In this document: piece after piece, positions 1-54,268 of the stretch
Layout: every line of letters starts with the position of its first letter
How positions within the stretch are numbered: position 1 is the first letter of the stretch
DNA from: Thermoplasmatota archaeon
GTDB lineage: Archaea > Thermoplasmatota > Thermoplasmata > Thermoplasmatales > Thermoplasmataceae
Assembly: GCA_023379825.1 (NCBI GenBank)
Contig: JAMCPQ010000012.1
Span: forward strand, 1 to 54,268
Direction of reading: 5' to 3'
Length of the DNA stretch: 54,268 nucleotides
The notes under the pieces: model-generated
The model's database searches: none
What the model saw: the letters and a program-made list of their open reading frames with translations, nothing else
What the model was told of the DNA's origin: nothing
Translations under genes and position numbers: made by a program

Positions 1-61
1 GATGTACCTGATGTTCGCGGCTGCAACCACTTTCGCACTGGGAATGCACCTGCCACTTTAG
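1..61 (+). CDS. C-terminal end of a truncated gene, probably a membrane protein
   Basis: An open frame enters from the left edge (codons in phase with base 2) and stops at TAG 59-61. It shows 19 residues, MYLMFAAATTFALGMHLPL, which are hydrophobic and resemble a final transmembrane helix. Nothing more can be said about function because almost all of the gene lies outside the window. The frame could be chance, but the composition contrasts with the AT-rich, stop-rich DNA that follows. Confidence 0.4.
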   Translation, partial: MYLMFAAATTFALGMHLPL

Positions 62-615
62 AATATTATAATTAATTTTTTTAATTTCTTTTAATCTTTT
101 GATTTTCAGTTTATCCTACGTGAGATGGAAGACCACATTCGCAGGATATGGGATGATAGTGAACACTAATAACATACCATGAAATATAATAATCAATGTT
201 ATGAACTATTAAACTGAAACGTTTCTCCGATTATTCCATTATGGAGACGGGGAAGTGATTCAGGGATGCGTGTCAGATAGTTCTGGACTATTATTTTCCG
301 GAACATACATACAATAAGAACAGGCTCAAACGTGCAATCTATAGGAGAATAAGGAAATAGATGCCAACGCTGCTTTGAAATTTGGAGGAGAATCATAACT
401 TTTAATGTGATCCTGAATTCCTCTATACTTAATTTCCACTCATAATTTTGAGATGTGTCATTAATCATTTCTATTTTTAAAATCTTGCACATTAATATTC
501 CAATGTAAATTACAATATTCATAAACATATATAAACAGAAATCTAAGTATAATAAATTCAGTTACTTCAATCGTTTTAACCTATTTCTTCAGATACCGTA
601 GTATATTTGTGGGAA
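62..615. other. AT-rich intergenic stretch without a supported gene
   Basis: I see no convincing gene here. A 109-codon open frame on the minus strand (199-528) has no recognisable motif and no TATA box at a useful distance. The part nearest 616 is the 3' flank of tRNA-Leu. Confidence 0.5.
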
Positions 616-700
616 TGCGGAGGGTGCGATTCGAACGCACGAACCCCTGCGGGAATGGACCCTAAATCCATCGCCTTTAACCTAGCTCGACAACCTCCGC
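616..700 (-). tRNA. tRNA-Leu (anticodon UAG)
   Basis: Read on the minus strand, the 7-bp acceptor stem GCGGAGG pairs with CCTCCGC and is followed by discriminator A. The anticodon loop is TTTAGGG, giving anticodon UAG (codon CUA, Leu). A long variable arm follows the anticodon stem, as expected for a class II tRNA, and the T arm carries GTTCGAATC. There is no intron and no encoded CCA. Confidence 0.96.
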
Positions 701-724
701 AAGTAAATGGGAGATTATTCCTGA

Positions 725-732
725 GTATATTA
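725..732 (-). promoter_or_regulatory. TATA-like box of tRNA-Leu
   Basis: On the minus strand this reads TAATATAC, centred about 28 nt before the 5' end of the tRNA-Leu gene, the spacing expected for an archaeal TBP site. Confidence 0.6.
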
Positions 733-1088
733 AAAAAATTCAGTTTTAGTTGTAGCATAAAACTGAGATAGCCCTCAAAACTTAATAGCATGAAACCTGG
801 GATGCACAGGCATTTACTAATTTTTTTAATATATTTACTCTTATGACAAAATGGAGACCAAACAGATATCAAGAAGTTGCAATAATTAGTCCTAATCCTT
901 TTAATTAGGGTTTAAAGATTTCATGGTTTTCATACTATATGGCAACACAAAAATCCTAGAAAGGAAAAGGAAATGTATCAAACAGTGAAATGGGTTATAA
1001 CGCATTATATTACTGCAGGAGTTTCATCCCGAAATGTTTACTCTTGATTGACTGGGATTTTCATCATTTAACAAGGATGTAAGCATTA

Positions 1089-1098
1089 TTATATTATA
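1089..1098 (+). promoter_or_regulatory. TATA-like box of the aspartic protease gene
   Basis: TTATATTATA is centred about 23 nt before the ATG at 1116. With this spacing transcription would start at or next to the ATG, so the mRNA is probably leaderless. Confidence 0.55.
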
Positions 1099-1115
1099 CG
1101 TAAATATTTCCTAAT

Positions 1116-1937
1116 ATGGAAAAAATCCCATTTACTATCATAGGTGAACATCTCATGAAAATTCCAGTTAAAGTAAACGGAAAGGACGTGAAGTTTCTCT
1201 TTGACACAGGAATTGGACCTACAGTTATTTCTAAGAAGTTCGCAGATGAGCTGACACTTGAAAAAGTTGGAACAATGACTGGAAAGAGGATGTCCGGTCA
1301 GGAAATGGAAATCCAGCTAGTAAAAGTTCCATTGATCGAAGCTGGCGCTTTAGCCAGAAAAAATATTGAAGTTGGAATATTTGACACTTCTGGTATGCCA
1401 GAAGCTCTCAAAGACATCAAGGGTATCCTTTCGATTGGTTTTTTTAAGGGAAATATCCTGACAATAGATTATTCCAATTCTGATCTTATAATAAATGGTG
1501 CAGGTATCAAAGATAGAAATTTTGGCAGTGGGGTTAGAGTCCCAGTTGAAGTTGAAAATAATGGACCATCCGTTTCTCTTTATGTAAGGATCAGGATTCC
1601 CAGTGGCAGAGTACTTAAATTTGAAGTTGACACTGGTTCAAATCTACTTATAGTGAACTCAAGACTCAGTGATGAACTTGGTATAAAGCATACTGACCCG
1701 GAAGTGGAGACGGTAACTGGAATAGATGAAACCGGGCATCATTATGAGCGATATTATGCCGAAGTAAAAGGGGAAGTATCAATAGACGGAAATCCGGATA
1801 TAAAGCAGGAAAATCCAGGAGCAATCTTTCAGGATATTATTTATGATGGTTTGCTCGGACATGATTTCCTCAAGAGATACATTGTTTCTTTCGACATTGA
1901 AAAGAAAGAGATGGTCTTTTACAGACACTTAAATTGA
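1116..1937 (+). CDS. Tandem (single-chain) retropepsin-like aspartic protease
   Basis: This 273-residue protein contains two aspartic protease half-sites in one chain. Each has a D-T-G catalytic triplet after a beta strand: D30 (FLFDTG) and D172 (FEVDTG). Each half ends with a matching segment, GILSIGFFKGN near residues 103-113 and GLLGHDFLKRY near 245-255, the conserved glycine/hydrophobic turn of this fold. Retroviral-type (A2) proteases normally dimerise to bring two Asp together. Here the sequence suggests one pseudo-symmetric molecule of two retropepsin-sized lobes, each much smaller than a pepsin lobe. There is no signal peptide or membrane segment, so it is probably cytosolic. The substrate is unknown. 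It appears monocistronic, with a TATA box just upstream. A non-proteolytic DUF with the same fold cannot be excluded, but both catalytic Asp are present. Confidence 0.85.
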   Translation: MEKIPFTIIGEHLMKIPVKVNGKDVKFLFDTGIGPTVISKKFADELTLEKVGTMTGKRMSGQEMEIQLVKVPLIEAGALARKNIEVGIFDTSGMPEALKDIKGILSIGFFKGNILTIDYSNSDLIINGAGIKDRNFGSGVRVPVEVENNGPSVSLYVRIRIPSGRVLKFEVDTGSNLLIVNSRLSDELGIKHTDPEVETVTGIDETGHHYERYYAEVKGEVSIDGNPDIKQENPGAIFQDIIYDGLLGHDFLKRYIVSFDIEKKEMVFYRHLN

Positions 1938-2166
1938 ATTGTTCAATTTACTTCCAGGTCAAACATTTGCCAATAGTTGTCATATTCCTGTTTTCGATGA
2001 AAGATACAACTTTATAGAGTATGGAAAATATTCATTGAATTTTAATATGGGTATATATGGAGCCTCAATATGATAGGTAGTGTTTGAAATTATGCCGTTC
2101 ATTACTGAAACTCCTATGTGAAGTTCGTCCAGAATATCATTTTGTGAATATCTCTGTTAGATTAGT

Positions 2167-2175
2167 AATTTATAG
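2167..2175 (+). promoter_or_regulatory. TATA-like box of the DHA2-type MFS gene
   Basis: TAATTTATA is centred about 25 nt before the ATG at 2196. This fits a leaderless transcript and supports that start codon. Confidence 0.5.
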
Positions 2176-2195
2176 AATAGCCCCATAAGGAATTT

Positions 2196-3929
2196 ATGGT
2201 TCAGGAGAAATGGATCGCACTTTCCAATACCACTATAGGAGTTCTTATGGCTACCATAAACTCCAGTATCCTCATCATTGCATTACCCCCTATATTCAGG
2301 GGGATAGACCTGAATCCTCTGTCTTCTGGGGCATTTGCCTACCTGTTATGGATATTGATGGGCTACATGATTGTCACTGCTGTGTTGCTCGTCACTATAG
2401 GGAGGCTTTCTGATATATTTGGAAGAGTTAGACTCTTCAATCTGGGATTTGCAATATTCACAGCAGGTTCAGTTTTGCTATTTCTTACTCCAGGTAAGGG
2501 AGACACTGGAGCCCTTGAACTTATTATGTTCAGGATTGTTCAGGCAGTGGGAGGCTCCTTCCTGATGGCAAACAGTTACGCAATAATTACTGATAACTTC
2601 CCAAGGCAGGAAAGGGGAATGGCTCTCGGTATCAATGCAATTGCCGGAACAGCCGGGATGAGCATAGGCATAGTTGTTGGAGGAATCCTTTCCGCCATTG
2701 ACTGGAGACTGGTCTTCCTTGTAAGTGTTCCTGTGGGTCTTCTTGGAACTGTATGGTCATACTTGAAGCTCAAGGAGACATCCCCGAAAATAAGACAGAG
2801 ACTTGACATACCTGGAAATATAACATTCGGTGCGGGCTTGATCATATTCCTGATAGGCATAACATACGGGCTCGTTCCATATAAAACCAGTCCTATGGGA
2901 TGGGACAGCCCGTTCGTAATTGCTGCACTTATAGTGGGTGCTGCACTTCTTGTGGCCTTCCCGTTTGTTGAAAGAAAGGTGAAACAGCCAATGTTCAGGC
3001 TGGAGCTCTTCAGGATACGTGCTTTTTCAGCTGGTACCATTTCAGGAATGGTTGCTGGGATGGGGATGATGGGGCTCATGTTCATGATTATACTTCTGTT
3101 TCAGGGAATATGGCTTCCCCTCCATGGTTATTCCTTCAGCAGTGTACCTTTCTGGGCAGGAATATTTATGCTACCCATGACGGCAGCAATGGGCATATTC
3201 GGCCCTCTTGGGGGAAAACTTTCAGATAAGCATGGATCAAGAGGCATAGCAACGCTTGGGCTTTTCATAGCTGCGCTAGCACTGATATTGCTTGTAACAC
3301 TCCCCTACAACTTCATTTATATAGAGATGGCGGTGCTACTATTTGTATTCGGAGCAGGAATGGGTCTGTTCATGGCCCCAAATACATCTGCAGTAATGTC
3401 CTCTGTGCCCTCCGAAAGCAGAGGATCTGCTTCGGGAATGCTTACTACAATGAGAAACGTGGGAACAACTGCAAGCATGGGAATTTTCTTCACAATACTT
3501 ATACTTGGATTGACGTCAATACTTCCCGGAACCATATCTTCGGGACTTACCAGTGCAGGACTTGCATCATCACTATCCAAGTCAATATCATCACAGATCG
3601 CACCCACTGATGCAATTTTCAGCGCACTACTTGGAATAAGCCCAATGAAAGAGATAATACTTCTTCTTCCCTCCTCAGTAACATCAGGAATACCGACAAG
3701 TGTAATATCAACAATTACGGCCAGAACCTGGTTTCCAGGTGTTTTCGCACCGGCGTTTATGTCTTCACTGCACATAGTATTCTATGCAGCATTCTCCATA
3801 ACAGTTACAGGAGCAGTTCTTTCTCTTTTCAGGGAGCCCATTAGAAAAAGAACAAGGAGTGAATCTGAGAAAAATAAGGAAGCGGAATTAAACAAAGCTG
3901 TCCTTAACAAGCAGGGAGATGGAAACTGA
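2196..3929 (+). CDS. MFS transporter, DHA2 (14-helix drug:H+ antiporter) type
   Basis: A 577-residue polytopic protein. The MFS signature loop GRLSDIFGR lies at residues 69-77 after the second helix, and a large cytoplasmic-facing MFS repeat ([12 protein letters not shown]) follows in the C-terminal half. The length and number of hydrophobic segments fit the 14-helix DHA2 family, whose known members export drugs, dyes or toxic cations using proton influx. A long, Ser/Thr/Ile-rich segment (about residues 440-515), predicted to face outside, separates the last two helices and is longer than usual. The C-terminus is a charged cytosolic tail rich in Lys/Glu. The gene stands alone with its own TATA box. 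The substrate cannot be told from sequence. Confidence 0.88.
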
Positions 3930-4362
3930 AACAATTGAATGCAGGGGGCAAACATATTACATTATTTCCTTTTAGAACGATAACTAAACTTTACCCAATT
4001 TTCCAAAAGGGCTCCAATATAAAAACTGTAATGGTAAGGTTAAATTTTTTGAAAGTTCGTAACAGGTTAAACTATTGAATATTCCAGTTTCATTTTCAAA
4101 ATAATACTGAGTAATGGTCATTAAGTTAAGTTAATAAATGTATTAATGCAAGCAGGACTTCTATCAATGTCAATATAGGCCAGCTCTTCACTGAAAATGA
4201 ACATAACTTTAATTTAGGTCCAAAATTATCTGACCGGCCTGATACAGAATGTTCATAATCATTATGGATCTGCTTGTAGCATTCGGGGATTATGTTCCGG
4301 AATCTTGAAGTTGGCTCCTGTATAATTTTACTATAACTTCAATTATTCAGTATCCCGGATGA
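3930..4362. other. Intergenic stretch with nothing recognised
   Basis: The stretch lies between convergent genes. It is AT-rich, broken by stops in all frames, and I see no RNA gene, repeat or clear terminator hairpin. Confidence 0.5.
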
Positions 4363-4746
4363 TCAGAGCGGGCTAAGAATTTCCTCCTGACCAGTGATTG
4401 GACGCCTGCCAGCGAATCCATCCTCAAGATAATGCCAGAATTGAATATCTTCCTCCCCATATTTCCAGCAGAGATATGCCGGAAGCCCATTTATCAGAGC
4501 TGGAAAATCTATCAGAGTAAGATCATTATTCCGGAGCTGTATTCCCTTTCTGTATATCCTTGAAAGAATGCTGTCTATCTCCTTCGATAGATCATCAGCA
4601 GAATCAAGATCATGGGCACTCATAGCCTCCATCTCCATTTTTCCAAGTTTCTGCAATTCCTCTATATTTGGTTTGAGCCACTTGAGTGAGGATCTGGCTT
4701 TTTTCAGATCAAATAATTGCTGCGAAGGCACATTCAAAAATAGCAA
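4363..4746 (-). CDS. DUF2203 family protein
   Basis: A 127-residue soluble protein with the layout of DUF2203: an N-terminal helical part (FDLKKARSSL...WLKPNIEEL), a central helix pair with Glu/Asp/Lys, and the highly typical C-terminal block containing DFPALINGLPAYLCWKYGE, IQFWHYLEDGFAGR and RPI. The biochemical function of DUF2203 is not known. The longest frame opens with TTG at 4746; TTG 4735 and GTG 4729 are alternative starts that remove only a few residues before the conserved FDL, and no promoter decides between them. No close same-strand partner: the nearest upstream minus-strand gene (hemerythrin) ends 346 bp away. Confidence 0.8.
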   Translation of the reverse strand: MLFLNVPSQQLFDLKKARSSLKWLKPNIEELQKLGKMEMEAMSAHDLDSADDLSKEIDSILSRIYRKGIQLRNNDLTLIDFPALINGLPAYLCWKYGEEDIQFWHYLEDGFAGRRPITGQEEILSPL

Positions 4747-5092
4747 TCTGAGATTAACAGTTTTCCATTCTAACCCTTACACCTGAATTCATTGTGATAT
4801 CATTATGTCATTCCCATAACGATATTTTATTCCTGCAGAAAGTTGTATGTCAGGAAAAACAGTGAGAAAGTTCATCCTGGGGTCTGAGAATTGGAGTATT
4901 GAATTCTGGGGAATGAAATGAAAATAATTTTGCGTTACAGAATGCTCAGAGACAGAAACAATTTATCTCTAAACAGCCTCTTTCAATGATCAGATGGGTA
5001 TGGGCAACTGTAGAACTTGCCAATTACCATGCTGGAAGAATAATTTACAGCCAGACTAACACCATCTCTGACAGATTTATGTATTTTACACA
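4747..5092. other. Intergenic stretch with nothing recognised
   Basis: It separates two minus-strand genes. A 65-codon plus-strand frame starting at 4986 runs into the hemerythrin gene and looks like chance. No RNA gene or repeat is seen. Confidence 0.5.
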
Positions 5093-5569
5093 TCACTTAT
5101 TCTTCCTCCTGAGCCTGTGGCATACCCACCCCTCAGGAACTTCATATTCAGTAATTTTTTTTTGTGAATTTTTTTCATTCTGACTTATTATAGGATATAC
5201 CTTATCCTCTTCCTGTTCATTGTGAGACACCAGAATAGAAGATATTTCCTCAATGTATTTTGGAGATTTCTCAACATTCCTGACTGAAATTTCTTTCTCA
5301 ACTCTGTCAAGGAGCATCCAGATTGATGCATGCTCCATTTCCAGTCCTGCAATTCGCTGCCTGAGTTCATTGCTTCTTTCGGAAATTGATGGAAATATTT
5401 CCTCCTCTTCAATGTATATGTGCCTTTTTAGAGACTTTGATATCTGTGCAAAAAGGACAGGGTCAATTTCGCCTTTTGAAATTATATCGCGGAGTTTCTC
5501 CAGTTTAACGTCAAGTTCCCTGTGATCCTCAATGAGGTTAGAATCATCCACCATGGTCCAAGATGCCAC
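5093..5569 (-). CDS. Hemerythrin-like (HHE domain) protein
   Basis: A 158-residue helical protein with the ligand pattern of HHE cation-binding domains: H16 (EDHREL), H50 with E54 (RHIYIEEEE), H80 (MEHASIW), and H116 with E120 (HNEQEEDKVYP). In this family these residues hold a di-iron centre that binds oxygen, nitric oxide or iron, so a role in O2/NO sensing or metal handling is possible. It has a charged C-terminal extension. The gene lies 24 nt behind the EamA transporter gene on the same strand, so the two may be cotranscribed. Met6 (5554) is an equally possible start. Confidence 0.85.
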   Translation of the reverse strand: MASWTMVDDSNLIEDHRELDVKLEKLRDIISKGEIDPVLFAQISKSLKRHIYIEEEEIFPSISERSNELRQRIAGLEMEHASIWMLLDRVEKEISVRNVEKSPKYIEEISSILVSHNEQEEDKVYPIISQNEKNSQKKITEYEVPEGWVCHRLRRKNK

Positions 5570-5593
5570 CGTTGAATTTCATTTTTTTGAAAC

Positions 5594-6433
5594 TTAGACC
5601 TCAGGCTTCACAATTGCAATACCTCCACGGAGTCTTGAAACTGAAATCCCGGCAAACATTACGGCAATTCCTGTTATGGAAAAGACTGATGGAAACTGTC
5701 TTAACATCAATGCCTCCAGAACAACCGCAAACATGGGAACAGCAAATGCCAGTACTGTGATCCTGTTCACCTTGCTGATCCTTATCATCATATTCCATAG
5801 CAGAAACTGGAGTGCCCCTCCCACAGTAGCCATCCATATCAGATCTTCAGCAAATGATAATGTGAAATTCAGTTTGAAGTCAAATGCTGACGCTGCCATT
5901 AGCATTACGGAGCCCAGAAGAAACTGAGTTGCATTGACACTGTAGGGTTCCTCATCTTTCAGTTTTCTGTAAAGAACCGTGAATGTTGCCCAGAAAATTG
6001 CGTTAACAATTGTGAGGAATAACCCTATTTCCGTGAACCCATGAAATAAGGGTATCCCATATATTGCAACACCTGTGAATCCCACAATTATTCCTGCTAT
6101 CTCTGCCCTGGTAGGCCTTTCCCTGACCAGAAGAAATGCGATTGGCAGAGAAAATAGAGGCATTGTGTAACTAAGAACAGCGGACTGTGATGGTGATACA
6201 AAGGAAAGACCATATATCCAGAAAGAAGTGCTCAGAACTGTAAAAAAAGTCAGAACAATAACATCCTTTGAGATTATTACTCTTCTGGAGATTGCCAGCA
6301 GAATCAGGCCCGCTATGGCATAACGCAATGCCATAAATGTCAGAGGTGACGCAAATGCGAGCCCATTTTTTGCAAAGAAATAAGATAGAGATGTGAAAAC
6401 AACATAAGGAAGTAGAAATTTGATTTCACGCAA
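5594..6433 (-). CDS. EamA/DMT-family permease
   Basis: A 279-residue protein made almost entirely of hydrophobic helices, compatible with the ten-helix drug/metabolite transporter (EamA) fold built from two five-helix repeats. Typical family features are the N-terminal segment with RYAIAGLILL, the GFTGVAIYG turn after helix five, and the C-terminal half ending in GIAVMFAGISVSRLR. EamA carriers move amino acids, nucleosides or other small metabolites; the substrate here is not predictable. The start is TTG at 6433. A TATA-like box on the minus strand (GATATTAATAAAC, about 6455-6467) is centred 28 nt upstream and supports it as a leaderless TTG start. The hemerythrin gene follows after 24 nt. 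Confidence 0.82.
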   Translation of the reverse strand: MREIKFLLPYVVFTSLSYFFAKNGLAFASPLTFMALRYAIAGLILLAISRRVIISKDVIVLTFFTVLSTSFWIYGLSFVSPSQSAVLSYTMPLFSLPIAFLLVRERPTRAEIAGIIVGFTGVAIYGIPLFHGFTEIGLFLTIVNAIFWATFTVLYRKLKDEEPYSVNATQFLLGSVMLMAASAFDFKLNFTLSFAEDLIWMATVGGALQFLLWNMMIRISKVNRITVLAFAVPMFAVVLEALMLRQFPSVFSITGIAVMFAGISVSRLRGGIAIVKPEV

Positions 6434-6550
6434 TTTCCACGGAATATTCTGGATGTTTATTAATATCTCCAGTATTTTGCTGGGCCATTAACAAAGTCAT
6501 GAATTAGAAAATTCTAAGAATAAATATAAGTTTATGAAAATTAGGATATA

Positions 6551-6560
6551 AAATTATATA
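6551..6560 (+). promoter_or_regulatory. TATA-like box of the Met/Gly-tail gene
   Basis: AAATTATATA is centred about 27 nt before the GTG at 6583 and decides that start: a leaderless transcript would begin at the GTG. Confidence 0.55.
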
Positions 6561-6582
6561 ACTCTGATTAAGTTATTGTACT

Positions 6583-7143
6583 GTGATAAAACACGGTTTT
6601 GTTGAAAAGGATATAGACCCCTCACAAGTAAGGGAAAAAGTTAAGGAGCTGCTTGCCAAAGAGAATTTCACTATAACTTCCGATGAAGAAAATGATAAGC
6701 TCTATGAGATCCATGCCAAAAAATCAAGCAGGGAGCGCATTGTTCTTGGCAAGGTAAGAGATGTAGACGTTGTAATTGCAGGACAGAAGGGCAAATTTGA
6801 AGTCCAGCTGCATGCAGGAATCTGGGGGAGAGATATTGCTGTACCTCTTATTGAGGGAGTTGCTACACTTGGAATAGCTGCAGGAGCAGAGATTCATTCA
6901 GGGCATGAGTTTGAAAAACGCCTGTGGGAACAGATCGTCAAGACCATAGATCCCACTCTTCAGATCTGTCCCTATGACGGAATGCTCTTCAAGACCAAGG
7001 AAGAACTTGATAAACACATTCAGGCGCATCAGCAACAGGCCTATCAGGGAAATATGATGGGAATGGGCATGATGGGCATGGGAATGATGGGTATGATGGG
7101 AATGGGCATGATGGGTATGATGGGCCCGGGTCTCTGGATCTGA
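6583..7143 (+). CDS. Uncharacterised protein with half zinc finger-like motif and Met/Gly-repeat tail
   Basis: I do not recognise a characterised family. The 186-residue protein has three parts. Residues 1-125 are a mixed alpha/beta region with a glycine/alanine-rich segment near 88-105 that could be a short hydrophobic helix. Residues 128-149 look like a C2H2 finger with only one Cys (C129, H145, H149). Residues 158-186 are a tail of alternating Met and Gly (MMGMGMMGMG repeated) ending PGLWI. The tail is encoded by near-identical DNA units at 7054-7130. Met-rich tails bind copper(I) or hydrophobic clients in other proteins, but no such role is shown here. The start is GTG, placed by the TATA box at 6551-6560. 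Codon use in the body is like its neighbours. Confidence 0.8.
   Translation: MIKHGFVEKDIDPSQVREKVKELLAKENFTITSDEENDKLYEIHAKKSSRERIVLGKVRDVDVVIAGQKGKFEVQLHAGIWGRDIAVPLIEGVATLGIAAGAEIHSGHEFEKRLWEQIVKTIDPTLQICPYDGMLFKTKEELDKHIQAHQQQAYQGNMMGMGMMGMGMMGMMGMGMMGMMGPGLWI
7054..7130 (+). repeat. Short tandem coding repeat for Met-Gly units
   Basis: Units of the form ATGATGGG(A/C/T)ATGGG(C/A) recur without interruption in frame and encode the MMGMG tail of the preceding gene. The repeats differ at third positions and in unit length, so slippage could change the tail length between strains. Confidence 0.8.
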
Positions 7144-7243
7144 AAAGCCTATAACATCTAATTGTGAATATATATTTGAAGGACATTAAATAATAATCCC
7201 TTTATTTTTGTATTTTAAGTGATGTTCGGAGAATTTTCTTAGA

Positions 7244-7414
7244 TTAAACTTTTGCTTCAACTTTAACCTCATTGACCTGCGGGTTAAGGCAGGTACAGTG
7301 ATCTATCATACACCTGTTTAGAACCATATTCCTTGCTTTGTTATAATGAGCCCACCATTTACCTTCTCTGACAACTGGATGTCCACAATTTTTACAAACT
7401 GCCTCTTCTTCCAT
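7244..7414 (-). CDS. Small zinc-ribbon-like protein (56-59 residues)
   Basis: A short gene with a clear metal-binding pattern. After the start comes C-K-N-C-G-H-P (CxxC), then KWWAHYNKARNMVLNRC, then H-C-T-C (CxC). From the longer start the candidate ligands are C10, C13, C38, C43, C45 and H15/H42. The function is unknown; a small Zn-binding nucleic-acid or adaptor protein is plausible. I place the start at ATG 7414 because a TATA-like box (GTATAATAAG, about 7435-7444) is centred 26 nt upstream. ATG 7423 would add MSN. It is convergent with the Met/Gly-tail gene and divergent from the CDGSH gene. Confidence 0.68.
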   Translation of the reverse strand: MEEEAVCKNCGHPVVREGKWWAHYNKARNMVLNRCMIDHCTCLNPQVNEVKVEAKV

Positions 7415-7578
7415 ATTGCTCATAGGACCTCAGGCTTATTATACATTTGTAATTCTAATAATATAATTATTTTAAAGTTAAGAAATTATATTCCTGATCC
7501 CTGATAGTTTCAAAATCAGCTCTACTTGCCTGATCTGGAAAATCTTAAGTAATATCATAAACTGGATGGTTGATAGTT

Positions 7579-7788
7579 ATGTCTAGACTTGTTCTACATG
7601 AGAGAAACAGACCATACGCTGTGAAGGTAGGAGATCAGGAAGTACACATATGCGGTTGCGGGCTATCAGCAAACAAACCATTCTGCGATGGAACCCACAA
7701 GAAGACCCTTGACGAGAAGGATAAACTTTTCTTCTATGACAAGTCAGGAAACAGAGTGGAGATGGATAGTTTCTATAACAATCCATAA
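7579..7788 (+). CDS. CDGSH iron-sulfur domain protein
   Basis: A 69-residue protein with the complete CDGSH signature C-G-C-x8-C-D-G-T-H. From the ATG at 7579 the predicted [2Fe-2S] ligands are C25, C27, C36 and H40, the 3Cys-1His set of mitoNEET-like proteins. There is no membrane anchor, so it should be a soluble electron-transfer or Fe-S/redox-sensing protein. The frame is open three codons further to TTG 7570, but the ATG is the better start. It converges on the next gene with only 8 bp between stop codons. Confidence 0.93.
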
Positions 7789-7796
7789 CTCTTTTT

Positions 7797-8732
7797 TCAG
7801 ATATTCTCAAAATTCTCTATTGTATACGGGCAAACATATTTCAGGCTGACCTTCTGACCAGTTTTTTCTGCACTCCAGAACAGGTAGTTGTAATATTCAT
7901 GCACCTGAATGCTGGGAATTACAGAAGTAACGGATAGGCGATTACCAGTGAGACGCATAAAAATCCCAACCCGGATTATGGGTTCCTCCACCAGTTTCTT
8001 TCTGAACTCGGTTAACATTCTGTTGCTTAGTGTGACCTGATATATGTTGTCCACATCAACAAGTTTGTTGATGGATCCTGCTGATTCTGCCATTTTATCT
8101 TCTGTATAAAGTATGGCGTTGAAGCCGTTCTCACCAGCTCCAGTGGCGGAAAGCTCTGCTATGGAGCCTTCTGTCACGCTGCCAATGGATTTTCTTGACT
8201 CCTCATCCAGCAGCATGTCAAAGGAAACAAGGGACAGTGGATATCTGCTATCTATCCTGGCAAATGTTGCAGCCAGCCCGTCAGACTGTCCCAGGAAATC
8301 TATCTTTGTGTTTTCAGGATTTTCAAGGTATTTTTCAAGAAGCAGTGAAACATTGTCCTGAAAATTGTGATGAAATCTCATGTAGAAGTGAAGTGCCCCA
8401 TTTTCTATGTCGATCCTGTTGGGAACCACTGATGGAATTCTGAAAAGATCATTTATTATCTTAAGGCTCTCCACGTTGTTGATCCTTGTCCTCACAACAT
8501 AAGACTCTTTCCGTTCTTTGATCTCCATCCTCTGTACAAGCAGCTTCAGGTGCTGATCCATTGTTATATCCTTTGGGAAAAATGAGTCCATGAACACATG
8601 ATCACCGATGTTGAATACGGAAACAGGTACTGGAACCTTTGAGGATTTGGAGAAATTGACAAGTTCTGAATCCTGTTTCAGTGATAGCACCATTCTCCTG
8701 TCAAGCTTGAGATTGATGTCACTCATGTGCAT
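7797..8732 (-). CDS. Uncharacterised soluble protein, 311 residues
   Basis: I do not recognise this protein. It is a hydrophilic alpha/beta protein without signal peptide, membrane helices or Cys clusters. Alternating short hydrophobic strands (VPVPVSVFNIG, ALHFYMRFHH, RVGIFMRLTG) and charged helices suggest two related beta-rich modules, at about residues 30-130 and 155-290, but I cannot show a duplication by eye. It has its own TATA-like box on the minus strand (TTTATAATATTT, about 8755-8767), 28 nt before the ATG at 8732. It is divergent from the HTH/coiled-coil gene, a layout often seen with regulators and their targets, though nothing proves a link. Coding is likely from its length and consistent composition. 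Confidence 0.72.
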   Translation of the reverse strand: MHMSDINLKLDRRMVLSLKQDSELVNFSKSSKVPVPVSVFNIGDHVFMDSFFPKDITMDQHLKLLVQRMEIKERKESYVVRTRINNVESLKIINDLFRIPSVVPNRIDIENGALHFYMRFHHNFQDNVSLLLEKYLENPENTKIDFLGQSDGLAATFARIDSRYPLSLVSFDMLLDEESRKSIGSVTEGSIAELSATGAGENGFNAILYTEDKMAESAGSINKLVDVDNIYQVTLSNRMLTEFRKKLVEEPIIRVGIFMRLTGNRLSVTSVIPSIQVHEYYNYLFWSAEKTGQKVSLKYVCPYTIENFENI

Positions 8733-8894
8733 GCATCTTTCACAGCTTCAAATATTATAAATTTAACTGAATTCCAACGACCAGCCATACGGGCAATTGA
8801 AAAGGAACTGATTATTCTGACATTCGGAGGACAGCCCCATCATAAATAATGGTTAAGTATAGCTAATGACTATAATAATGGCCACGGGATTATA

Positions 8895-9491
8895 ATGGCT
8901 GGCAAAATCAGTTTAGAAACTAAAAAAAGGGTCATTGACCTGCATTCTGAAGGTAGATCCAAAAAGGCTATCTCTGAAGAGACAGGCATTTCTGTGACAA
9001 GCGTCAGCCGCATTATCCTTGAGGCATCAACGAAGAAGAACACAGTGAATGATATCCCCGGTGCCAACCCTGGAACTGTTCCTGACAGAGATACTGTCGC
9101 GGCAGAAGAAAGTGAGGAAAAGATTGGCAAGAACAGCAGAATAACTAACGCAGGAAATTCTGTTGCTATTCCTGTGGAGAGGCTTGAAAGTCTGATGAAT
9201 ACAATCCTTGAAGCATTGAAGGAGAATGTGCAGCAGTCACTGGAAACAACAATCTCCAGATTTACTCCAGATAACGTAAGAAAATTCCTCACGATGCTGA
9301 CGGATGAGGACAGGGCAAGAACGGAAATAGAATCACTTAAGGCGGAGATCGAAAGGCTCAATAGAGTTAAGGAGAGCCTTGACTCTGAAATTCTGGATGC
9401 GGTTATGAGAATGTCATCTATTGAAAGCAGGATCATCAGTATTGAAAAAAGGTTCGGGATGAGACTCCAGGAGGAGTCAGAGGAGCCCTGA
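8895..9491 (+). CDS. HTH protein with C-terminal coiled coil
   Basis: A 198-residue protein. Residues 8-45 form a resolvase/Hin-like helix-turn-helix: KKRVIDLHSEG, then KKAISEETGISVTSVSRII, with AISEETG and VTSVSRI as the two DNA-reading helices. A polar low-complexity linker (about 45-90) follows, then a long Glu/Lys/Arg heptad-rich helix (about 130-195) predicted to form a coiled coil, probably for dimerisation. No recombinase catalytic domain is present, so this is a DNA-binding protein rather than an invertase. The ATG at 8895 is the only start that avoids an in-frame stop just upstream. A TATA-like box (CTATAATAAT, about 8869-8878) lies near -22. The target is unknown. Confidence 0.78.
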   Translation: MAGKISLETKKRVIDLHSEGRSKKAISEETGISVTSVSRIILEASTKKNTVNDIPGANPGTVPDRDTVAAEESEEKIGKNSRITNAGNSVAIPVERLESLMNTILEALKENVQQSLETTISRFTPDNVRKFLTMLTDEDRARTEIESLKAEIERLNRVKESLDSEILDAVMRMSSIESRIISIEKRFGMRLQEESEEP

Positions 9492-9544
9492 CACTATTCT
9501 GGAGCCAACACAAAATTAAACTACGATGATTCCCTAGATAGAGC

Positions 9545-11203
9545 ATGAGTTATACTGCGGCTGAAGTTATAATAGACGGACTTGCAAAAGCGGGAATAAA
9601 ACGTATATATGGAATTCCCGGAGATTCACTTAATCCACTCATGGATGCCATCAGGACATCCGGCAAGATAGATTTTGTACAGGTCAGGCATGAGGAGGGT
9701 GCAGCACTGGCGGCAGCCTTTGAGGCAAAGGTAACTGGAAATCCCACTGTATGTATGGGAACATCCGGTCCGGGATCAATACACCTTCTCAATGGCCTTT
9801 ATGAAGCAAAGATGGATCACCTGCCAGTAATCGCTCTCACAGGGCAGATTGAAACAGACCTCATTGGAACAGATTATTTTCAGGAGGTTGACACAATGGA
9901 TCTCTTCAGCAATGTTTCTCTTTACAATGCAAGGGTTCTGAACCCAGAGTCTGCAGGTGCTCTCACCTCACGTGCAGTACGGGAAGCAGTTGTTGGAAGA
10001 GGGGTTGCACACCTTGATCTTCCGGTAGATGTCCTGAAAATGGAATCAGTTACCCTAGGTGAGGAGTGGTTTCATCCTCCTGCTCCTCCTTCTTATGCTC
10101 CCGATCTGTCTAAAATTGCCGCCTTGATTGATAAAAGCAGCAGACCCGTCATAATGTTCGGAAACGGTGCAAGAGGGCATGGGGATGAACTTCTTGCTTT
10201 TGCCTCAAGAATTGGGGCGCCCCTCATTTTTGCTCTGAACGGGAAAGGTGTGGTCAGTGACGAAAACGAGTTGGTCCTTGGGGGACTTGGCCTTCTGGGA
10301 ACAAGACCCTCAGTGGAAGCAGTGAAGAGGTGTGATCTCCTTATACTTCTGGGAACTTCATTCCCCTATGTTAAGTTCCTTCCGGAAGGTGTACCGGTCA
10401 TCCAGATAGATTCAGCCCCACTGAGCATTGGTAAAAGAGTACCGCCTGCAGAGTATGCCATCTGTACCTCAGAATATTTTCTGAAGAATATAAAGGTAAA
10501 GGAAAAGCAGGATAAGTATTTCAGAAAATTTGACGACATTAAGGAGGATTGGATAAAGAAGATGGATGAGGCTGAAAATACAGAAGGAGATTCAATTTCC
10601 CCTGAGTCCGTGGCTGCATCACTGAACCGCCACCTACGGGATAATGACACCATAATAGCAGATACTGGAAACGTAACAGTATGGGCTTCCAGAAATCTGA
10701 GGCTCAAGAAAAGCCACCTCTTCCTGATGTCACCATGGCTGGGGAGCATGGGTGTCGGAATTCCTGGAAGCGTTGGAGCATCCTTTGCCACACCAGGTGA
10801 TGTTGTTGCCCTTATCGGAGATGGAAGTTTTGCAATGTCCATCATGGAGCTCATTACCGCGAGAAAATACAACAGGCCTGTGAAACTTATAGCTTTCAAC
10901 AATTCAAAACTTGGAATGATTAAATTTGAAGAAGAGGTCATGGGTTACCCTGAATTCGGAGTTGACCTTCTGAATCCTGACTTTGCGGCTTTGGCAGAAA
11001 CAATTGGAATTCCTGGCTTTTCGGTGGATAAAGGCAGCGATCTTGACAGTACCATGGAAAAATTCCTTTCAGTAAATGGACCAGCAGTTCTCTCTGTCAA
11101 GGTAGATCCGGATGAGAAACCCATGCCTCCTAAACTGAGCTTCCAGCAGGCAAAGGGGTATGTTACTTCAATTCTCAGGGAAAAACTTGAAAGTGTCAGA
11201 TAA
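9545..11203 (+). CDS. ThDP-dependent enzyme of the pyruvate oxidase/pyruvate:quinone oxidoreductase type
   Basis: A 552-residue member of the acetolactate synthase/pyruvate oxidase family. The N-terminal PYR domain has the catalytic Glu in RHEEGAALAA (E50, the same position as in E. coli PoxB), and the GTSGPGSIHLLNGLYEAK loop follows. A middle FAD/nucleotide-binding-like domain spans about 190-330. The C-terminal PP domain carries the ThDP motif GDGSFAMS...FNN (about 424-452). The loop FNNSKLGMIKFEEE matches PoxB rather than acetolactate synthase. The C-terminus is short and lacks the long PoxB tail used for lipid binding. Expected chemistry is oxidative or non-oxidative decarboxylation of pyruvate or a related 2-oxoacid. 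A TATA-like AAAATTAAAC (9512-9521) is at about -28. It leads a plus-strand run with the FAD oxidase. Confidence 0.85.
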   Translation: MSYTAAEVIIDGLAKAGIKRIYGIPGDSLNPLMDAIRTSGKIDFVQVRHEEGAALAAAFEAKVTGNPTVCMGTSGPGSIHLLNGLYEAKMDHLPVIALTGQIETDLIGTDYFQEVDTMDLFSNVSLYNARVLNPESAGALTSRAVREAVVGRGVAHLDLPVDVLKMESVTLGEEWFHPPAPPSYAPDLSKIAALIDKSSRPVIMFGNGARGHGDELLAFASRIGAPLIFALNGKGVVSDENELVLGGLGLLGTRPSVEAVKRCDLLILLGTSFPYVKFLPEGVPVIQIDSAPLSIGKRVPPAEYAICTSEYFLKNIKVKEKQDKYFRKFDDIKEDWIKKMDEAENTEGDSISPESVAASLNRHLRDNDTIIADTGNVTVWASRNLRLKKSHLFLMSPWLGSMGVGIPGSVGASFATPGDVVALIGDGSFAMSIMELITARKYNRPVKLIAFNNSKLGMIKFEEEVMGYPEFGVDLLNPDFAALAETIGIPGFSVDKGSDLDSTMEKFLSVNGPAVLSVKVDPDEKPMPPKLSFQQAKGYVTSILREKLESVR

Positions 11204-11243
11204 GTGTTAAACTTGCTGACATTATTCCACCCTAAGGATAAGA

Positions 11244-12575
11244 ATGGCTGAAAGTGTACATAGAGAACTGGACGTGGCCATTGCGGGTGCTGGAATACTG
11301 GGTACCTCTGTTGCGTATCTGATATCACGCTTTGCCGGATTGAGGGTCGGGATATTTGACAGAGAAGGTATGGCCGCAAGGCATGCCAGTTCAAGAAATA
11401 CAGGGGTCATACACAGGCCATTCTATATTGATCCTTCCAGAAAACCATTCTTTGCTGAGGCATCATCCAGGTCATACGGGTTATGGGAATCCTTTGCCCG
11501 TGAGTTTTCCATGCCATGGCATCAGAACGGGACACTTGAAGTAGCGGGAGACAGCCGGGGAGCAGTGTCCATCAGAAAGTATGCGGAGTATGCGGTCAAA
11601 AATGGTATGAGTGAGAAAGAATTTGTGGTTCTTGAGCGCGACGATTTGAGGAAAGAGTATCCACAAATCAATGCTTCAGCAGGCTTTCTCAGCAGGACAG
11701 ATACTGCTGTGGACTACGGAATGTTTGCATCAAAGTTGCTGGAACTCTCTCAGAAAAGAGGAGTCAGATTTTACGGAAATCATACAATCACATCAGTAAC
11801 GGAGGACAGAGACGGTGTCCTTTTCACAACAAGAACCCGAGAAGGAGTGAAACTTTTCAGAACAGGATTTTTCATGAATCTCACAGGAACGGGATCTCTG
11901 AAACTGGCAAACACTATGGGCTTAGCAATGGATTATGGTTTATTGCTGTTCAGAGGCGACTACTGGCGCATAGATGAATCATATTCGCCAGGGTTCGGAT
12001 TCAACCTCTATACTGTGCCAAGGTACCCTGGCTTCCCTTTTCTTGATCCTCATTTTATCAATAGATGGAATGGCATAAGGGAAATAGGCCCTAATGCGTC
12101 CCTGATACTTCAGGACCGTGCATATTCAGGGAGCGGATTGAACCTGCATAACCTCATGGATGCATTGTATAACGGAGATATAAATTCCAAATTCAGGCTT
12201 CTTGCAAATCCCGAATTTTTAAGAATGCTTGAAACAGAATGGGAGAGCTCAAGGAACAGATTTGCCATGGCAGGAAGGCTCAGGAGATATCTGCCGTCTC
12301 TTTCCAACAGCTACATTGGAGAAAGAGGCCTTGGTGGAATTCGGGGCTCCGTTGTTGACTTGAATGGATTTGTTCCGGAAGCTCTGGAATTCAGAACTGA
12401 ACATACAATGCATATAGTGAACTACAATTCGCCTGGAGCCACAGGATCCCCCTATGTGGCATATTCCATTCTTGACAGAATTTTCAGGAATGGTTATCTG
12501 TGGAAAAAAACGGTGAAACCCCTTAACCTGACACCTGTAAGATGGGAAGAACTTGCATCTGGAATAGGGGAGTAA
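11244..12575 (+). CDS. FAD-dependent oxidoreductase, L-2-hydroxyglutarate oxidase (LhgO)-like
   Basis: A 443-residue flavoprotein of the DAO superfamily. An N-terminal Rossmann motif (AIAGAGILGTSVAYLISR, about residues 11-28) binds the FAD ADP part. It is followed by HASSRNTGVIHRPFY, which resembles the flavin loop SGHNSGVIHAG of LhgO. The C-terminal part ends with GGIRGSVVDLNGF and NYNSPGATGSPYVAYSIL, the FAD-closing segment of this family. The substrate is probably a 2-hydroxyacid or glycerol-3-phosphate-like compound oxidised to a ketone, with electrons passed to a quinone. It lies 40 bp behind the PoxB-like gene on the same strand and may supply or share the same electron acceptor. The exact substrate is not visible from sequence. 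Confidence 0.82.
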   Translation: MAESVHRELDVAIAGAGILGTSVAYLISRFAGLRVGIFDREGMAARHASSRNTGVIHRPFYIDPSRKPFFAEASSRSYGLWESFAREFSMPWHQNGTLEVAGDSRGAVSIRKYAEYAVKNGMSEKEFVVLERDDLRKEYPQINASAGFLSRTDTAVDYGMFASKLLELSQKRGVRFYGNHTITSVTEDRDGVLFTTRTREGVKLFRTGFFMNLTGTGSLKLANTMGLAMDYGLLLFRGDYWRIDESYSPGFGFNLYTVPRYPGFPFLDPHFINRWNGIREIGPNASLILQDRAYSGSGLNLHNLMDALYNGDINSKFRLLANPEFLRMLETEWESSRNRFAMAGRLRRYLPSLSNSYIGERGLGGIRGSVVDLNGFVPEALEFRTEHTMHIVNYNSPGATGSPYVAYSILDRIFRNGYLWKKTVKPLNLTPVRWEELASGIGE

Positions 12576-12744
12576 ACCTTCACGCATAATTATTGCAGTT
12601 AATGTTTATCATTTTGCAATCTTCAACAGTGTCATTATTAAATTGCATTTTATTTTTTTAATTTTTAATTGTCAGATGGTTTATAAATAAAATTTATCAG
12701 GAGAGATAAGAGCAAATAAATATTCAAATGCAATAAGCCGTAAT

Positions 12745-13983
12745 ATGCAGGAGAAGAGCATTGATCTCACTTTCACATCATTAGGTCATTTCACAAATGA
12801 CAGTACGAGTTACTTTTATCCTGTTCTCATAACATATTATGAGGCATTTCCCGGGGCAAACTATCTCCTTCTTGGATCCATGGTGATAATATTCAATCTT
12901 ATTTCCGGATTTCTCAGCACTCCAGTTGCATCATATGCTGACAGGAAGAATAATCATTCAACGATGATGGCACTTGGAATATTCATACTTGGCATATCCG
13001 TTATACTCTATGGCCTGCCTTTCATTTTCAGGTCGGACCTGACACCACTTCTTACAGTAGCAACTGTTTTCCTTGGAGTTGGTCAGGCTTTTTATCACCC
13101 CCTTGGGGCAGCCATAATTTCCAGAAGCTATGGCAAGAGCGCTCCGCCTGCCATGGGATTGAATGGTTCAATGGGAAGCCTTGGAAGGGCCCTTATACCC
13201 ACCATAATTGTGTTTCTGCTAGCAACCTTTGGAGATTTCAGAGGAATGATCATATACGCTGTCTATATTCTGATAGCTTCTCTTGCAATATTTGTCGGCC
13301 TGAGCGGGTTCAGGAAATTTACCTGGAAAGGCGCCTCTCAGATGAAAAAGCAGAGAAATGCAGTTCAGAGTGATGAAATACCGGAAGGCTCATCCAGCAG
13401 ATACATGGCTGTTCTTTACATACTCACAGCCGCAGTTTTCATAAGATCACTCTTCCTGATGGGCACAACAACATTCATCCCCACTTATCTTACAGACGAG
13501 TTCAGCAGCAAGACCATAATGTCCTATATAGTCACCCTCGGGCTAATATCTCCGGTCTTCGGGCAACCATTATTTGGTAGATTAACATCCAGGAAAGGGG
13601 GCCGTTACGCAGTAATTGTATCATTTGTCATATCGACCATATTTTTTGCTCTGTTCATTGCAATAACCGGCAACTATATTCTGACAACAATTTTCTACTT
13701 CTGTTATGCATTTGGGGCATACAGCGGTTTCCCTGTATTTCTGGGATATGTAGGACAGATTGTCCCGCCGTCAGTGCTGGGAAAGTCAAACGGACTGGTA
13801 TGGGGCATAGGTCAGACCGTTGGTGGCGCCGTTGGGGCAGCGGTTGTAACAGGTCTGGTTGTGATTACAAGTGTAAAAACCTCAATAGACCTTATGATGA
13901 TCTTCGCCGTGGCGTCTCTTTTCTTCCTTCCTTTACTGCCGTCCAGGGCAAGGATGGCAGCTGATGGGGCAAAAGCCTCATAA
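12745..13983 (+). CDS. MFS transporter, fosmidomycin-resistance (FSR)-like
   Basis: A 412-residue protein with about 12 transmembrane helices. The N-terminus LGHFTNDSTSYFYPVL and the segment GVGQAFYHPLGAA are typical of the FSR subgroup of MFS carriers. The cytoplasmic loop between helices 6 and 7 is short and basic. The C-terminal half contains FGQPLFGRLTSRKGGR, the second MFS repeat signature. FSR members export antibiotics or move metabolites; the physiological substrate here is unknown. A TATA-like AAATAAATAT (about 12714-12723) lies 26 nt before the ATG at 12745, suggesting a separate leaderless transcript. The BtuF-like gene follows after 27 bp. Confidence 0.85.
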   Translation: MQEKSIDLTFTSLGHFTNDSTSYFYPVLITYYEAFPGANYLLLGSMVIIFNLISGFLSTPVASYADRKNNHSTMMALGIFILGISVILYGLPFIFRSDLTPLLTVATVFLGVGQAFYHPLGAAIISRSYGKSAPPAMGLNGSMGSLGRALIPTIIVFLLATFGDFRGMIIYAVYILIASLAIFVGLSGFRKFTWKGASQMKKQRNAVQSDEIPEGSSSRYMAVLYILTAAVFIRSLFLMGTTTFIPTYLTDEFSSKTIMSYIVTLGLISPVFGQPLFGRLTSRKGGRYAVIVSFVISTIFFALFIAITGNYILTTIFYFCYAFGAYSGFPVFLGYVGQIVPPSVLGKSNGLVWGIGQTVGGAVGAAVVTGLVVITSVKTSIDLMMIFAVASLFFLPLLPSRARMAADGAKAS

Positions 13984-14010
13984 ACTTAAGTCAGATGTTC
14001 ATTACCCCCT

Positions 14011-14829
14011 ATGGAAAAGATGAGAGACTTTACCGGCGATGAGGTAAATGTTCCCGAGGAGCCTGGAAGAATCATCAGTTTCAGCCCTTCTGTTACAGAA
14101 ATACTATTTGAGCTGGGCCTTGGAGACAGGCTCGTGGGAGTTTCGGCATTCTGTGCAAGGCCAAAAGAAACTTCCTCAGTGAGAAAAGTTGGCAGTTATG
14201 GCTCAGCAAGAATGGAAGTGTTGAGGGATCTAAAACCAGATCTGATCATGACCATATCGGGATTTCAGAGTGATTTCAGCGAAAAGCTGAAAAAGGAATT
14301 TACAGTATTTAATTTTGAACTGCCATCATCGGTTGCCGGTATCGTTGATCTTGTTTCGAAGGTGGGGGTTGTTGTGAACCGCATGGAAGAGGCGCGACTG
14401 ATGGAATTTGAGCTTCTCAAGATCATATCCGGTATCAGAAGGCATACTCGTATCCGGGGTTATTACGAGATAGACCTTGGAGGCCCTGTGACATTCGGTT
14501 CAGAATCATACATAACTGATGCGCTTGAAGTTCTGGGGATAAGAACTCCATATACAGACAGAAAGAAGGAATGGATAGAGCCGAATTTTGATCATGTCAG
14601 GGAATTTGATCCGGAACTCATTATCTATGAGCCGAAGATGTATCAGTCGGTGGAGGATAATGCTGTCCTGGATCTGTTAAAGAAGAGGGGGTGGGCTGAC
14701 ATTACTGCATTACGCCAGGGACACCTGTTCAAAACCCCCGGAAAACTTGACTTCTTTGCCCACCATGGGCCAAGCTTTATCCGGACAGTCCTTCCCTGGA
14801 CTGTATCAATTCTGGATAGTATTTTCTGA
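14011..14829 (+). CDS. BtuF/FepB-like substrate-binding protein without signal peptide
   Basis: A 272-residue protein with the class III periplasmic-binding fold used for cobalamin and Fe(III)-siderophores. Markers are GRIISFSPSVTEILFELGLGDRLVG at about residues 19-43, then KVGSYGSARMEVLRDLKPDLI, and a C-terminal lobe ending in a TPGKLDFFAHHGPS-like segment. The two lobes are joined by a long central helix (about 105-145). It has no signal peptide, lipobox or membrane anchor, and no permease or ATPase gene is adjacent, so a classical ABC uptake role is doubtful. It may bind a corrinoid or metal chelate in the cytosol. The start ATG 14011 has a TATA-like AAACTTAAG at about -26. Confidence 0.78.
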   Translation: MEKMRDFTGDEVNVPEEPGRIISFSPSVTEILFELGLGDRLVGVSAFCARPKETSSVRKVGSYGSARMEVLRDLKPDLIMTISGFQSDFSEKLKKEFTVFNFELPSSVAGIVDLVSKVGVVVNRMEEARLMEFELLKIISGIRRHTRIRGYYEIDLGGPVTFGSESYITDALEVLGIRTPYTDRKKEWIEPNFDHVREFDPELIIYEPKMYQSVEDNAVLDLLKKRGWADITALRQGHLFKTPGKLDFFAHHGPSFIRTVLPWTVSILDSIF

Positions 14830-14874
14830 TCCGGATGTCATGAAGAATACTTAATAATCCACTTGCCCCAATGT

Positions 14875-16110
14875 ATGAAAAAACCACTTATGAAGGATAA
14901 ACAATTACAGTATGAGGAGTCATACTACATGTCTGAATCGGAAATTGAAAAAATAATGCCGGAGATACTGGATATTTCCGGTGAAATATACAGATTAGCA
15001 GAACTTGGAAGCTCAGAGTTAAAATCGTCACAGATTCTTGCAGATTACCTTGAAAAAAAAGGTTTCAAAGTAGAGAAACCATATGCCGGAATGAAAACTG
15101 CATTCAGGGCCACCAGAAACAGAGGCAACCCTTCTGTGGGATTCCTTGCAGAGTATGACGCACTTCCAAACGGACATGCATGCGGGCATAACCTGATTGC
15201 GGCCTGGGCAGTTGGCTGCGCTGTACTTCTTTCCCGCATGTCCGATGACATTTCCGTCACTGTTCTGGGAACACCTTCTGAGGAGGGAATAGGTGAATAT
15301 GCAGGGAGCAAGGCAATAATGGCTGACAGAGGATATGCTGATGGCGTTGACTTTTATTTTGGATTTCATCCAGATGATCAGTGGGGAGTTGGTTCTGGAG
15401 CTCTCGCTGATCTAACTCTTGATCTTGAATTCATCGGAAAGGCGGCTCATGGGGCTGATTCACCTGAACAGGGCGTTAACGCTCTGGACGCTGCCGTAAC
15501 AACATATATGGCAATAAACAATCTCAGGGGCTGGGCTAAAAATGACAGGCACCTTGTAATTGGCATGATAATTACACAGGGTGGAAAGGCTACAAATGTT
15601 ATTCCTGATGTGGCCGAGATTCAGGTGGAAATACGTTCAACCTCATCTGAATTTGTGGGGATATTTGCAGAAAAGGTTGAGCGAACTGCAAGATCAATAG
15701 CAGAATCCTATGGTGCCAGTCTTGAATGCAGGAGAATTACACCACTTTACAGGGACTACCTGCCCAACGTCAGACTTGACTCCATTCTATATGAGGAACT
15801 TCTTAAGGTCGGTTTAAAGCCCCACAATAACCATTCTTCCGAATACATTCCATCAGGAAGTACTGATGAGGCCAACATATCATGGGTTGCACCAACAGGG
15901 CATCTTGACATGCCCATAGGCTACAGAGGAATTTCAGGTCATTCAGAGGAATTCAGGCAGGCTGCGGAACCTTTCAGGAATGCGGAAAATCTGAGGATTG
16001 CCATCCTCGCTACTGTCAGGTCAGCTTTAAGCGCATCAAAGCATATCCAGGATATCAGAGATGAGTATCATGCACAGCGGAAACACAGAGGAGAATTACA
16101 GAGAGATTAA
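14875..16110 (+). CDS. M20 family amidohydrolase (AbgB/aminoacylase-like)
   Basis: A roughly 411-residue metallopeptidase-fold enzyme of the M20D group. The catalytic domain has EYDALPNGHACGHNLIA (metal-binding Cys/His) and PSEEGIGEYAGSK. The inserted dimerisation domain contains GKAAHGADSPEQGVNALDA and extends to about residue 310. It should remove an acyl or p-aminobenzoyl group from an amino acid or cleave a dipeptide. AbgB is the closest well-known relative by motif, but the substrate is not known. The frame is open from TTG 14863. I use ATG 14875, and ATG 14929 (MSESEIEK) is also possible. Its 3' end overlaps the S66 peptidase gene by about 50 bp, so the two are likely cotranslated. Confidence 0.85.
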   Translation: MKKPLMKDKQLQYEESYYMSESEIEKIMPEILDISGEIYRLAELGSSELKSSQILADYLEKKGFKVEKPYAGMKTAFRATRNRGNPSVGFLAEYDALPNGHACGHNLIAAWAVGCAVLLSRMSDDISVTVLGTPSEEGIGEYAGSKAIMADRGYADGVDFYFGFHPDDQWGVGSGALADLTLDLEFIGKAAHGADSPEQGVNALDAAVTTYMAINNLRGWAKNDRHLVIGMIITQGGKATNVIPDVAEIQVEIRSTSSEFVGIFAEKVERTARSIAESYGASLECRRITPLYRDYLPNVRLDSILYEELLKVGLKPHNNHSSEYIPSGSTDEANISWVAPTGHLDMPIGYRGISGHSEEFRQAAEPFRNAENLRIAILATVRSALSASKHIQDIRDEYHAQRKHRGELQRD

Positions 16111-17041
16111 GGATACAGTGAAACCCCCTTCACTGAAGCCGGGAGATGAGATCAGGATCATAGCTCCTGCAAGTGCTCCTGATATGAGGGCACTCTCCAG
16201 GAGCGTGTCAAGACTCACCAAATTAGGATATCGTATTTCACTTGGTAAAAATATAAGGAAACTTGTCCAGAGGAATTCTCTAGCCGCCCCTACCTCAGAA
16301 AGAGCTGCTGAACTTATGGATGCCTTCGCAGACGATTCTGTGAACGCAATTTTCTGTGCCAGGGGTGGATACGGTTCAATACATATACTCCCCATGCTTG
16401 ATTACGATGTTATCAGAGAGCACCCGAAAATTTTCGTGGGTTATAGTGACATCACCGCTCTTCACATGGCATTCAACAAACTTTCCGGACTTGTTACATT
16501 TCATGGCCCGATGCCAGCATCTGATCCAGAGGAGTATGGCAAGGCAACATTCAAGAAGTATCTGGATGTTCTTTCCGGAAACTCCACTGATCTCAAACAG
16601 TTCATTGACAATGTTGTGAAATACATCTTCAGGGGAAAGGTAGAGGGGAAGAGCACAGGCACGAACATATCAGTCTATTCTTCCCTTATTGGGACAAACT
16701 ATCTCCCATCCAGCGCCGGGAAGATATTTTTCATAGAGGATACTGGAATCACATCAGGTGATCTGGACAGATACTTTTCAGTGATGAAACTTTCCGGAAT
16801 TCTTGAAAGCTTTTCCGGATTCGCCTTTGGAGACTTCAAACAGATTGCAGAAGCAGAAGAGCCCATGCCATACATAGAAGACATTGTGCAGATGTACATC
16901 AATGAGATGCAGAAACCATCAGTTTACGGGCTTCCGTTCGGACACAATGTAGACAGCCAGATGCTCATACCATTGAACAGCAGAATGTCACTTTCCACAG
17001 AGGATCCTTACATAGAACTGCTGGAGAATATTGTGGACTGA
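16061..17041 (+). CDS. S66 family peptidase (LD-carboxypeptidase/MccF-like)
   Basis: A 326-residue serine peptidase. The N-terminal PPSLKPGDEIRIIAPAS and FCARGGYGSIH are typical for S66. The nucleophile is the Ser in FVGYSDITAL (S129), and the C-terminal domain carries the FIEDTG and YGLPFGHN motifs that supply Glu and His to the triad. Bacterial relatives cut the L,D bond of murein peptides, and MccF members inactivate microcin C. Thermoplasmatales lack murein, so salvage of environmental cell-wall peptides or immunity to a peptide-nucleotide antibiotic is more likely. ATG 16061 lies inside the M20 gene (50-bp overlap); ATG 16070 would remove three residues. The M20/S66 pair suggests peptide or amide degradation. 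Confidence 0.86.
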   Translation: MSIMHSGNTEENYREIKDTVKPPSLKPGDEIRIIAPASAPDMRALSRSVSRLTKLGYRISLGKNIRKLVQRNSLAAPTSERAAELMDAFADDSVNAIFCARGGYGSIHILPMLDYDVIREHPKIFVGYSDITALHMAFNKLSGLVTFHGPMPASDPEEYGKATFKKYLDVLSGNSTDLKQFIDNVVKYIFRGKVEGKSTGTNISVYSSLIGTNYLPSSAGKIFFIEDTGITSGDLDRYFSVMKLSGILESFSGFAFGDFKQIAEAEEPMPYIEDIVQMYINEMQKPSVYGLPFGHNVDSQMLIPLNSRMSLSTEDPYIELLENIVD

Positions 17042-17143
17042 TTCCTCCGACATATTTACCATCCCTGGAGAACTGAATGCAGATTATTTATATACAGAGT
17101 GGAAATATAGTTCTGTCTTCCATACAGACAAGGAAGTAATAGA

Positions 17144-17611
17144 ATGGACGGAATTACCAAAATTAAGGATTTGAACCCCGAATCCAGAAGAGTAAATGTT
17201 TTGGGGAAAGTAATTAGCGTAGGAGAGCCAAGAGCCATACAGACCAGGTTTGGAGAAGAAAAATCCGTTACCGAGGTCTATATCGGAGACGAGACAGGAA
17301 AGATCATTCTTTCACTGTGGGGAGATCAGGCAAGTCAGGCTGCAAGTGGCAAAACACTTCAGATTGACAACGGCTACATCTCACTGGTGAGAGGCCACAT
17401 GAGACTGAATGTTGGAAAATACGGCTCCATGAAGGAGAGTGATGAGGAGGTGTCGGATGTGAACGAGTCCTTTGACCTCAGTGAAAAGGAACACGAGAAC
17501 ACCTTCAGGAATCACAGAAGCTTTGGCGGCGGAAACGGCGGCAGAGGAAGGAGCTACTACGGCGGCAACAACAGAGGCGGCCGTGGCAGAGACAACGACA
17601 ACTACGATTAA
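17144..17611 (+). CDS. Single-stranded DNA-binding protein (OB fold) with RGG-rich tail
   Basis: A 155-residue protein. Residues 1-95 form one OB fold: MDGITKIKDLNPESRRVNVLGKV starts the barrel, then TEVYIGDETGKIILSLWGDQA and GYISLVRGHMRLNVGKYG, the layout of Sulfolobus-type SSB and single-OB RPA-like proteins. An acidic hinge (about 96-120) is followed by a flexible Gly/Arg/Asn tail (about 125-150) and an acidic DNDNYD end, which in SSBs recruits partner proteins. It should coat ssDNA in replication and repair. A TATA-like TTATTTATAT (about 17085-17094) lies about 55 nt upstream, so this mRNA probably has a short leader, unlike most genes here. It is convergent with the DNA ligase gene. Confidence 0.88.
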   Translation: MDGITKIKDLNPESRRVNVLGKVISVGEPRAIQTRFGEEKSVTEVYIGDETGKIILSLWGDQASQAASGKTLQIDNGYISLVRGHMRLNVGKYGSMKESDEEVSDVNESFDLSEKEHENTFRNHRSFGGGNGGRGRSYYGGNNRGGRGRDNDNYD

Positions 17612-17631
17612 TTCTAACAATATTTAATGTG

Positions 17632-17664
17632 GGAGGTTCAAACCTCCATCAAGATTTCTTTTTC
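17632..17664. terminator. Bidirectional hairpin terminator between ssb and lig
   Basis: GGAGGTT (17632-17638) pairs perfectly with AACCTCC (17641-17647), giving a compact 6-7 bp stem. A T-rich run follows on the plus strand (TTTCTTTTTCT from about 17655), while AT-rich DNA flanks the other side. The hairpin sits in the 37 bp between the convergent stop codons, so it can serve both genes. Confidence 0.6.
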
Positions 17665-19400
17665 TGATTTTTGTATATCTCAATTATTTCACGAGTTGAT
17701 GTGGCGTCTTCAGGTTTTTTATCGCTGCGGAATCTGCCAGTGAATCTTGGGAACCTGAGGGCAAGGCCTGCATTCTCCTTCAGAATTCCGTATGCACACC
17801 TGTGAATCGGGCTGAGTGTTATTTCTGCTGCGATTACCTCCATAACCACTGACGGATATATCCAGACATCAGGTTCCATTTCTGAAATTACCCTCACAGG
17901 TTTTTTCTTCTCTATCCTTTCGGAAAACATAGAGGGCATTGCTGCGAGTATATCATCAGTGAAACCCGTTCCCAGTTTGCATACACTCTCATAGGTGTCA
18001 TCTTCGCTGTTGTATACCCCCATGAGAAGTGCACCGTATTTCCCACTCCTTCTGCCATGTCCATAGAAGGCCCCGATCACAACAAGGTCAAGGGAGTCAT
18101 TGAACTCGGACTGATAATCACGCTTGAACTTTATCCAGAGCCACCCCCGTGCTCCTGCCCTGTAAACCGAATCCGGAGAAACTTTCTTTGCAACAAGGCC
18201 TTCACAGCCATCGCTTATGGCCTGCTCAAAGAATTCCGATGCCTCCTTTTCAGAAGAAGTGACAAGACGTTTTGCAAGCCTGAAACTTTCATTTTCACTG
18301 AAAATTCCTTCAAGGATCCGCCTTCGTTCACTGTATGGCAGACCATGTACCGGCCTTCCATCCAGGTACAGAATGTCAAAGAGAAACACTGCAAGAGGGA
18401 CATCCTTGCTGACCCTGTCGATCTCATGAATCCTGCCCCGCCTTAGAGAGGCCATCTGAAAAGGGAAAAGCTCTCCTGTCTCTGCATTGTATGGGACTGC
18501 CTCCCCATCCAGTATGCAGCTTTCGCATCTGAATGTCTTTTTAAATGCAGCGATTATGTCCGGAAAATTTCTGGTTGTTTCCTCGGAGCCCCGAGAAAAT
18601 ATTCTTATTTCACCTTTGTAGAGGTGAATCTGTGTTCTCATGCCGTCATATTTGTATTCAAAAGCGGCACTCCCGTCCATTTTCTCTATTATGTCTGAAA
18701 TTTCGGGGAGCCTTTCAGCAAGCATGACTTTGGCAGGGATCATAGGCGTTGGCCCCATTCTTACTACTGATTCAACATGTCCTTTCTGCAGAAGCGTTGC
18801 TATTTCACCCATATCAGGGTGGAAATTGAAAGCTTCCTCTATCTCTTCAGACCTGTCCTCAAAACCGAATGCTCTGACCAGACCGGATAGAATGGTCGCA
18901 TCAGAGACGCCAAGCCTCAATCTTCCTGATATGATCCGTATGATGTAGAGTGCCTCATCGGGATCACTGTTTATCAGGAGACCCATAATAGCCCTTATCC
19001 TGTTTTCGACGCTACCCTGACCGGAAATTTTGGAGATAGACAGCAGCTTTTCGTGCAGGCCGCTGACTGAAATGTCCTCATTGAAGAGTGAACCCTGCGA
19101 TTTTGAACCCATGAGGTTTTTAGACACTGCTCCAAGATCACCATATTTTGCATATTCTGACTGGATGTGCTCCATGTCTGTTCCAGAAATTCTGGAGAGT
19201 GCTGCCATTATTAGTTCGTCCGCAACCCCCAGTTCAATTCCAAGATAATCAGGACCAAGTTTTCCCTGTGTAATATAAACCAGTGCACGCAGATCTGTGC
19301 CGGCTCTGGAAAACATCTCCGAAAGAAGGTCCACAAGCTCCAGTCTCTTTCTTGTTTCCGACATCCTGTTGAATGTTTGAACAGCTTCCCTGAACAGCAC
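17649..19400 (-). CDS. lig: ATP-dependent DNA ligase
   Basis: A 583-residue replicative-type DNA ligase. An N-terminal helical DNA-binding domain (about 1-215) precedes the adenylation domain with the nucleotidyl-lysine motif KYDG, where K250 accepts AMP (EYKYDGMRTQIH). Further motifs include IFSRGSEETTRNFPD, ILDGEAV, EGLVAKK and WLWIKFKRDY, the usual order of covalent nucleotidyltransferase motifs. A C-terminal OB domain follows (IGAFYGHGRRSGKYGALLMG). It seals nicks in DNA using ATP. The length matches archaeal LigB-type enzymes. It is convergent with ssb, and its start at 19400 lies 41 bp behind the stop of the MFS gene on the same strand. Confidence 0.96.
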   Translation of the reverse strand: MLFREAVQTFNRMSETRKRLELVDLLSEMFSRAGTDLRALVYITQGKLGPDYLGIELGVADELIMAALSRISGTDMEHIQSEYAKYGDLGAVSKNLMGSKSQGSLFNEDISVSGLHEKLLSISKISGQGSVENRIRAIMGLLINSDPDEALYIIRIISGRLRLGVSDATILSGLVRAFGFEDRSEEIEEAFNFHPDMGEIATLLQKGHVESVVRMGPTPMIPAKVMLAERLPEISDIIEKMDGSAAFEYKYDGMRTQIHLYKGEIRIFSRGSEETTRNFPDIIAAFKKTFRCESCILDGEAVPYNAETGELFPFQMASLRRGRIHEIDRVSKDVPLAVFLFDILYLDGRPVHGLPYSERRRILEGIFSENESFRLAKRLVTSSEKEASEFFEQAISDGCEGLVAKKVSPDSVYRAGARGWLWIKFKRDYQSEFNDSLDLVVIGAFYGHGRRSGKYGALLMGVYNSEDDTYESVCKLGTGFTDDILAAMPSMFSERIEKKKPVRVISEMEPDVWIYPSVVMEVIAAEITLSPIHRCAYGILKENAGLALRFPRFTGRFRSDKKPEDATSTREIIEIYKNQKKKS

Positions 19401-19441
19401 CGGTGATCACACTCAGATTATATTCCTGCTAATAAATGAAT

Positions 19442-20665
19442 TCAATCCGGCTCGGAGATTGTGATCTCTGTTTCCCTAACCTCCACAAGGGCAGAACGGT
19501 CAAGAAAAATGAATGAGATGAAACCTGCTAAGCCAATGATTCCGATCAGGGACCATGAAATGCTGTAGCCCAGAACTCTGGCAAAAATTCCAAATATAGT
19601 TGGGCTGAACGCACCTATTATGTTCTGCACGAAATTGATAAATGAGAGGGAAAATGATATCATACCCGGGTCCCGGATATTTCTGGCGGAAAGGGTGTAA
19701 AGAATGGATAGCGCATTTACGGTGACCATTCCAAGTATTGCAACTTCAATAAGGATCTCCAGAAAACTCCTGGAGTATCCAAGTAATATCACCAGAACTG
19801 AAGCCATGATTATGACTGCAACAAACTGTGTTAACTGATGGTGATTTCTGGAGAAAATATACCCCCCTATTATGCCGCCAGCAAACCCGATCAATAGAAA
19901 CAGCATGTCAAGAATGCTTGAGCTCTGGGATGAGAAACCAAGCTGTGATTCCAGATAATAGACAAGAATCTGACCTACCACAGTTTCCGAAAGGATGCCG
20001 GAAATTGCCATGATTGGGAGTATCCAGATGTTCTTTTTCCTCAGTAATTTTCCTGCATTTCTTGTTGCTCCCCGGAAAGAGGATGATCTGATATGTATAT
20101 CTCTCAGCACTATAAAATTCTCAAGCGCAAGTGCCAGCATTATCAATCCAGCTATATCCAGCGGAGTCCGCCATCCAAGGGACAGGTCAAGAATGTTCCA
20201 CCCTATTATGCCTATTCCTGCCCCAATGTTGAATGAACCATTGAACAGACCCACATGAAATGGATAGTTCTCCTCCGGAACAATCTGATGGAGAAGGCCC
20301 AGAGCGGGGGAAAAGAAGAAGGCGGAGCCAAGTCCGGCAAAGAACCTCGCCGCAATGAGCTCCGGAAGGTTGTGGGACTGGGCAGTTCCTATAACTGACA
20401 AACCGAGTACCGTTATTCCAAAAATGGAGGTTTTCACATTTCCTATCCTGGACGCCAGAATACCTCCTGCCATCTGGAACAGGGCAAGGCCAATGTAGAA
20501 TGATGTGGTCATGACACCAAGAGAGACGATCCGCAGGTCAAAATTAGAAGCAATATAACTCAGACCAGGAGCAATGTTGAACCAGTTCATCCCGTACACA
20601 GCCCGGCTGAAATTTATGGATGCGGATCTGACTCTGTAGTTCAATCTCTCAGCAATAATATTCAA
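19442..20665 (-). CDS. MFS transporter
   Basis: A 407-residue, roughly 12-helix MFS carrier. The motif A-type loop is GGILASRIGNVKTSIFG after helix two, and a central charged loop is followed by the second six-helix repeat with GGIIGGYIFSRNHH. The helix with ARFFAGLGSAFFFSPALGL is typical for MFS helix four. The substrate is unknown. The gene starts with TTG at 20665, whose TTGA overlaps the truA stop codon by 4 nt, so it is translationally coupled to truA and shares its transcript. The C-terminus ends with a short acidic cytosolic tail. Confidence 0.83.
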   Translation of the reverse strand: MNIIAERLNYRVRSASINFSRAVYGMNWFNIAPGLSYIASNFDLRIVSLGVMTTSFYIGLALFQMAGGILASRIGNVKTSIFGITVLGLSVIGTAQSHNLPELIAARFFAGLGSAFFFSPALGLLHQIVPEENYPFHVGLFNGSFNIGAGIGIIGWNILDLSLGWRTPLDIAGLIMLALALENFIVLRDIHIRSSSFRGATRNAGKLLRKKNIWILPIMAISGILSETVVGQILVYYLESQLGFSSQSSSILDMLFLLIGFAGGIIGGYIFSRNHHQLTQFVAVIIMASVLVILLGYSRSFLEILIEVAILGMVTVNALSILYTLSARNIRDPGMISFSLSFINFVQNIIGAFSPTIFGIFARVLGYSISWSLIGIIGLAGFISFIFLDRSALVEVRETEITISEPD

Positions 20666-21441
20666 CTATATCTATCTGAGCTACCAAGATCTGATGTGAT
20701 CTGATTCAGGATCATTAATTTTGCCCAGGTTTCATTCCCTGCGCGGACATAGTGTCTTTTCTTTGATCCTGCTCTTACCCATCTGAAATGTAAGTCCGGA
20801 TAGCTCACATCTGTGAGAACAAGCGGATAAGGAGAAGCTGGTTTCCTTGACCATCCGGTTATCTGGAAAGGGTCCACTATTTTCCCACTTGATGCTGCTT
20901 CTGTACAGAAACCCACTATATTTCTGATCTGCATCCAGACAAAACTCCTTGCTGTAAAATCGATCCGGACACTTTTCCCTCCAGTTTCAGTTACATCGAT
21001 CCTTTCGATAGTACGTACTGGATTTCTGGAATCTACCCTGCAGAACATATGAAAGTCATGCATGCCCTGAAACATGGAGAGTTGAGATTTTAGGAGACCA
21101 ATATCGCCAACATTTCTGAGGAAATAGCTGTATGTTTTTCTCAGGCAGTGTCTGGGGTTCGCGTCCCCATCAACTTCGGCATAAGCTGTGATGAAAATTC
21201 CCTCACATTGGGAATTAAGTATACCTGCTATCTTTTCTGCTGGTTCTTCAGAAGAAATCTTCATTACGTTTCCTGTGGCGGATACGTTACGATCTGTTCT
21301 TGCAGCACAGGATATGTCTGAAGCAAGACCATGTTTGCGAATACACCCCATAATTGTATCTTCAACGCTGTGAACACCATTTCCCCTCTGAAAACCTGAA
21401 AAATTATAGCCTTCGTATCCAAATCTCAGGAAATAGTACAC
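20662..21441 (-). CDS. truA: tRNA pseudouridine synthase TruA
   Basis: A 259-residue TruA-family enzyme, close to the usual length, which makes pseudouridine at positions 38-40 of the tRNA anticodon arm. The N-terminus FLRFGYEGYNFSGFQRG and the catalytic motif AARTDRNVSATG are present, with nucleophile D50. The C-terminal half has DFHMFCR, FVWMQIRNIVGF and the substrate-cradle segments of the family. The promoter region is shared with the divergent GGR-like gene (34 bp between starts). The MFS gene overlaps its 3' end by 4 nt. Confidence 0.95.
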   Translation of the reverse strand: MYYFLRFGYEGYNFSGFQRGNGVHSVEDTIMGCIRKHGLASDISCAARTDRNVSATGNVMKISSEEPAEKIAGILNSQCEGIFITAYAEVDGDANPRHCLRKTYSYFLRNVGDIGLLKSQLSMFQGMHDFHMFCRVDSRNPVRTIERIDVTETGGKSVRIDFTARSFVWMQIRNIVGFCTEAASSGKIVDPFQITGWSRKPASPYPLVLTDVSYPDLHFRWVRAGSKKRHYVRAGNETWAKLMILNQITSDLGSSDRYS

Positions 21442-21475
21442 TTCCTGTCATGAGCAAGAATTTAAAATACATTTC

Positions 21476-22456
21476 ATGGATTGCTTGAGGTTGATTCGAA
21501 TAGCCGGACTGGGAGTTTCAGGTTCATACCTTATGAACAGACTTTCTCAGGAGGGTATTGAATGCGAAGGCTATGACCCAAAGCCGCCCGGTTTTGTGGT
21601 TCCCTGCGGATATGCCCTTAACTCAAGACTTTTCTTCAGGTTCTGTGAGATGGCCTCTCTGGATTCTGAAAAGTACATCCAGGTCATTGCTGACGACGTG
21701 GTATTCAGAAACAGTGCTGGGAAGGCGGTGCATTTTTCACCGGCCGGACTTGCAACAATAGACAAGAACAGTTTTCTCGCTGATCTTGTATCCGGACTGA
21801 AAGTAAAACACACCTTATTGACCGGAAAAGATGGGGATTTGATCATCGATGCCACAGGCATTAGCAGGTCAGTTCTTGGCCCTGTTGTGGATGATTTTAC
21901 CATGAGGACACTTGAATACGTATCCGACCCCACTGAGGAGAGTACATTCACTTTCAGTTTTTTCCCTTCCGGATCCGGCTATCACTGGATATTCCCTCTG
22001 AGTAGTTACAGCCATGTGGGTGCAGGATCAGACGACCTTGATACAGTAAGGGAGTCACTGGAAGGGACACCTCACAGCAGGATCCTCTCCAGAAACATAA
22101 GGCTGAAACCTCTATTTGATGACATAAGCTCAGGAAGAGCCATAGGGGTTGGAGAGGCGATCGGTACGGTTTCACCAATAACTGGAGAAGGTATAGTGCC
22201 AAGCCTTGAATGTGCGGAGATACTTTTTCAGATCCTTAAGGAAAAGGATGAACCTGAAGCAATTGTAAGAGAATATCGTGAACAGCTGAAGAGCAGCTAC
22301 TCCAGATACATCAGGCTGTTTGACCTTCTCATGAATGTGAGAACAGGGAAGCTCCTTAGTCTTAAGAACATCGGAGCTCTCTCACCTGCAAGGGAGGACC
22401 TGCGATATTTTGGCATAGAAGCAAGTCTCACGAAAATAATTGCCGCACTTCTCTGA
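21476..22456 (+). CDS. FAD-dependent reductase of the geranylgeranyl reductase family
   Basis: A 326-residue flavoprotein. It opens with IRIAGLGVSGSYLMNRL, a dinucleotide-binding motif (GxGxxG), then YDPKPPGFVVPCGYALN. Near residues 220-240 it has GEAIGTVSPITGEGIVPSLECAE, the FAD-phosphate motif of the GGR/DGGGPL reductase group that saturates isoprenoid chains of archaeal lipids. It is about 60-80 residues shorter than typical GGRs, mainly in the lipid-binding region, so its substrate may be different. The ATG at 21476 is used. A TATA-like ATTTAAAAT centred near 21463 would better fit a leaderless TTG start at 21491, which gives MIRIAGLG, the usual family N-terminus. Confidence 0.75.
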   Translation: MDCLRLIRIAGLGVSGSYLMNRLSQEGIECEGYDPKPPGFVVPCGYALNSRLFFRFCEMASLDSEKYIQVIADDVVFRNSAGKAVHFSPAGLATIDKNSFLADLVSGLKVKHTLLTGKDGDLIIDATGISRSVLGPVVDDFTMRTLEYVSDPTEESTFTFSFFPSGSGYHWIFPLSSYSHVGAGSDDLDTVRESLEGTPHSRILSRNIRLKPLFDDISSGRAIGVGEAIGTVSPITGEGIVPSLECAEILFQILKEKDEPEAIVREYREQLKSSYSRYIRLFDLLMNVRTGKLLSLKNIGALSPAREDLRYFGIEASLTKIIAALL

Positions 22457-22551
22457 ATTCCTTTCATTTGTGTTATCTGAATGGACAGTCCTCTGAGCTG
22501 GGAGAACCTTTCTGAAACACTATTCCTGAACATTGAATAAGGTGAATTCAC

Positions 22552-24525
22552 CTATAGAACTCCACCATCCACGGGAATCATTGCATCTGTTGTCGCACCG
22601 AAAATTTCCTCGTTGACCAGTGCAAGAAGCACATTGGCCACATGTTCAGGGAGAACCTCCCTTCTGAGCAGGTTTGTTGTCTTGTATGCCTCAACAGTCT
22701 GTCCCTTGGCTTTTGCCCTTGATTCAAGTACTCCGCCTTCCCAGATCAGGGAACCCCGGAATACCTTGTCCGGATTGATTATATTTGCCCTTATTCCATA
22801 TTTTCCGCCTTCTTTGGCAACATAATGGCACATCTGGGCAGCCATGGCTTTGGTTGACCCGTAGGAGAGCATCTCGGGCCCAGGGTGAAGAAGGTTCTTT
22901 GTGATATTGAACACAATGTTTCCTCCAAGACCTGATTCCTTCATAATAGTGAATGCCTCCCTGGTCACCAGGAAAGTTCCTCTGGCATTCACCCTGTAAT
23001 GCCGATCAAGCTCTTCCGCTGAAATGTCGGTCAGGGGAGCACTTTTGAGAATTCCCGCATTGTTGAACAAAATGTCTATTCCACCTGACATTCCGATGAC
23101 TGTTTGAAATGCCTTTCGAACATCCTCCTCTGATGATATGTCACAGCGGATACCGATGACCCTGGATCCTGTCTCCTTCTCAATCCTAGAGGCACTCTCC
23201 TCAACCTGTGGACTCAGGTCAAGAGCGAATACAAGTGAACCATTCACAGCCAGTGTTCTTGCCGCAACATAACCTATTCCATTTGCAGCACCGGTTACTA
23301 ATGAAATCTTCCCCTGCAGAGGTTTTGGAACGAATTTTTTCAGTTTTGCCTCCTCTAGAGGCCAGTATTCCATCTCGAAGGACGCTTCCCTCGATATGAA
23401 AGAGTGACCTCCGATAGTGGAGGAGGCCACGTTCACCCTGAAAGAGTGAAGGAACTGATCCATAATGATTCTGCATTCCTTCCATGTTGTGGCTGCAGTT
23501 ATGACACCAAAACCACGTATCACAATAATTGACGGATACGGATCATGCATGGGATATTTGCCTCCCACATACATTTCATATTCCTGAGTGTATTTTCTGA
23601 CATACTGGTCAATCAGAGAATCAATATCCCCTATGGATGGGACATACAGATAGTCATATTTTGTCCTTATAAGCATGTCAGGGGTTGCAGGACCGGCATT
23701 CCACAACATTTCCGCCTCCTTGGTTCTTGATATGATTGATGCTTCCTCGCCAGAGTCAATCAGAAGTACCTTCCTTGAAATTGAAGATAGTTTTCCTCTC
23801 AGACCCGGTACCGCAGACATTACAAGGTTCCTGTCAGCTACGGGCATTGTAGGGTTCATTCTGAGATCTCCGCACTTCTCTTTCAGAATTTTCCCAGCCT
23901 CATTTATCAATTCCATATGTTTCTCATAGCTTTCCAGGCCCGTCTCTCCGAATGTGAACAGTCCATGCTTCCGGAGTATTATCCCTCTGGTACCGGACGG
24001 GAGATTCTCCACCAGATCCATGAATGCCCTGGCAAGTTTGAATCCCGGCTGATGGTAAGGAACTATTACTGTGCCCGGAAACATTTCCATGAGCTGGGAA
24101 TCACTTAGATCCGTATTGGTAAGTGCCAGAATATTGTCTGCATGGGAATGCAAAACGAAACGGTTTGGAATAAATGCATGCATGAATGTCTCAACACTTG
24201 GGGAAGGCTGGGAAGGATCCAGCATGCTTTTTTTCAGGTAATCCGCCATCTCTATGTCGGTCATTTCCCTTATTTTCTTTGCAGCAAGCAGATCATCCTG
24301 CCTTAAAGCTGTGAATCCATTTTCATCAATTGTTGAAAGGTCTGAGCCGGAACCCTTGACTCTGAGAACCTTGACACTCTTGCCGGTATGATCGGTCTCC
24401 TCTGTCTTTACCGAAGTGTTTCCGCCGCCATGAAGGACAACATCAGGCTGCACGCCAATCTTCCTTGAGAATTCTACACATTCCTTAAGCAGTTCACCTG
24501 GTAACGGTCGACGGCCAGAGTTCAT
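22552..24525 (-). CDS. Class II aldolase / short-chain dehydrogenase fusion (rhamnulose-1-phosphate aldolase/alcohol dehydrogenase type)
   Basis: A 657-residue two-domain enzyme. Residues about 1-395 are a class II aldolase/adducin domain with metal-binding HSHAD (RFVLHSHADN). Residues about 400-657 are an SDR domain with cofactor motif TGAANGIGYVA, the NNAGIL strand end and the catalytic Tyr-Lys in SYGSTKAMA. Bacterial relatives (YuxG/RhaD type) split rhamnulose-1-phosphate to DHAP and lactaldehyde and oxidise the aldehyde in the same polypeptide. A similar role on a deoxysugar phosphate is likely, but the sugar is not proven. A minus-strand TATA-like ATTTATAAACA (about 24543-24553) near -23 suggests its own leaderless transcript, separate from leuS. 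Confidence 0.9.
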   Translation of the reverse strand: MNSGRRPLPGELLKECVEFSRKIGVQPDVVLHGGGNTSVKTEETDHTGKSVKVLRVKGSGSDLSTIDENGFTALRQDDLLAAKKIREMTDIEMADYLKKSMLDPSQPSPSVETFMHAFIPNRFVLHSHADNILALTNTDLSDSQLMEMFPGTVIVPYHQPGFKLARAFMDLVENLPSGTRGIILRKHGLFTFGETGLESYEKHMELINEAGKILKEKCGDLRMNPTMPVADRNLVMSAVPGLRGKLSSISRKVLLIDSGEEASIISRTKEAEMLWNAGPATPDMLIRTKYDYLYVPSIGDIDSLIDQYVRKYTQEYEMYVGGKYPMHDPYPSIIVIRGFGVITAATTWKECRIIMDQFLHSFRVNVASSTIGGHSFISREASFEMEYWPLEEAKLKKFVPKPLQGKISLVTGAANGIGYVAARTLAVNGSLVFALDLSPQVEESASRIEKETGSRVIGIRCDISSEEDVRKAFQTVIGMSGGIDILFNNAGILKSAPLTDISAEELDRHYRVNARGTFLVTREAFTIMKESGLGGNIVFNITKNLLHPGPEMLSYGSTKAMAAQMCHYVAKEGGKYGIRANIINPDKVFRGSLIWEGGVLESRAKAKGQTVEAYKTTNLLRREVLPEHVANVLLALVNEEIFGATTDAMIPVDGGVL

Positions 24526-24572
24526 AATTGGGGATATGTAGTGTTTATAAATAAATTAGGAGAATTTCGCAG

Positions 24573-27314
24573 TTATCTGATAAGTTCAATAGATGGTCTT
24601 CCAGGCCATGGAACTGCCCTCCTGGACCGGTTGACCTCGCTGAGTATCTCCACATTGCATGAAAAAAGCTTTTCAATGTAATCTTTCTCTGATCTAACAA
24701 GGTTCATTTCATCCTTTATCTCAAGAGAAATGTTCTTTCTGTTCTTCATAAAGTCAGGTATCAGGTATCTGTGATGGTCCGGAACCTTGGATGGTCCTTC
24801 ATTCATCAGTAATGAGGCTGTTTCAAATATGTCCTCTGGTGCCACATTGATTCTTATCACTGAAGGATTAATTCCAGTAGCCCTTGAGATCTCCCTTATG
24901 TCTGAGATCAGCTTCTCTATGTAATTCTCTCTGTGTATGGGTGATTGATCCATGCCGTCTCCCAGAGAAATGTAACGTTCTGTACTCACAAAACCATGGT
25001 TTCCCATCCTCTCCCAGAGTTCCTCGCATGTGTGTGGGATAACTGGAGACATGAGCACAAGCCAGTCCCTTATTACTGCACGGAGAGCAACCATCATATT
25101 CCCTCCCCTGGCCTCCACATGCTTGATATCGTTCAGAACCTCGTAGAATATGGATATATAAGCCCCTCTGATGTCATAACTGTTCATTTTTTTGATATAC
25201 TCGCTTGCATGATTGTAAAATGATACTACGAACCATCTTTCGACATTGCCCATATCAGTTACTCCGGGATCTTTGAAAGATTCCACAATGGAGACAAAGG
25301 AGTCATACTTTTTTCTCACGAGAGATATGTCTGCCTCGTTCCAGTCAAGCACTGAAGTCGTTTCAGAATTAATGGAAGAGAAAAGCCTGTAAAGATCTGA
25401 AGAGTAATTATTGGCAATTCTCAGAAGAGATATGGCATTACCTTTGCTCTTGGAAATCTTTGCACCTTCAGAGATCACGAGTCCAGATATGACTATGCCC
25501 TTTGGCCAGTCCTTTTCTCTGAACAGTGCTGCATGATTCATTATATAAAACGCAAGATGGTTGGTCATGTGAGGGCTTGTTGTCATGCGAACGTCCACTC
25601 CATACCAGTATTCCCTGGAAGTCCTCGCCTGATTTACAAGGTCAGTGACCTCATTGCTGTATGAGTTCTTCAGAGGTACTCCAGTGAATATGTGTTCAAG
25701 AATGTCTTCCGGGAGATTGCTGCCAAGTTTCGCGTATATTTCCCGCAGCTGCGTTGCACAGGTATAAACTATAGGATAGATAGTCGAATCTGAAAGTGAC
25801 TCTATGGTCCATCTTTCATCAAATGGGAGTTTAGTGCCGATTCCTCTCCTTCTTGCACATGGCCTTTCTCTAAGCCAGTCAATAATATCATGCATCCCCT
25901 CCCTGTAATGGGATGGTTCAAAGAGCATATTCTCAACCACTGCGTGAGATTTTTCCTTGAGCCACGGAACCGAGTAGTCTATGAACCACTGATCCTGAAG
26001 AACCGCTACAACTACCCTTGAACCGCCTCTTGTTTCAGCTTTCCTTGATGTTTCGTAGAGTATGAATGCTGAATCATCCAGCAGCCTTTTTTTTATATTC
26101 TCTCTGGCCTCCTGGACAGACATGCCAGAAAAGTCGGAATTGCCATCATCCATGATGCCAGAATAGAACTCCTCTCTGTAGAGCATAGCTGTGGCCTCCC
26201 TGATTTTATCAGAGTCAGAAAGGCTGCCTATAGATTTCTCGTTAACGAGACCTTCAACTGTCAGGCCTTTGCCCTCCGGGAAGGTGATTATCTTTACAGG
26301 CTCAATATTCACCCCGATATCCTTCAGAGCTACATAATCCCATACTGAATGGCCAGGCACAGAATATACAACACCTGTACCGTTGTCTGGGTCTACAAAA
26401 CCAGACGGAAAGACCGGAACTTTCTTCCCTGTTATGGGGACAGCAAATTCATGATAGAGGATTCTGTCCTTATCCACATTTCCCAGATCCTTTATATCAG
26501 GATTCTGGAGAATTAATTTCTGTACGGAGCTAGCAGATGTAACTAACCTCTCTCCCATATAATCTACCAGATGATACTCCTCTTCAGGATTTATCCAGAG
26601 ATTGGTTATTCCAAATATTGTCTCAGGCCTCAGTGAAGCGGCAACTATTCCAAAGTCTGGTCCCTGGAAAATTACTGCGGTAAATTCCTCTATGGAGACC
26701 TTATCTGTGTCCCCGTCCTTGATATCGTCCTCACCTACAGCATTCTGATCTTCTATACTGTATAGAATGGGGTATCTTCCCTGTTTTATCAGTCCAAGAT
26801 CATGAAGATGCCTGAACTGCCATTTGACAACCTCCTGATAAAATGGCTCTGCTGACGTGAATCTCCTGGACCAATCAATTGAGTAGCCCAGGCCTCGAAA
26901 ATCCTTAATTATCCTGTCAGAGAAATACTGAGCTATGTTCTCTGGCTCCCTGAACTGATCAAGATAATGATTTATTTCTCCCTCATTCTCGTATTCTTTT
27001 AGATATTCAGTATACTGCCTTATGGCCTCTCTATCACCACGTCTTAGCCTCTCAGAGTAAGCCAGTATTGGAGTGCCGCTCTGGTGAAACCCCATTGGAA
27101 ATAGAACATTGTATCCCATCAGCCTTCTGTATCTTGCAACAACGTCTGCCAGAGAATATGTCCTTCCATGTCCCACGTGAAGTGAACCATTGGAATATGG
27201 CCATGGAACGGTGATAAGGAATTTTTCCATTTCAGGGTTTATGGCAGGCTCAAAAATCCTCTCGCTTTCCCATCTTTCCTGCCATTTCTTTTCTATTTCA
27301 GGGCCCATGATCAC
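24573..27314 (-). CDS. leuS: Leucyl-tRNA synthetase (archaeal type)
   Basis: A 913-residue class I aminoacyl-tRNA synthetase that charges tRNA-Leu. The HIGH motif appears as HVGHG in [18 protein letters not shown], followed by [13 protein letters not shown], typical of archaeal/eukaryotic LeuRS. The CP1 editing domain (about 215-430) includes [14 protein letters not shown], the T-rich editing-site sequence. The KMSKS motif is KISKSKGN. The C-terminal anticodon-binding and tail domains are present, so the protein is full-length. The first codon is GTG 27314 with the GTGA overlapping the pdaD stop; ATG 27308 is two codons on. Coupling to pdaD, archease and the tetraether synthase suggests one housekeeping operon. 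Confidence 0.96.
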
Positions 27315-27874
27315 TCATCCATTATCAGGACAGCAGCGGATATTACTGTTGTCCATTCACCTGGCTTCATTACAACAGCTGTGGAGCATATATTCTTTGT
27401 AGTCAGTATGCGATCCTGGAGAACATATTCCTCCTTATTTTTGTCCCATACAAGCCTGTCGGCCATACCCATAGTACTGGCAAGCATTTCTGCTGCCAGC
27501 TTCTCTGCGAAGAACCCGGCAACCTTCTCGGTCTCCCCGTAACTATGATGTTCACTCAGGTATCCCCATTTGCTTCTGTCAGAAGGAAGGGCGTAGCCTA
27601 TGGCCGCAGACATCATTCTGTTCAGCTCGTTTGAGGAATTCCTCGCAAGTACTGTGAAGATTATCTGACCCGGGTGTAATAGCTTCAGGCCCTCAGAAGG
27701 TGTCACGACCTCTGCATAAGGAGGAAATATTGAACTTATACTCACCAGATTGAACGGTGCTATACCTCCATCTCTCAGAGCCTCTTCAAAAGACTGAAGC
27801 TGGCTTTCACCTCTGCCTACACCTCTAGTAAAGAATATCTTGTTGGGAACAAATGAAGTCATTTCACACTTCAT
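27311..27874 (-). CDS. pdaD: Pyruvoyl-dependent arginine decarboxylase
   Basis: A 187-residue proenzyme converting arginine to agmatine, the first step of archaeal polyamine synthesis and, in many archaea, of agmatidine formation on tRNA-Ile2. The self-cleavage site is visible: [11 protein letters not shown], with cleavage expected between S47 and S48 to give a beta chain and an alpha chain with an N-terminal pyruvoyl group. Later conserved parts include [19 protein letters not shown] and [12 protein letters not shown]. Length matches the family. It overlaps leuS by 4 nt and follows the archease gene after 36 bp on the same strand. Confidence 0.94.
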
Positions 27875-27910
27875 TGTTAGGGAATTAATTATGTTTTTCC
27901 AACCTGGGGC

Positions 27911-28318
27911 TCAAAGATCGAATATAATCTGACCGTAGCCCTTCTCCGGATCGAAAAAGATCTGATGATAGGTTGGTGCCTTGGGAATGTTGGAATACCC
28001 ATTGACTTCTGAGAAAAGAAATCCTCCAAGCTCATATGAAAGAGTACCACTTGATGAAATGGATGCGCTTCTCAATTCATTTATGTAAAAGTTATCCACT
28101 TCCAGCTGCTCAATGAAGAAAGATGCAAATCTGTATAACATATCCGTGTAATTTTCAAATGGAATTTCTCCTGCATATATATGAACAGATGGGTCTTTAA
28201 GTGAAAATAATGTTAGATTTGCCCAAGCCTCTGTAAATGATGCTAAGAGTTCCTGAACAGATGAACCGTAAAATCTTATTTCAACATCGGCAGTATGATC
28301 AAGAATTTCGTATGGCAA
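27911..28318 (-). CDS. Archease (RtcB tRNA ligase cofactor)
   Basis: A 135-residue archease. The N-terminal EILDHTADVEIRFYG is the family signature, with Asp ligands for calcium. A central LEVDNFYINEL-like segment follows, and the C-terminus GYSNIPKAPTYHQIFF...GQIIFDL carries the remaining conserved acidic and aromatic positions. Archease activates the RNA ligase RtcB in tRNA splicing and RNA repair by speeding its guanylylation. No rtcB gene is present in this window. It is 32 bp behind the tetraether synthase gene and 36 bp ahead of pdaD, so it is likely in the same operon. Confidence 0.94.
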   Translation of the reverse strand: MPYEILDHTADVEIRFYGSSVQELLASFTEAWANLTLFSLKDPSVHIYAGEIPFENYTDMLYRFASFFIEQLEVDNFYINELRSASISSSGTLSYELGGFLFSEVNGYSNIPKAPTYHQIFFDPEKGYGQIIFDL

Positions 28319-28350
28319 TTTAAAATATATTAAAAAGAGGGAAAAAAAGA

Positions 28351-30171
28351 TTACTCAGGCTTTTCAGATGATATCACAGGGATTGGCTCATCCAGATTTA
28401 TCCCGATCTCATCTTCTCTGAGTTTTCTTCCTATGCTCTGCTCATAGAAGGCTATGATTCTTCTCTTGTCTTCCTTTGTGTAATCTCTGAAGTATTTATC
28501 CTTCTTGAGTACCTTTCCTGTTCTCTCCTCGTATGTTCTGGCAGGAATTGAGTATTTTCTCTGAGTAGCATCCCTGTAGAGCTCCGGGATAACGTTGAAG
28601 GCACAGAATGGAACCACTCTTCCGTCAGGCATTGCATAGTGGATATCGCATCTCTCGACCCTGTCCACATCGTAGGTGTATGGGTCCATGAAGTGCATGA
28701 ATCCTATGAACATGCTCTTGTAGTGGAATGCCTTGAGACCGTGGTAATCACCCTCAGTAAAAGCATTGTATACCATATCCTTCAGTTTGAAGTCTTTTGG
28801 AGCTTTGTCATAGTCGACAAACTTCCCAATCTTCATCAGAAGCTTCGGTACAGTTATTGCCTTGCTGATTCTCTTGAAGTTAGAGTTCTTTATCTCATCA
28901 GCCAGTTCTCCAATGTATTCAAACATCCCAGGAACGTCTATGAATCTTGTTATGGGTGTTACCTTGTCTCCTTCCTTGAAAAGGTAAGTTCCCATTCCAC
29001 AGGCGAAGTGGATTGAGAGTTTGTACATCTCCTTTCCCTTAAGCTGCTCAACGAAGTCAGAGACTTTTGCGGTTGATGGTACGGTAAAGAAGTCTTCCCT
29101 ACCAATCATTCCGTCTGTCTGCTGTTCTATCTTCTTTATACAGCCAGGAATGGTGACTCTCTGCTTCTCCCTCATTCTGTCAGGCATTCTGCCTACCAGA
29201 CTTACAGGCTGGAAGTTTACGGCCCTTACAACATCGATGTTTGAAAGACCGAATCTTATCATATCACCAAGGTACAGGTCGTTTACACCACCTATTACGG
29301 TTGGAACCAGAACAACACCAAGAGGCGCCTTCTTGTAATTTTCAAGAGCTGCTGGTATTTCCCAGAAGTTCTTTGGATTGGATCTTGGGGTAGGCCCATC
29401 GAAACTTGTGTAAATGACATTTGAACCTGCTTCTCTTATCTTCTTTGGGAAGTCCGGGTCGAAGGCGGACCTGATACTGTTTGTGTTAAGCTGGATATGT
29501 TCATATCCCTCTTCTCTGGCTATTTTTATGATGTCAATGATGTCATCCCTTATGGCTGGCTCTCCACCTGTTATCTGAACCGCATTTGCACCAACAGGTT
29601 TCTCGTTCCTCATTCTTCTGAGCATCATTCTGACCTGGTCCTGTGTTGGCTCATATATTGGCTCATTCTCCTTTGCATAGAAGAAGCAGTACCAGCAGGA
29701 AAGGTCGCAGCGGTTTGTAACTACGACATTGCCAAGACCAGTGTGGGATTTGTGCTTCACACAAAGACCGCAGTGTGTCGGGCAAACGATTTTCGATTCA
29801 AGGTATGCAACGTGAGGATTGAGAATTTTTACTCCCGGGTCAAGCCATTTTTTGGCCTCCTGGTACATTTCGTAATCTTCCCAGTATTTTTCCTTTGTAA
29901 CTCCGTGTTCCGAGCACTCCTTTATGAGTTTGACTTCACCGGCATTCTCGTACACTACTGCAGGTATCCTCATCTGGTCAAATTTTTCGTCATCAACACA
30001 GATCGGGCAGAGACTCTCTGTTACTCTTATAACCATCATGTCGGGGGTTATAAGGTGACCCATCGTGCTGACAAACTCGTCCACCGTCTTAAACGGGGCA
30101 TTTTTGCTAATCTCGAAATCATTGGCGAATCTGATTTCGGGATACCTGTTTCTTTCTTCAGACACTATCAT
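28351..30171 (-). CDS. tes: Radical SAM tetraether lipid synthase (Tes/MJ0619 family)
   Basis: A 606-residue radical SAM protein. The [4Fe-4S]-SAM motif is CDLSCWYC with Cys at 155, 159 and 162, and it is preceded by CPTHCGLC and an N-terminal CPIC, which can hold extra Fe-S clusters. ITGGEPAIRDD is the SAM-binding GGE motif. The C-terminal part has CGMGTY and RCDIHYAMPDGRVVPFCAFN, typical of the MJ0619-like group. Members of this group (Tes) join two archaeol chains through C-C bonds to form GDGT tetraether lipids, the major membrane lipid in Thermoplasmatales. It heads a minus-strand run with archease, pdaD and leuS. A clear SD (AGGTGA) lies 8 nt before the ATG, so this gene has a leader. 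Confidence 0.88.
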   Translation of the reverse strand: MIVSEERNRYPEIRFANDFEISKNAPFKTVDEFVSTMGHLITPDMMVIRVTESLCPICVDDEKFDQMRIPAVVYENAGEVKLIKECSEHGVTKEKYWEDYEMYQEAKKWLDPGVKILNPHVAYLESKIVCPTHCGLCVKHKSHTGLGNVVVTNRCDLSCWYCFFYAKENEPIYEPTQDQVRMMLRRMRNEKPVGANAVQITGGEPAIRDDIIDIIKIAREEGYEHIQLNTNSIRSAFDPDFPKKIREAGSNVIYTSFDGPTPRSNPKNFWEIPAALENYKKAPLGVVLVPTVIGGVNDLYLGDMIRFGLSNIDVVRAVNFQPVSLVGRMPDRMREKQRVTIPGCIKKIEQQTDGMIGREDFFTVPSTAKVSDFVEQLKGKEMYKLSIHFACGMGTYLFKEGDKVTPITRFIDVPGMFEYIGELADEIKNSNFKRISKAITVPKLLMKIGKFVDYDKAPKDFKLKDMVYNAFTEGDYHGLKAFHYKSMFIGFMHFMDPYTYDVDRVERCDIHYAMPDGRVVPFCAFNVIPELYRDATQRKYSIPARTYEERTGKVLKKDKYFRDYTKEDKRRIIAFYEQSIGRKLREDEIGINLDEPIPVISSEKPE

Positions 30172-30179
30172 CTAAGGAT

Positions 30180-30185
30180 TCACCT
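30180..30185 (-). promoter_or_regulatory. Ribosome binding site of tes
   Basis: AGGTGA on the minus strand lies 8 nt before the ATG at 30171. A TATA-like ATTTTAATAA further up (about 30207-30216) would place the transcript start near 30190, leaving room for this site. Leadered genes are the exception in this window. Confidence 0.6.
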
Positions 30186-30534
30186 ATGTAAGGGTTTAAT
30201 TCATGACTTATTAAAATAGTTTTGTAGTGATTGACACTACTCCTTCTAAAAGTTAATTAGTATTCAATGATACAAATACATCAATTTCTGTATTTTCAAG
30301 AAATGCCAGAAATTACGGTCTGAAATGCTTAATTAACTTTTATCGATATATAATGTTTGTTCCTACTTCTGATACATCTAATAAGTTATATACCAGAAGG
30401 GAATTTTTCTCAATTTATCCTCTGATTTACGTTATGAGCCGATAATTATATGGAAATTTCGCTCCCTTGACTAATTTGAGTTTGAATTTGTTAAAACGCA
30501 ATAATTATTAGCTTAGAAAATATTGCGTGGCTAA
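30186..30534. other. Divergent promoter region between tes and tRNA-Gly
   Basis: This AT-rich stretch holds the tes promoter on the minus strand and the tRNA-Gly promoter on the plus strand. I see no gene or hairpin in the middle. Confidence 0.5.
30501..30510 (+). promoter_or_regulatory. TATA-like box of tRNA-Gly
   Basis: ATAATTATTA is centred about 29 nt before the 5' end of the tRNA-Gly gene. Confidence 0.5.
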
Positions 30535-30607
30535 GCGGGTGTGGTGTAGCCTGGTAACACGCGAGCTTGCCAAGCTCGTGCCTCGGGTCCAAATCCCGGC
30601 ACCCGCA
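30535..30607 (+). tRNA. tRNA-Gly (anticodon GCC)
   Basis: The acceptor stem GCGGGTG pairs with CACCCGC and is followed by discriminator A. The anticodon stem CGAGC/GCTCG closes the loop TTGCCAA, giving GCC (codons GGC/GGU, Gly). The T arm reads CGGGTCCAAATCCCG. There is no intron and no encoded CCA. Confidence 0.97.
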
Positions 30608-30979
30608 TCTGAACCAAGAAATGAGACTTCTGATGGACTATATTTTATGAATTGGCATAGAGGTTCATTTTTCAGGCGATTTTTGAAGGTCTTAATTTTC
30701 CTCACTCATCCATCGCTATTTCTCGCTTTCTAATCTTAATGGCATAATTGTTTAGATTGAACAGTCAAATGAAATTACTATATTATAAATTATAAAATTC
30801 TTAACTTTACCCAGAGAATAATTTTCAATTGGAAAAGGGAGATTCGCCATTGACTTATTTCCCATCGCAGGTTGTCATACAATAGATGAATTCATCAACA
30901 GAGAGTAAAAAGTTAGGAATATTTCAGTAGATATAGTGAAATAATTATATTTAAATATTTAGATTGTGTACATATCCTT
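30608..30979. other. Intergenic stretch downstream of tRNA-Gly
   Basis: No gene is supported here; a 68-codon frame overlapping the tRNA is chance. The right end holds a TATA-like TTATATTTAAAT (about 30945-30956) near -28 of the next gene. Confidence 0.5.
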
Positions 30980-31435
30980 GTGTCTACTAAAAAAAGAACT
31001 GGGTTTAGATTTGCAGGTTTAATCTTTTTATTGGTTTTCATAGTGACATTTACCATACTATTTACGGATAAAAACCTTCAAACCGATTTTGGAACAACCA
31101 AACCATATTTTATACACTGGTATGGACTCCTTATCACGGGACTGATTTCTCTTATAGGTGGAATTATAATTCTAGCGAAACCAGACAGGAGTATGTTCAA
31201 AATTGGAGCTGTGGGGTCTATCCTTCTTGCTCTTTTTCTTGTGGCAGATATAGCAACATACAGTGAGGTCGGATTTTCAAGCCCCATTAAATTTGCCACT
31301 TATCTGTTTGGTGTATCTAAGTACCCGGGAAGCCTGAGCTATATTCCGGGTTTATATGATGTACTTTTCGCCCTCTACATAATTACGTTCGCAATATGCC
31401 TAAAGGGGTTATCTTACTTTACGGATTCCAAGTAG
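30980..31435 (+). CDS. Uncharacterised four-helix membrane protein
   Basis: A 151-residue protein with four predicted membrane helices (about 10-28, 48-66, 76-95 and 125-145) joined by short loops; the loop after helix 3 (about 96-122) is the longest. I do not recognise a characterised family. It starts with GTG at 30980, placed by the TATA-like box about 28 nt upstream, and ends 7 bp before the Egghead-like glycosyltransferase gene, so the two are probably one transcript. A role as partner or lipid-handling subunit of that enzyme is possible but only inferred from position. Confidence 0.75.
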   Translation: MSTKKRTGFRFAGLIFLLVFIVTFTILFTDKNLQTDFGTTKPYFIHWYGLLITGLISLIGGIIILAKPDRSMFKIGAVGSILLALFLVADIATYSEVGFSSPIKFATYLFGVSKYPGSLSYIPGLYDVLFALYIITFAICLKGLSYFTDSK

Positions 31436-31442
31436 GCAAGCA

Positions 31443-32828
31443 ATGATTGGCCAGATCTTTAGAAACAAGAGTGAAAATAACCTTGGTCTAAATATTCTCA
31501 ATCTGGCTGTCATTTATTTTATTATAATGATTCTGCTTTTTCTCATTGTTAAAAATACAGACCATCATCCCTTCAATTTATACATAAGTATTCTCTGGTC
31601 ACTCTATACACCTGTTACAATTATCGGGATCCTTGGAACTATAAAGTCCAGAAAGTTGAGCTCCTCTAAAATCGAAGACAAAACTGAACATAAACTGTAC
31701 ATCACGATACCTACTGTTGCGACGGACAATGTATTGCCTGCCTTAAGGCGTGTATTAGATTCCATATACAATTACACCCCTGATTTTTTTCAGAATTTTA
31801 GTGTAGATTTGGTAATAGATGAGGGTTCATCAGGAGAGGGAAAACTCAGACAATTTGTTGCGGGAAAGAATAATGCAAGGATAATAGTTGTTCCCTCAGA
31901 TTTTCAGTGTCAAAATGGAGCCATAGCAAAGGCCAGGGCCCTGGAATATTCTGTAATTTATAGAAGAAATTTAGGAGAAACTTCGGCAGATGAGTTTGTC
32001 TACCATCTTGACGATGATACTTCCGTAACAAGAGAGACCATTTCTTCACTGGCTGGCTTCATTAACACCAGATCGGATAAATATGATCTTGCGCAGGGAA
32101 TTCTGACTTTTCCCCATGAATTCTGTAAATCCGGAATTAGCAGAATAGCAGATTCGGTAAGGCCTTCTGACGACCTCACAAGGTTTTTCTTCTTCACCGG
32201 TACCTTACACATCCCTTTGGCGGGCCTTCATGGAGAGCATCTTCTGGTTAGAGCAAACGTGGAAGATTCCATAGGATGGGATTTTGGGCCAACCAAGGTT
32301 GAAGACTCGGCCTTTGGCCTTGAATTCGCAAAGCAATTTGGGCGAAGAAGTTACTTTCTGAATTCCAGGGTAAAAGGCTCCAGCCCCCAGAGTTTGAAGG
32401 ATCTGATAAGGCAGAGGAGAAGATGGTATTCTGGAATCATTTCTCTTGCATTCAGTAGAAGAAACAGGAACCTTGCAAGAATACCATTGATGATCTATGC
32501 GCTGATCACCATGTTCAGTCCAATGCAGTACATACTGGTAGTTTTTCTTATTTCTTTAATAATCTCCACTCCTGCCTTTCCTGTATCTTTTCTATTCCTG
32601 CCCCTTTGGGGCATCAACTTTTCATATCAGTTGTGGCTTTATGAGGAAGGTTATAACATAAACAGCGAAAGTTCCTCCGGAAAAAAGGTTGGCCGTTCCT
32701 GGATGAGATTCCTGATCATGCCGTTAATATATGTATCAGGGTCTATCGAAGCGACTGCTGTAGCATTGGGCTTCATAGACTATCTGAAAAAGGACAACTC
32801 ATTTCAGGTTATTGAGAAACCCATTTGA
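31443..32828 (+). CDS. Membrane glycosyltransferase family 2, Egghead/BRE-3-like
   Basis: A 461-residue GT2 enzyme. Two N-terminal helices (about 18-38 and 45-64) anchor a cytosolic GT-A domain. Key motifs are HLDDDTS (D190-D192, nucleotide-sugar and metal binding), the acceptor-side VEDSAFG (E287-D288), and QRRRW at 324-328 as in processive or lipid-acceptor GT2s. Two or three C-terminal helices follow. The order QGILTF, ADSVRPSDD, HGEHLLVR, WDFGPTKVEDS and SPQSLKDLIRQRRRW resembles animal Egghead/BRE-3, which adds beta-1,4-mannose to glucosylceramide. I infer a mannosyl- or hexosyltransferase acting on a lipid-linked sugar. It follows a small membrane protein gene by 7 bp. Confidence 0.85.
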   Translation: MIGQIFRNKSENNLGLNILNLAVIYFIIMILLFLIVKNTDHHPFNLYISILWSLYTPVTIIGILGTIKSRKLSSSKIEDKTEHKLYITIPTVATDNVLPALRRVLDSIYNYTPDFFQNFSVDLVIDEGSSGEGKLRQFVAGKNNARIIVVPSDFQCQNGAIAKARALEYSVIYRRNLGETSADEFVYHLDDDTSVTRETISSLAGFINTRSDKYDLAQGILTFPHEFCKSGISRIADSVRPSDDLTRFFFFTGTLHIPLAGLHGEHLLVRANVEDSIGWDFGPTKVEDSAFGLEFAKQFGRRSYFLNSRVKGSSPQSLKDLIRQRRRWYSGIISLAFSRRNRNLARIPLMIYALITMFSPMQYILVVFLISLIISTPAFPVSFLFLPLWGINFSYQLWLYEEGYNINSESSSGKKVGRSWMRFLIMPLIYVSGSIEATAVALGFIDYLKKDNSFQVIEKPI

Positions 32829-33082
32829 ACAGGAAGTAAATGAGAATCTCACAGAGCTTCAAGGGACTTTTGCAATATTTCCATTTTCACTTCACATCGA
32901 AAAGCAGAGAATTCTCTCAATTTGATTTTATCATGATGACTTCTCAAATTTATATTCAGAAGAATTACAGATTTTCTCTATGAAATATTCGTATAGTAAT
33001 GTTATTAAACAATAGATTACATGTTAACAATACTCACATGCTAGACAAAATCTGACAAATTTCGTTTGAGAGGTCATTTCCT

Positions 33083-33721
33083 ATGTGGAGAAGATATACC
33101 TACTCGGATAATGTTAACGATAAGATAAGGAGAGGAAAGGAATTTTCCGAAAAGTTGTGGAATTCCCACATTGAATTCATCGGTATTTCCGGTTCAGTTT
33201 CCTACAACCCTCAGCCGGAGGATGATATAGATATATTCCTTATCACCAAAAATGGATGGTTGTGGGTTGAAATACTTTGGGCATTTATTCTGCGAAGAAT
33301 GATGGGGATGGGGGATATCTGCCTTTCCCTTTCTGTTGACAGGAAAGGTGCATTGAAGCTTTTCAGAAATCTCAGCTCACTGCAGGAGAAAGATGCAGAG
33401 CATGTTATACCTGTCAGAGGAAATGAATTCTACAACACTCTACTCCTTGAAACGGACCCGGGAAAAAGCAAAAACAGAAATGAAACCTCTCTTGATCATA
33501 TCGGTCAGAAATCGGAATTCACTTTCATGGAAATTGCTAACATTTTCCTCTTTTTTCTTCTTTATCCCCTTCAGAAATTGAAGGAGATCAGGTTCAATTC
33601 TATACACATATCCAAGGAACCTGAACTTGTATATCACATACTCATTGGTCCTAACAGGCTTATACTGGATTCTGAAAAGTACAGAACCCTTTCTGAATAT
33701 GTGGGGAATTATAATGACTAG
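33083..33721 (+). CDS. Nucleotidyltransferase-fold protein in the glycan cluster
   Basis: A 212-residue protein. Residues 32-52 read FIGISGSVSYNPQPEDDIDIF, with the GS (G37-S38) and DxD (D48, D50) pattern of the DNA polymerase beta-like nucleotidyltransferase superfamily. A third acidic residue of the site is not obvious to me. Around residues 56-70 and 145-165 are hydrophobic stretches (WLWVEILWAFILRR, IANIFLFFLLYPLQ) that could touch the membrane. Related small proteins occur beside glycosyltransferases in other archaea, but their reaction is not known. Its stop overlaps the start of the next GT2 gene by 8 nt, which implies coupled translation and a shared task. There is a 254-bp gap upstream. 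Confidence 0.75.
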   Translation: MWRRYTYSDNVNDKIRRGKEFSEKLWNSHIEFIGISGSVSYNPQPEDDIDIFLITKNGWLWVEILWAFILRRMMGMGDICLSLSVDRKGALKLFRNLSSLQEKDAEHVIPVRGNEFYNTLLLETDPGKSKNRNETSLDHIGQKSEFTFMEIANIFLFFLLYPLQKLKEIRFNSIHISKEPELVYHILIGPNRLILDSEKYRTLSEYVGNYND

Positions 33722-34595
33722 CACTGCAGTAATCTTTATCTACGGAAGCCAGAAGGACTTGGATGAGGCAATTAAAAATTCAAAATCGCTGCCTTTTGAT
33801 GAAATCCTGATTGCTGCCGGGGGAGAACTGAATTTTCCGGACCCAGATAAAATGAAAGCCCTTCCGAAGGTCAGAATTTTCAAAGAGGAACAGAGGCTTG
33901 GTAAAACTGTTGCTTATAACAGAGTCATCAGACAAATTAAAGGAAGCACAGTTTTTCTCATTTCAGGAGACGTGAGATATGAACCGAATATGCCATTGAA
34001 ACTTATGGAAAATCTGGATCCGGATGCTGGAATGGTCATTCCGAGAATCATTCCCGAGAGAAATGATAAACTCTCAGGCAGGGTTGGAAATATCATATGG
34101 ATGGCACATAGCCTTTACAATTCTGTAAGATTCGAAAGTAAATCATTCTTCTGCGGAGGTGAATTCCAGATGCTGGTTGGTACTCCTCCAGCCATTCCAG
34201 AGAACATCATAAATGATGATGAATATCTTGGAAACCTTGTTTTTTCATCCGGGAAGAAAATTATTTACAGAAATGATCTGATAGTGAAAAACAGGGTTCC
34301 GGATAATTTCATAAATCTTCTTCGACAGAGGATAAGAGTTAATTACGGACACATGCAGTGTTTGAAAATCCTTGGAAAAACATCTTCTTTCAGCATTGGT
34401 TTCATCAGTAACCTGAAAATGTCATTAAATATACTCAGAAAACTCATTGATGGTGATATAGTGGAAACATACACTCTCTTCCTGGCAGTTTTAATAGAGT
34501 TGACCAGCCTTGTCATTTCCAGAATGAATTACCTGCTTAAGGTGGATATGACTAAATGGAAATTGGTTAGTCCTGATGCAGGGGGCTTAAAGTAA
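33714..34595 (+). CDS. Glycosyltransferase family 2
   Basis: A 293-residue GT-A-type glycosyltransferase. The N-terminal Rossmann-like part begins AVIFIYGSQKDLDEAIKNS. The donor-site region reads TVFLISGDVRYEP, with the GD forming the reduced DxD position, and the acceptor loop lies around FFCGGEFQMLVG and NDDEYLG. A C-terminal stretch (about 245-275) is hydrophobic and may sit at the membrane. An open frame extends 29 codons further up into the previous gene. The ATG at 33714 is chosen because it gives the usual strand-start for the family and an 8-nt overlap with the preceding stop. The sugar and acceptor are unknown. Confidence 0.82.
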   Translation: MTSTAVIFIYGSQKDLDEAIKNSKSLPFDEILIAAGGELNFPDPDKMKALPKVRIFKEEQRLGKTVAYNRVIRQIKGSTVFLISGDVRYEPNMPLKLMENLDPDAGMVIPRIIPERNDKLSGRVGNIIWMAHSLYNSVRFESKSFFCGGEFQMLVGTPPAIPENIINDDEYLGNLVFSSGKKIIYRNDLIVKNRVPDNFINLLRQRIRVNYGHMQCLKILGKTSSFSIGFISNLKMSLNILRKLIDGDIVETYTLFLAVLIELTSLVISRMNYLLKVDMTKWKLVSPDAGGLK

Positions 34596-34618
34596 ATAGG
34601 TACAATAAAGGGTTTTTG

Positions 34619-36424
34619 TCAGAGGTCATTTACACCTCTCGGAATATTTGATGAGGTTTCTTCTAAGTTGGACCTCCTTTTCAGAATTACAAGCTCTTTG
34701 GAAATCAGGTAAAGAAAAAGTGCATTTGTTCCGAATATTATGAAGTAAAGGATCGTCTTTCCTGAAATTGAAGAGAAGAGAAAGTTTTGGGCCTGACCAA
34801 AAATGGAAGACAGGTAGTTGTATGAAATATCAGGATTCAAAAAGAAAGCAAGTGTGGAGCTCATCGAAACATATGCAACCGCAACTGCAGAAAGTGCCAG
34901 AACTTCACGCACTTTTCCAAGTGCCAGATACAGAACTATTGGATAAATCAGGTACTGTGGATTGACTATATTGTAAGTAAGGAAAAATATTAGAAATGAT
35001 ATAATAACAAATTGCTCCAGTCCCCTGCCAGTTTTCCAGTATATCGCTATAAGCAAAAAGTAAACCGGCACGAAGACATAGAGGAAAAGGGAGGGGAAAT
35101 TACTGATCCTGAGTGTATCTATCAGAATTTCCCAGGATAGCCCGTTGACAAAGAAAACGCCATTGAAAGTCGGAGATGTCCTTGAATAAATAAGCGTACC
35201 AATATTCTCGTTAAAATTACCCACTGTATAATATAAAAGTAATGTAACCAGAAGCATAATTGCTACAATCATAATGTCACGAAAACGGTGCCTGCTTGAC
35301 AGCAGAATAAATGGAATGAGGAGAACCGGGAATATCTTGATCATGGCTCCCAGTGAGGCCATCAAAACCGAAGAACCCGTCTGACCTTTACGGAAAAGAA
35401 ATATTGACAGGAGCATGCAGAATGCTGCCACAGCATCTATCTGCCCCCAGGCTATTCCTATGAGAATCACGGCAGGGTTCAAAAGCCAGAGACCAAAAAG
35501 TCGGTTTTTCAATGGACTGAGTTTTCTAAGCAATGCATATATTCCGAACACAGAAATAACCATGGGAACCTTAATTGCGGCATAGAAAATGTAAAATGAA
35601 ATCTCCTTCAACCCCTTCCACGCAGAGTAAAGGTTCCCATAGAGAACTCCGATGTAATTCAGAGACTGGTTGGAAGGTATAGCGGAAGTATTGAATGCAT
35701 AGATAAGGCGCCCAACAAGTTCACTGTAGTATGGGAATAGAGGAGGATAGGCCCACTTCAGTGGACCTGGAAGATTTACTGAGCGTATGTAAGGGTCCAC
35801 CCCATGAATCAGTCTGAGCCCTGATGATATCATAAAGAAAAGATCGTACCTCTGGCCCATCACAACAGATACTGCTGAGTAAAGTATGGCAACAGGAACA
35901 AGCAATATCCTGTTCGATGTGGCAGCTGTGTAAGCCCCAAAAAATAGTAAAACTAGGGAGGAGTAGAACATAAAATCAAGTGCATAAGGAAGATAAGATC
36001 TTGTGACAGTCAATTGAATGTATGAGGTGTACTCATTGCCAATCACAACCCTGAGGCTGATATCCCTGTTTTTGATATATATGGAAGACAGATCCAGTGA
36101 GAACTGGTAATATTTATTTCCATGAACAGTTGTGCTGAAAACACTTGTCTGAGCAGCACCCGCCGGGTTAATTGCAAACACATCCAGAGTGTAATTGGTG
36201 GAAACCGGCGAGTCGATCTGGAACTTTATTTCGCCGGTTTCTTTCTGGAAATATCCTGTGGTTATATTATGCGGGTAGACTTTGATTGTGTAAACTCCAA
36301 TGCTTGTCTGAGAAGTGTTTGAGTAACCGGGTTGATGTGAATAGTATGCAGGAATTGAAATCAGAACCATGGCTAAGAGGATGACAAATAGTGAGATCTT
36401 CCAGTCCACTTTCAGGATCTGCAC
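34619..36424 (-). CDS. GT-C type membrane glycosyltransferase (DUF2029/GT87-like)
   Basis: A 601-residue membrane protein. One N-terminal helix is followed by a beta-rich, outward-facing domain (about 30-150), then about 10-11 helices. The catalytic loop after the next helices contains GVDPYIRSVNLPGPLKWAYPP, with the Asp and YPP of DUF2029/GT87 polyprenyl-phosphate-sugar-using enzymes. Later signatures are AWGQIDAVAAF and AMIKIFPVLLIPF. Such enzymes move mannose or another hexose from dolichyl phosphate onto a lipid, glycan or protein on the outer face. The extra N-terminal domain is unusual for GT87 and could bind the acceptor. It points against the other genes of the cluster and converges on the GT2 gene with 23 bp between stops. 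Confidence 0.82.
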   Translation of the reverse strand: MQILKVDWKISLFVILLAMVLISIPAYYSHQPGYSNTSQTSIGVYTIKVYPHNITTGYFQKETGEIKFQIDSPVSTNYTLDVFAINPAGAAQTSVFSTTVHGNKYYQFSLDLSSIYIKNRDISLRVVIGNEYTSYIQLTVTRSYLPYALDFMFYSSLVLLFFGAYTAATSNRILLVPVAILYSAVSVVMGQRYDLFFMISSGLRLIHGVDPYIRSVNLPGPLKWAYPPLFPYYSELVGRLIYAFNTSAIPSNQSLNYIGVLYGNLYSAWKGLKEISFYIFYAAIKVPMVISVFGIYALLRKLSPLKNRLFGLWLLNPAVILIGIAWGQIDAVAAFCMLLSIFLFRKGQTGSSVLMASLGAMIKIFPVLLIPFILLSSRHRFRDIMIVAIMLLVTLLLYYTVGNFNENIGTLIYSRTSPTFNGVFFVNGLSWEILIDTLRISNFPSLFLYVFVPVYFLLIAIYWKTGRGLEQFVIISFLIFFLTYNIVNPQYLIYPIVLYLALGKVREVLALSAVAVAYVSMSSTLAFFLNPDISYNYLSSIFGQAQNFLFSSISGKTILYFIIFGTNALFLYLISKELVILKRRSNLEETSSNIPRGVNDL

Positions 36425-36557
36425 CCCCTCTCACTGCCATGGAATCCCCCATCAACTGGATTGCCCTGGAGAAGGTAAAAATAGTATTCAACAGAATACA
36501 TGACAGTTACTGTCAAGTATTCACAAAGTAGATATAATAATATTTCCTTTTAATGAT

Positions 36558-37322
36558 ATGCAAAACGATAATTTTCAGCTGCCCGATATACTTATCAGGA
36601 CATTCAATTCTGCCGATACACTGGAAAGCTGCCTGAGTTCCATAAAAAAACTTGTTCCTCACAATAATATCATTATCGCAGATCACAACAGCACGGACAG
36701 AACTCTGGAGATAGCAAGATCCTTTGGCGCTGAAATCCACTCTGAAGAGGTGGGACTTGGATTTGCCACAAATATTCTGATTAAGTCATCCAGATCAGAA
36801 TATGTTCTTTTTGTGGATGGGGATATTGAAGTTATACGCAATGATTTTGTCTCTATTGCCTTATTGGAACTATCGGAACACTCAGTTGGTGCAGTGGTTG
36901 GATGCGGGAAAAACCATGATTTCCTTTACGGACTTCCTTTAGGGCTAACAATGTTCAGGAGGAGGGACATCATAGATGCCAGGATCCCTGACGTCATACA
37001 GGGAAGAGAGACCTATTATCTCCAGGAATGCCTGAGACATAAATCTCTGAAGGTTAAATACGTGAGAGATGCAATGATTCACAGATCGACATATAGAAAA
37101 TACAGGTACTGGCCTGAATGGCAGGGCGCTCAGATAAGAATAACACCGGGTAGACACCTCCATCAACTGGTCTTTGCTATTCCCATTATATTCATGATGC
37201 ACCTCAATAGCAGGAGTGTGAGAAACTATCTTTACTCGCCAGTATTCTATTTTAAGCTCCTGAAGGGGTATGTGAATCCTGAAAAATTCAAGTCTTTCGA
37301 CAGACGAAATTTTTCAGGGTGA
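36558..37322 (+). CDS. Glycosyltransferase family 2
   Basis: A 254-residue GT2 enzyme. The N-terminus DILIRTFNSADTLESCLSSI and IIADHNSTDRTLEIA are the nucleotide-binding start of GT-A folds. The DxD motif is VDGDIEV near residues 93-99, and MFRRRDI...QGRETYYLQECLRH forms the acceptor side. The C-terminal 60 residues are basic with a short hydrophobic stretch (FAIPIIFMMHL), suggesting a membrane-surface enzyme without full helices. It is divergent from the GT-C gene (133 bp between starts) and begins a plus-strand run with the next two genes. Confidence 0.86.
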   Translation: MQNDNFQLPDILIRTFNSADTLESCLSSIKKLVPHNNIIIADHNSTDRTLEIARSFGAEIHSEEVGLGFATNILIKSSRSEYVLFVDGDIEVIRNDFVSIALLELSEHSVGAVVGCGKNHDFLYGLPLGLTMFRRRDIIDARIPDVIQGRETYYLQECLRHKSLKVKYVRDAMIHRSTYRKYRYWPEWQGAQIRITPGRHLHQLVFAIPIIFMMHLNSRSVRNYLYSPVFYFKLLKGYVNPEKFKSFDRRNFSG

Positions 37323-37355
37323 TTGAGCTCGAAAAATGAAAATAGTTCAGCTCAT

Positions 37356-37361
37356 GGAGGT
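37356..37361 (+). promoter_or_regulatory. Ribosome binding site deciding the start of the small protein gene
   Basis: GGAGGT lies 10 nt before ATG 37372, favouring this start over the in-frame ATG 37336 and ATG 37354. Confidence 0.5.
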
Positions 37362-37371
37362 AAAATATATT

Positions 37372-37611
37372 ATGAAAATCTATTCTGAGCGTTTTCCTCT
37401 CAAATACCTGATCTCTGATCACGGCATATGCCTCGGCTTTGATACTAAAAAGAGATCCTTTCTTTTCCTGATTTCAGGCAAGGGCATGCTATTTAAGATT
37501 CGTCCAGCTGGAGACACTATTGTAGAAATGCTGGACTATGAAATTCCGGAAATACAAAGGGCACTTATGGAGGAGAGGAAGGCCCCCATTAAGAGAAAGG
37601 ATGGGAAATAA
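37372..37611 (+). CDS. Small uncharacterised protein in the glycan cluster
   Basis: A 79-residue protein I do not recognise. It has short beta-like segments (LISDHGICLGFD, SFLFLISGKGMLFKI) and a basic C-terminus (RKAPIKRKDGK). There is a weak resemblance to PqqD-type peptide-binding folds, too weak to claim. The SD at 37356-37361 points to ATG 37372. Its stop codon shares a base with the start of the split-barrel/methyltransferase gene, so the two are translationally coupled, which supports coding. Confidence 0.62.
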   Translation: MKIYSERFPLKYLISDHGICLGFDTKKRSFLFLISGKGMLFKIRPAGDTIVEMLDYEIPEIQRALMEERKAPIKRKDGK

Positions 37612-38771
37612 TGAATGCGAAAGGTGAGGGCCTGATTGAAAGCCATGATCATCTTTCTGTGATCCTGGGAAAAGAGAGAGTGGATCTTGCGTTCGGCTCT
37701 GAAGATAATTGGCTCTATCTGATTTCTACTGGTTCAGACGCAAGGTGGCCCTCTCAACTGTTACGAACAGGCATTGTTTCTCTTAGGATTCATGGAAATA
37801 CAGTCAAAGGTTATGCATCACTCATAACTTCAGAAAATGAGAAGAGGAGAGTCAGGGAAATATTCTTAGAAAAATATGGCAGTTCTTATTTCAATAGGTA
37901 TTTTACAAATCCCGGGAGATATCTCCGCGTAAATATATCTGAGGATTCCCAGTACAGGCCAAAGACCTATTATGAATGGCTTCAGGAAGAATTTGATGCT
38001 GAATCTGCAAATTATGATCAGCACATATACGGAAACAGGATAAACAGACTTCTGAGAGAGCGCTCGCTGGAAACTATTTTCAGGTTTTTGAAGCCACCTG
38101 CCTCTGTTCTTGAGATAGGGTGCGGATCGGGAACTGAGACTCTGGAGGTCCTGAAGAATGGAAACAGGGTCACTGCAATAGATGTCTCCGAGGGAATGCT
38201 TTCTATTGTCAGAGAGAAAGCAAACGAATTTTTACTGAATGATAACCTCACCACTATGAAACTCAGGGCATCCCAAATCTCTGAGGTCCTGGATCGCTTT
38301 GGTCCCGAAAGCTTTGATCTGGTATATTCTACGTTCGGTGCTCTTAACTGTGAACCTGACATAGAACTTATCCCGCCAGTTTTGGAGAAACTTCTTAAAA
38401 AGGGCGGCCATTTTATCGCTGGAGTTTACAACAAGTTTTGTATTTCAGAGCTTGTGATCCAGTTTTGCCTTCTTCGCATTGGTAGTCTTTCCTGGAGATT
38501 CAAAAACCCAATACCAGAAGGGCATTCAAGATTCTGTGTTGACGTTTATTCTTTCACTCCAGGAGAATTTAACTCACTGTTCAGGAAATATCTGAGGATG
38601 GTTTCCCTTACCGGAGTTCCCGTTCTGATACCTCCCTCTAATTTCAGGAGATTCATAAGCATTACAGGAGAAAAATTTGACTCCATCAACAGAATAGACA
38701 GGAAGCTCGCCGGCATCTGGCCATTGAATCGTCTGGGTGACCATTTTCTGGCCGTATATAAAAAAGTTTGA
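37611..38771 (+). CDS. Split beta-barrel (flavin/F420-binding-like) domain fused to a class I methyltransferase
   Basis: A 386-residue fusion. Residues about 10-112 resemble the flavin/F420-binding split beta-barrel of DUF385/PNPOx-like proteins: NWLYLISTGSDARWPSQL, then VSLRIHGNTVKGYASLI and REIFLEKYG. Residues about 125-386 are a SAM-dependent methyltransferase with motif I VLEIGCGSGTETLEVL, the acidic strand AIDVSEGM, and FDLVYSTFGALNC as motif IV. The last 90 residues form a variable substrate domain. A redox cofactor domain joined to a methyltransferase is not a standard architecture. The barrel may instead serve as a substrate-binding module. The gene begins at the stop of the preceding small gene and ends at a strong hairpin. 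Confidence 0.78.
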   Translation: MNAKGEGLIESHDHLSVILGKERVDLAFGSEDNWLYLISTGSDARWPSQLLRTGIVSLRIHGNTVKGYASLITSENEKRRVREIFLEKYGSSYFNRYFTNPGRYLRVNISEDSQYRPKTYYEWLQEEFDAESANYDQHIYGNRINRLLRERSLETIFRFLKPPASVLEIGCGSGTETLEVLKNGNRVTAIDVSEGMLSIVREKANEFLLNDNLTTMKLRASQISEVLDRFGPESFDLVYSTFGALNCEPDIELIPPVLEKLLKKGGHFIAGVYNKFCISELVIQFCLLRIGSLSWRFKNPIPEGHSRFCVDVYSFTPGEFNSLFRKYLRMVSLTGVPVLIPPSNFRRFISITGEKFDSINRIDRKLAGIWPLNRLGDHFLAVYKKV

Positions 38772-38793
38772 AGTTATCTTTCTTTATGGTAAT

Positions 38794-38817
38794 CCTTTCA
38801 TGGATTTCCATGAAAGG
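38794..38817. terminator. Perfect hairpin between the two convergent methyltransferase genes
   Basis: CCTTTCATGG (38794-38803) and CCATGAAAGG (38808-38817) form a perfect 10-bp stem with an ATTT loop. It lies 22 bp after the plus-strand stop and covers the last codons of the minus-strand gene. A bidirectional terminator is the simplest role. Confidence 0.65.
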
Positions 38818-39688
38818 TAACTATTCCTTTTTCATTTAACAGAACAGAGCCACATTGTATGCATTTAACAGCGCAACTTTCAGCAGGCACAGAATTAAAT
38901 GGTGTCCCGCAAACTTCACAGGAAAATGGAGATTGAAATTCTATCACAGGCTCTGAGGAATTTTTCTGAAATCTTGCAAAAATGTGGGGAAGTATACTGA
39001 AATGTACGGTGAATTTCTCCAGCATCCTTATGGTTGAGATAGGCAGATATTTGAATGGCTTATAGTCTCCCAATCCTGTACTTACAGTTCCGGTCATGAG
39101 GAGAGAACAGGATTCCCCTGCTTTCTTTATCACCATCTTTCTGTAAAAGAATTCTTCAAAACCTGACCTGTAGACTCTTGACATTCCAGCTCCGGGAAAG
39201 CGATCTCCGTTTCCTAACGCTGTGGATGAATAGAACCTGTCAAGCAGATACGCAATTGATGGATAATGATAAAAGCTGACAATAAGCAGACCACCATTCT
39301 TCAGATACTCTGTCAGAATTCTTATAGAATTCTGGGCATCCTTGAGAAAATTCAATACCCTGATCATCAGTATGAGATCAAAATAACCTTTTGTGAATGG
39401 CATGGAATGAAGGTCTGCGTGTACCGTAACTATACCGGGATCAGAAAGATGGACCCTTTCAAGAAACCGAGTTTCCAGATCCACAGCGAATCTATTCTCT
39501 GATACACTTCTTAGTCCTTCCTGAATTCTGCCTGCACCAACACCAACTTCAAGCACCCTTTTAAATTTCCTTCCAGCAATCAGGTCAAGTATAACTGACT
39601 TCTCGATTTCCGATACTTTATCACGTCCCTTCCAGAGTGAGTCGAAATCCAGGAGAGAAAAGTCATTAGGCATCCGTAAATTGATCAC
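38798..39688 (-). CDS. Class I methyltransferase with C-terminal zinc ribbon
   Basis: A 296-residue protein. Residues about 35-165 form a SAM-binding domain: VLEVGVGAGRIQEGL (motif I), FAVDLETRFL (acidic loop) and FDLILMIRVLNFLKD (motif IV). The C-terminal 40 residues hold two Cys pairs, CEVCG and CIQCG, a zinc ribbon that probably binds the substrate or a partner. It resembles the UbiE/COQ5-like group in its core but the ribbon is unusual there. The substrate is unknown; placement suggests a glycan, lipid or small-molecule target. Its 3' end overlaps the hairpin at 38794-38817. Confidence 0.82.
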   Translation of the reverse strand: MINLRMPNDFSLLDFDSLWKGRDKVSEIEKSVILDLIAGRKFKRVLEVGVGAGRIQEGLRSVSENRFAVDLETRFLERVHLSDPGIVTVHADLHSMPFTKGYFDLILMIRVLNFLKDAQNSIRILTEYLKNGGLLIVSFYHYPSIAYLLDRFYSSTALGNGDRFPGAGMSRVYRSGFEEFFYRKMVIKKAGESCSLLMTGTVSTGLGDYKPFKYLPISTIRMLEKFTVHFSILPHIFARFQKNSSEPVIEFQSPFSCEVCGTPFNSVPAESCAVKCIQCGSVLLNEKGIVTFHGNP

Positions 39689-39922
39689 TAAGGATCATAA
39701 TATATGCACCGCTTATGCCATTGAATCTGTATTTGACCATCACTGAAACCCTTAGGGAACTGAAGTTTCTTACTCAGAACAACAAATATGATATATTCCT
39801 GCCCGTTCATTTCAAAGGGCTGAATCAACTGGAACATTGCTTGATTCATTCAATATCTAATATTCAGTTATGGAGAGAAATACTTCATCTGAAGAAAAAT
39901 TAAGTGAAAAATGTTATGGACA

Positions 39923-39931
39923 GTATAAATA
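39923..39931 (+). promoter_or_regulatory. TATA-like box of the small membrane protein gene
   Basis: GTATAAATA is centred 25 nt before ATG 39952, a clean leaderless layout that supports the gene and its start. Confidence 0.6.
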
Positions 39932-39951
39932 TCTGAAAACAATTTTGAAAT

Positions 39952-40254
39952 ATGTCAGATGAGTCCAAAGGTAGATCAATTATAAAGATAAGACCATTGT
40001 GGGGTGCATTAACTGCGGTATTCCTCGGGCTCACAGGATTTTCACTTTTCAGGGCATTTGGCTATTCTGGCGACATAAGCACCTATTCAACAGAGTTCCA
40101 GTCACTGAATACGGTCAATGCAACTTACAATACAACAAGAAGCATGCTTCTGAGATTTGACACACTGCAGCTGGGCTGGGCACTGACCGGCGTTGTGGCA
40201 ATATGCCTGGTTGTACTTTGCCTTGTAGTCCTTCTGTTTTTCAGCAAACAATAA
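39952..40254 (+). CDS. Small two-helix membrane protein
   Basis: A 100-residue protein with two predicted membrane helices (about 17-34 and 75-97) and a polar, Asn/Thr/Ser-rich loop between them (about 36-72) with possible N-glycosylation sites (NAT, NTT), which would face outside. I do not recognise the family. A TATA-like box at the right distance, SD-free start and strong hydrophobic patterning support coding. It converges with the aldehyde dehydrogenase gene, 26 bp apart, over an A/T-rich spacer. Confidence 0.68.
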   Translation: MSDESKGRSIIKIRPLWGALTAVFLGLTGFSLFRAFGYSGDISTYSTEFQSLNTVNATYNTTRSMLLRFDTLQLGWALTGVVAICLVVLCLVVLLFFSKQ

Positions 40255-40280
40255 AAATTAAAAATTTTTTAAGGAATGTA

Positions 40281-41756
40281 TCAGGAGAAAATATCTTCCC
40301 TGACGCTTTCCACTTTCAGCCTGTCTCTGGAATATCTCACATATACGTTTTTCAGCTTGAGATACTCCTCTATTCCGTATTTGCTCCCTTCTCCTGCCTG
40401 GCCTGTAAGCCTGAATCCGGTGTGGTACCCCTGGGAAGATTCAGGTCCGGGCATGTTGACATACAGCTCTCCGAATCTTATGGCTTCTGAAGCTTTCATA
40501 ACGAGAGTGTTGTCATTTGTGAACAGATAAGAGGCAAGACCGTACCTTGAATCATTGGCAAGCTCAAACATCTGATCTTCTGATGATACCTTCATTGCTC
40601 CAATGACAGGGCCGAAGACCTCGCTCTGGAAAAGCTCGGAATCCTGAGAAACGTTTTCCATTATGGTTGGCTGGAAGAAATAACCACCACTGAGGTCCCC
40701 CTTGAGTTCAGGTTTCCCTCCACCCGTAAGGGTCTTAGCTCCACTGCCTGTGGCATCCTTGACAAACTTCTCAGCTGTCTGCAACGCCCCCTTATTTATC
40801 AGTGGACCCATGTCCGCGGTCATGGGATCGCCAACCTTCAGTTTCTTTGTAGCATTGACAACCATATTCATGAAACGGTCATACACGTCCTGGTGCACAT
40901 AAAGACGCTCAGCTGCGATACAGGATTGCCCTGTATTCCAGTACTTTGCCCATATGAACGTTCTTGCGGCCGCCTCTAAATCAGCATCCTTCCACACCAT
41001 GAAAGGTGCTTTGCCTCCAAGTTCCAGGATCAGTTTAGCCATGTTTGCAGATGATTTCTGCATGATTCTCTGGCCGGTTTCTGTCGACCCGGTCATTGTC
41101 ACCACAGCAACTTTCCTGTGCGAAACAAGGTCATCACCTATTACAGAGCCCTTTCCTGTGATTAAATTCAGAACACCCCTTGGGATACCTGCCTCTACAA
41201 ATTTCTTTACAAGCCAGTAAGCCGTGAATGGTGTGTCACTGCTTGGCTTCATGACCACAGTATTTCCCGTAAGAAGAGCAGGTGAAAGTTTTCTCACCAC
41301 CATAGCGGCAGGGAAATTCCATGGAGTAAGTGCCGCCACAACACCTGCAGGAACCTTGTACTGGAATATTTTATTTTCAGGTGTGTCACCCTCCACAATG
41401 TCCCCGGTAATCTTTCTTGCAAATTCTGCATAGTACTGAATCTGATCAAGAACTCCGTCCGTCTCCTGTCTGGCCTCTATCTTTACCTTTCCATTCTCCT
41501 TGTAAAGAAGATCTTCAAGCTCCTTTCTGTCCTTCTCGATAAGGGAATAAGCCCTGTATAGATATTTTGAACGTTCCTTGCTTGTCAGGGAACTCCACTT
41601 CGGGAATGCGTCATAGGCTGCATCGATGGCGGCTTTAAGGTCCTCCTTTGAAGCTGCAGGAAAATCCCCATACTTCTTTCCCGTTACAGGACTGATCTTT
41701 TCCAGAGTAGCACCGTCGGACGAATCTCTCCATTGTCCATCTATCAATAGTTGCAT
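40281..41756 (-). CDS. Aldehyde dehydrogenase, candidate D-glyceraldehyde dehydrogenase
   Basis: A 491-residue NAD(P)-dependent aldehyde dehydrogenase, the usual family length. The cofactor motifs PWNFPAAM and VTMTGSTETGQRI, the general base Glu in LELGGKAPF and the nucleophile C279 in NTGQSCIAAERL are all present. The C-terminal EVFGPVIG and nearby segments complete the fold. In Thermoplasma and Picrophilus a member of this family oxidises D-glyceraldehyde to glycerate in the non-phosphorylative Entner-Doudoroff route. I infer that role, but lactaldehyde or succinate semialdehyde would fit the motifs too. A TATA-like box at 41778-41786 lies 26 nt before the ATG. Confidence 0.9.
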   Translation of the reverse strand: MQLLIDGQWRDSSDGATLEKISPVTGKKYGDFPAASKEDLKAAIDAAYDAFPKWSSLTSKERSKYLYRAYSLIEKDRKELEDLLYKENGKVKIEARQETDGVLDQIQYYAEFARKITGDIVEGDTPENKIFQYKVPAGVVAALTPWNFPAAMVVRKLSPALLTGNTVVMKPSSDTPFTAYWLVKKFVEAGIPRGVLNLITGKGSVIGDDLVSHRKVAVVTMTGSTETGQRIMQKSSANMAKLILELGGKAPFMVWKDADLEAAARTFIWAKYWNTGQSCIAAERLYVHQDVYDRFMNMVVNATKKLKVGDPMTADMGPLINKGALQTAEKFVKDATGSGAKTLTGGGKPELKGDLSGGYFFQPTIMENVSQDSELFQSEVFGPVIGAMKVSSEDQMFELANDSRYGLASYLFTNDNTLVMKASEAIRFGELYVNMPGPESSQGYHTGFRLTGQAGEGSKYGIEEYLKLKNVYVRYSRDRLKVESVREDIFS

Positions 41757-41777
41757 AATATATCAGTGCTACATCCC

Positions 41778-41786
41778 ATATATTCA
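41778..41786 (-). promoter_or_regulatory. TATA-like box of the aldehyde dehydrogenase gene
   Basis: GAATATATG on the minus strand is centred 26 nt before the ATG at 41756. Confidence 0.55.
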
Positions 41787-41832
41787 TTTTCAATTGGCGG
41801 ACCGAAAAGTGACAGAAATTGAGTTTCAGATA

Positions 41833-41976
41833 TTATTTTCTTGAATATTTTATTGGGTTGCTGTCAAATTCAGATTTGCACCCTTCACAGCAGAAATAGA
41901 ATGTTCTGCCCTGAAAATCTGAGTGAAATTTGCTGTCCTTTGAAACTTTCATGTTACAGACCGGGTCGTATTCCAT
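41833..41976 (-). CDS. YHS domain protein, 47 residues
   Basis: A short gene easily missed because of its size. The product is a nearly complete YHS domain: DPVCNMKVS near the start, the central Gly-x-x-[FY]-[FY] as GRTFYF, then FCCEGCKSEF and the closing NPIKYS. YHS domains bind heavy metals through Cys residues and are found in copper- or mercury-related proteins and alone as small metal-handling proteins. Here the Cys are C7, C29, C30 and C33. A TATA-like box (GATAAATAA, 41996-42003) is centred 24 nt before the ATG. It lies between pncB and the aldehyde dehydrogenase, all on the minus strand, with its own promoter. Confidence 0.85.
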   Translation of the reverse strand: MEYDPVCNMKVSKDSKFHSDFQGRTFYFCCEGCKSEFDSNPIKYSRK

Positions 41977-41995
41977 AATTTGTAATGCCTCACTG

Positions 41996-42003
41996 TTATT
42001 TAT
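41996..42003 (-). promoter_or_regulatory. TATA-like box of the YHS gene
   Basis: ATAAATAA on the minus strand is centred about 24 nt before the ATG at 41976. It fits a leaderless mRNA and supports this small gene. Confidence 0.55.
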
Positions 42004-42024
42004 CCGTTTATGGGTACTGTTCCA

Positions 42025-43215
42025 TCATTGCTGCCATTTTTCCTGGTCGCTCATAGGGTGCCTGGAAAGCTCACTCTGAGCCAGAGACCTGATCTCTGCA
42101 ACATTTGGATAGGGTGAAACTAACTCTCCACTTTCAATGTACTTTGTAAATACGTTTTTCATTGACTCTCCACATTCACATCTTAAGTCCCCTGAAAATT
42201 CCCTTACAACTTTCCACCTGTTGCATCTTTCACATCTCATGGGCAACTTTCTGCCGGAGAATTTGCCTCTCTTGGTAACAGGATTGCCCTCGACCTCCAC
42301 AATATCCATTGAAAAATCGTATGGCCTGGCAGATGCAATGGATGTGCCGATGCCAAATGCATCTGCCCCGGCTTTCACAAGTGCAGAAAGATTTTCAAGT
42401 TTCAGGCCACCGGAGACCATTATCCTGACATCTCCGTGACCTCGAAGAGCAAGTTCCCACTTCACCTCCCTTATAATTGAGTCAAGTTTTCCTCTTCTTG
42501 ATGCGGGGGTATCGATCCTTACCATTTTCAGATCCTTCAGAAGCTCTGCAGCCCTTATTGCAGCAAACTTCTCGTCCATGAATGTGTCGATGAGCACTGT
42601 CCTTCCGCCATCCACTGGAGAGACCATTTTCCAGGCCTCTTCATCACCGTAGATTATTGAAAGTGCATGTGGCATTGTTCCAACAGGGGTTGTGCCTGTA
42701 ATCTCCCCTCCAATAATTCCTGAGACTCCATCTGCCCCACCTATGTAGGAAGCTCTGTCAATCATGGGGCTGATTGCCGGGTGCATCCTCCTGATCCCGA
42801 ATGAGTAGAATGGAACACTTCCCAGTTCTCTTCGGACTCTGGCGGAGTACGTGGATATCCCTGAGGACTGGCAAATAAATCCAAGTATGGCAGTTTCCAG
42901 GATGCCAAAGGATGAGTACTTTCCCTCCATCCTCATGACCGGCACTGGTATGCCTGAGTCGTCTCTGGGAGGAAAAATTGTTCCTTCCGGAATTGAAAAC
43001 AGTCTGACCTCCTTTCCTTTCAGAATATTTACAACCTCATCCAGTCCGGAAAGCATTATCCATGGATCTAGCGGACCAGAAACTGTGAATTCAGCCACAA
43101 CTTCCGGATCCCTGTGGGACCTGCTCATACCCTTCAGGCTCCTTGAAAAGTACACGTCTGATGCCTTTCCCTGAAGAATCTCTTCCTCTGTTGCAGCATT
43201 GAAGTTTCTGCTCAA
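42025..43215 (-). CDS. pncB: Nicotinate phosphoribosyltransferase
   Basis: A 396-residue enzyme that forms nicotinate mononucleotide from nicotinate and PRPP. The type II PRTase barrel shows EVVAEFTVSG at the N-terminal domain, the active-site GIRRMHPAISP, and the phosphate-binding strand end IMVSGGLKLENL...GADAFGIGT. The C-terminal 60 residues contain a zinc-knuckle-like pair, CERC and CEC, as in the Thermoplasma acidophilum enzyme. It starts with TTG at 43215, whose TTGA overlaps the pncA stop by 4 nt. With PncA it completes nicotinamide salvage to NAD. Confidence 0.94.
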   Translation of the reverse strand: MSRNFNAATEEEILQGKASDVYFSRSLKGMSRSHRDPEVVAEFTVSGPLDPWIMLSGLDEVVNILKGKEVRLFSIPEGTIFPPRDDSGIPVPVMRMEGKYSSFGILETAILGFICQSSGISTYSARVRRELGSVPFYSFGIRRMHPAISPMIDRASYIGGADGVSGIIGGEITGTTPVGTMPHALSIIYGDEEAWKMVSPVDGGRTVLIDTFMDEKFAAIRAAELLKDLKMVRIDTPASRRGKLDSIIREVKWELALRGHGDVRIMVSGGLKLENLSALVKAGADAFGIGTSIASARPYDFSMDIVEVEGNPVTKRGKFSGRKLPMRCERCNRWKVVREFSGDLRCECGESMKNVFTKYIESGELVSPYPNVAEIRSLAQSELSRHPMSDQEKWQQ

Positions 43216-43769
43216 GATTCCACTTCCTCTTTCATTGTTTTTGACATTGAAATTTCAGTTCCGTAATTCCTGTGCATAAATGAAATTGCCTCTCTGTGTC
43301 TCTCCTGATCAATTGCTGCACACATATCCTCAATAACTGTTGTCCGGTAGTATCTGTGAAAGGCACCAGATACGGTATGAAGAACGCAGATGTCGGTACT
43401 TACTCCCATAACTATGAGGTGATCAAACTGCATTGCTCTGAGGTACCCATCCAGGTCAGTATCATGAAAGGCATCATAATGCCTTTTCCTCAAATAATGA
43501 CCTCTGATTCCGGAGAGTTCGTCGCAGAGTTCTGAACCCCAGCTGTTCTCCAGGCAGTGCTCACCCCAGACCTTGAATTCTGGGTCATTCATGATATGAG
43601 TGTCCAGTGTAAAAATAATTGGATATTTACCCACCATACTGCTCAGAAAAGAACGCATCCTCACTGCAAGTTCCTCCTTATCCTTTCCTCCAAATTTTCC
43701 CCTTACGAAGTCATTTACCATGTCTACAACAATGATGCAGCCTTTTTCACTGTTCATTCTTTCCACCAT
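43212..43769 (-). CDS. pncA: Nicotinamidase
   Basis: A 185-residue isochorismatase-fold hydrolase converting nicotinamide to nicotinate. The catalytic Asp lies in IIVVDMVNDF (D16), metal-binding His/Asp residues are in FTLDTHIMNDPEF and WGEHC, the Lys in RKRHYDAFHDT, and the nucleophile Cys in GVSTDICVLHT. Placement next to pncB, with a 4-nt overlap, makes nicotinamidase the clear choice over other isochorismatase-like activities. Its start overlaps the 3' end of cysS by 16 bp, so all three genes are likely one transcript. Confidence 0.93.
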   Translation of the reverse strand: MVERMNSEKGCIIVVDMVNDFVRGKFGGKDKEELAVRMRSFLSSMVGKYPIIFTLDTHIMNDPEFKVWGEHCLENSWGSELCDELSGIRGHYLRKRHYDAFHDTDLDGYLRAMQFDHLIVMGVSTDICVLHTVSGAFHRYYRTTVIEDMCAAIDQERHREAISFMHRNYGTEISMSKTMKEEVES

Positions 43770-45124
43770 ATGGTGCTATCTCCCCTGTCTTCTATGTATA
43801 CGCCGCCTTCCCTCAGTTTCTCCCTGATAAGATCTGCGGAGTGAAAATCCTTCTTTTTCCGCATCTGATTTCTGAGATCCACCATACTCTCTATGAGAGA
43901 GTCAGATGATCCTTTATCTGCATTGAGATCCACAATCCCAAGGATATCAGAGGCCCACTGAAGAACAGCGATGGCATGGTTTCGCTGCTCTATGGAAAGA
44001 TCATCTATGGTGGAATTGATGTAGCTGGCGAACTCGTTCAGTGTTGTTATTGCACCCCTTGTGTCCATGTCATCTTCCAGGCTATCCTGCATTCTTTCAA
44101 TCCACCCGGTTCTGAAGTTATCGACACCCTTGCCCGGGACTGAATTCTTTAACTTCATATACATTGTGGACAACCTTCTGGCATTGATCTTTGCCTCTTC
44201 CAGCATTTCAAATGAAAAATCAATGGTACTCCTGTAGCCTGACTTAAGCATGGCCAGCCGGACTTCGCTTCCTGAGAATGATGTTAATATATCAGCAACA
44301 GTAACTGAGTTTCCAAGTGACTTGGACATCTTTTCGTTTTTTATATTCACCATACCAGTGTGGATCCAGAACCTTGCAAGGTAACTTCTTCCAGAAATTG
44401 ATCTTTCTATTGCGATCTCGGCCTCATGATGAGGGAACTGCAGATCAGCTCCTCCCCCATGAATATCATAGGAGGGCCCGAAGAAAGATTCTGTTATGGA
44501 TGTGTCCTCTATATGCCATCCCGGTCTCCCATCTCCAAATGGCGATCCCCAGTATGGTTCGCCCTCCTTTCTGAGTTTCCATATTACAAAATCCCTGTAA
44601 TCCTCCTTGTTCTCATTTGGAGATATCCTTGCTCCTGAGATAAGTGAATCAATGGATTGCCCCGAGAGTCTGCCGAATTCTGGAAATGATGAAATTCTGA
44701 AATAGACTCCATCTTCGGTGCGGTAGGCATGTCCAGACCTGAGAAGCCTGCCCACCTGATCTGTGATTTCATCCATGAAAAGTGTTGCCCTCGCGTAGAA
44801 GTTTACAGAATTTATCCCCAGTGAGCGCAGTGTTTTCAGATATTCCTGAAGATTCCTTGCTGCCAGATCCTCCGGAGGAACCTTCTCTTCCATGGATTTA
44901 TTTATTATGCGGTCGTCAACGTCAGTTATATTCTGAAGATAGAAAACATCATATCCTCTGCTCCTCAGATACCTTGCCAGCACATCAAAGAAAATGTATG
45001 TCCTTGCATGTCCTATGTGTATTCTGTCCTGGACCGTGGGACCGCAAACGAACATCCTTACAACCCTGTTCCGGTCAAGATCCATCTCAATCTTTTCCTT
45101 CTGCAGGGAGTCAGTTATCCTCAT
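43754..45124 (-). CDS. cysS: Cysteinyl-tRNA synthetase
   Basis: A 456-residue class I synthetase that charges tRNA-Cys. FVCGPTVQDRIHIGHAR carries the HIGH motif and the first zinc ligand (C27). GRPGWHIEDTS and FPHHEAEIA hold the other ligand positions, and KMSKSLGN is the second catalytic motif. In E. coli the ligands are C28, C209, H234 and E238. The equivalent residues here are C27, D207, H232 and E236, so one Cys is replaced by Asp. The C-terminal helical anticodon domain is of normal size. A TATA-like AT-rich box (about 45150-45160) lies about 30 nt before the ATG. It leads the cysS-pncA-pncB operon. Confidence 0.96.
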   Translation of the reverse strand: MRITDSLQKEKIEMDLDRNRVVRMFVCGPTVQDRIHIGHARTYIFFDVLARYLRSRGYDVFYLQNITDVDDRIINKSMEEKVPPEDLAARNLQEYLKTLRSLGINSVNFYARATLFMDEITDQVGRLLRSGHAYRTEDGVYFRISSFPEFGRLSGQSIDSLISGARISPNENKEDYRDFVIWKLRKEGEPYWGSPFGDGRPGWHIEDTSITESFFGPSYDIHGGGADLQFPHHEAEIAIERSISGRSYLARFWIHTGMVNIKNEKMSKSLGNSVTVADILTSFSGSEVRLAMLKSGYRSTIDFSFEMLEEAKINARRLSTMYMKLKNSVPGKGVDNFRTGWIERMQDSLEDDMDTRGAITTLNEFASYINSTIDDLSIEQRNHAIAVLQWASDILGIVDLNADKGSSDSLIESMVDLRNQMRKKKDFHSADLIREKLREGGVYIEDRGDSTIWWKE

Positions 45125-45195
45125 GGGGATTTCAGTATTTCAATTAGCAAATTAAATTAATGCAACGCTCTGCAATTGTTCGTGATCATTGTCAT

Positions 45196-45804
45196 TTACT
45201 GTGTCAGCATTTTTCTGAGCCTTTCACTTACAGTTGAAGAGCCGATACATAAAACCTTCATTTTATCAATATCCAGAGCAGTAATGGATGCATTCGGAAT
45301 TTCAATTCCTCTGCTCTCTATCTCGTCCAGATCAAGAACTTCAGAAACCATTACCCTTATGGGCATCGCATGGGAGACAGCAACCACTCTTCCCCGGACG
45401 CCTTTCATGAAATTGGAAACCCTCTCCAGATGAGACTCCCATGACTCGTACCTTTCTCCTTGCCCTATCTTTTCACGTGCCTCTCTTGAAGTCAATCCAT
45501 TGAGCCCGCCCATGGAAGTCTCTCTTATGTCATTGTTTATCTGAACATCGACAGACAGGGATCCTGATATAATGCTAGCTGTCTCTCTGGCCCTCAGCAC
45601 AGGGCTTGAATAGAGTGAATCAAATTTAAATTCCGAAATTTCCTGGGCTACTGATTTAGCCTGCATCACGCCATTTGAGGTGAGAGGATATTTCTCAAGA
45701 TCATCGGTCATAATCTTCAGAACATTGGATTCACTCTCACCATGCCTTATCATCAGAAGAATTCCCATACCACATGATTGTGGAGTGATGCTTAAAACAT
45801 GCAT
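45196..45804 (-). CDS. Histidine phosphatase superfamily protein (phosphoglycerate mutase-like)
   Basis: A 202-residue protein with the RHG motif in LLMIRHGESESN (H21 as the phosphorylated His), a second Arg in SPVLRARETAS, the Glu in ETSMGGLNG and the second His in VAVSHAMPIRV. Such proteins are cofactor-dependent phosphoglycerate mutases or phosphatases. A 2,3-BPG-dependent mutase is known from Thermoplasma, so a glycolytic role is possible, but the length is short for dPGM and a phosphatase fits equally. The frame opens at ATG 45804, 3 bp after the permease stop. Met13 (45768) gives the standard N-terminus MGILLMIRHGE and may be the true start. Confidence 0.86.
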   Translation of the reverse strand: MHVLSITPQSCGMGILLMIRHGESESNVLKIMTDDLEKYPLTSNGVMQAKSVAQEISEFKFDSLYSSPVLRARETASIISGSLSVDVQINNDIRETSMGGLNGLTSREAREKIGQGERYESWESHLERVSNFMKGVRGRVVAVSHAMPIRVMVSEVLDLDEIESRGIEIPNASITALDIDKMKVLCIGSSTVSERLRKMLTQ

Positions 45805-45807
45805 TTT

Positions 45808-46986
45808 TCATGTTACGAGCATAAGGGAAAGCAGAGAAAGGGTAAGAACAGGAAGAGCCATGATAAAACCAGTCTTCATGTAAAAAGCTGCTGAGATAGG
45901 TATGCCCTCCTTCCTCCTTAGAGTGTCCATCCATAGAAGAGTTGCAAGGGACCCTATGGGAGTGAATTTCGGGCCGATGTCATTAGCAAGAACATTAGCG
46001 TAAACAAGATATGAGTGGTTGCCAAGGGCGCTTATGGATAAATTTCCGATCATAACTGAAGGAAGGTTGTTCATTGTGGAGGCCAGAAAGGCAAAAAGAT
46101 ATCCACTAAGTACATAGTTGGACGGGCCCGGTGTTTTTACTATCAGTTCCAGAAGGTCTGAAATCATGTTTGTGAGGCCAGCCTGCGATAGGCCAAAAAC
46201 GACAATATACATTCCCACAGAAAAGAGAACTATCTGCCACGGTGATGCCTTCAGTACCCTGAGACCCTGAATTTCCTTTCTTCTGTGCCCTATGTACAGG
46301 ACAAGTAAGGAGAAAGGGAGAGCTATAAGGGATACAGGTATCCCGTATATACCAGTGATAGCGTATGCGATGACAAGAACAGAGAGCACAATGGGGGCAA
46401 ATTTCAGAAGAGGTGAACCCGATCTGTTAATGGTGAAATTCTCAGGGAGTGACATCCTTTCTGGAATTGATTTCCTGAAGTAGAGAAAGAGAAGTATTGA
46501 TGATGCGAATATGGATACTATGTCCGGGATTACCATGACCCTAAGGTATCCTATGAATGATATGGAAAAATACTGTGTGGTCAGTATGTTCACAAGATTG
46601 CTTATGGTGAATGGCATACTGGCCGTATCAGAGATGAACCCTATGGAAAAAATGAAAGCGAGATAAGTCTTTTCTGGAACTTTCATAGCTTTCAGCATTG
46701 AAAATACAACTGGTGTCATCACAAGGGCAGCCCCATCGTTTGCAAATAAAGCAGAAACAATGCTCCCCAGGATCATTATAAGGAAGAACAGCTTTTTTCC
46801 ACTGCCACCTGCAGATCGTGATATCCGGGCAGCCCAGGATTCGAAGAGCCCCAGTTCATCATAGGCCAGAGACATTATTATTATGGCGACAAATGTAACG
46901 GTGGGGTTCCACACTATCCTTACTACCTCTGTCAGATCTGGGTATGTAACAAGACCAAGCAGAAAAGATGCCAGCGCCCCCATCAA
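45808..46986 (-). CDS. ArsB/NhaD-type ion permease
   Basis: A membrane protein of at least 392 residues from the ion transporter superfamily (arsenite/ Na+/anion permeases). About ten or eleven helices are visible; GSIVSALFANDGAALVMTPVVF near residues 74-95 and a matching AFLASTMNNLPSVMIGN in the second half are the two inverted hairpin-loop motifs of the family, and NDGAAL/NNLPSV are typical for ArsB. The substrate could be arsenite, Na+ or an organic anion. The first standard start is TTG 46986 or ATG 46983, but this omits the expected first helix, which is encoded just upstream without a usual start codon. The histidine phosphatase gene follows after 3 bp. Confidence 0.85.
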   Translation of the reverse strand: MMGALASFLLGLVTYPDLTEVVRIVWNPTVTFVAIIIMSLAYDELGLFESWAARISRSAGGSGKKLFFLIMILGSIVSALFANDGAALVMTPVVFSMLKAMKVPEKTYLAFIFSIGFISDTASMPFTISNLVNILTTQYFSISFIGYLRVMVIPDIVSIFASSILLFLYFRKSIPERMSLPENFTINRSGSPLLKFAPIVLSVLVIAYAITGIYGIPVSLIALPFSLLVLYIGHRRKEIQGLRVLKASPWQIVLFSVGMYIVVFGLSQAGLTNMISDLLELIVKTPGPSNYVLSGYLFAFLASTMNNLPSVMIGNLSISALGNHSYLVYANVLANDIGPKFTPIGSLATLLWMDTLRRKEGIPISAAFYMKTGFIMALPVLTLSLLSLMLVT

Positions 46987-47112
46987 TGCATAATATCCTA
47001 TACCTATCCTGTATGGCCTCTTCAGAACAGCATAGAGGGTAAGTATGAAAACAGCAATTGACAGAAACAGACTGAATGTCGGATTTATACAGGGGATTCC
47101 TGCCCTTATTAA
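46987..47112 (-). other. In-frame upstream extension of the permease gene lacking a standard start codon
   Basis: The permease frame stays open for 41-42 codons above TTG 46986, back to TAA 47113-47115. The translation includes a hydrophobic helix (TFSLFLSIAVFILTLYAVL) followed by KRPYRIGIGYYALMGA, the layout of ArsB N-termini. No ATG, GTG or TTG occurs in this part; ATA, ATC, ATT and CTG codons do. Either a non-standard codon is used, or the first helix is lost. Confidence 0.6.
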
Positions 47113-47229
47113 TTAATTTTATTTCATAGAAGATGGAATTTAAAGGGTTCTTATCTCTGCTTTATATTCCAATTCATCTGACAAAGCACTTTATGAAATT
47201 AATTTTAACCAGAGGAGAATCATGTAAGG

Positions 47230-49308
47230 ATGAGTCTTCAAGAAAACCACCTGAAGGGAGAAAAGAGCCCTTATCTGCTACAGCATGTACACAATCCTGT
47301 TGACTGGTATCCCTGGGGAGAAGAGGCTTTCAGGAAGGCACAGATGGAGAATAAACCAATATTTCTCAGCATTGGTTATTCCACATGCCACTGGTGCCAT
47401 GTAATGGAGAAGGAGAGCTTTGAAGATCCGGAAGTGGCATCAGAAATGAACAGGGTATTCGTTTCAATAAAGGTGGACAGGGAAGAGCGACCTGATGTGG
47501 ACTCCGTTTACATGACTGCAAGCCAGGTTATGACTGGAACTGGGGGATGGCCCCTAAATATGATCCTCACACCTGACAGGAAGCCTGTTTTTGCCTTCAC
47601 ATACATACCAAAGGAAAGCAGGCGTGGAAACATCGGGATGATTGATCTGTGCAGACAGGTTGGAGAACTCTGGAGTGAGGGCCCTGAAAATATTCTGTCC
47701 AGGTCTCAGGAGGTCATGGATGGTATCACAAGGGCTACAGCTCTGAAAAAAAATTCTAGAAAACTCAGTGATATTCAGGATATTGTAATAGATGCCCTGA
47801 AATCCTCTTTCGACCGTGAGAACGGAGGGTTCGGCAGTGCACCTAAATTCCCTTCAGCACACAATCTGCTGTTTTTGCTTGACCGATACCATCATACGGG
47901 AGAAATAGAGCTGCTTGAGATGGTTGAAAAAACTCTGAAAGGAATGCGAATGGGCGGAATATTTGATCATATAGGATACGGTTTCCACAGATATTCAACT
48001 GATCCTTCATGGATCCTGCCCCATTTTGAAAAAATGCTCTACGATCAGGCGATGCTCATAATGATATATTCCGAGGCGTACTCTGCAACCGGAAATAAAT
48101 TTTACAGAAATACAGTACTTGAAGTTGCTGATTTCCTCAGGAATGAGATGATGAGCAGTGAAGGGGGATTCTTCTCTGCACTTGACGCCGATTCCGAAGG
48201 GGAAGAGGGAAAATACTACACCTGGTCCATGAATGACATTCTTATGGCCCTTGGCCCTGAGGATGGGAATATCTTCTGCGAATTTTATAATGTGGAGAGA
48301 AATGGAAACTATCAGGATGAGGCAACAGGCAGGTCCCTTCAGAAGAATATCCTATATTCGACCACAACACCAGAGGAATTTGCCTCATCGCATGGAATGA
48401 AAACTGGAGATCTTGAGAGAATTCTGGAGAAATCCAGAAAAACCCTTGCTGCAATAAGATCCAGGAGACCAAGACCTCATCTTGATGACAAAATCCTTTG
48501 TGACACTAATGGCCTTGCTGTAGCTGCCCTTTCCATTGCATACAGAAGAACAGGGGAGGAGGATTTGATAGATATGGCAGAAAAGGCCGCCCTGTTCATG
48601 CTTGAAAAACTTTATTCCAACGGGCATCTGCTGCACAGGTATAGAGACTCTGAGGCTGCCATAAACGGATTTCTCGATGATTACGCATTCACTATATTCG
48701 GATTTCTTGAACTTTATTTTTCAACTTTCAAAAACAGGTACCTGGAGGCTGCACTTAAACTTCAGGAAACTCTGGATAAAGAATTCTGGGACACTTCCGG
48801 GAAAGGATATTTCCAGACTCCTGACTCTGGTGAGGAACTGTTCACAAGGCCTAAAGAAGGCCACGACGGAGCAATTCCAGGAGGAAATTCGGTTGAAATT
48901 GAAAACATGGTGAGGCTTTCGAGAATAACTGCAAATCCTTTGCTGAAAGAGAGGGCAGCTGACATTGCAGAAACATTTTCTGGGGATATAGAAGCTGTGC
49001 CCATGTTTCACTCATATATGGCAATGTCAATTGGCAAAGTTATTGGCAGAGGATACCTGCTGAAGGTTTGGAAAAGCCACCCTGATCTGGCTGATATCAA
49101 AAATAAGTTCTGGGAACACTATCTACCGGAAGTGGATGTTGCAATACTTGACCCATCCTCTGAAGGAATTTTAGAGAAATCCGAAGTTGGTACAGGTAAT
49201 GTACCATCTGAAGCAGAAAAACAGATACTTGCATGCACAGATTCGGAATGCCTGAAACCTGCACATACATTGGATGAGATATTGATGGAAATTGGGCAGT
49301 CAAAGTAA
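47230..49308 (+). CDS. YyaL/SSP411-like thioredoxin domain protein (DUF255)
   Basis: A 692-residue two-domain protein. The N-terminal thioredoxin-like DUF255 domain (1-165) has [21 protein letters not shown] and the redox pair C53-H-W-C56 in [10 protein letters not shown], then [10 protein letters not shown]. The rest (about 180-690) is an (alpha/alpha)6 barrel like N-acylglucosamine epimerase or cellobiose epimerase, with [20 protein letters not shown] and [17 protein letters not shown]. The human relative is SPATA20. The physiological reaction is not known. Length is typical. The gene stands alone, ending 3 bp from the convergent pilin gene, and is intact. Confidence 0.94.
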
Positions 49309-49311
49309 TTT

Positions 49312-49767
49312 CTAATTACTTGCCCACATCACTCCATCTGTCTTTGTATCCACCAGACGGAACTCTGTTACGTTGACTGAACCTGAAACTCCCGGAGATA
49401 TTGTTATAATGGTCGAACTGGTGAACTGTGTTCCTCCCGCTACTGATATGTTGAAATCAGCCTCGTTTGAGGGATGAAGGAGTCCCAGCTCAATGGTCGT
49501 TCCGTTACTTGTTGTAAAATCTAGCTGTACATTTTTGAGGCTAAGATTCACGTTTGCTGAGAAAGAGTTCACATACAGCTGGTAATATCCTGCTGCTGGA
49601 TTAGTCTCCGTAACTGATGCCGATGGGGTAGAGGCACTGAGGAAGCTTGTGAAACCACCCAGAATCGTGTAGAGGGTGGCAGCCAGTACCACTGTAATGG
49701 CTACAAGAAGTATTGTTGCAATGATAGGTGAAACAGCCTTATCCTCATCTATTCTGACCGGTTTCAT
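49312..49767 (-). CDS. Archaeal type IV pilin-like protein
   Basis: A 151-residue protein with the class III signal layout of archaeal pilins: a short basic/acidic leader (MKPVRIDEDKA), then VSPIIATILLVAITVVLAATLYTIL as the hydrophobic assembly helix at about 12-36. This is the archaeal type IV pilin N-terminal domain (formerly DUF1628). The rest is a Ser/Thr/Asn-rich beta domain with several N-x-S/T sites, as expected outside the cell. PibD-type peptidase would cut before the helix. No assembly ATPase or platform gene is in the window, so it depends on genes elsewhere. A clear SD (AGGTG, 49777-49781) precedes the ATG. Confidence 0.87.
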   Translation of the reverse strand: MKPVRIDEDKAVSPIIATILLVAITVVLAATLYTILGGFTSFLSASTPSASVTETNPAAGYYQLYVNSFSANVNLSLKNVQLDFTTSNGTTIELGLLHPSNEADFNISVAGGTQFTSSTIITISPGVSGSVNVTEFRLVDTKTDGVMWASN

Positions 49768-49776
49768 TAAATTTCA

Positions 49777-49781
49777 CACCT
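49777..49781 (-). promoter_or_regulatory. Ribosome binding site of the pilin gene
   Basis: AGGTG on the minus strand lies 9 nt before the ATG at 49767. A TATA-like TAAGTATAG (about 49801-49809) further upstream leaves space for a short leader. Confidence 0.55.
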
Positions 49782-49976
49782 GTAAATCTGAACATTTAAT
49801 CTATACTTAAATCTTGACATAATAAGATATGTTTGGAAAAAATTTCGTATACCACTATTGTTTGGAAAACCTTTAAAATATGAATAAAATTGTTAATGTA
49901 TGTATGTGGGTACTTTTCAAAATATAATGCAAACAATTAAATACTTTTTGTATTTGCATGATGAAATTATCCTTGG

Positions 49977-50002
49977 TTCACCGCCTGGATTACGGCGGTG
50001 AA
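49977..50002 (-). terminator. Perfect hairpin at the end of the DUF981 gene
   Basis: TTCACCGCC (49977-49985) and GGCGGTGAA (49994-50002) form a perfect 9-bp stem with an 8-nt loop. It covers the last codons and stop of the DUF981 gene. AT-rich DNA follows on that strand. The tight GC-rich stem suggests a terminator or 3' end-protecting structure. Confidence 0.6.
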
Positions 50003-50604
50003 ATAAGATGCTGAGGAACTGCTTCAATGCCTGTCAGAGCAGCCAGCACTGCAGATACCACCAGGCCAATCCAGAAGATCACCAGTACTATGTTCCAGGC
50101 TGCCGATGATTTTCCCTTGCCCGGAAGCATATCGTAGATCAGAGTAGTTGGGAAAGTGAACACACCTGTAAGTCCAAATGCAATATAGAGACCAAGCATT
50201 GCAATAGGGCTGGATGTCATCTTGTCCATATACGCATAAGCACCATACAGGATTGCGATGAGACCTGCGAATGCTGCCACTATTCCCACATACTGGAGTT
50301 TCTGTTTGAAGTGTATGGCCAGTGCCATCATCAGGATCACAATACCTATTATGGTATATGGATCATAGAAGAGTATGTTGTAACTTCCTGGAAGAGGCCA
50401 GGTCATTTCTCCGTAAATACCCATTACAGTTATCAGCCCACCCAGTAGAAGCAGCGGAAAGACTCCGGGCCTGAGGGCGCCCTCAATATCGCTAGCACCA
50501 TTCTTCCTGTACTGCAGGAAGACTGACCCTGTCAGATATATGGATAGAACACCCACAAGAGACAGAGTGAACAGTTCCATGGCCAAATCATCAATGAATG
50601 GCAT
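49990..50604 (-). CDS. DUF981 family membrane protein
   Basis: A 204-residue protein with six predicted membrane helices (about 10-30, 48-65, 84-99, 105-126, 132-156 and 170-192). The loop after helix 2 contains MTWPLPGSYNILFYDPYT, the hallmark of DUF981, an archaeal membrane family of unknown function. The N-terminus MPFIDDLAMELFTL also fits the family. It is preceded by a promoter-like AT-rich region and followed by a perfect hairpin. No link to the neighbouring pilin or amidohydrolase genes is evident. Confidence 0.83.
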   Translation of the reverse strand: MPFIDDLAMELFTLSLVGVLSIYLTGSVFLQYRKNGASDIEGALRPGVFPLLLLGGLITVMGIYGEMTWPLPGSYNILFYDPYTIIGIVILMMALAIHFKQKLQYVGIVAAFAGLIAILYGAYAYMDKMTSSPIAMLGLYIAFGLTGVFTFPTTLIYDMLPGKGKSSAAWNIVLVIFWIGLVVSAVLAALTGIEAVPQHLISPP

Positions 50605-50700
50605 TTTTTGTCACCAAAATAGTATTGTCGGTGTCGTTATGAATGAGACACATTAACGCTGAGGTGACATATTTATATAATAGAAAAAAAAGAGCCCTGA

Positions 50701-51828
50701 TCATTCACTGTGAACTATTTCACCCTCAGCAAAAACGACAGATGGGTGGGACTCCAGCGAGAAAGGGTCACCTGTCCATACTGAGAAGGATGATGTGTAA
50801 CCCTTTTTGATGTGACCAAGGCCGTTTATGTTCAGAATCGCAGCCGGTTCACTTGTCAGTTTTGAAATTGCTGTTTCCTTACTCATTCCAAACCTGAGGA
50901 AGTGCCTCATGGTCAGGAACATGTTTCTCTGAAGTATCACAGGATGATCAGACATCATACAGAATCTTACTCCGGATTCCATAACAGCTTTACAGTTCCT
51001 CCATGATTCATGTTTCAGTTCCACCTTATAAGGATGTGAATCCAGCGGACCGTAAACAAGATCTATGCCACGTTCCTTCATAGCTTCAAAAGTGCTCTGC
51101 CGGTAGATATCCATTGCATGATTTATAATTGCTCTGAAGCCGAACTCATCCATCAGAGACATAAGAACATAGGCGTCATCCTCCCTGTGAAGGTGAACCA
51201 TAAGTGGAAGCTTTCTCTGAAGTATTTCAATGAATACCTCTTCAATTGGCCTCAGTTCATCGGGAACTTTCTTCTTTGACTCCAGGAGATTGATGCTCTT
51301 TCTCGCACTGAGGAACCTTTCCCTGAGAATGGCAATGGCACCCATCCTTGTTGTGGGCCTTGTTCCACCCCAGTCTGTTGTACTTCGTGGGTTGTAACCC
51401 AGGGCGGCCTTTATTCCTACATCCTGAATATATGCATCCCTGATATTAGTTCTGAAGTTTTTTACCAGTACCACCTTACCGGCAATAGGATTGCCGCTTC
51501 CCGGAAGTATTGAGGAATAGAGGAAATTATTCTCCACAGATTCCTGAAAGGCGCTATCATCCATGTAAATGCTGTGCAGAGCATTGATCATAGGGAAAGC
51601 CGGATCCATATGTTCGTTGGATTCATCCTCTGCAGCTGGCTCCCCTGCTCTGACCATCCCTATGTGGCTGTGAGCATCTATGAATGCTGGAGTTACTACA
51701 CCTTCTGCAATAATGTCTCCATCCGGTTTTTTTTCTGTTATTTCCTCTATCTGTTTATCAAACCCTATATACACATTCTTCCTTGATCCAGTTCCATCGT
51801 AAAGTGTTGATGCCTTGACATATCTCAT
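50701..51828 (-). CDS. Metal-dependent amidohydrolase (imidazolonepropionase-like group)
   Basis: A 375-residue amidohydrolase-superfamily enzyme. The first metal motif is FIDAHSHIGM after a small beta-sandwich start, followed by VHLHRED (second metal His), IINHAMD (third His) and MMSDHPV (catalytic Asp), the usual order of this TIM-barrel family. The C-terminus returns to the sandwich domain (GYTSSFSVWTGDPF). Related archaeal proteins are annotated as imidazolonepropionase-like or prolidase-like; the true substrate here cannot be named. It is divergent from the five-helix membrane protein gene (90 bp between starts). Confidence 0.87.
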   Translation of the reverse strand: MRYVKASTLYDGTGSRKNVYIGFDKQIEEITEKKPDGDIIAEGVVTPAFIDAHSHIGMVRAGEPAAEDESNEHMDPAFPMINALHSIYMDDSAFQESVENNFLYSSILPGSGNPIAGKVVLVKNFRTNIRDAYIQDVGIKAALGYNPRSTTDWGGTRPTTRMGAIAILRERFLSARKSINLLESKKKVPDELRPIEEVFIEILQRKLPLMVHLHREDDAYVLMSLMDEFGFRAIINHAMDIYRQSTFEAMKERGIDLVYGPLDSHPYKVELKHESWRNCKAVMESGVRFCMMSDHPVILQRNMFLTMRHFLRFGMSKETAISKLTSEPAAILNINGLGHIKKGYTSSFSVWTGDPFSLESHPSVVFAEGEIVHSE

Positions 51829-51890
51829 AGTTGCGTATTTTCAACTCCTATTAATTGCTTTAGAAGAAAACTTCCAAATCTACCGAAATA

Positions 51891-51900
51891 ATTTATTTAT
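51891..51900 (+). promoter_or_regulatory. TATA-like box of the five-helix membrane protein gene
   Basis: ATTTATTTAT is centred about 24 nt before ATG 51919, fitting a leaderless transcript. Confidence 0.5.
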
Positions 51901-51918
51901 GCTGTTAGGGATCGGGTT

Positions 51919-52521
51919 ATGTTGGAGGGCACAGTTTCCAGTCAAAAACATTCGAGTGCTACTGGGCAGAAGTTGGTTGGGGTTCAGTCTATACTCACAG
52001 TTGTTATTCCTGTTGCTGCCCTGATTCTGGCTATTCTTTCAGGAAACCGCCTATTCCTTGATTACATGCATGTCCTTCCAGGAGCTCTGTGGACAGGTAT
52101 TGACCTCTTCATGGGACTGGTGATTGGAAGAATAATGGGACAACTGGATGTCAGATCGAGGGTCGAATTTATAAAGAGGCTGGTCCCATACATGCTATTT
52201 CTAATGCCCACTCTTGCTGCAGTTACAGTTACAGGAGGGATTTACCTTGCGATGAACAAGGGGATATTCAACATTACATATCCTGTGATTATACTGGCAG
52301 GTGTTTTTGTCATAATACTTATTATACAGGGGCTTGGAATATTTCTTCCCAATGAAGTTAGAATATTTTTTGAAATCCAGAAACCAAACCCGGATTATGG
52401 AAAGATAGCCAGGCTTGGAATGATCAACTTCAAGCTGTCCGGATTGCAGGGGGTCTTTCAGATAGCACTGATATTCATAATGGCCAATATTGCTACTGGG
52501 AATTATTTTCTTCATTTCTGA
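51919..52521 (+). CDS. Uncharacterised five-helix membrane protein
   Basis: A 200-residue protein with five predicted helices (about 26-42, 49-73, 92-113, 120-141 and 172-194). The segment DYMHVLPGALWTGIDLFMG puts a His and Trp in helix 2 in the way seen in small heme- or quinone-related membrane proteins (for example DUF2269-like families), but I cannot assign it firmly. The soluble loop between helices 4 and 5 contains PNEVRIFFEIQKPNPDYG. A TATA-like box supports ATG 51919. Its last 10 bp overlap the 3' end of the convergent aldose epimerase gene. Confidence 0.75.
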   Translation: MLEGTVSSQKHSSATGQKLVGVQSILTVVIPVAALILAILSGNRLFLDYMHVLPGALWTGIDLFMGLVIGRIMGQLDVRSRVEFIKRLVPYMLFLMPTLAAVTVTGGIYLAMNKGIFNITYPVIILAGVFVIILIIQGLGIFLPNEVRIFFEIQKPNPDYGKIARLGMINFKLSGLQGVFQIALIFIMANIATGNYFLHF

Positions 52522-53339
52522 TCAATGAATGAACAATTCAGTTCTACTTTGAACTCCTTGGATTCCCCCGGTTCAATAACATCTATACCCAGATGATTGT
52601 TATAGGAGTCAGGGGCTGCAGTCATTGGTTCGAGGGCAACTGACACAGACCTGCACCACTTTCCATTGTAGATCACATAATATCCCGTTCTGTTCCCGGA
52701 AATAAGAAATACACGATCCCTGCATTTGAGCTTCATATCCCCTTTAAATTCGAAACAACTGTCAAACTCCAAGCCTGATTCCGATCTCATATCCATGGCA
52801 GGGACTGAATAACTGTCCCCATTTGGGAAATATCTATCTTCATATTTCAGGAATTTATACTCTTCGGGGCCCTGGAGAGCCCATTGGCCACCATGCAGGA
52901 AATATGGATGAATTCCGAAAGCCACCGGCACCTGAAGCTTTCCCCTATTTTCTGCATGAAGTTCTATGCCTAAGGAATTATTCCTGATGGAGTAATGTAT
53001 TTCCACTGAAACTGGGGAGGGATATCCGGAGTTAGAAATTATCCCTTTGAGAATTAAACGGTCTTCTTGCAGTGAACCTATTTCCAGAGTTGTGTCATTC
53101 AGTAGGCCATGTATGGAGTTGGGAGGAGAATTGATTGGCAGATGATATTCTGTACCGCCCCATCTGTATTTTCCATCCCTGATTCTGTTGGGGTATGGAA
53201 AAAGTATTGCACATCCACCATGTGTCTTGTTTTTCATATCTCCGTCAAGCAGTATTTCTCTCCCTGAGAATTTCAGTGATGAGATGTACCCTCCTTCCCT
53301 TTCAATTGTGGCCATAGCATCTCCTGACCTTATTTCCAT
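52512..53339 (-). CDS. Aldose 1-epimerase-like protein
   Basis: A 275-residue protein of the galactose mutarotase fold. GGCAILFPYPNRIRDGKYRW is the conserved substrate-binding Arg region, NSIHGLLND has the first catalytic-site His, AFGIHPYFLHG holds the second His, and a Glu near ALEPMTAAPD completes the site (the usual catalytic Glu is in the last strand region). It should interconvert alpha and beta sugar anomers. In an organism using the non-phosphorylative Entner-Doudoroff pathway such an enzyme prepares glucose or galactose for dehydrogenases. The start at 53339 is ATG. Its stop overlaps the convergent membrane protein gene. Confidence 0.9.
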   Translation of the reverse strand: MEIRSGDAMATIEREGGYISSLKFSGREILLDGDMKNKTHGGCAILFPYPNRIRDGKYRWGGTEYHLPINSPPNSIHGLLNDTTLEIGSLQEDRLILKGIISNSGYPSPVSVEIHYSIRNNSLGIELHAENRGKLQVPVAFGIHPYFLHGGQWALQGPEEYKFLKYEDRYFPNGDSYSVPAMDMRSESGLEFDSCFEFKGDMKLKCRDRVFLISGNRTGYYVIYNGKWCRSVSVALEPMTAAPDSYNNHLGIDVIEPGESKEFKVELNCSFIDQK

Positions 53340-53409
53340 ATATATTGAGATGTGAAGATTGCATAAAATCTTAATCCGGTTTCACTTTACTTCATTGTTG
53401 AAGGAAATA

Positions 53410-54150
53410 ATGGTCGAACCGGATGTATTTATTACTGACCTGAACTGCATATATCTTGCAGACATCAATTCAGCAGTTATATCGGATCTTCACCTGGGAT
53501 TCGAAGAGGAGATGAACCTTCATGGTCTCTTTCTGCCGAAGCTTCAACTTTCGCATGTAAGGGGTATGGTCGACCGGATACTGGACCGATATCAGCCAGA
53601 AAATCTCATAATCAATGGGGATTTCAAGCATGAATTCTCACGAAATCTGCAGCAGGAATGGCAGGATATCATCAAATTTCTTGATCATTTTAAGGAAAAG
53701 GTCAAACTGACATTCGTGAAGGGAAATCATGATAATTACCTTATTTCAATCCTGAAAAGAAGGGGCGTGGAAATGGTGGAAAAATATCAGACAGAAAGAT
53801 ATTTCATTTATCACGGGGACAGGGATTTTGGGCTCAACGCTCTTACAATACTTGGGCATGAACACCCCTCTCTCGTACTGAGGGACAGAGTTGGTGGGCT
53901 GTATAAGGTTCCGGCTTTTGTCCATAACCCAGATTCCCACGTTCTCATAACTCCAGCAATGAGCTATTTCTCATCCGGTTCTGATGTTGTGGAGAGCCTT
54001 TTGAACCCTGAACATTTCACGCCTGTTCTTAAAAATACTGAACCAGGCAGATTCAGAGTCTATGGTGTTACTGATGAGTTCGGACTTGTTGACTTTGGTT
54101 TCACTGGAGACCTTAAGAAGGAGAGGACTGTCAGCAACAACTGGTCCTGA
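53410..54150 (+). CDS. Metallophosphoesterase (archaeal SbcD-related family)
   Basis: A 246-residue calcineurin-fold phosphoesterase. The metal motifs are SDLHLG, INGDFKHE, KGNHDNY, HGDRDF and LGHEHPS, all in the right order. Archaeal proteins of this type (TIGR00024) are related to SbcD but lack its nuclease extensions, and the substrate is unknown. An open frame reaches back to TTG 53359. ATG 53410 is chosen because GAAGGA lies 7 nt ahead and the N-terminus MVEPDVFITDLNCIYLAD is typical. It ends 42 bp before tRNA-Asp. Confidence 0.88.
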   Translation: MVEPDVFITDLNCIYLADINSAVISDLHLGFEEEMNLHGLFLPKLQLSHVRGMVDRILDRYQPENLIINGDFKHEFSRNLQQEWQDIIKFLDHFKEKVKLTFVKGNHDNYLISILKRRGVEMVEKYQTERYFIYHGDRDFGLNALTILGHEHPSLVLRDRVGGLYKVPAFVHNPDSHVLITPAMSYFSSGSDVVESLLNPEHFTPVLKNTEPGRFRVYGVTDEFGLVDFGFTGDLKKERTVSNNWS

Positions 54151-54162
54151 AGCGTGATAATT

Positions 54163-54170
54163 ATTTATAT
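54163..54170 (+). promoter_or_regulatory. TATA-like box of tRNA-Asp
   Basis: ATTTATAT is centred about 26 nt before the 5' end of the tRNA-Asp gene. Confidence 0.6.
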
Positions 54171-54192
54171 CTCTGAACGATAAGCTCGGGAA

Positions 54193-54265
54193 GCCCCGAT
54201 AGTGTAGCGGCCTATCATACGAGCCTGTCGAGCTCGTGACACGGGTCCAAATCCCGTTCGGGGCG
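54193..54265 (+). tRNA. tRNA-Asp (anticodon GUC)
   Basis: The acceptor stem GCCCCGA pairs with TCGGGGC and is followed by discriminator G, normal for Asp. The anticodon stem CGAGC/GCTCG closes the loop CTGTCGA, giving GUC (codons GAC/GAU). The T arm reads CGGGTCCAAATCCCG, identical over much of its length to that of the tRNA-Gly in this window. No intron or encoded CCA. Confidence 0.97.
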
Positions 54266-54268
54266 TCA

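Follow-up and report, generated by a model that had tools for sequence, protein, structure and literature searches.

A block of nine genes in a Thermoplasmatales genome is probably (we would put the probability at about 0.6) an undescribed, modular, and partly exchangeable locus by which Thermoplasmata build an O-methylated glycan of the cell surface. Eight gene families of the block were shown to form a linked unit. Judged from the gene content, the acceptor of the glycan might be either a tetraether lipid or the dolichol-linked precursor of an N-glycan. The confidences in these two versions overlap with the confidence in the general reading, because both are ways of completing it.

The window, i.e., the whole stretch of 54,268 nt that was analyzed, is contig C12 of G000, a Thermoplasmatales MAG that is 1.25 Mb in size and 82% complete. 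The block comprises the open reading frames g1 to g9 at 30.98–39.69 kb, roughly 9 kb. All genes named in a first-pass annotation of this DNA were present at the positions given there, and g1 and g7, which had not been stressed, were found to belong to the set as well. The left border of the block is a tRNA-Gly(GCC) gene (30535..30607, plus strand), and the same gene forms the border in the sister genome G001. As had been noticed before, this tRNA gene stands between the block and the gene for Tes, the GDGT/macrocyclic archaeol synthase (28351..30171, minus strand). Tes matched the solved GDGT/MA synthase 7TOL with an E value of 3e-118; it is a neighbor only and lies outside the conserved set. 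The right border is g10 (39952..40254, plus strand), which encodes a 100-aa single-TM protein that shares 88% identity with its counterpart in the sister genome. The tRNA was the only RNA element found in the window, and the remaining window genes that were scanned have housekeeping, transport, or peptidase functions.

Searches with Pfam and NCBIfam revealed no flippase, polymerase, or export genes among g1–g9, with g1 having no family assignment, and neither sugar-nucleotide genes nor anchor-attaching genes are present in the block. Therefore, the product must depend on genes elsewhere. The earlier statement that the set contains no oligosaccharyltransferase and does not match a standard agl cluster was confirmed: the STT3 of this genome is encoded on another contig (G000:C1:3965), and no named agl model scored above its cut-off for the block proteins.

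Six block proteins were searched in 61 genomes, and 34 regions were retrieved; the sample consists mostly of MAGs, the ORFs were called by script, and the enzyme families are broad. The families of g1, g3, g4, g5, g6, g7, g8, and g9 were found together in about 25 Thermoplasmatales genomes, with shuffled order and orientation. The linkage was quantified for genomes that contain the nucleotidyltransferase-fold (NTase) gene g3 and also hold the respective partner gene. The partner was located within 10 kb of the NTase gene in 19/21 genomes for GT2b, 25/25 for the methyltransferase, 13/17 for GT2c, and 8/9 for GT87, while about 1% would be expected per gene. A scan with one genome per species added numerous uncultured members of the Thermoplasmatales, E-plasma, I-plasma, ASS_A1, and Thermogymnomonas acidicola, an isolate. 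In f7, a different family of the class (65–71% GC), several loci contain four to eight of the set families within about 13 kb, and in other loci of this family g1 alone was found.

These counts bear on the trivial explanation that unrelated glycosyltransferase and methyltransferase genes are neighbors by chance and share no common pathway. GT2 and methyltransferase genes are indeed abundant, and the block genes are encoded on both strands with a shuffled order. Nevertheless, eight families, four of which (g1, g3, g7, and the N-terminus of g8) have no confident Pfam name in the window genome, recur together in different genera and in more than one family of the class, and the co-localization counts refute a chance neighborhood, to which we give next to no probability. 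Scattering of the genes in relatives, which the first-pass annotation had named as evidence against its proposal, is excluded because the eight families recur together. The proposed glycoconjugate-assembly locus is thus real and conserved.

The comparison of the loci revealed a common core, i.e., the membrane protein g1, the NTase g3, and the GT2 enzyme g4, which is combined with one of two modules. Type A loci contain g7 and the split-barrel protein g8, mostly together with g6. Type B loci contain two shorter methyltransferases devoid of the barrel, usually another GT2 as well, and never g7. Of 18 loci, 16 contain both the split barrel and g7; of the remaining two, one is truncated by the end of its contig. 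The isolate Thermogymnomonas acidicola JCM 13583 (L105) has the core together with module A, and some of its reading frames are broken, probably owing to sequencing errors. In one genus, the loci of G005 (type B) and G023 (type A) both adjoin the same QPRT gene, and the two NTases group as sisters with 100/99 support. The same flank and the sister NTases in combination with different contents indicate that the core stayed, while the decorating set changed. A second case of such a swap was found in another genus, in which G056 (type B) shares its flanks with G042, G045, and G048 (type A). Close relatives therefore have the same flanks with different content, which is the typical behavior of variable surface-glycan loci, whose content is exchanged while the flanks stay in place.

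In G001, the sister genome, the block is inverted relative to the same flanks on both sides; this was observed on a single MAG contig whose end lies within Tes. The identities between the proteins of G000 and G001 are 53–74% within the block and 72–100% in the flanks, and the GC content of the block is 39.8% versus 43.4% for the rest. A search for inverted repeats flanking the block, which could serve as an inversion device, yielded only weak pairs, as expected by chance.

The first core gene, g1 (30980..31435, plus strand), encodes a protein of 151 aa with four TM segments that belongs to an unnamed family. Its invariant residues are D30, N32, D36, HWYG46-49, D90, Y94, Y108, Y121, P123, and G124. 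The family occurs in about 20 loci together with the NTase and, in addition, in family f7 of the class. An Lgt-like identity, which the motif IHWYGL might suggest, was not supported by Pfam, NCBIfam, or PDB. The adjacent gene g2 (31443..32828, plus strand) encodes a membrane GT2 of the Egghead/cellulose-synthase-like type (PF13632, 70.9 bits). The Egghead-like gene described before is thus present, but it does not belong to the conserved set. Its relatives in other genera are found in unrelated neighborhoods or in a different conserved one, and g2 is consequently an addition in this genus and was rejected as a core member. Together with g4 and g6, both of which match PF00535, g2 accounts for the three GT2 enzymes, one of them membrane-bound, that had been counted from the sequence.

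The two other core genes, g3 (33083..33721, plus strand) and g4 (33714..34595, plus strand), overlap by 8 bp. The protein g3 is of the pol-beta-type nucleotidyltransferase fold and carries a GS(x)8DDID motif, whereas g4 is a GT2 (PF00535, 35.9 bits) with SGD, NDDE, and QRxR motifs. Alone, g3 yielded only a sub-threshold Pfam match to Polbeta (E 0.17), and distant relatives matched Polbeta/NTP_transf_2 in the region of the GS...DD(I/V)D motif, with E values between 3e-4 and 1e-3. The AlphaFold model of g3 (pLDDT 89.5) had MNT, ANT(4''), and KNTase as its top PDB matches, with a probability of 1.00 and E values of 5e-3 to 1e-2. Of the hG[GS]...DhD motif, G37, D47, D48, and D50 are invariant in 60 relatives, and S38 is conserved in at least 90%. 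Motif conservation and predicted structure thus agree in indicating that g3 has an NTase fold and motif, and the NTase-fold protein coupled to a GT2, as annotated before, was recovered in both respects. A LicD-type phosphotransferase was considered as well, but no LicD match was found in Pfam or among the PDB matches listed. A phage origin was also rejected, as the NTase had no phage match.

The strand at 79–86 of g3 contains an invariant C80 and no invariant acid, and D104 is invariant only within Thermoplasmata. The third catalytic carboxylate, which would be expected of an active NTase, is therefore not evident from the alignment, and a regulatory or altered role of g3 seems possible. The AMPylating MNT antitoxins and the kanamycin nucleotidyltransferase ANT(4'') share the fold and the GS...DxD motif with g3. 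In contrast to them, g3 is linked to a GT2 instead of HEPN or a drug substrate, and a third carboxylate is not evident in g3. We regard it as rather unlikely that g3 is catalytically active as a nucleotidyltransferase and cooperates with g4, either by transferring AMP/NMP onto the growing glycan or by nucleotidylating the glycosyltransferase itself. If this were true, the locus would make or control a nucleotidyl-modified, methylated archaeal surface glycan, a route for which we know of no precedent.

NTase and GT2b are also neighbors in Marsarchaeota G2, and in a MAG of the Nitrososphaeria they are separated by about 3 kb, which indicates that the pair is old. In Microgenomates, relatives of the NTase are present beside other genes, without the rest of the set, and are uninformative. 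In the open-access literature, no paper was found on the locus or on the NTase-GT2 pair.

The gene g5 (34619..36424, minus strand) encodes a GT-C glycosyltransferase of the GT87 family, in agreement with the former assignment. It scored 27.3 bits with PF09594, above the cut-off of 25, and did not match a PDB entry by sequence. Its N-terminal domain, about 140 aa long, is situated between the first and second hydrophobic segments. Module A begins with g6 (36558..37322, plus strand), a soluble GT2 (GT2c; PF00535, 54.4 bits). The next gene, g7 (37372..37611, plus strand), encodes a protein of about 79 aa from an unnamed, strongly conserved family with the motifs KIYSE, KYL, GxCxGxD, and GDxxVE, for which no match was found in Pfam, NCBIfam, or PDB. 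Its stop codon overlaps the start of g8 by 1 bp. The module A protein g8 (37611..38771, plus strand) combines an N-terminal split-barrel-like domain (residues 14–108, approximately) with a class I SAM methyltransferase (PF08241/PF13649). The last gene, g9 (38798..39688, minus strand), encodes a further class I methyltransferase (PF08241/PF13649) with a zinc-ribbon-like C-terminal CxxC...CxxC tail and is the second methyltransferase that had been noted in the locus. The glycosyltransferase, methyltransferase, and NTase motifs are kept among the relatives. None of the block enzymes has a close relative that is characterized, and the assignments are mostly to broad families.

The proposed fusion of a split barrel and a methyltransferase in g8 stood only in part. 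The methyltransferase was verified by Pfam and by the AlphaFold model (pLDDT 88), and among solved structures it is closest to TM1389 and CmoM. The N-terminus was modeled as four strands, a helix, two strands, two helices, and a strand, an order that fits a split barrel as read by eye from the predicted model. The structural matches listed for g8 all cover the methyltransferase, and none covers the N-terminal domain directly. Only one relative matched DUF2255 with its N-terminus (E 2.6e-4, 21.7 bits), below the cut-off.

The methyltransferases could act on lipid, quinone, or protein instead of sugar. A split-barrel-like domain that is fused to a methyltransferase could moreover be a deazaflavin or flavin reductase, and the nearest solved methyltransferases include a relative of the ubiquinone/menaquinone methylases. 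Thus, the block might serve to make a small molecule or a membrane cofactor that is methylated, e.g., a quinone, a pterin, or a secondary metabolite. The conserved set includes three glycosyltransferases, among them a GT-C enzyme, and modules are exchanged between close relatives; neither feature fits a cofactor pathway, and the block is not linked to genes for quinones or pterins. We consider this explanation very unlikely and retain the methylated surface glycan.

A narrower form of the surface glycan reading is that the enzymes build a sugar chain directly on GDGT, i.e., that the locus assembles a tetraether lipoglycan or glycolipid, as the first-pass annotation had proposed. The surface lipoglycan of Thermoplasmatales has been described as a tetraether that carries glucose and mannose (PMC12448462), and the GT87 enzyme, the membrane glycosyltransferases, and the 4-TM protein would suit a lipid acceptor. 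Tes adjoins the block in this genus, but a Tes-like match was found in every relative examined, and it adjoins the block only in G000 and G001 and is unlinked to it in all other genera. The adjacency is therefore genus-specific and was discarded as functional evidence. The source of the known lipoglycan, T. acidophilum, is included in the sample as G151, which was identified by a proteasome beta subunit that is identical over 181 residues to PDB 1PMA. No match to g3 or g1 was found in G151, and the same is true for its genus-mates G006, G024, and G206. As T. acidophilum is devoid of these two core genes, the block is not required for the characterized lipoglycan. The glycolipids of Oxyplasma carry only 1–3 hexoses (PMC11349054), which would point in the same direction if Oxyplasma has the locus. 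The tetraether lipoglycan reading was thus not borne out in its original form and appears doubtful, although species that carry the locus might make an analogous lipoglycan.

Alternatively, the block might build and methylate a dolichol-linked oligosaccharide, which the unlinked STT3 (G000:C1) would transfer to archaellins, pilins, and surface proteins. This reading, a species-specific elaboration of the N-glycan, is also a narrower form of the surface glycan reading. The best PDB matches of the g4 profile were 6yv7-6yv9 (E 6e-6), which we take to be an archaeal N-glycan mannosyltransferase. The filaments of Thermoplasmatales are heavily N-glycosylated (PMC12448462). An STT3 (PF02516) was found in 54 of the 61 genomes, namely in 27/27 NTase-bearing and in 27/34 other genomes (Fisher p 0.012, a value that ignores phylogeny). 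This association is weak, and the absences are unreliable. In G012, presumably Cuniculiplasma divulgatum, no PF02516 match was found. However, the pilins of C. divulgatum carry N-glycans (PMC12448462), and PF02516 therefore misses some of the enzymes. In addition, T. acidophilum makes an N-glycan although it does not have this locus. Taken together, we view the N-glycan version as a tentative possibility, somewhat ahead of the tetraether lipoglycan.

For a surface glycan locus, the following division of labor is conceivable. The core protein g1 might hold or present the acceptor in the membrane, while g4 and g6 would add sugars from activated donors to the lipid-anchored acceptor at the cytosolic face. 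The role of g3 could be a nucleotidyl transfer that prepares the substrate for g4 or regulates g4. At the outer face, g5 might add a sugar from a putative polyprenyl-phosphate donor. The sugars would be methylated by g8 and g9, and g7 may be an accessory of g8, because both occur together almost without exception.

The block resembles variable surface-glycan loci (O-antigen, capsule, or archaeal agl islands) in that it is rich in glycosyltransferases, contains methyltransferases, and has the same flanks with different content in congeners. It also diverges faster and has a lower GC content than its flanks. Unlike these loci, it is devoid of a flippase, a polymerase, sugar-nucleotide genes, and an oligosaccharyltransferase, and it has the NTase-GT2 pair and the conserved unnamed families g1 and g7. 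GT2 enzymes and a methyltransferase are also found in archaeal agl clusters, in which the methyltransferase AglP acts on the oligosaccharide. In contrast to the agl clusters, the block contains no AglB/STT3, which is encoded on the other contig, and gave no agl match above cut-off. With the lipoglycan pathway of T. acidophilum, the similarity is confined to the same archaeal family, tetraether membranes, and the absence of a wall, and the difference lies in the missing g1 and g3. The mycobacterial PimE (GT87) of the lipomannan branch is comparable to g5 by Pfam family, but g5 is set apart by its N-terminal domain (about 140 aa), and its sequence did not match a PDB entry.

Acidophiles that have neither a wall nor an S-layer face pH 0–3 with a glycan coat, and to our knowledge hardly any biosynthesis genes of this coat are known. 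The unnamed families g1 and g7 and the NTase-GT2 pair are now tied to a likely pathway. In addition, a defined set of eight families, a module switch in close relatives, natural non-carriers (Thermoplasma), and, with Thermogymnomonas acidicola (L105), a carrier in culture are available, and the locus and the glycan can therefore be matched directly.

Comparison of the window with the sister genome revealed that the entire g1-g9 block of the proposed surface-glycan locus is inverted (window 30608-39908, sister region L026 9540-19037) between flanks formed by tRNA-Gly and the tetraether lipid synthase gene Tes on one side and the right border gene g10 and ALDH on the other, an arrangement seen on a single MAG contig whose end falls within Tes. 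The Tes proteins of the two species (window 28351-30171, L026 19474-19998) are 100% identical over 175 aa; the other neighbours share 72-95% protein identity. Elsewhere in the window, an archaeal LD-carboxypeptidase family gene (Peptidase_S66, 16061-17041) is adjoined by genes for an M20 peptidase and a periplasmic-binding protein.

In the Thermogymnomonas acidicola locus (L105:9857-13162), the frames for the NTase and the small protein g7 are intact, and those of the glycosyltransferases GT2b and GT2c and of the split-barrel/methyltransferase g8 are broken, probably by sequencing errors in the draft. Type B loci, which lack g7, contain additional genes in one genus (L034:9282-11601, L042, L044), namely a ZPR1-like gene, an FMN-dependent dehydrogenase family gene, perhaps encoding a type 2 IPP isomerase, and an amino-acid-kinase family gene, perhaps encoding isopentenyl phosphate kinase.

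Pilins of Cuniculiplasma divulgatum are N-glycosylated (PMC12448462), whereas no PF02516 (STT3) match was found in G012, possibly a genome of this species; this discrepancy would reflect either a divergent oligosaccharyltransferase or a blind spot of the model.

In Bacteria, g3 relatives with an added N-terminal region that resembles a winged helix occur commonly in Microgenomates (L107-L139), where they neighbour WecG/TagA-like glycosyltransferases or sugar-binding-like proteins. A Thermoflexus MAG (Chloroflexota, L111:2976-7094) contains a row of genes for a winged-helix NTase, a B12-binding radical SAM protein and two methyltransferases, one of which matches g8 at 115 bits, and this row is possibly a bacterial relative of the g1-g9 locus.
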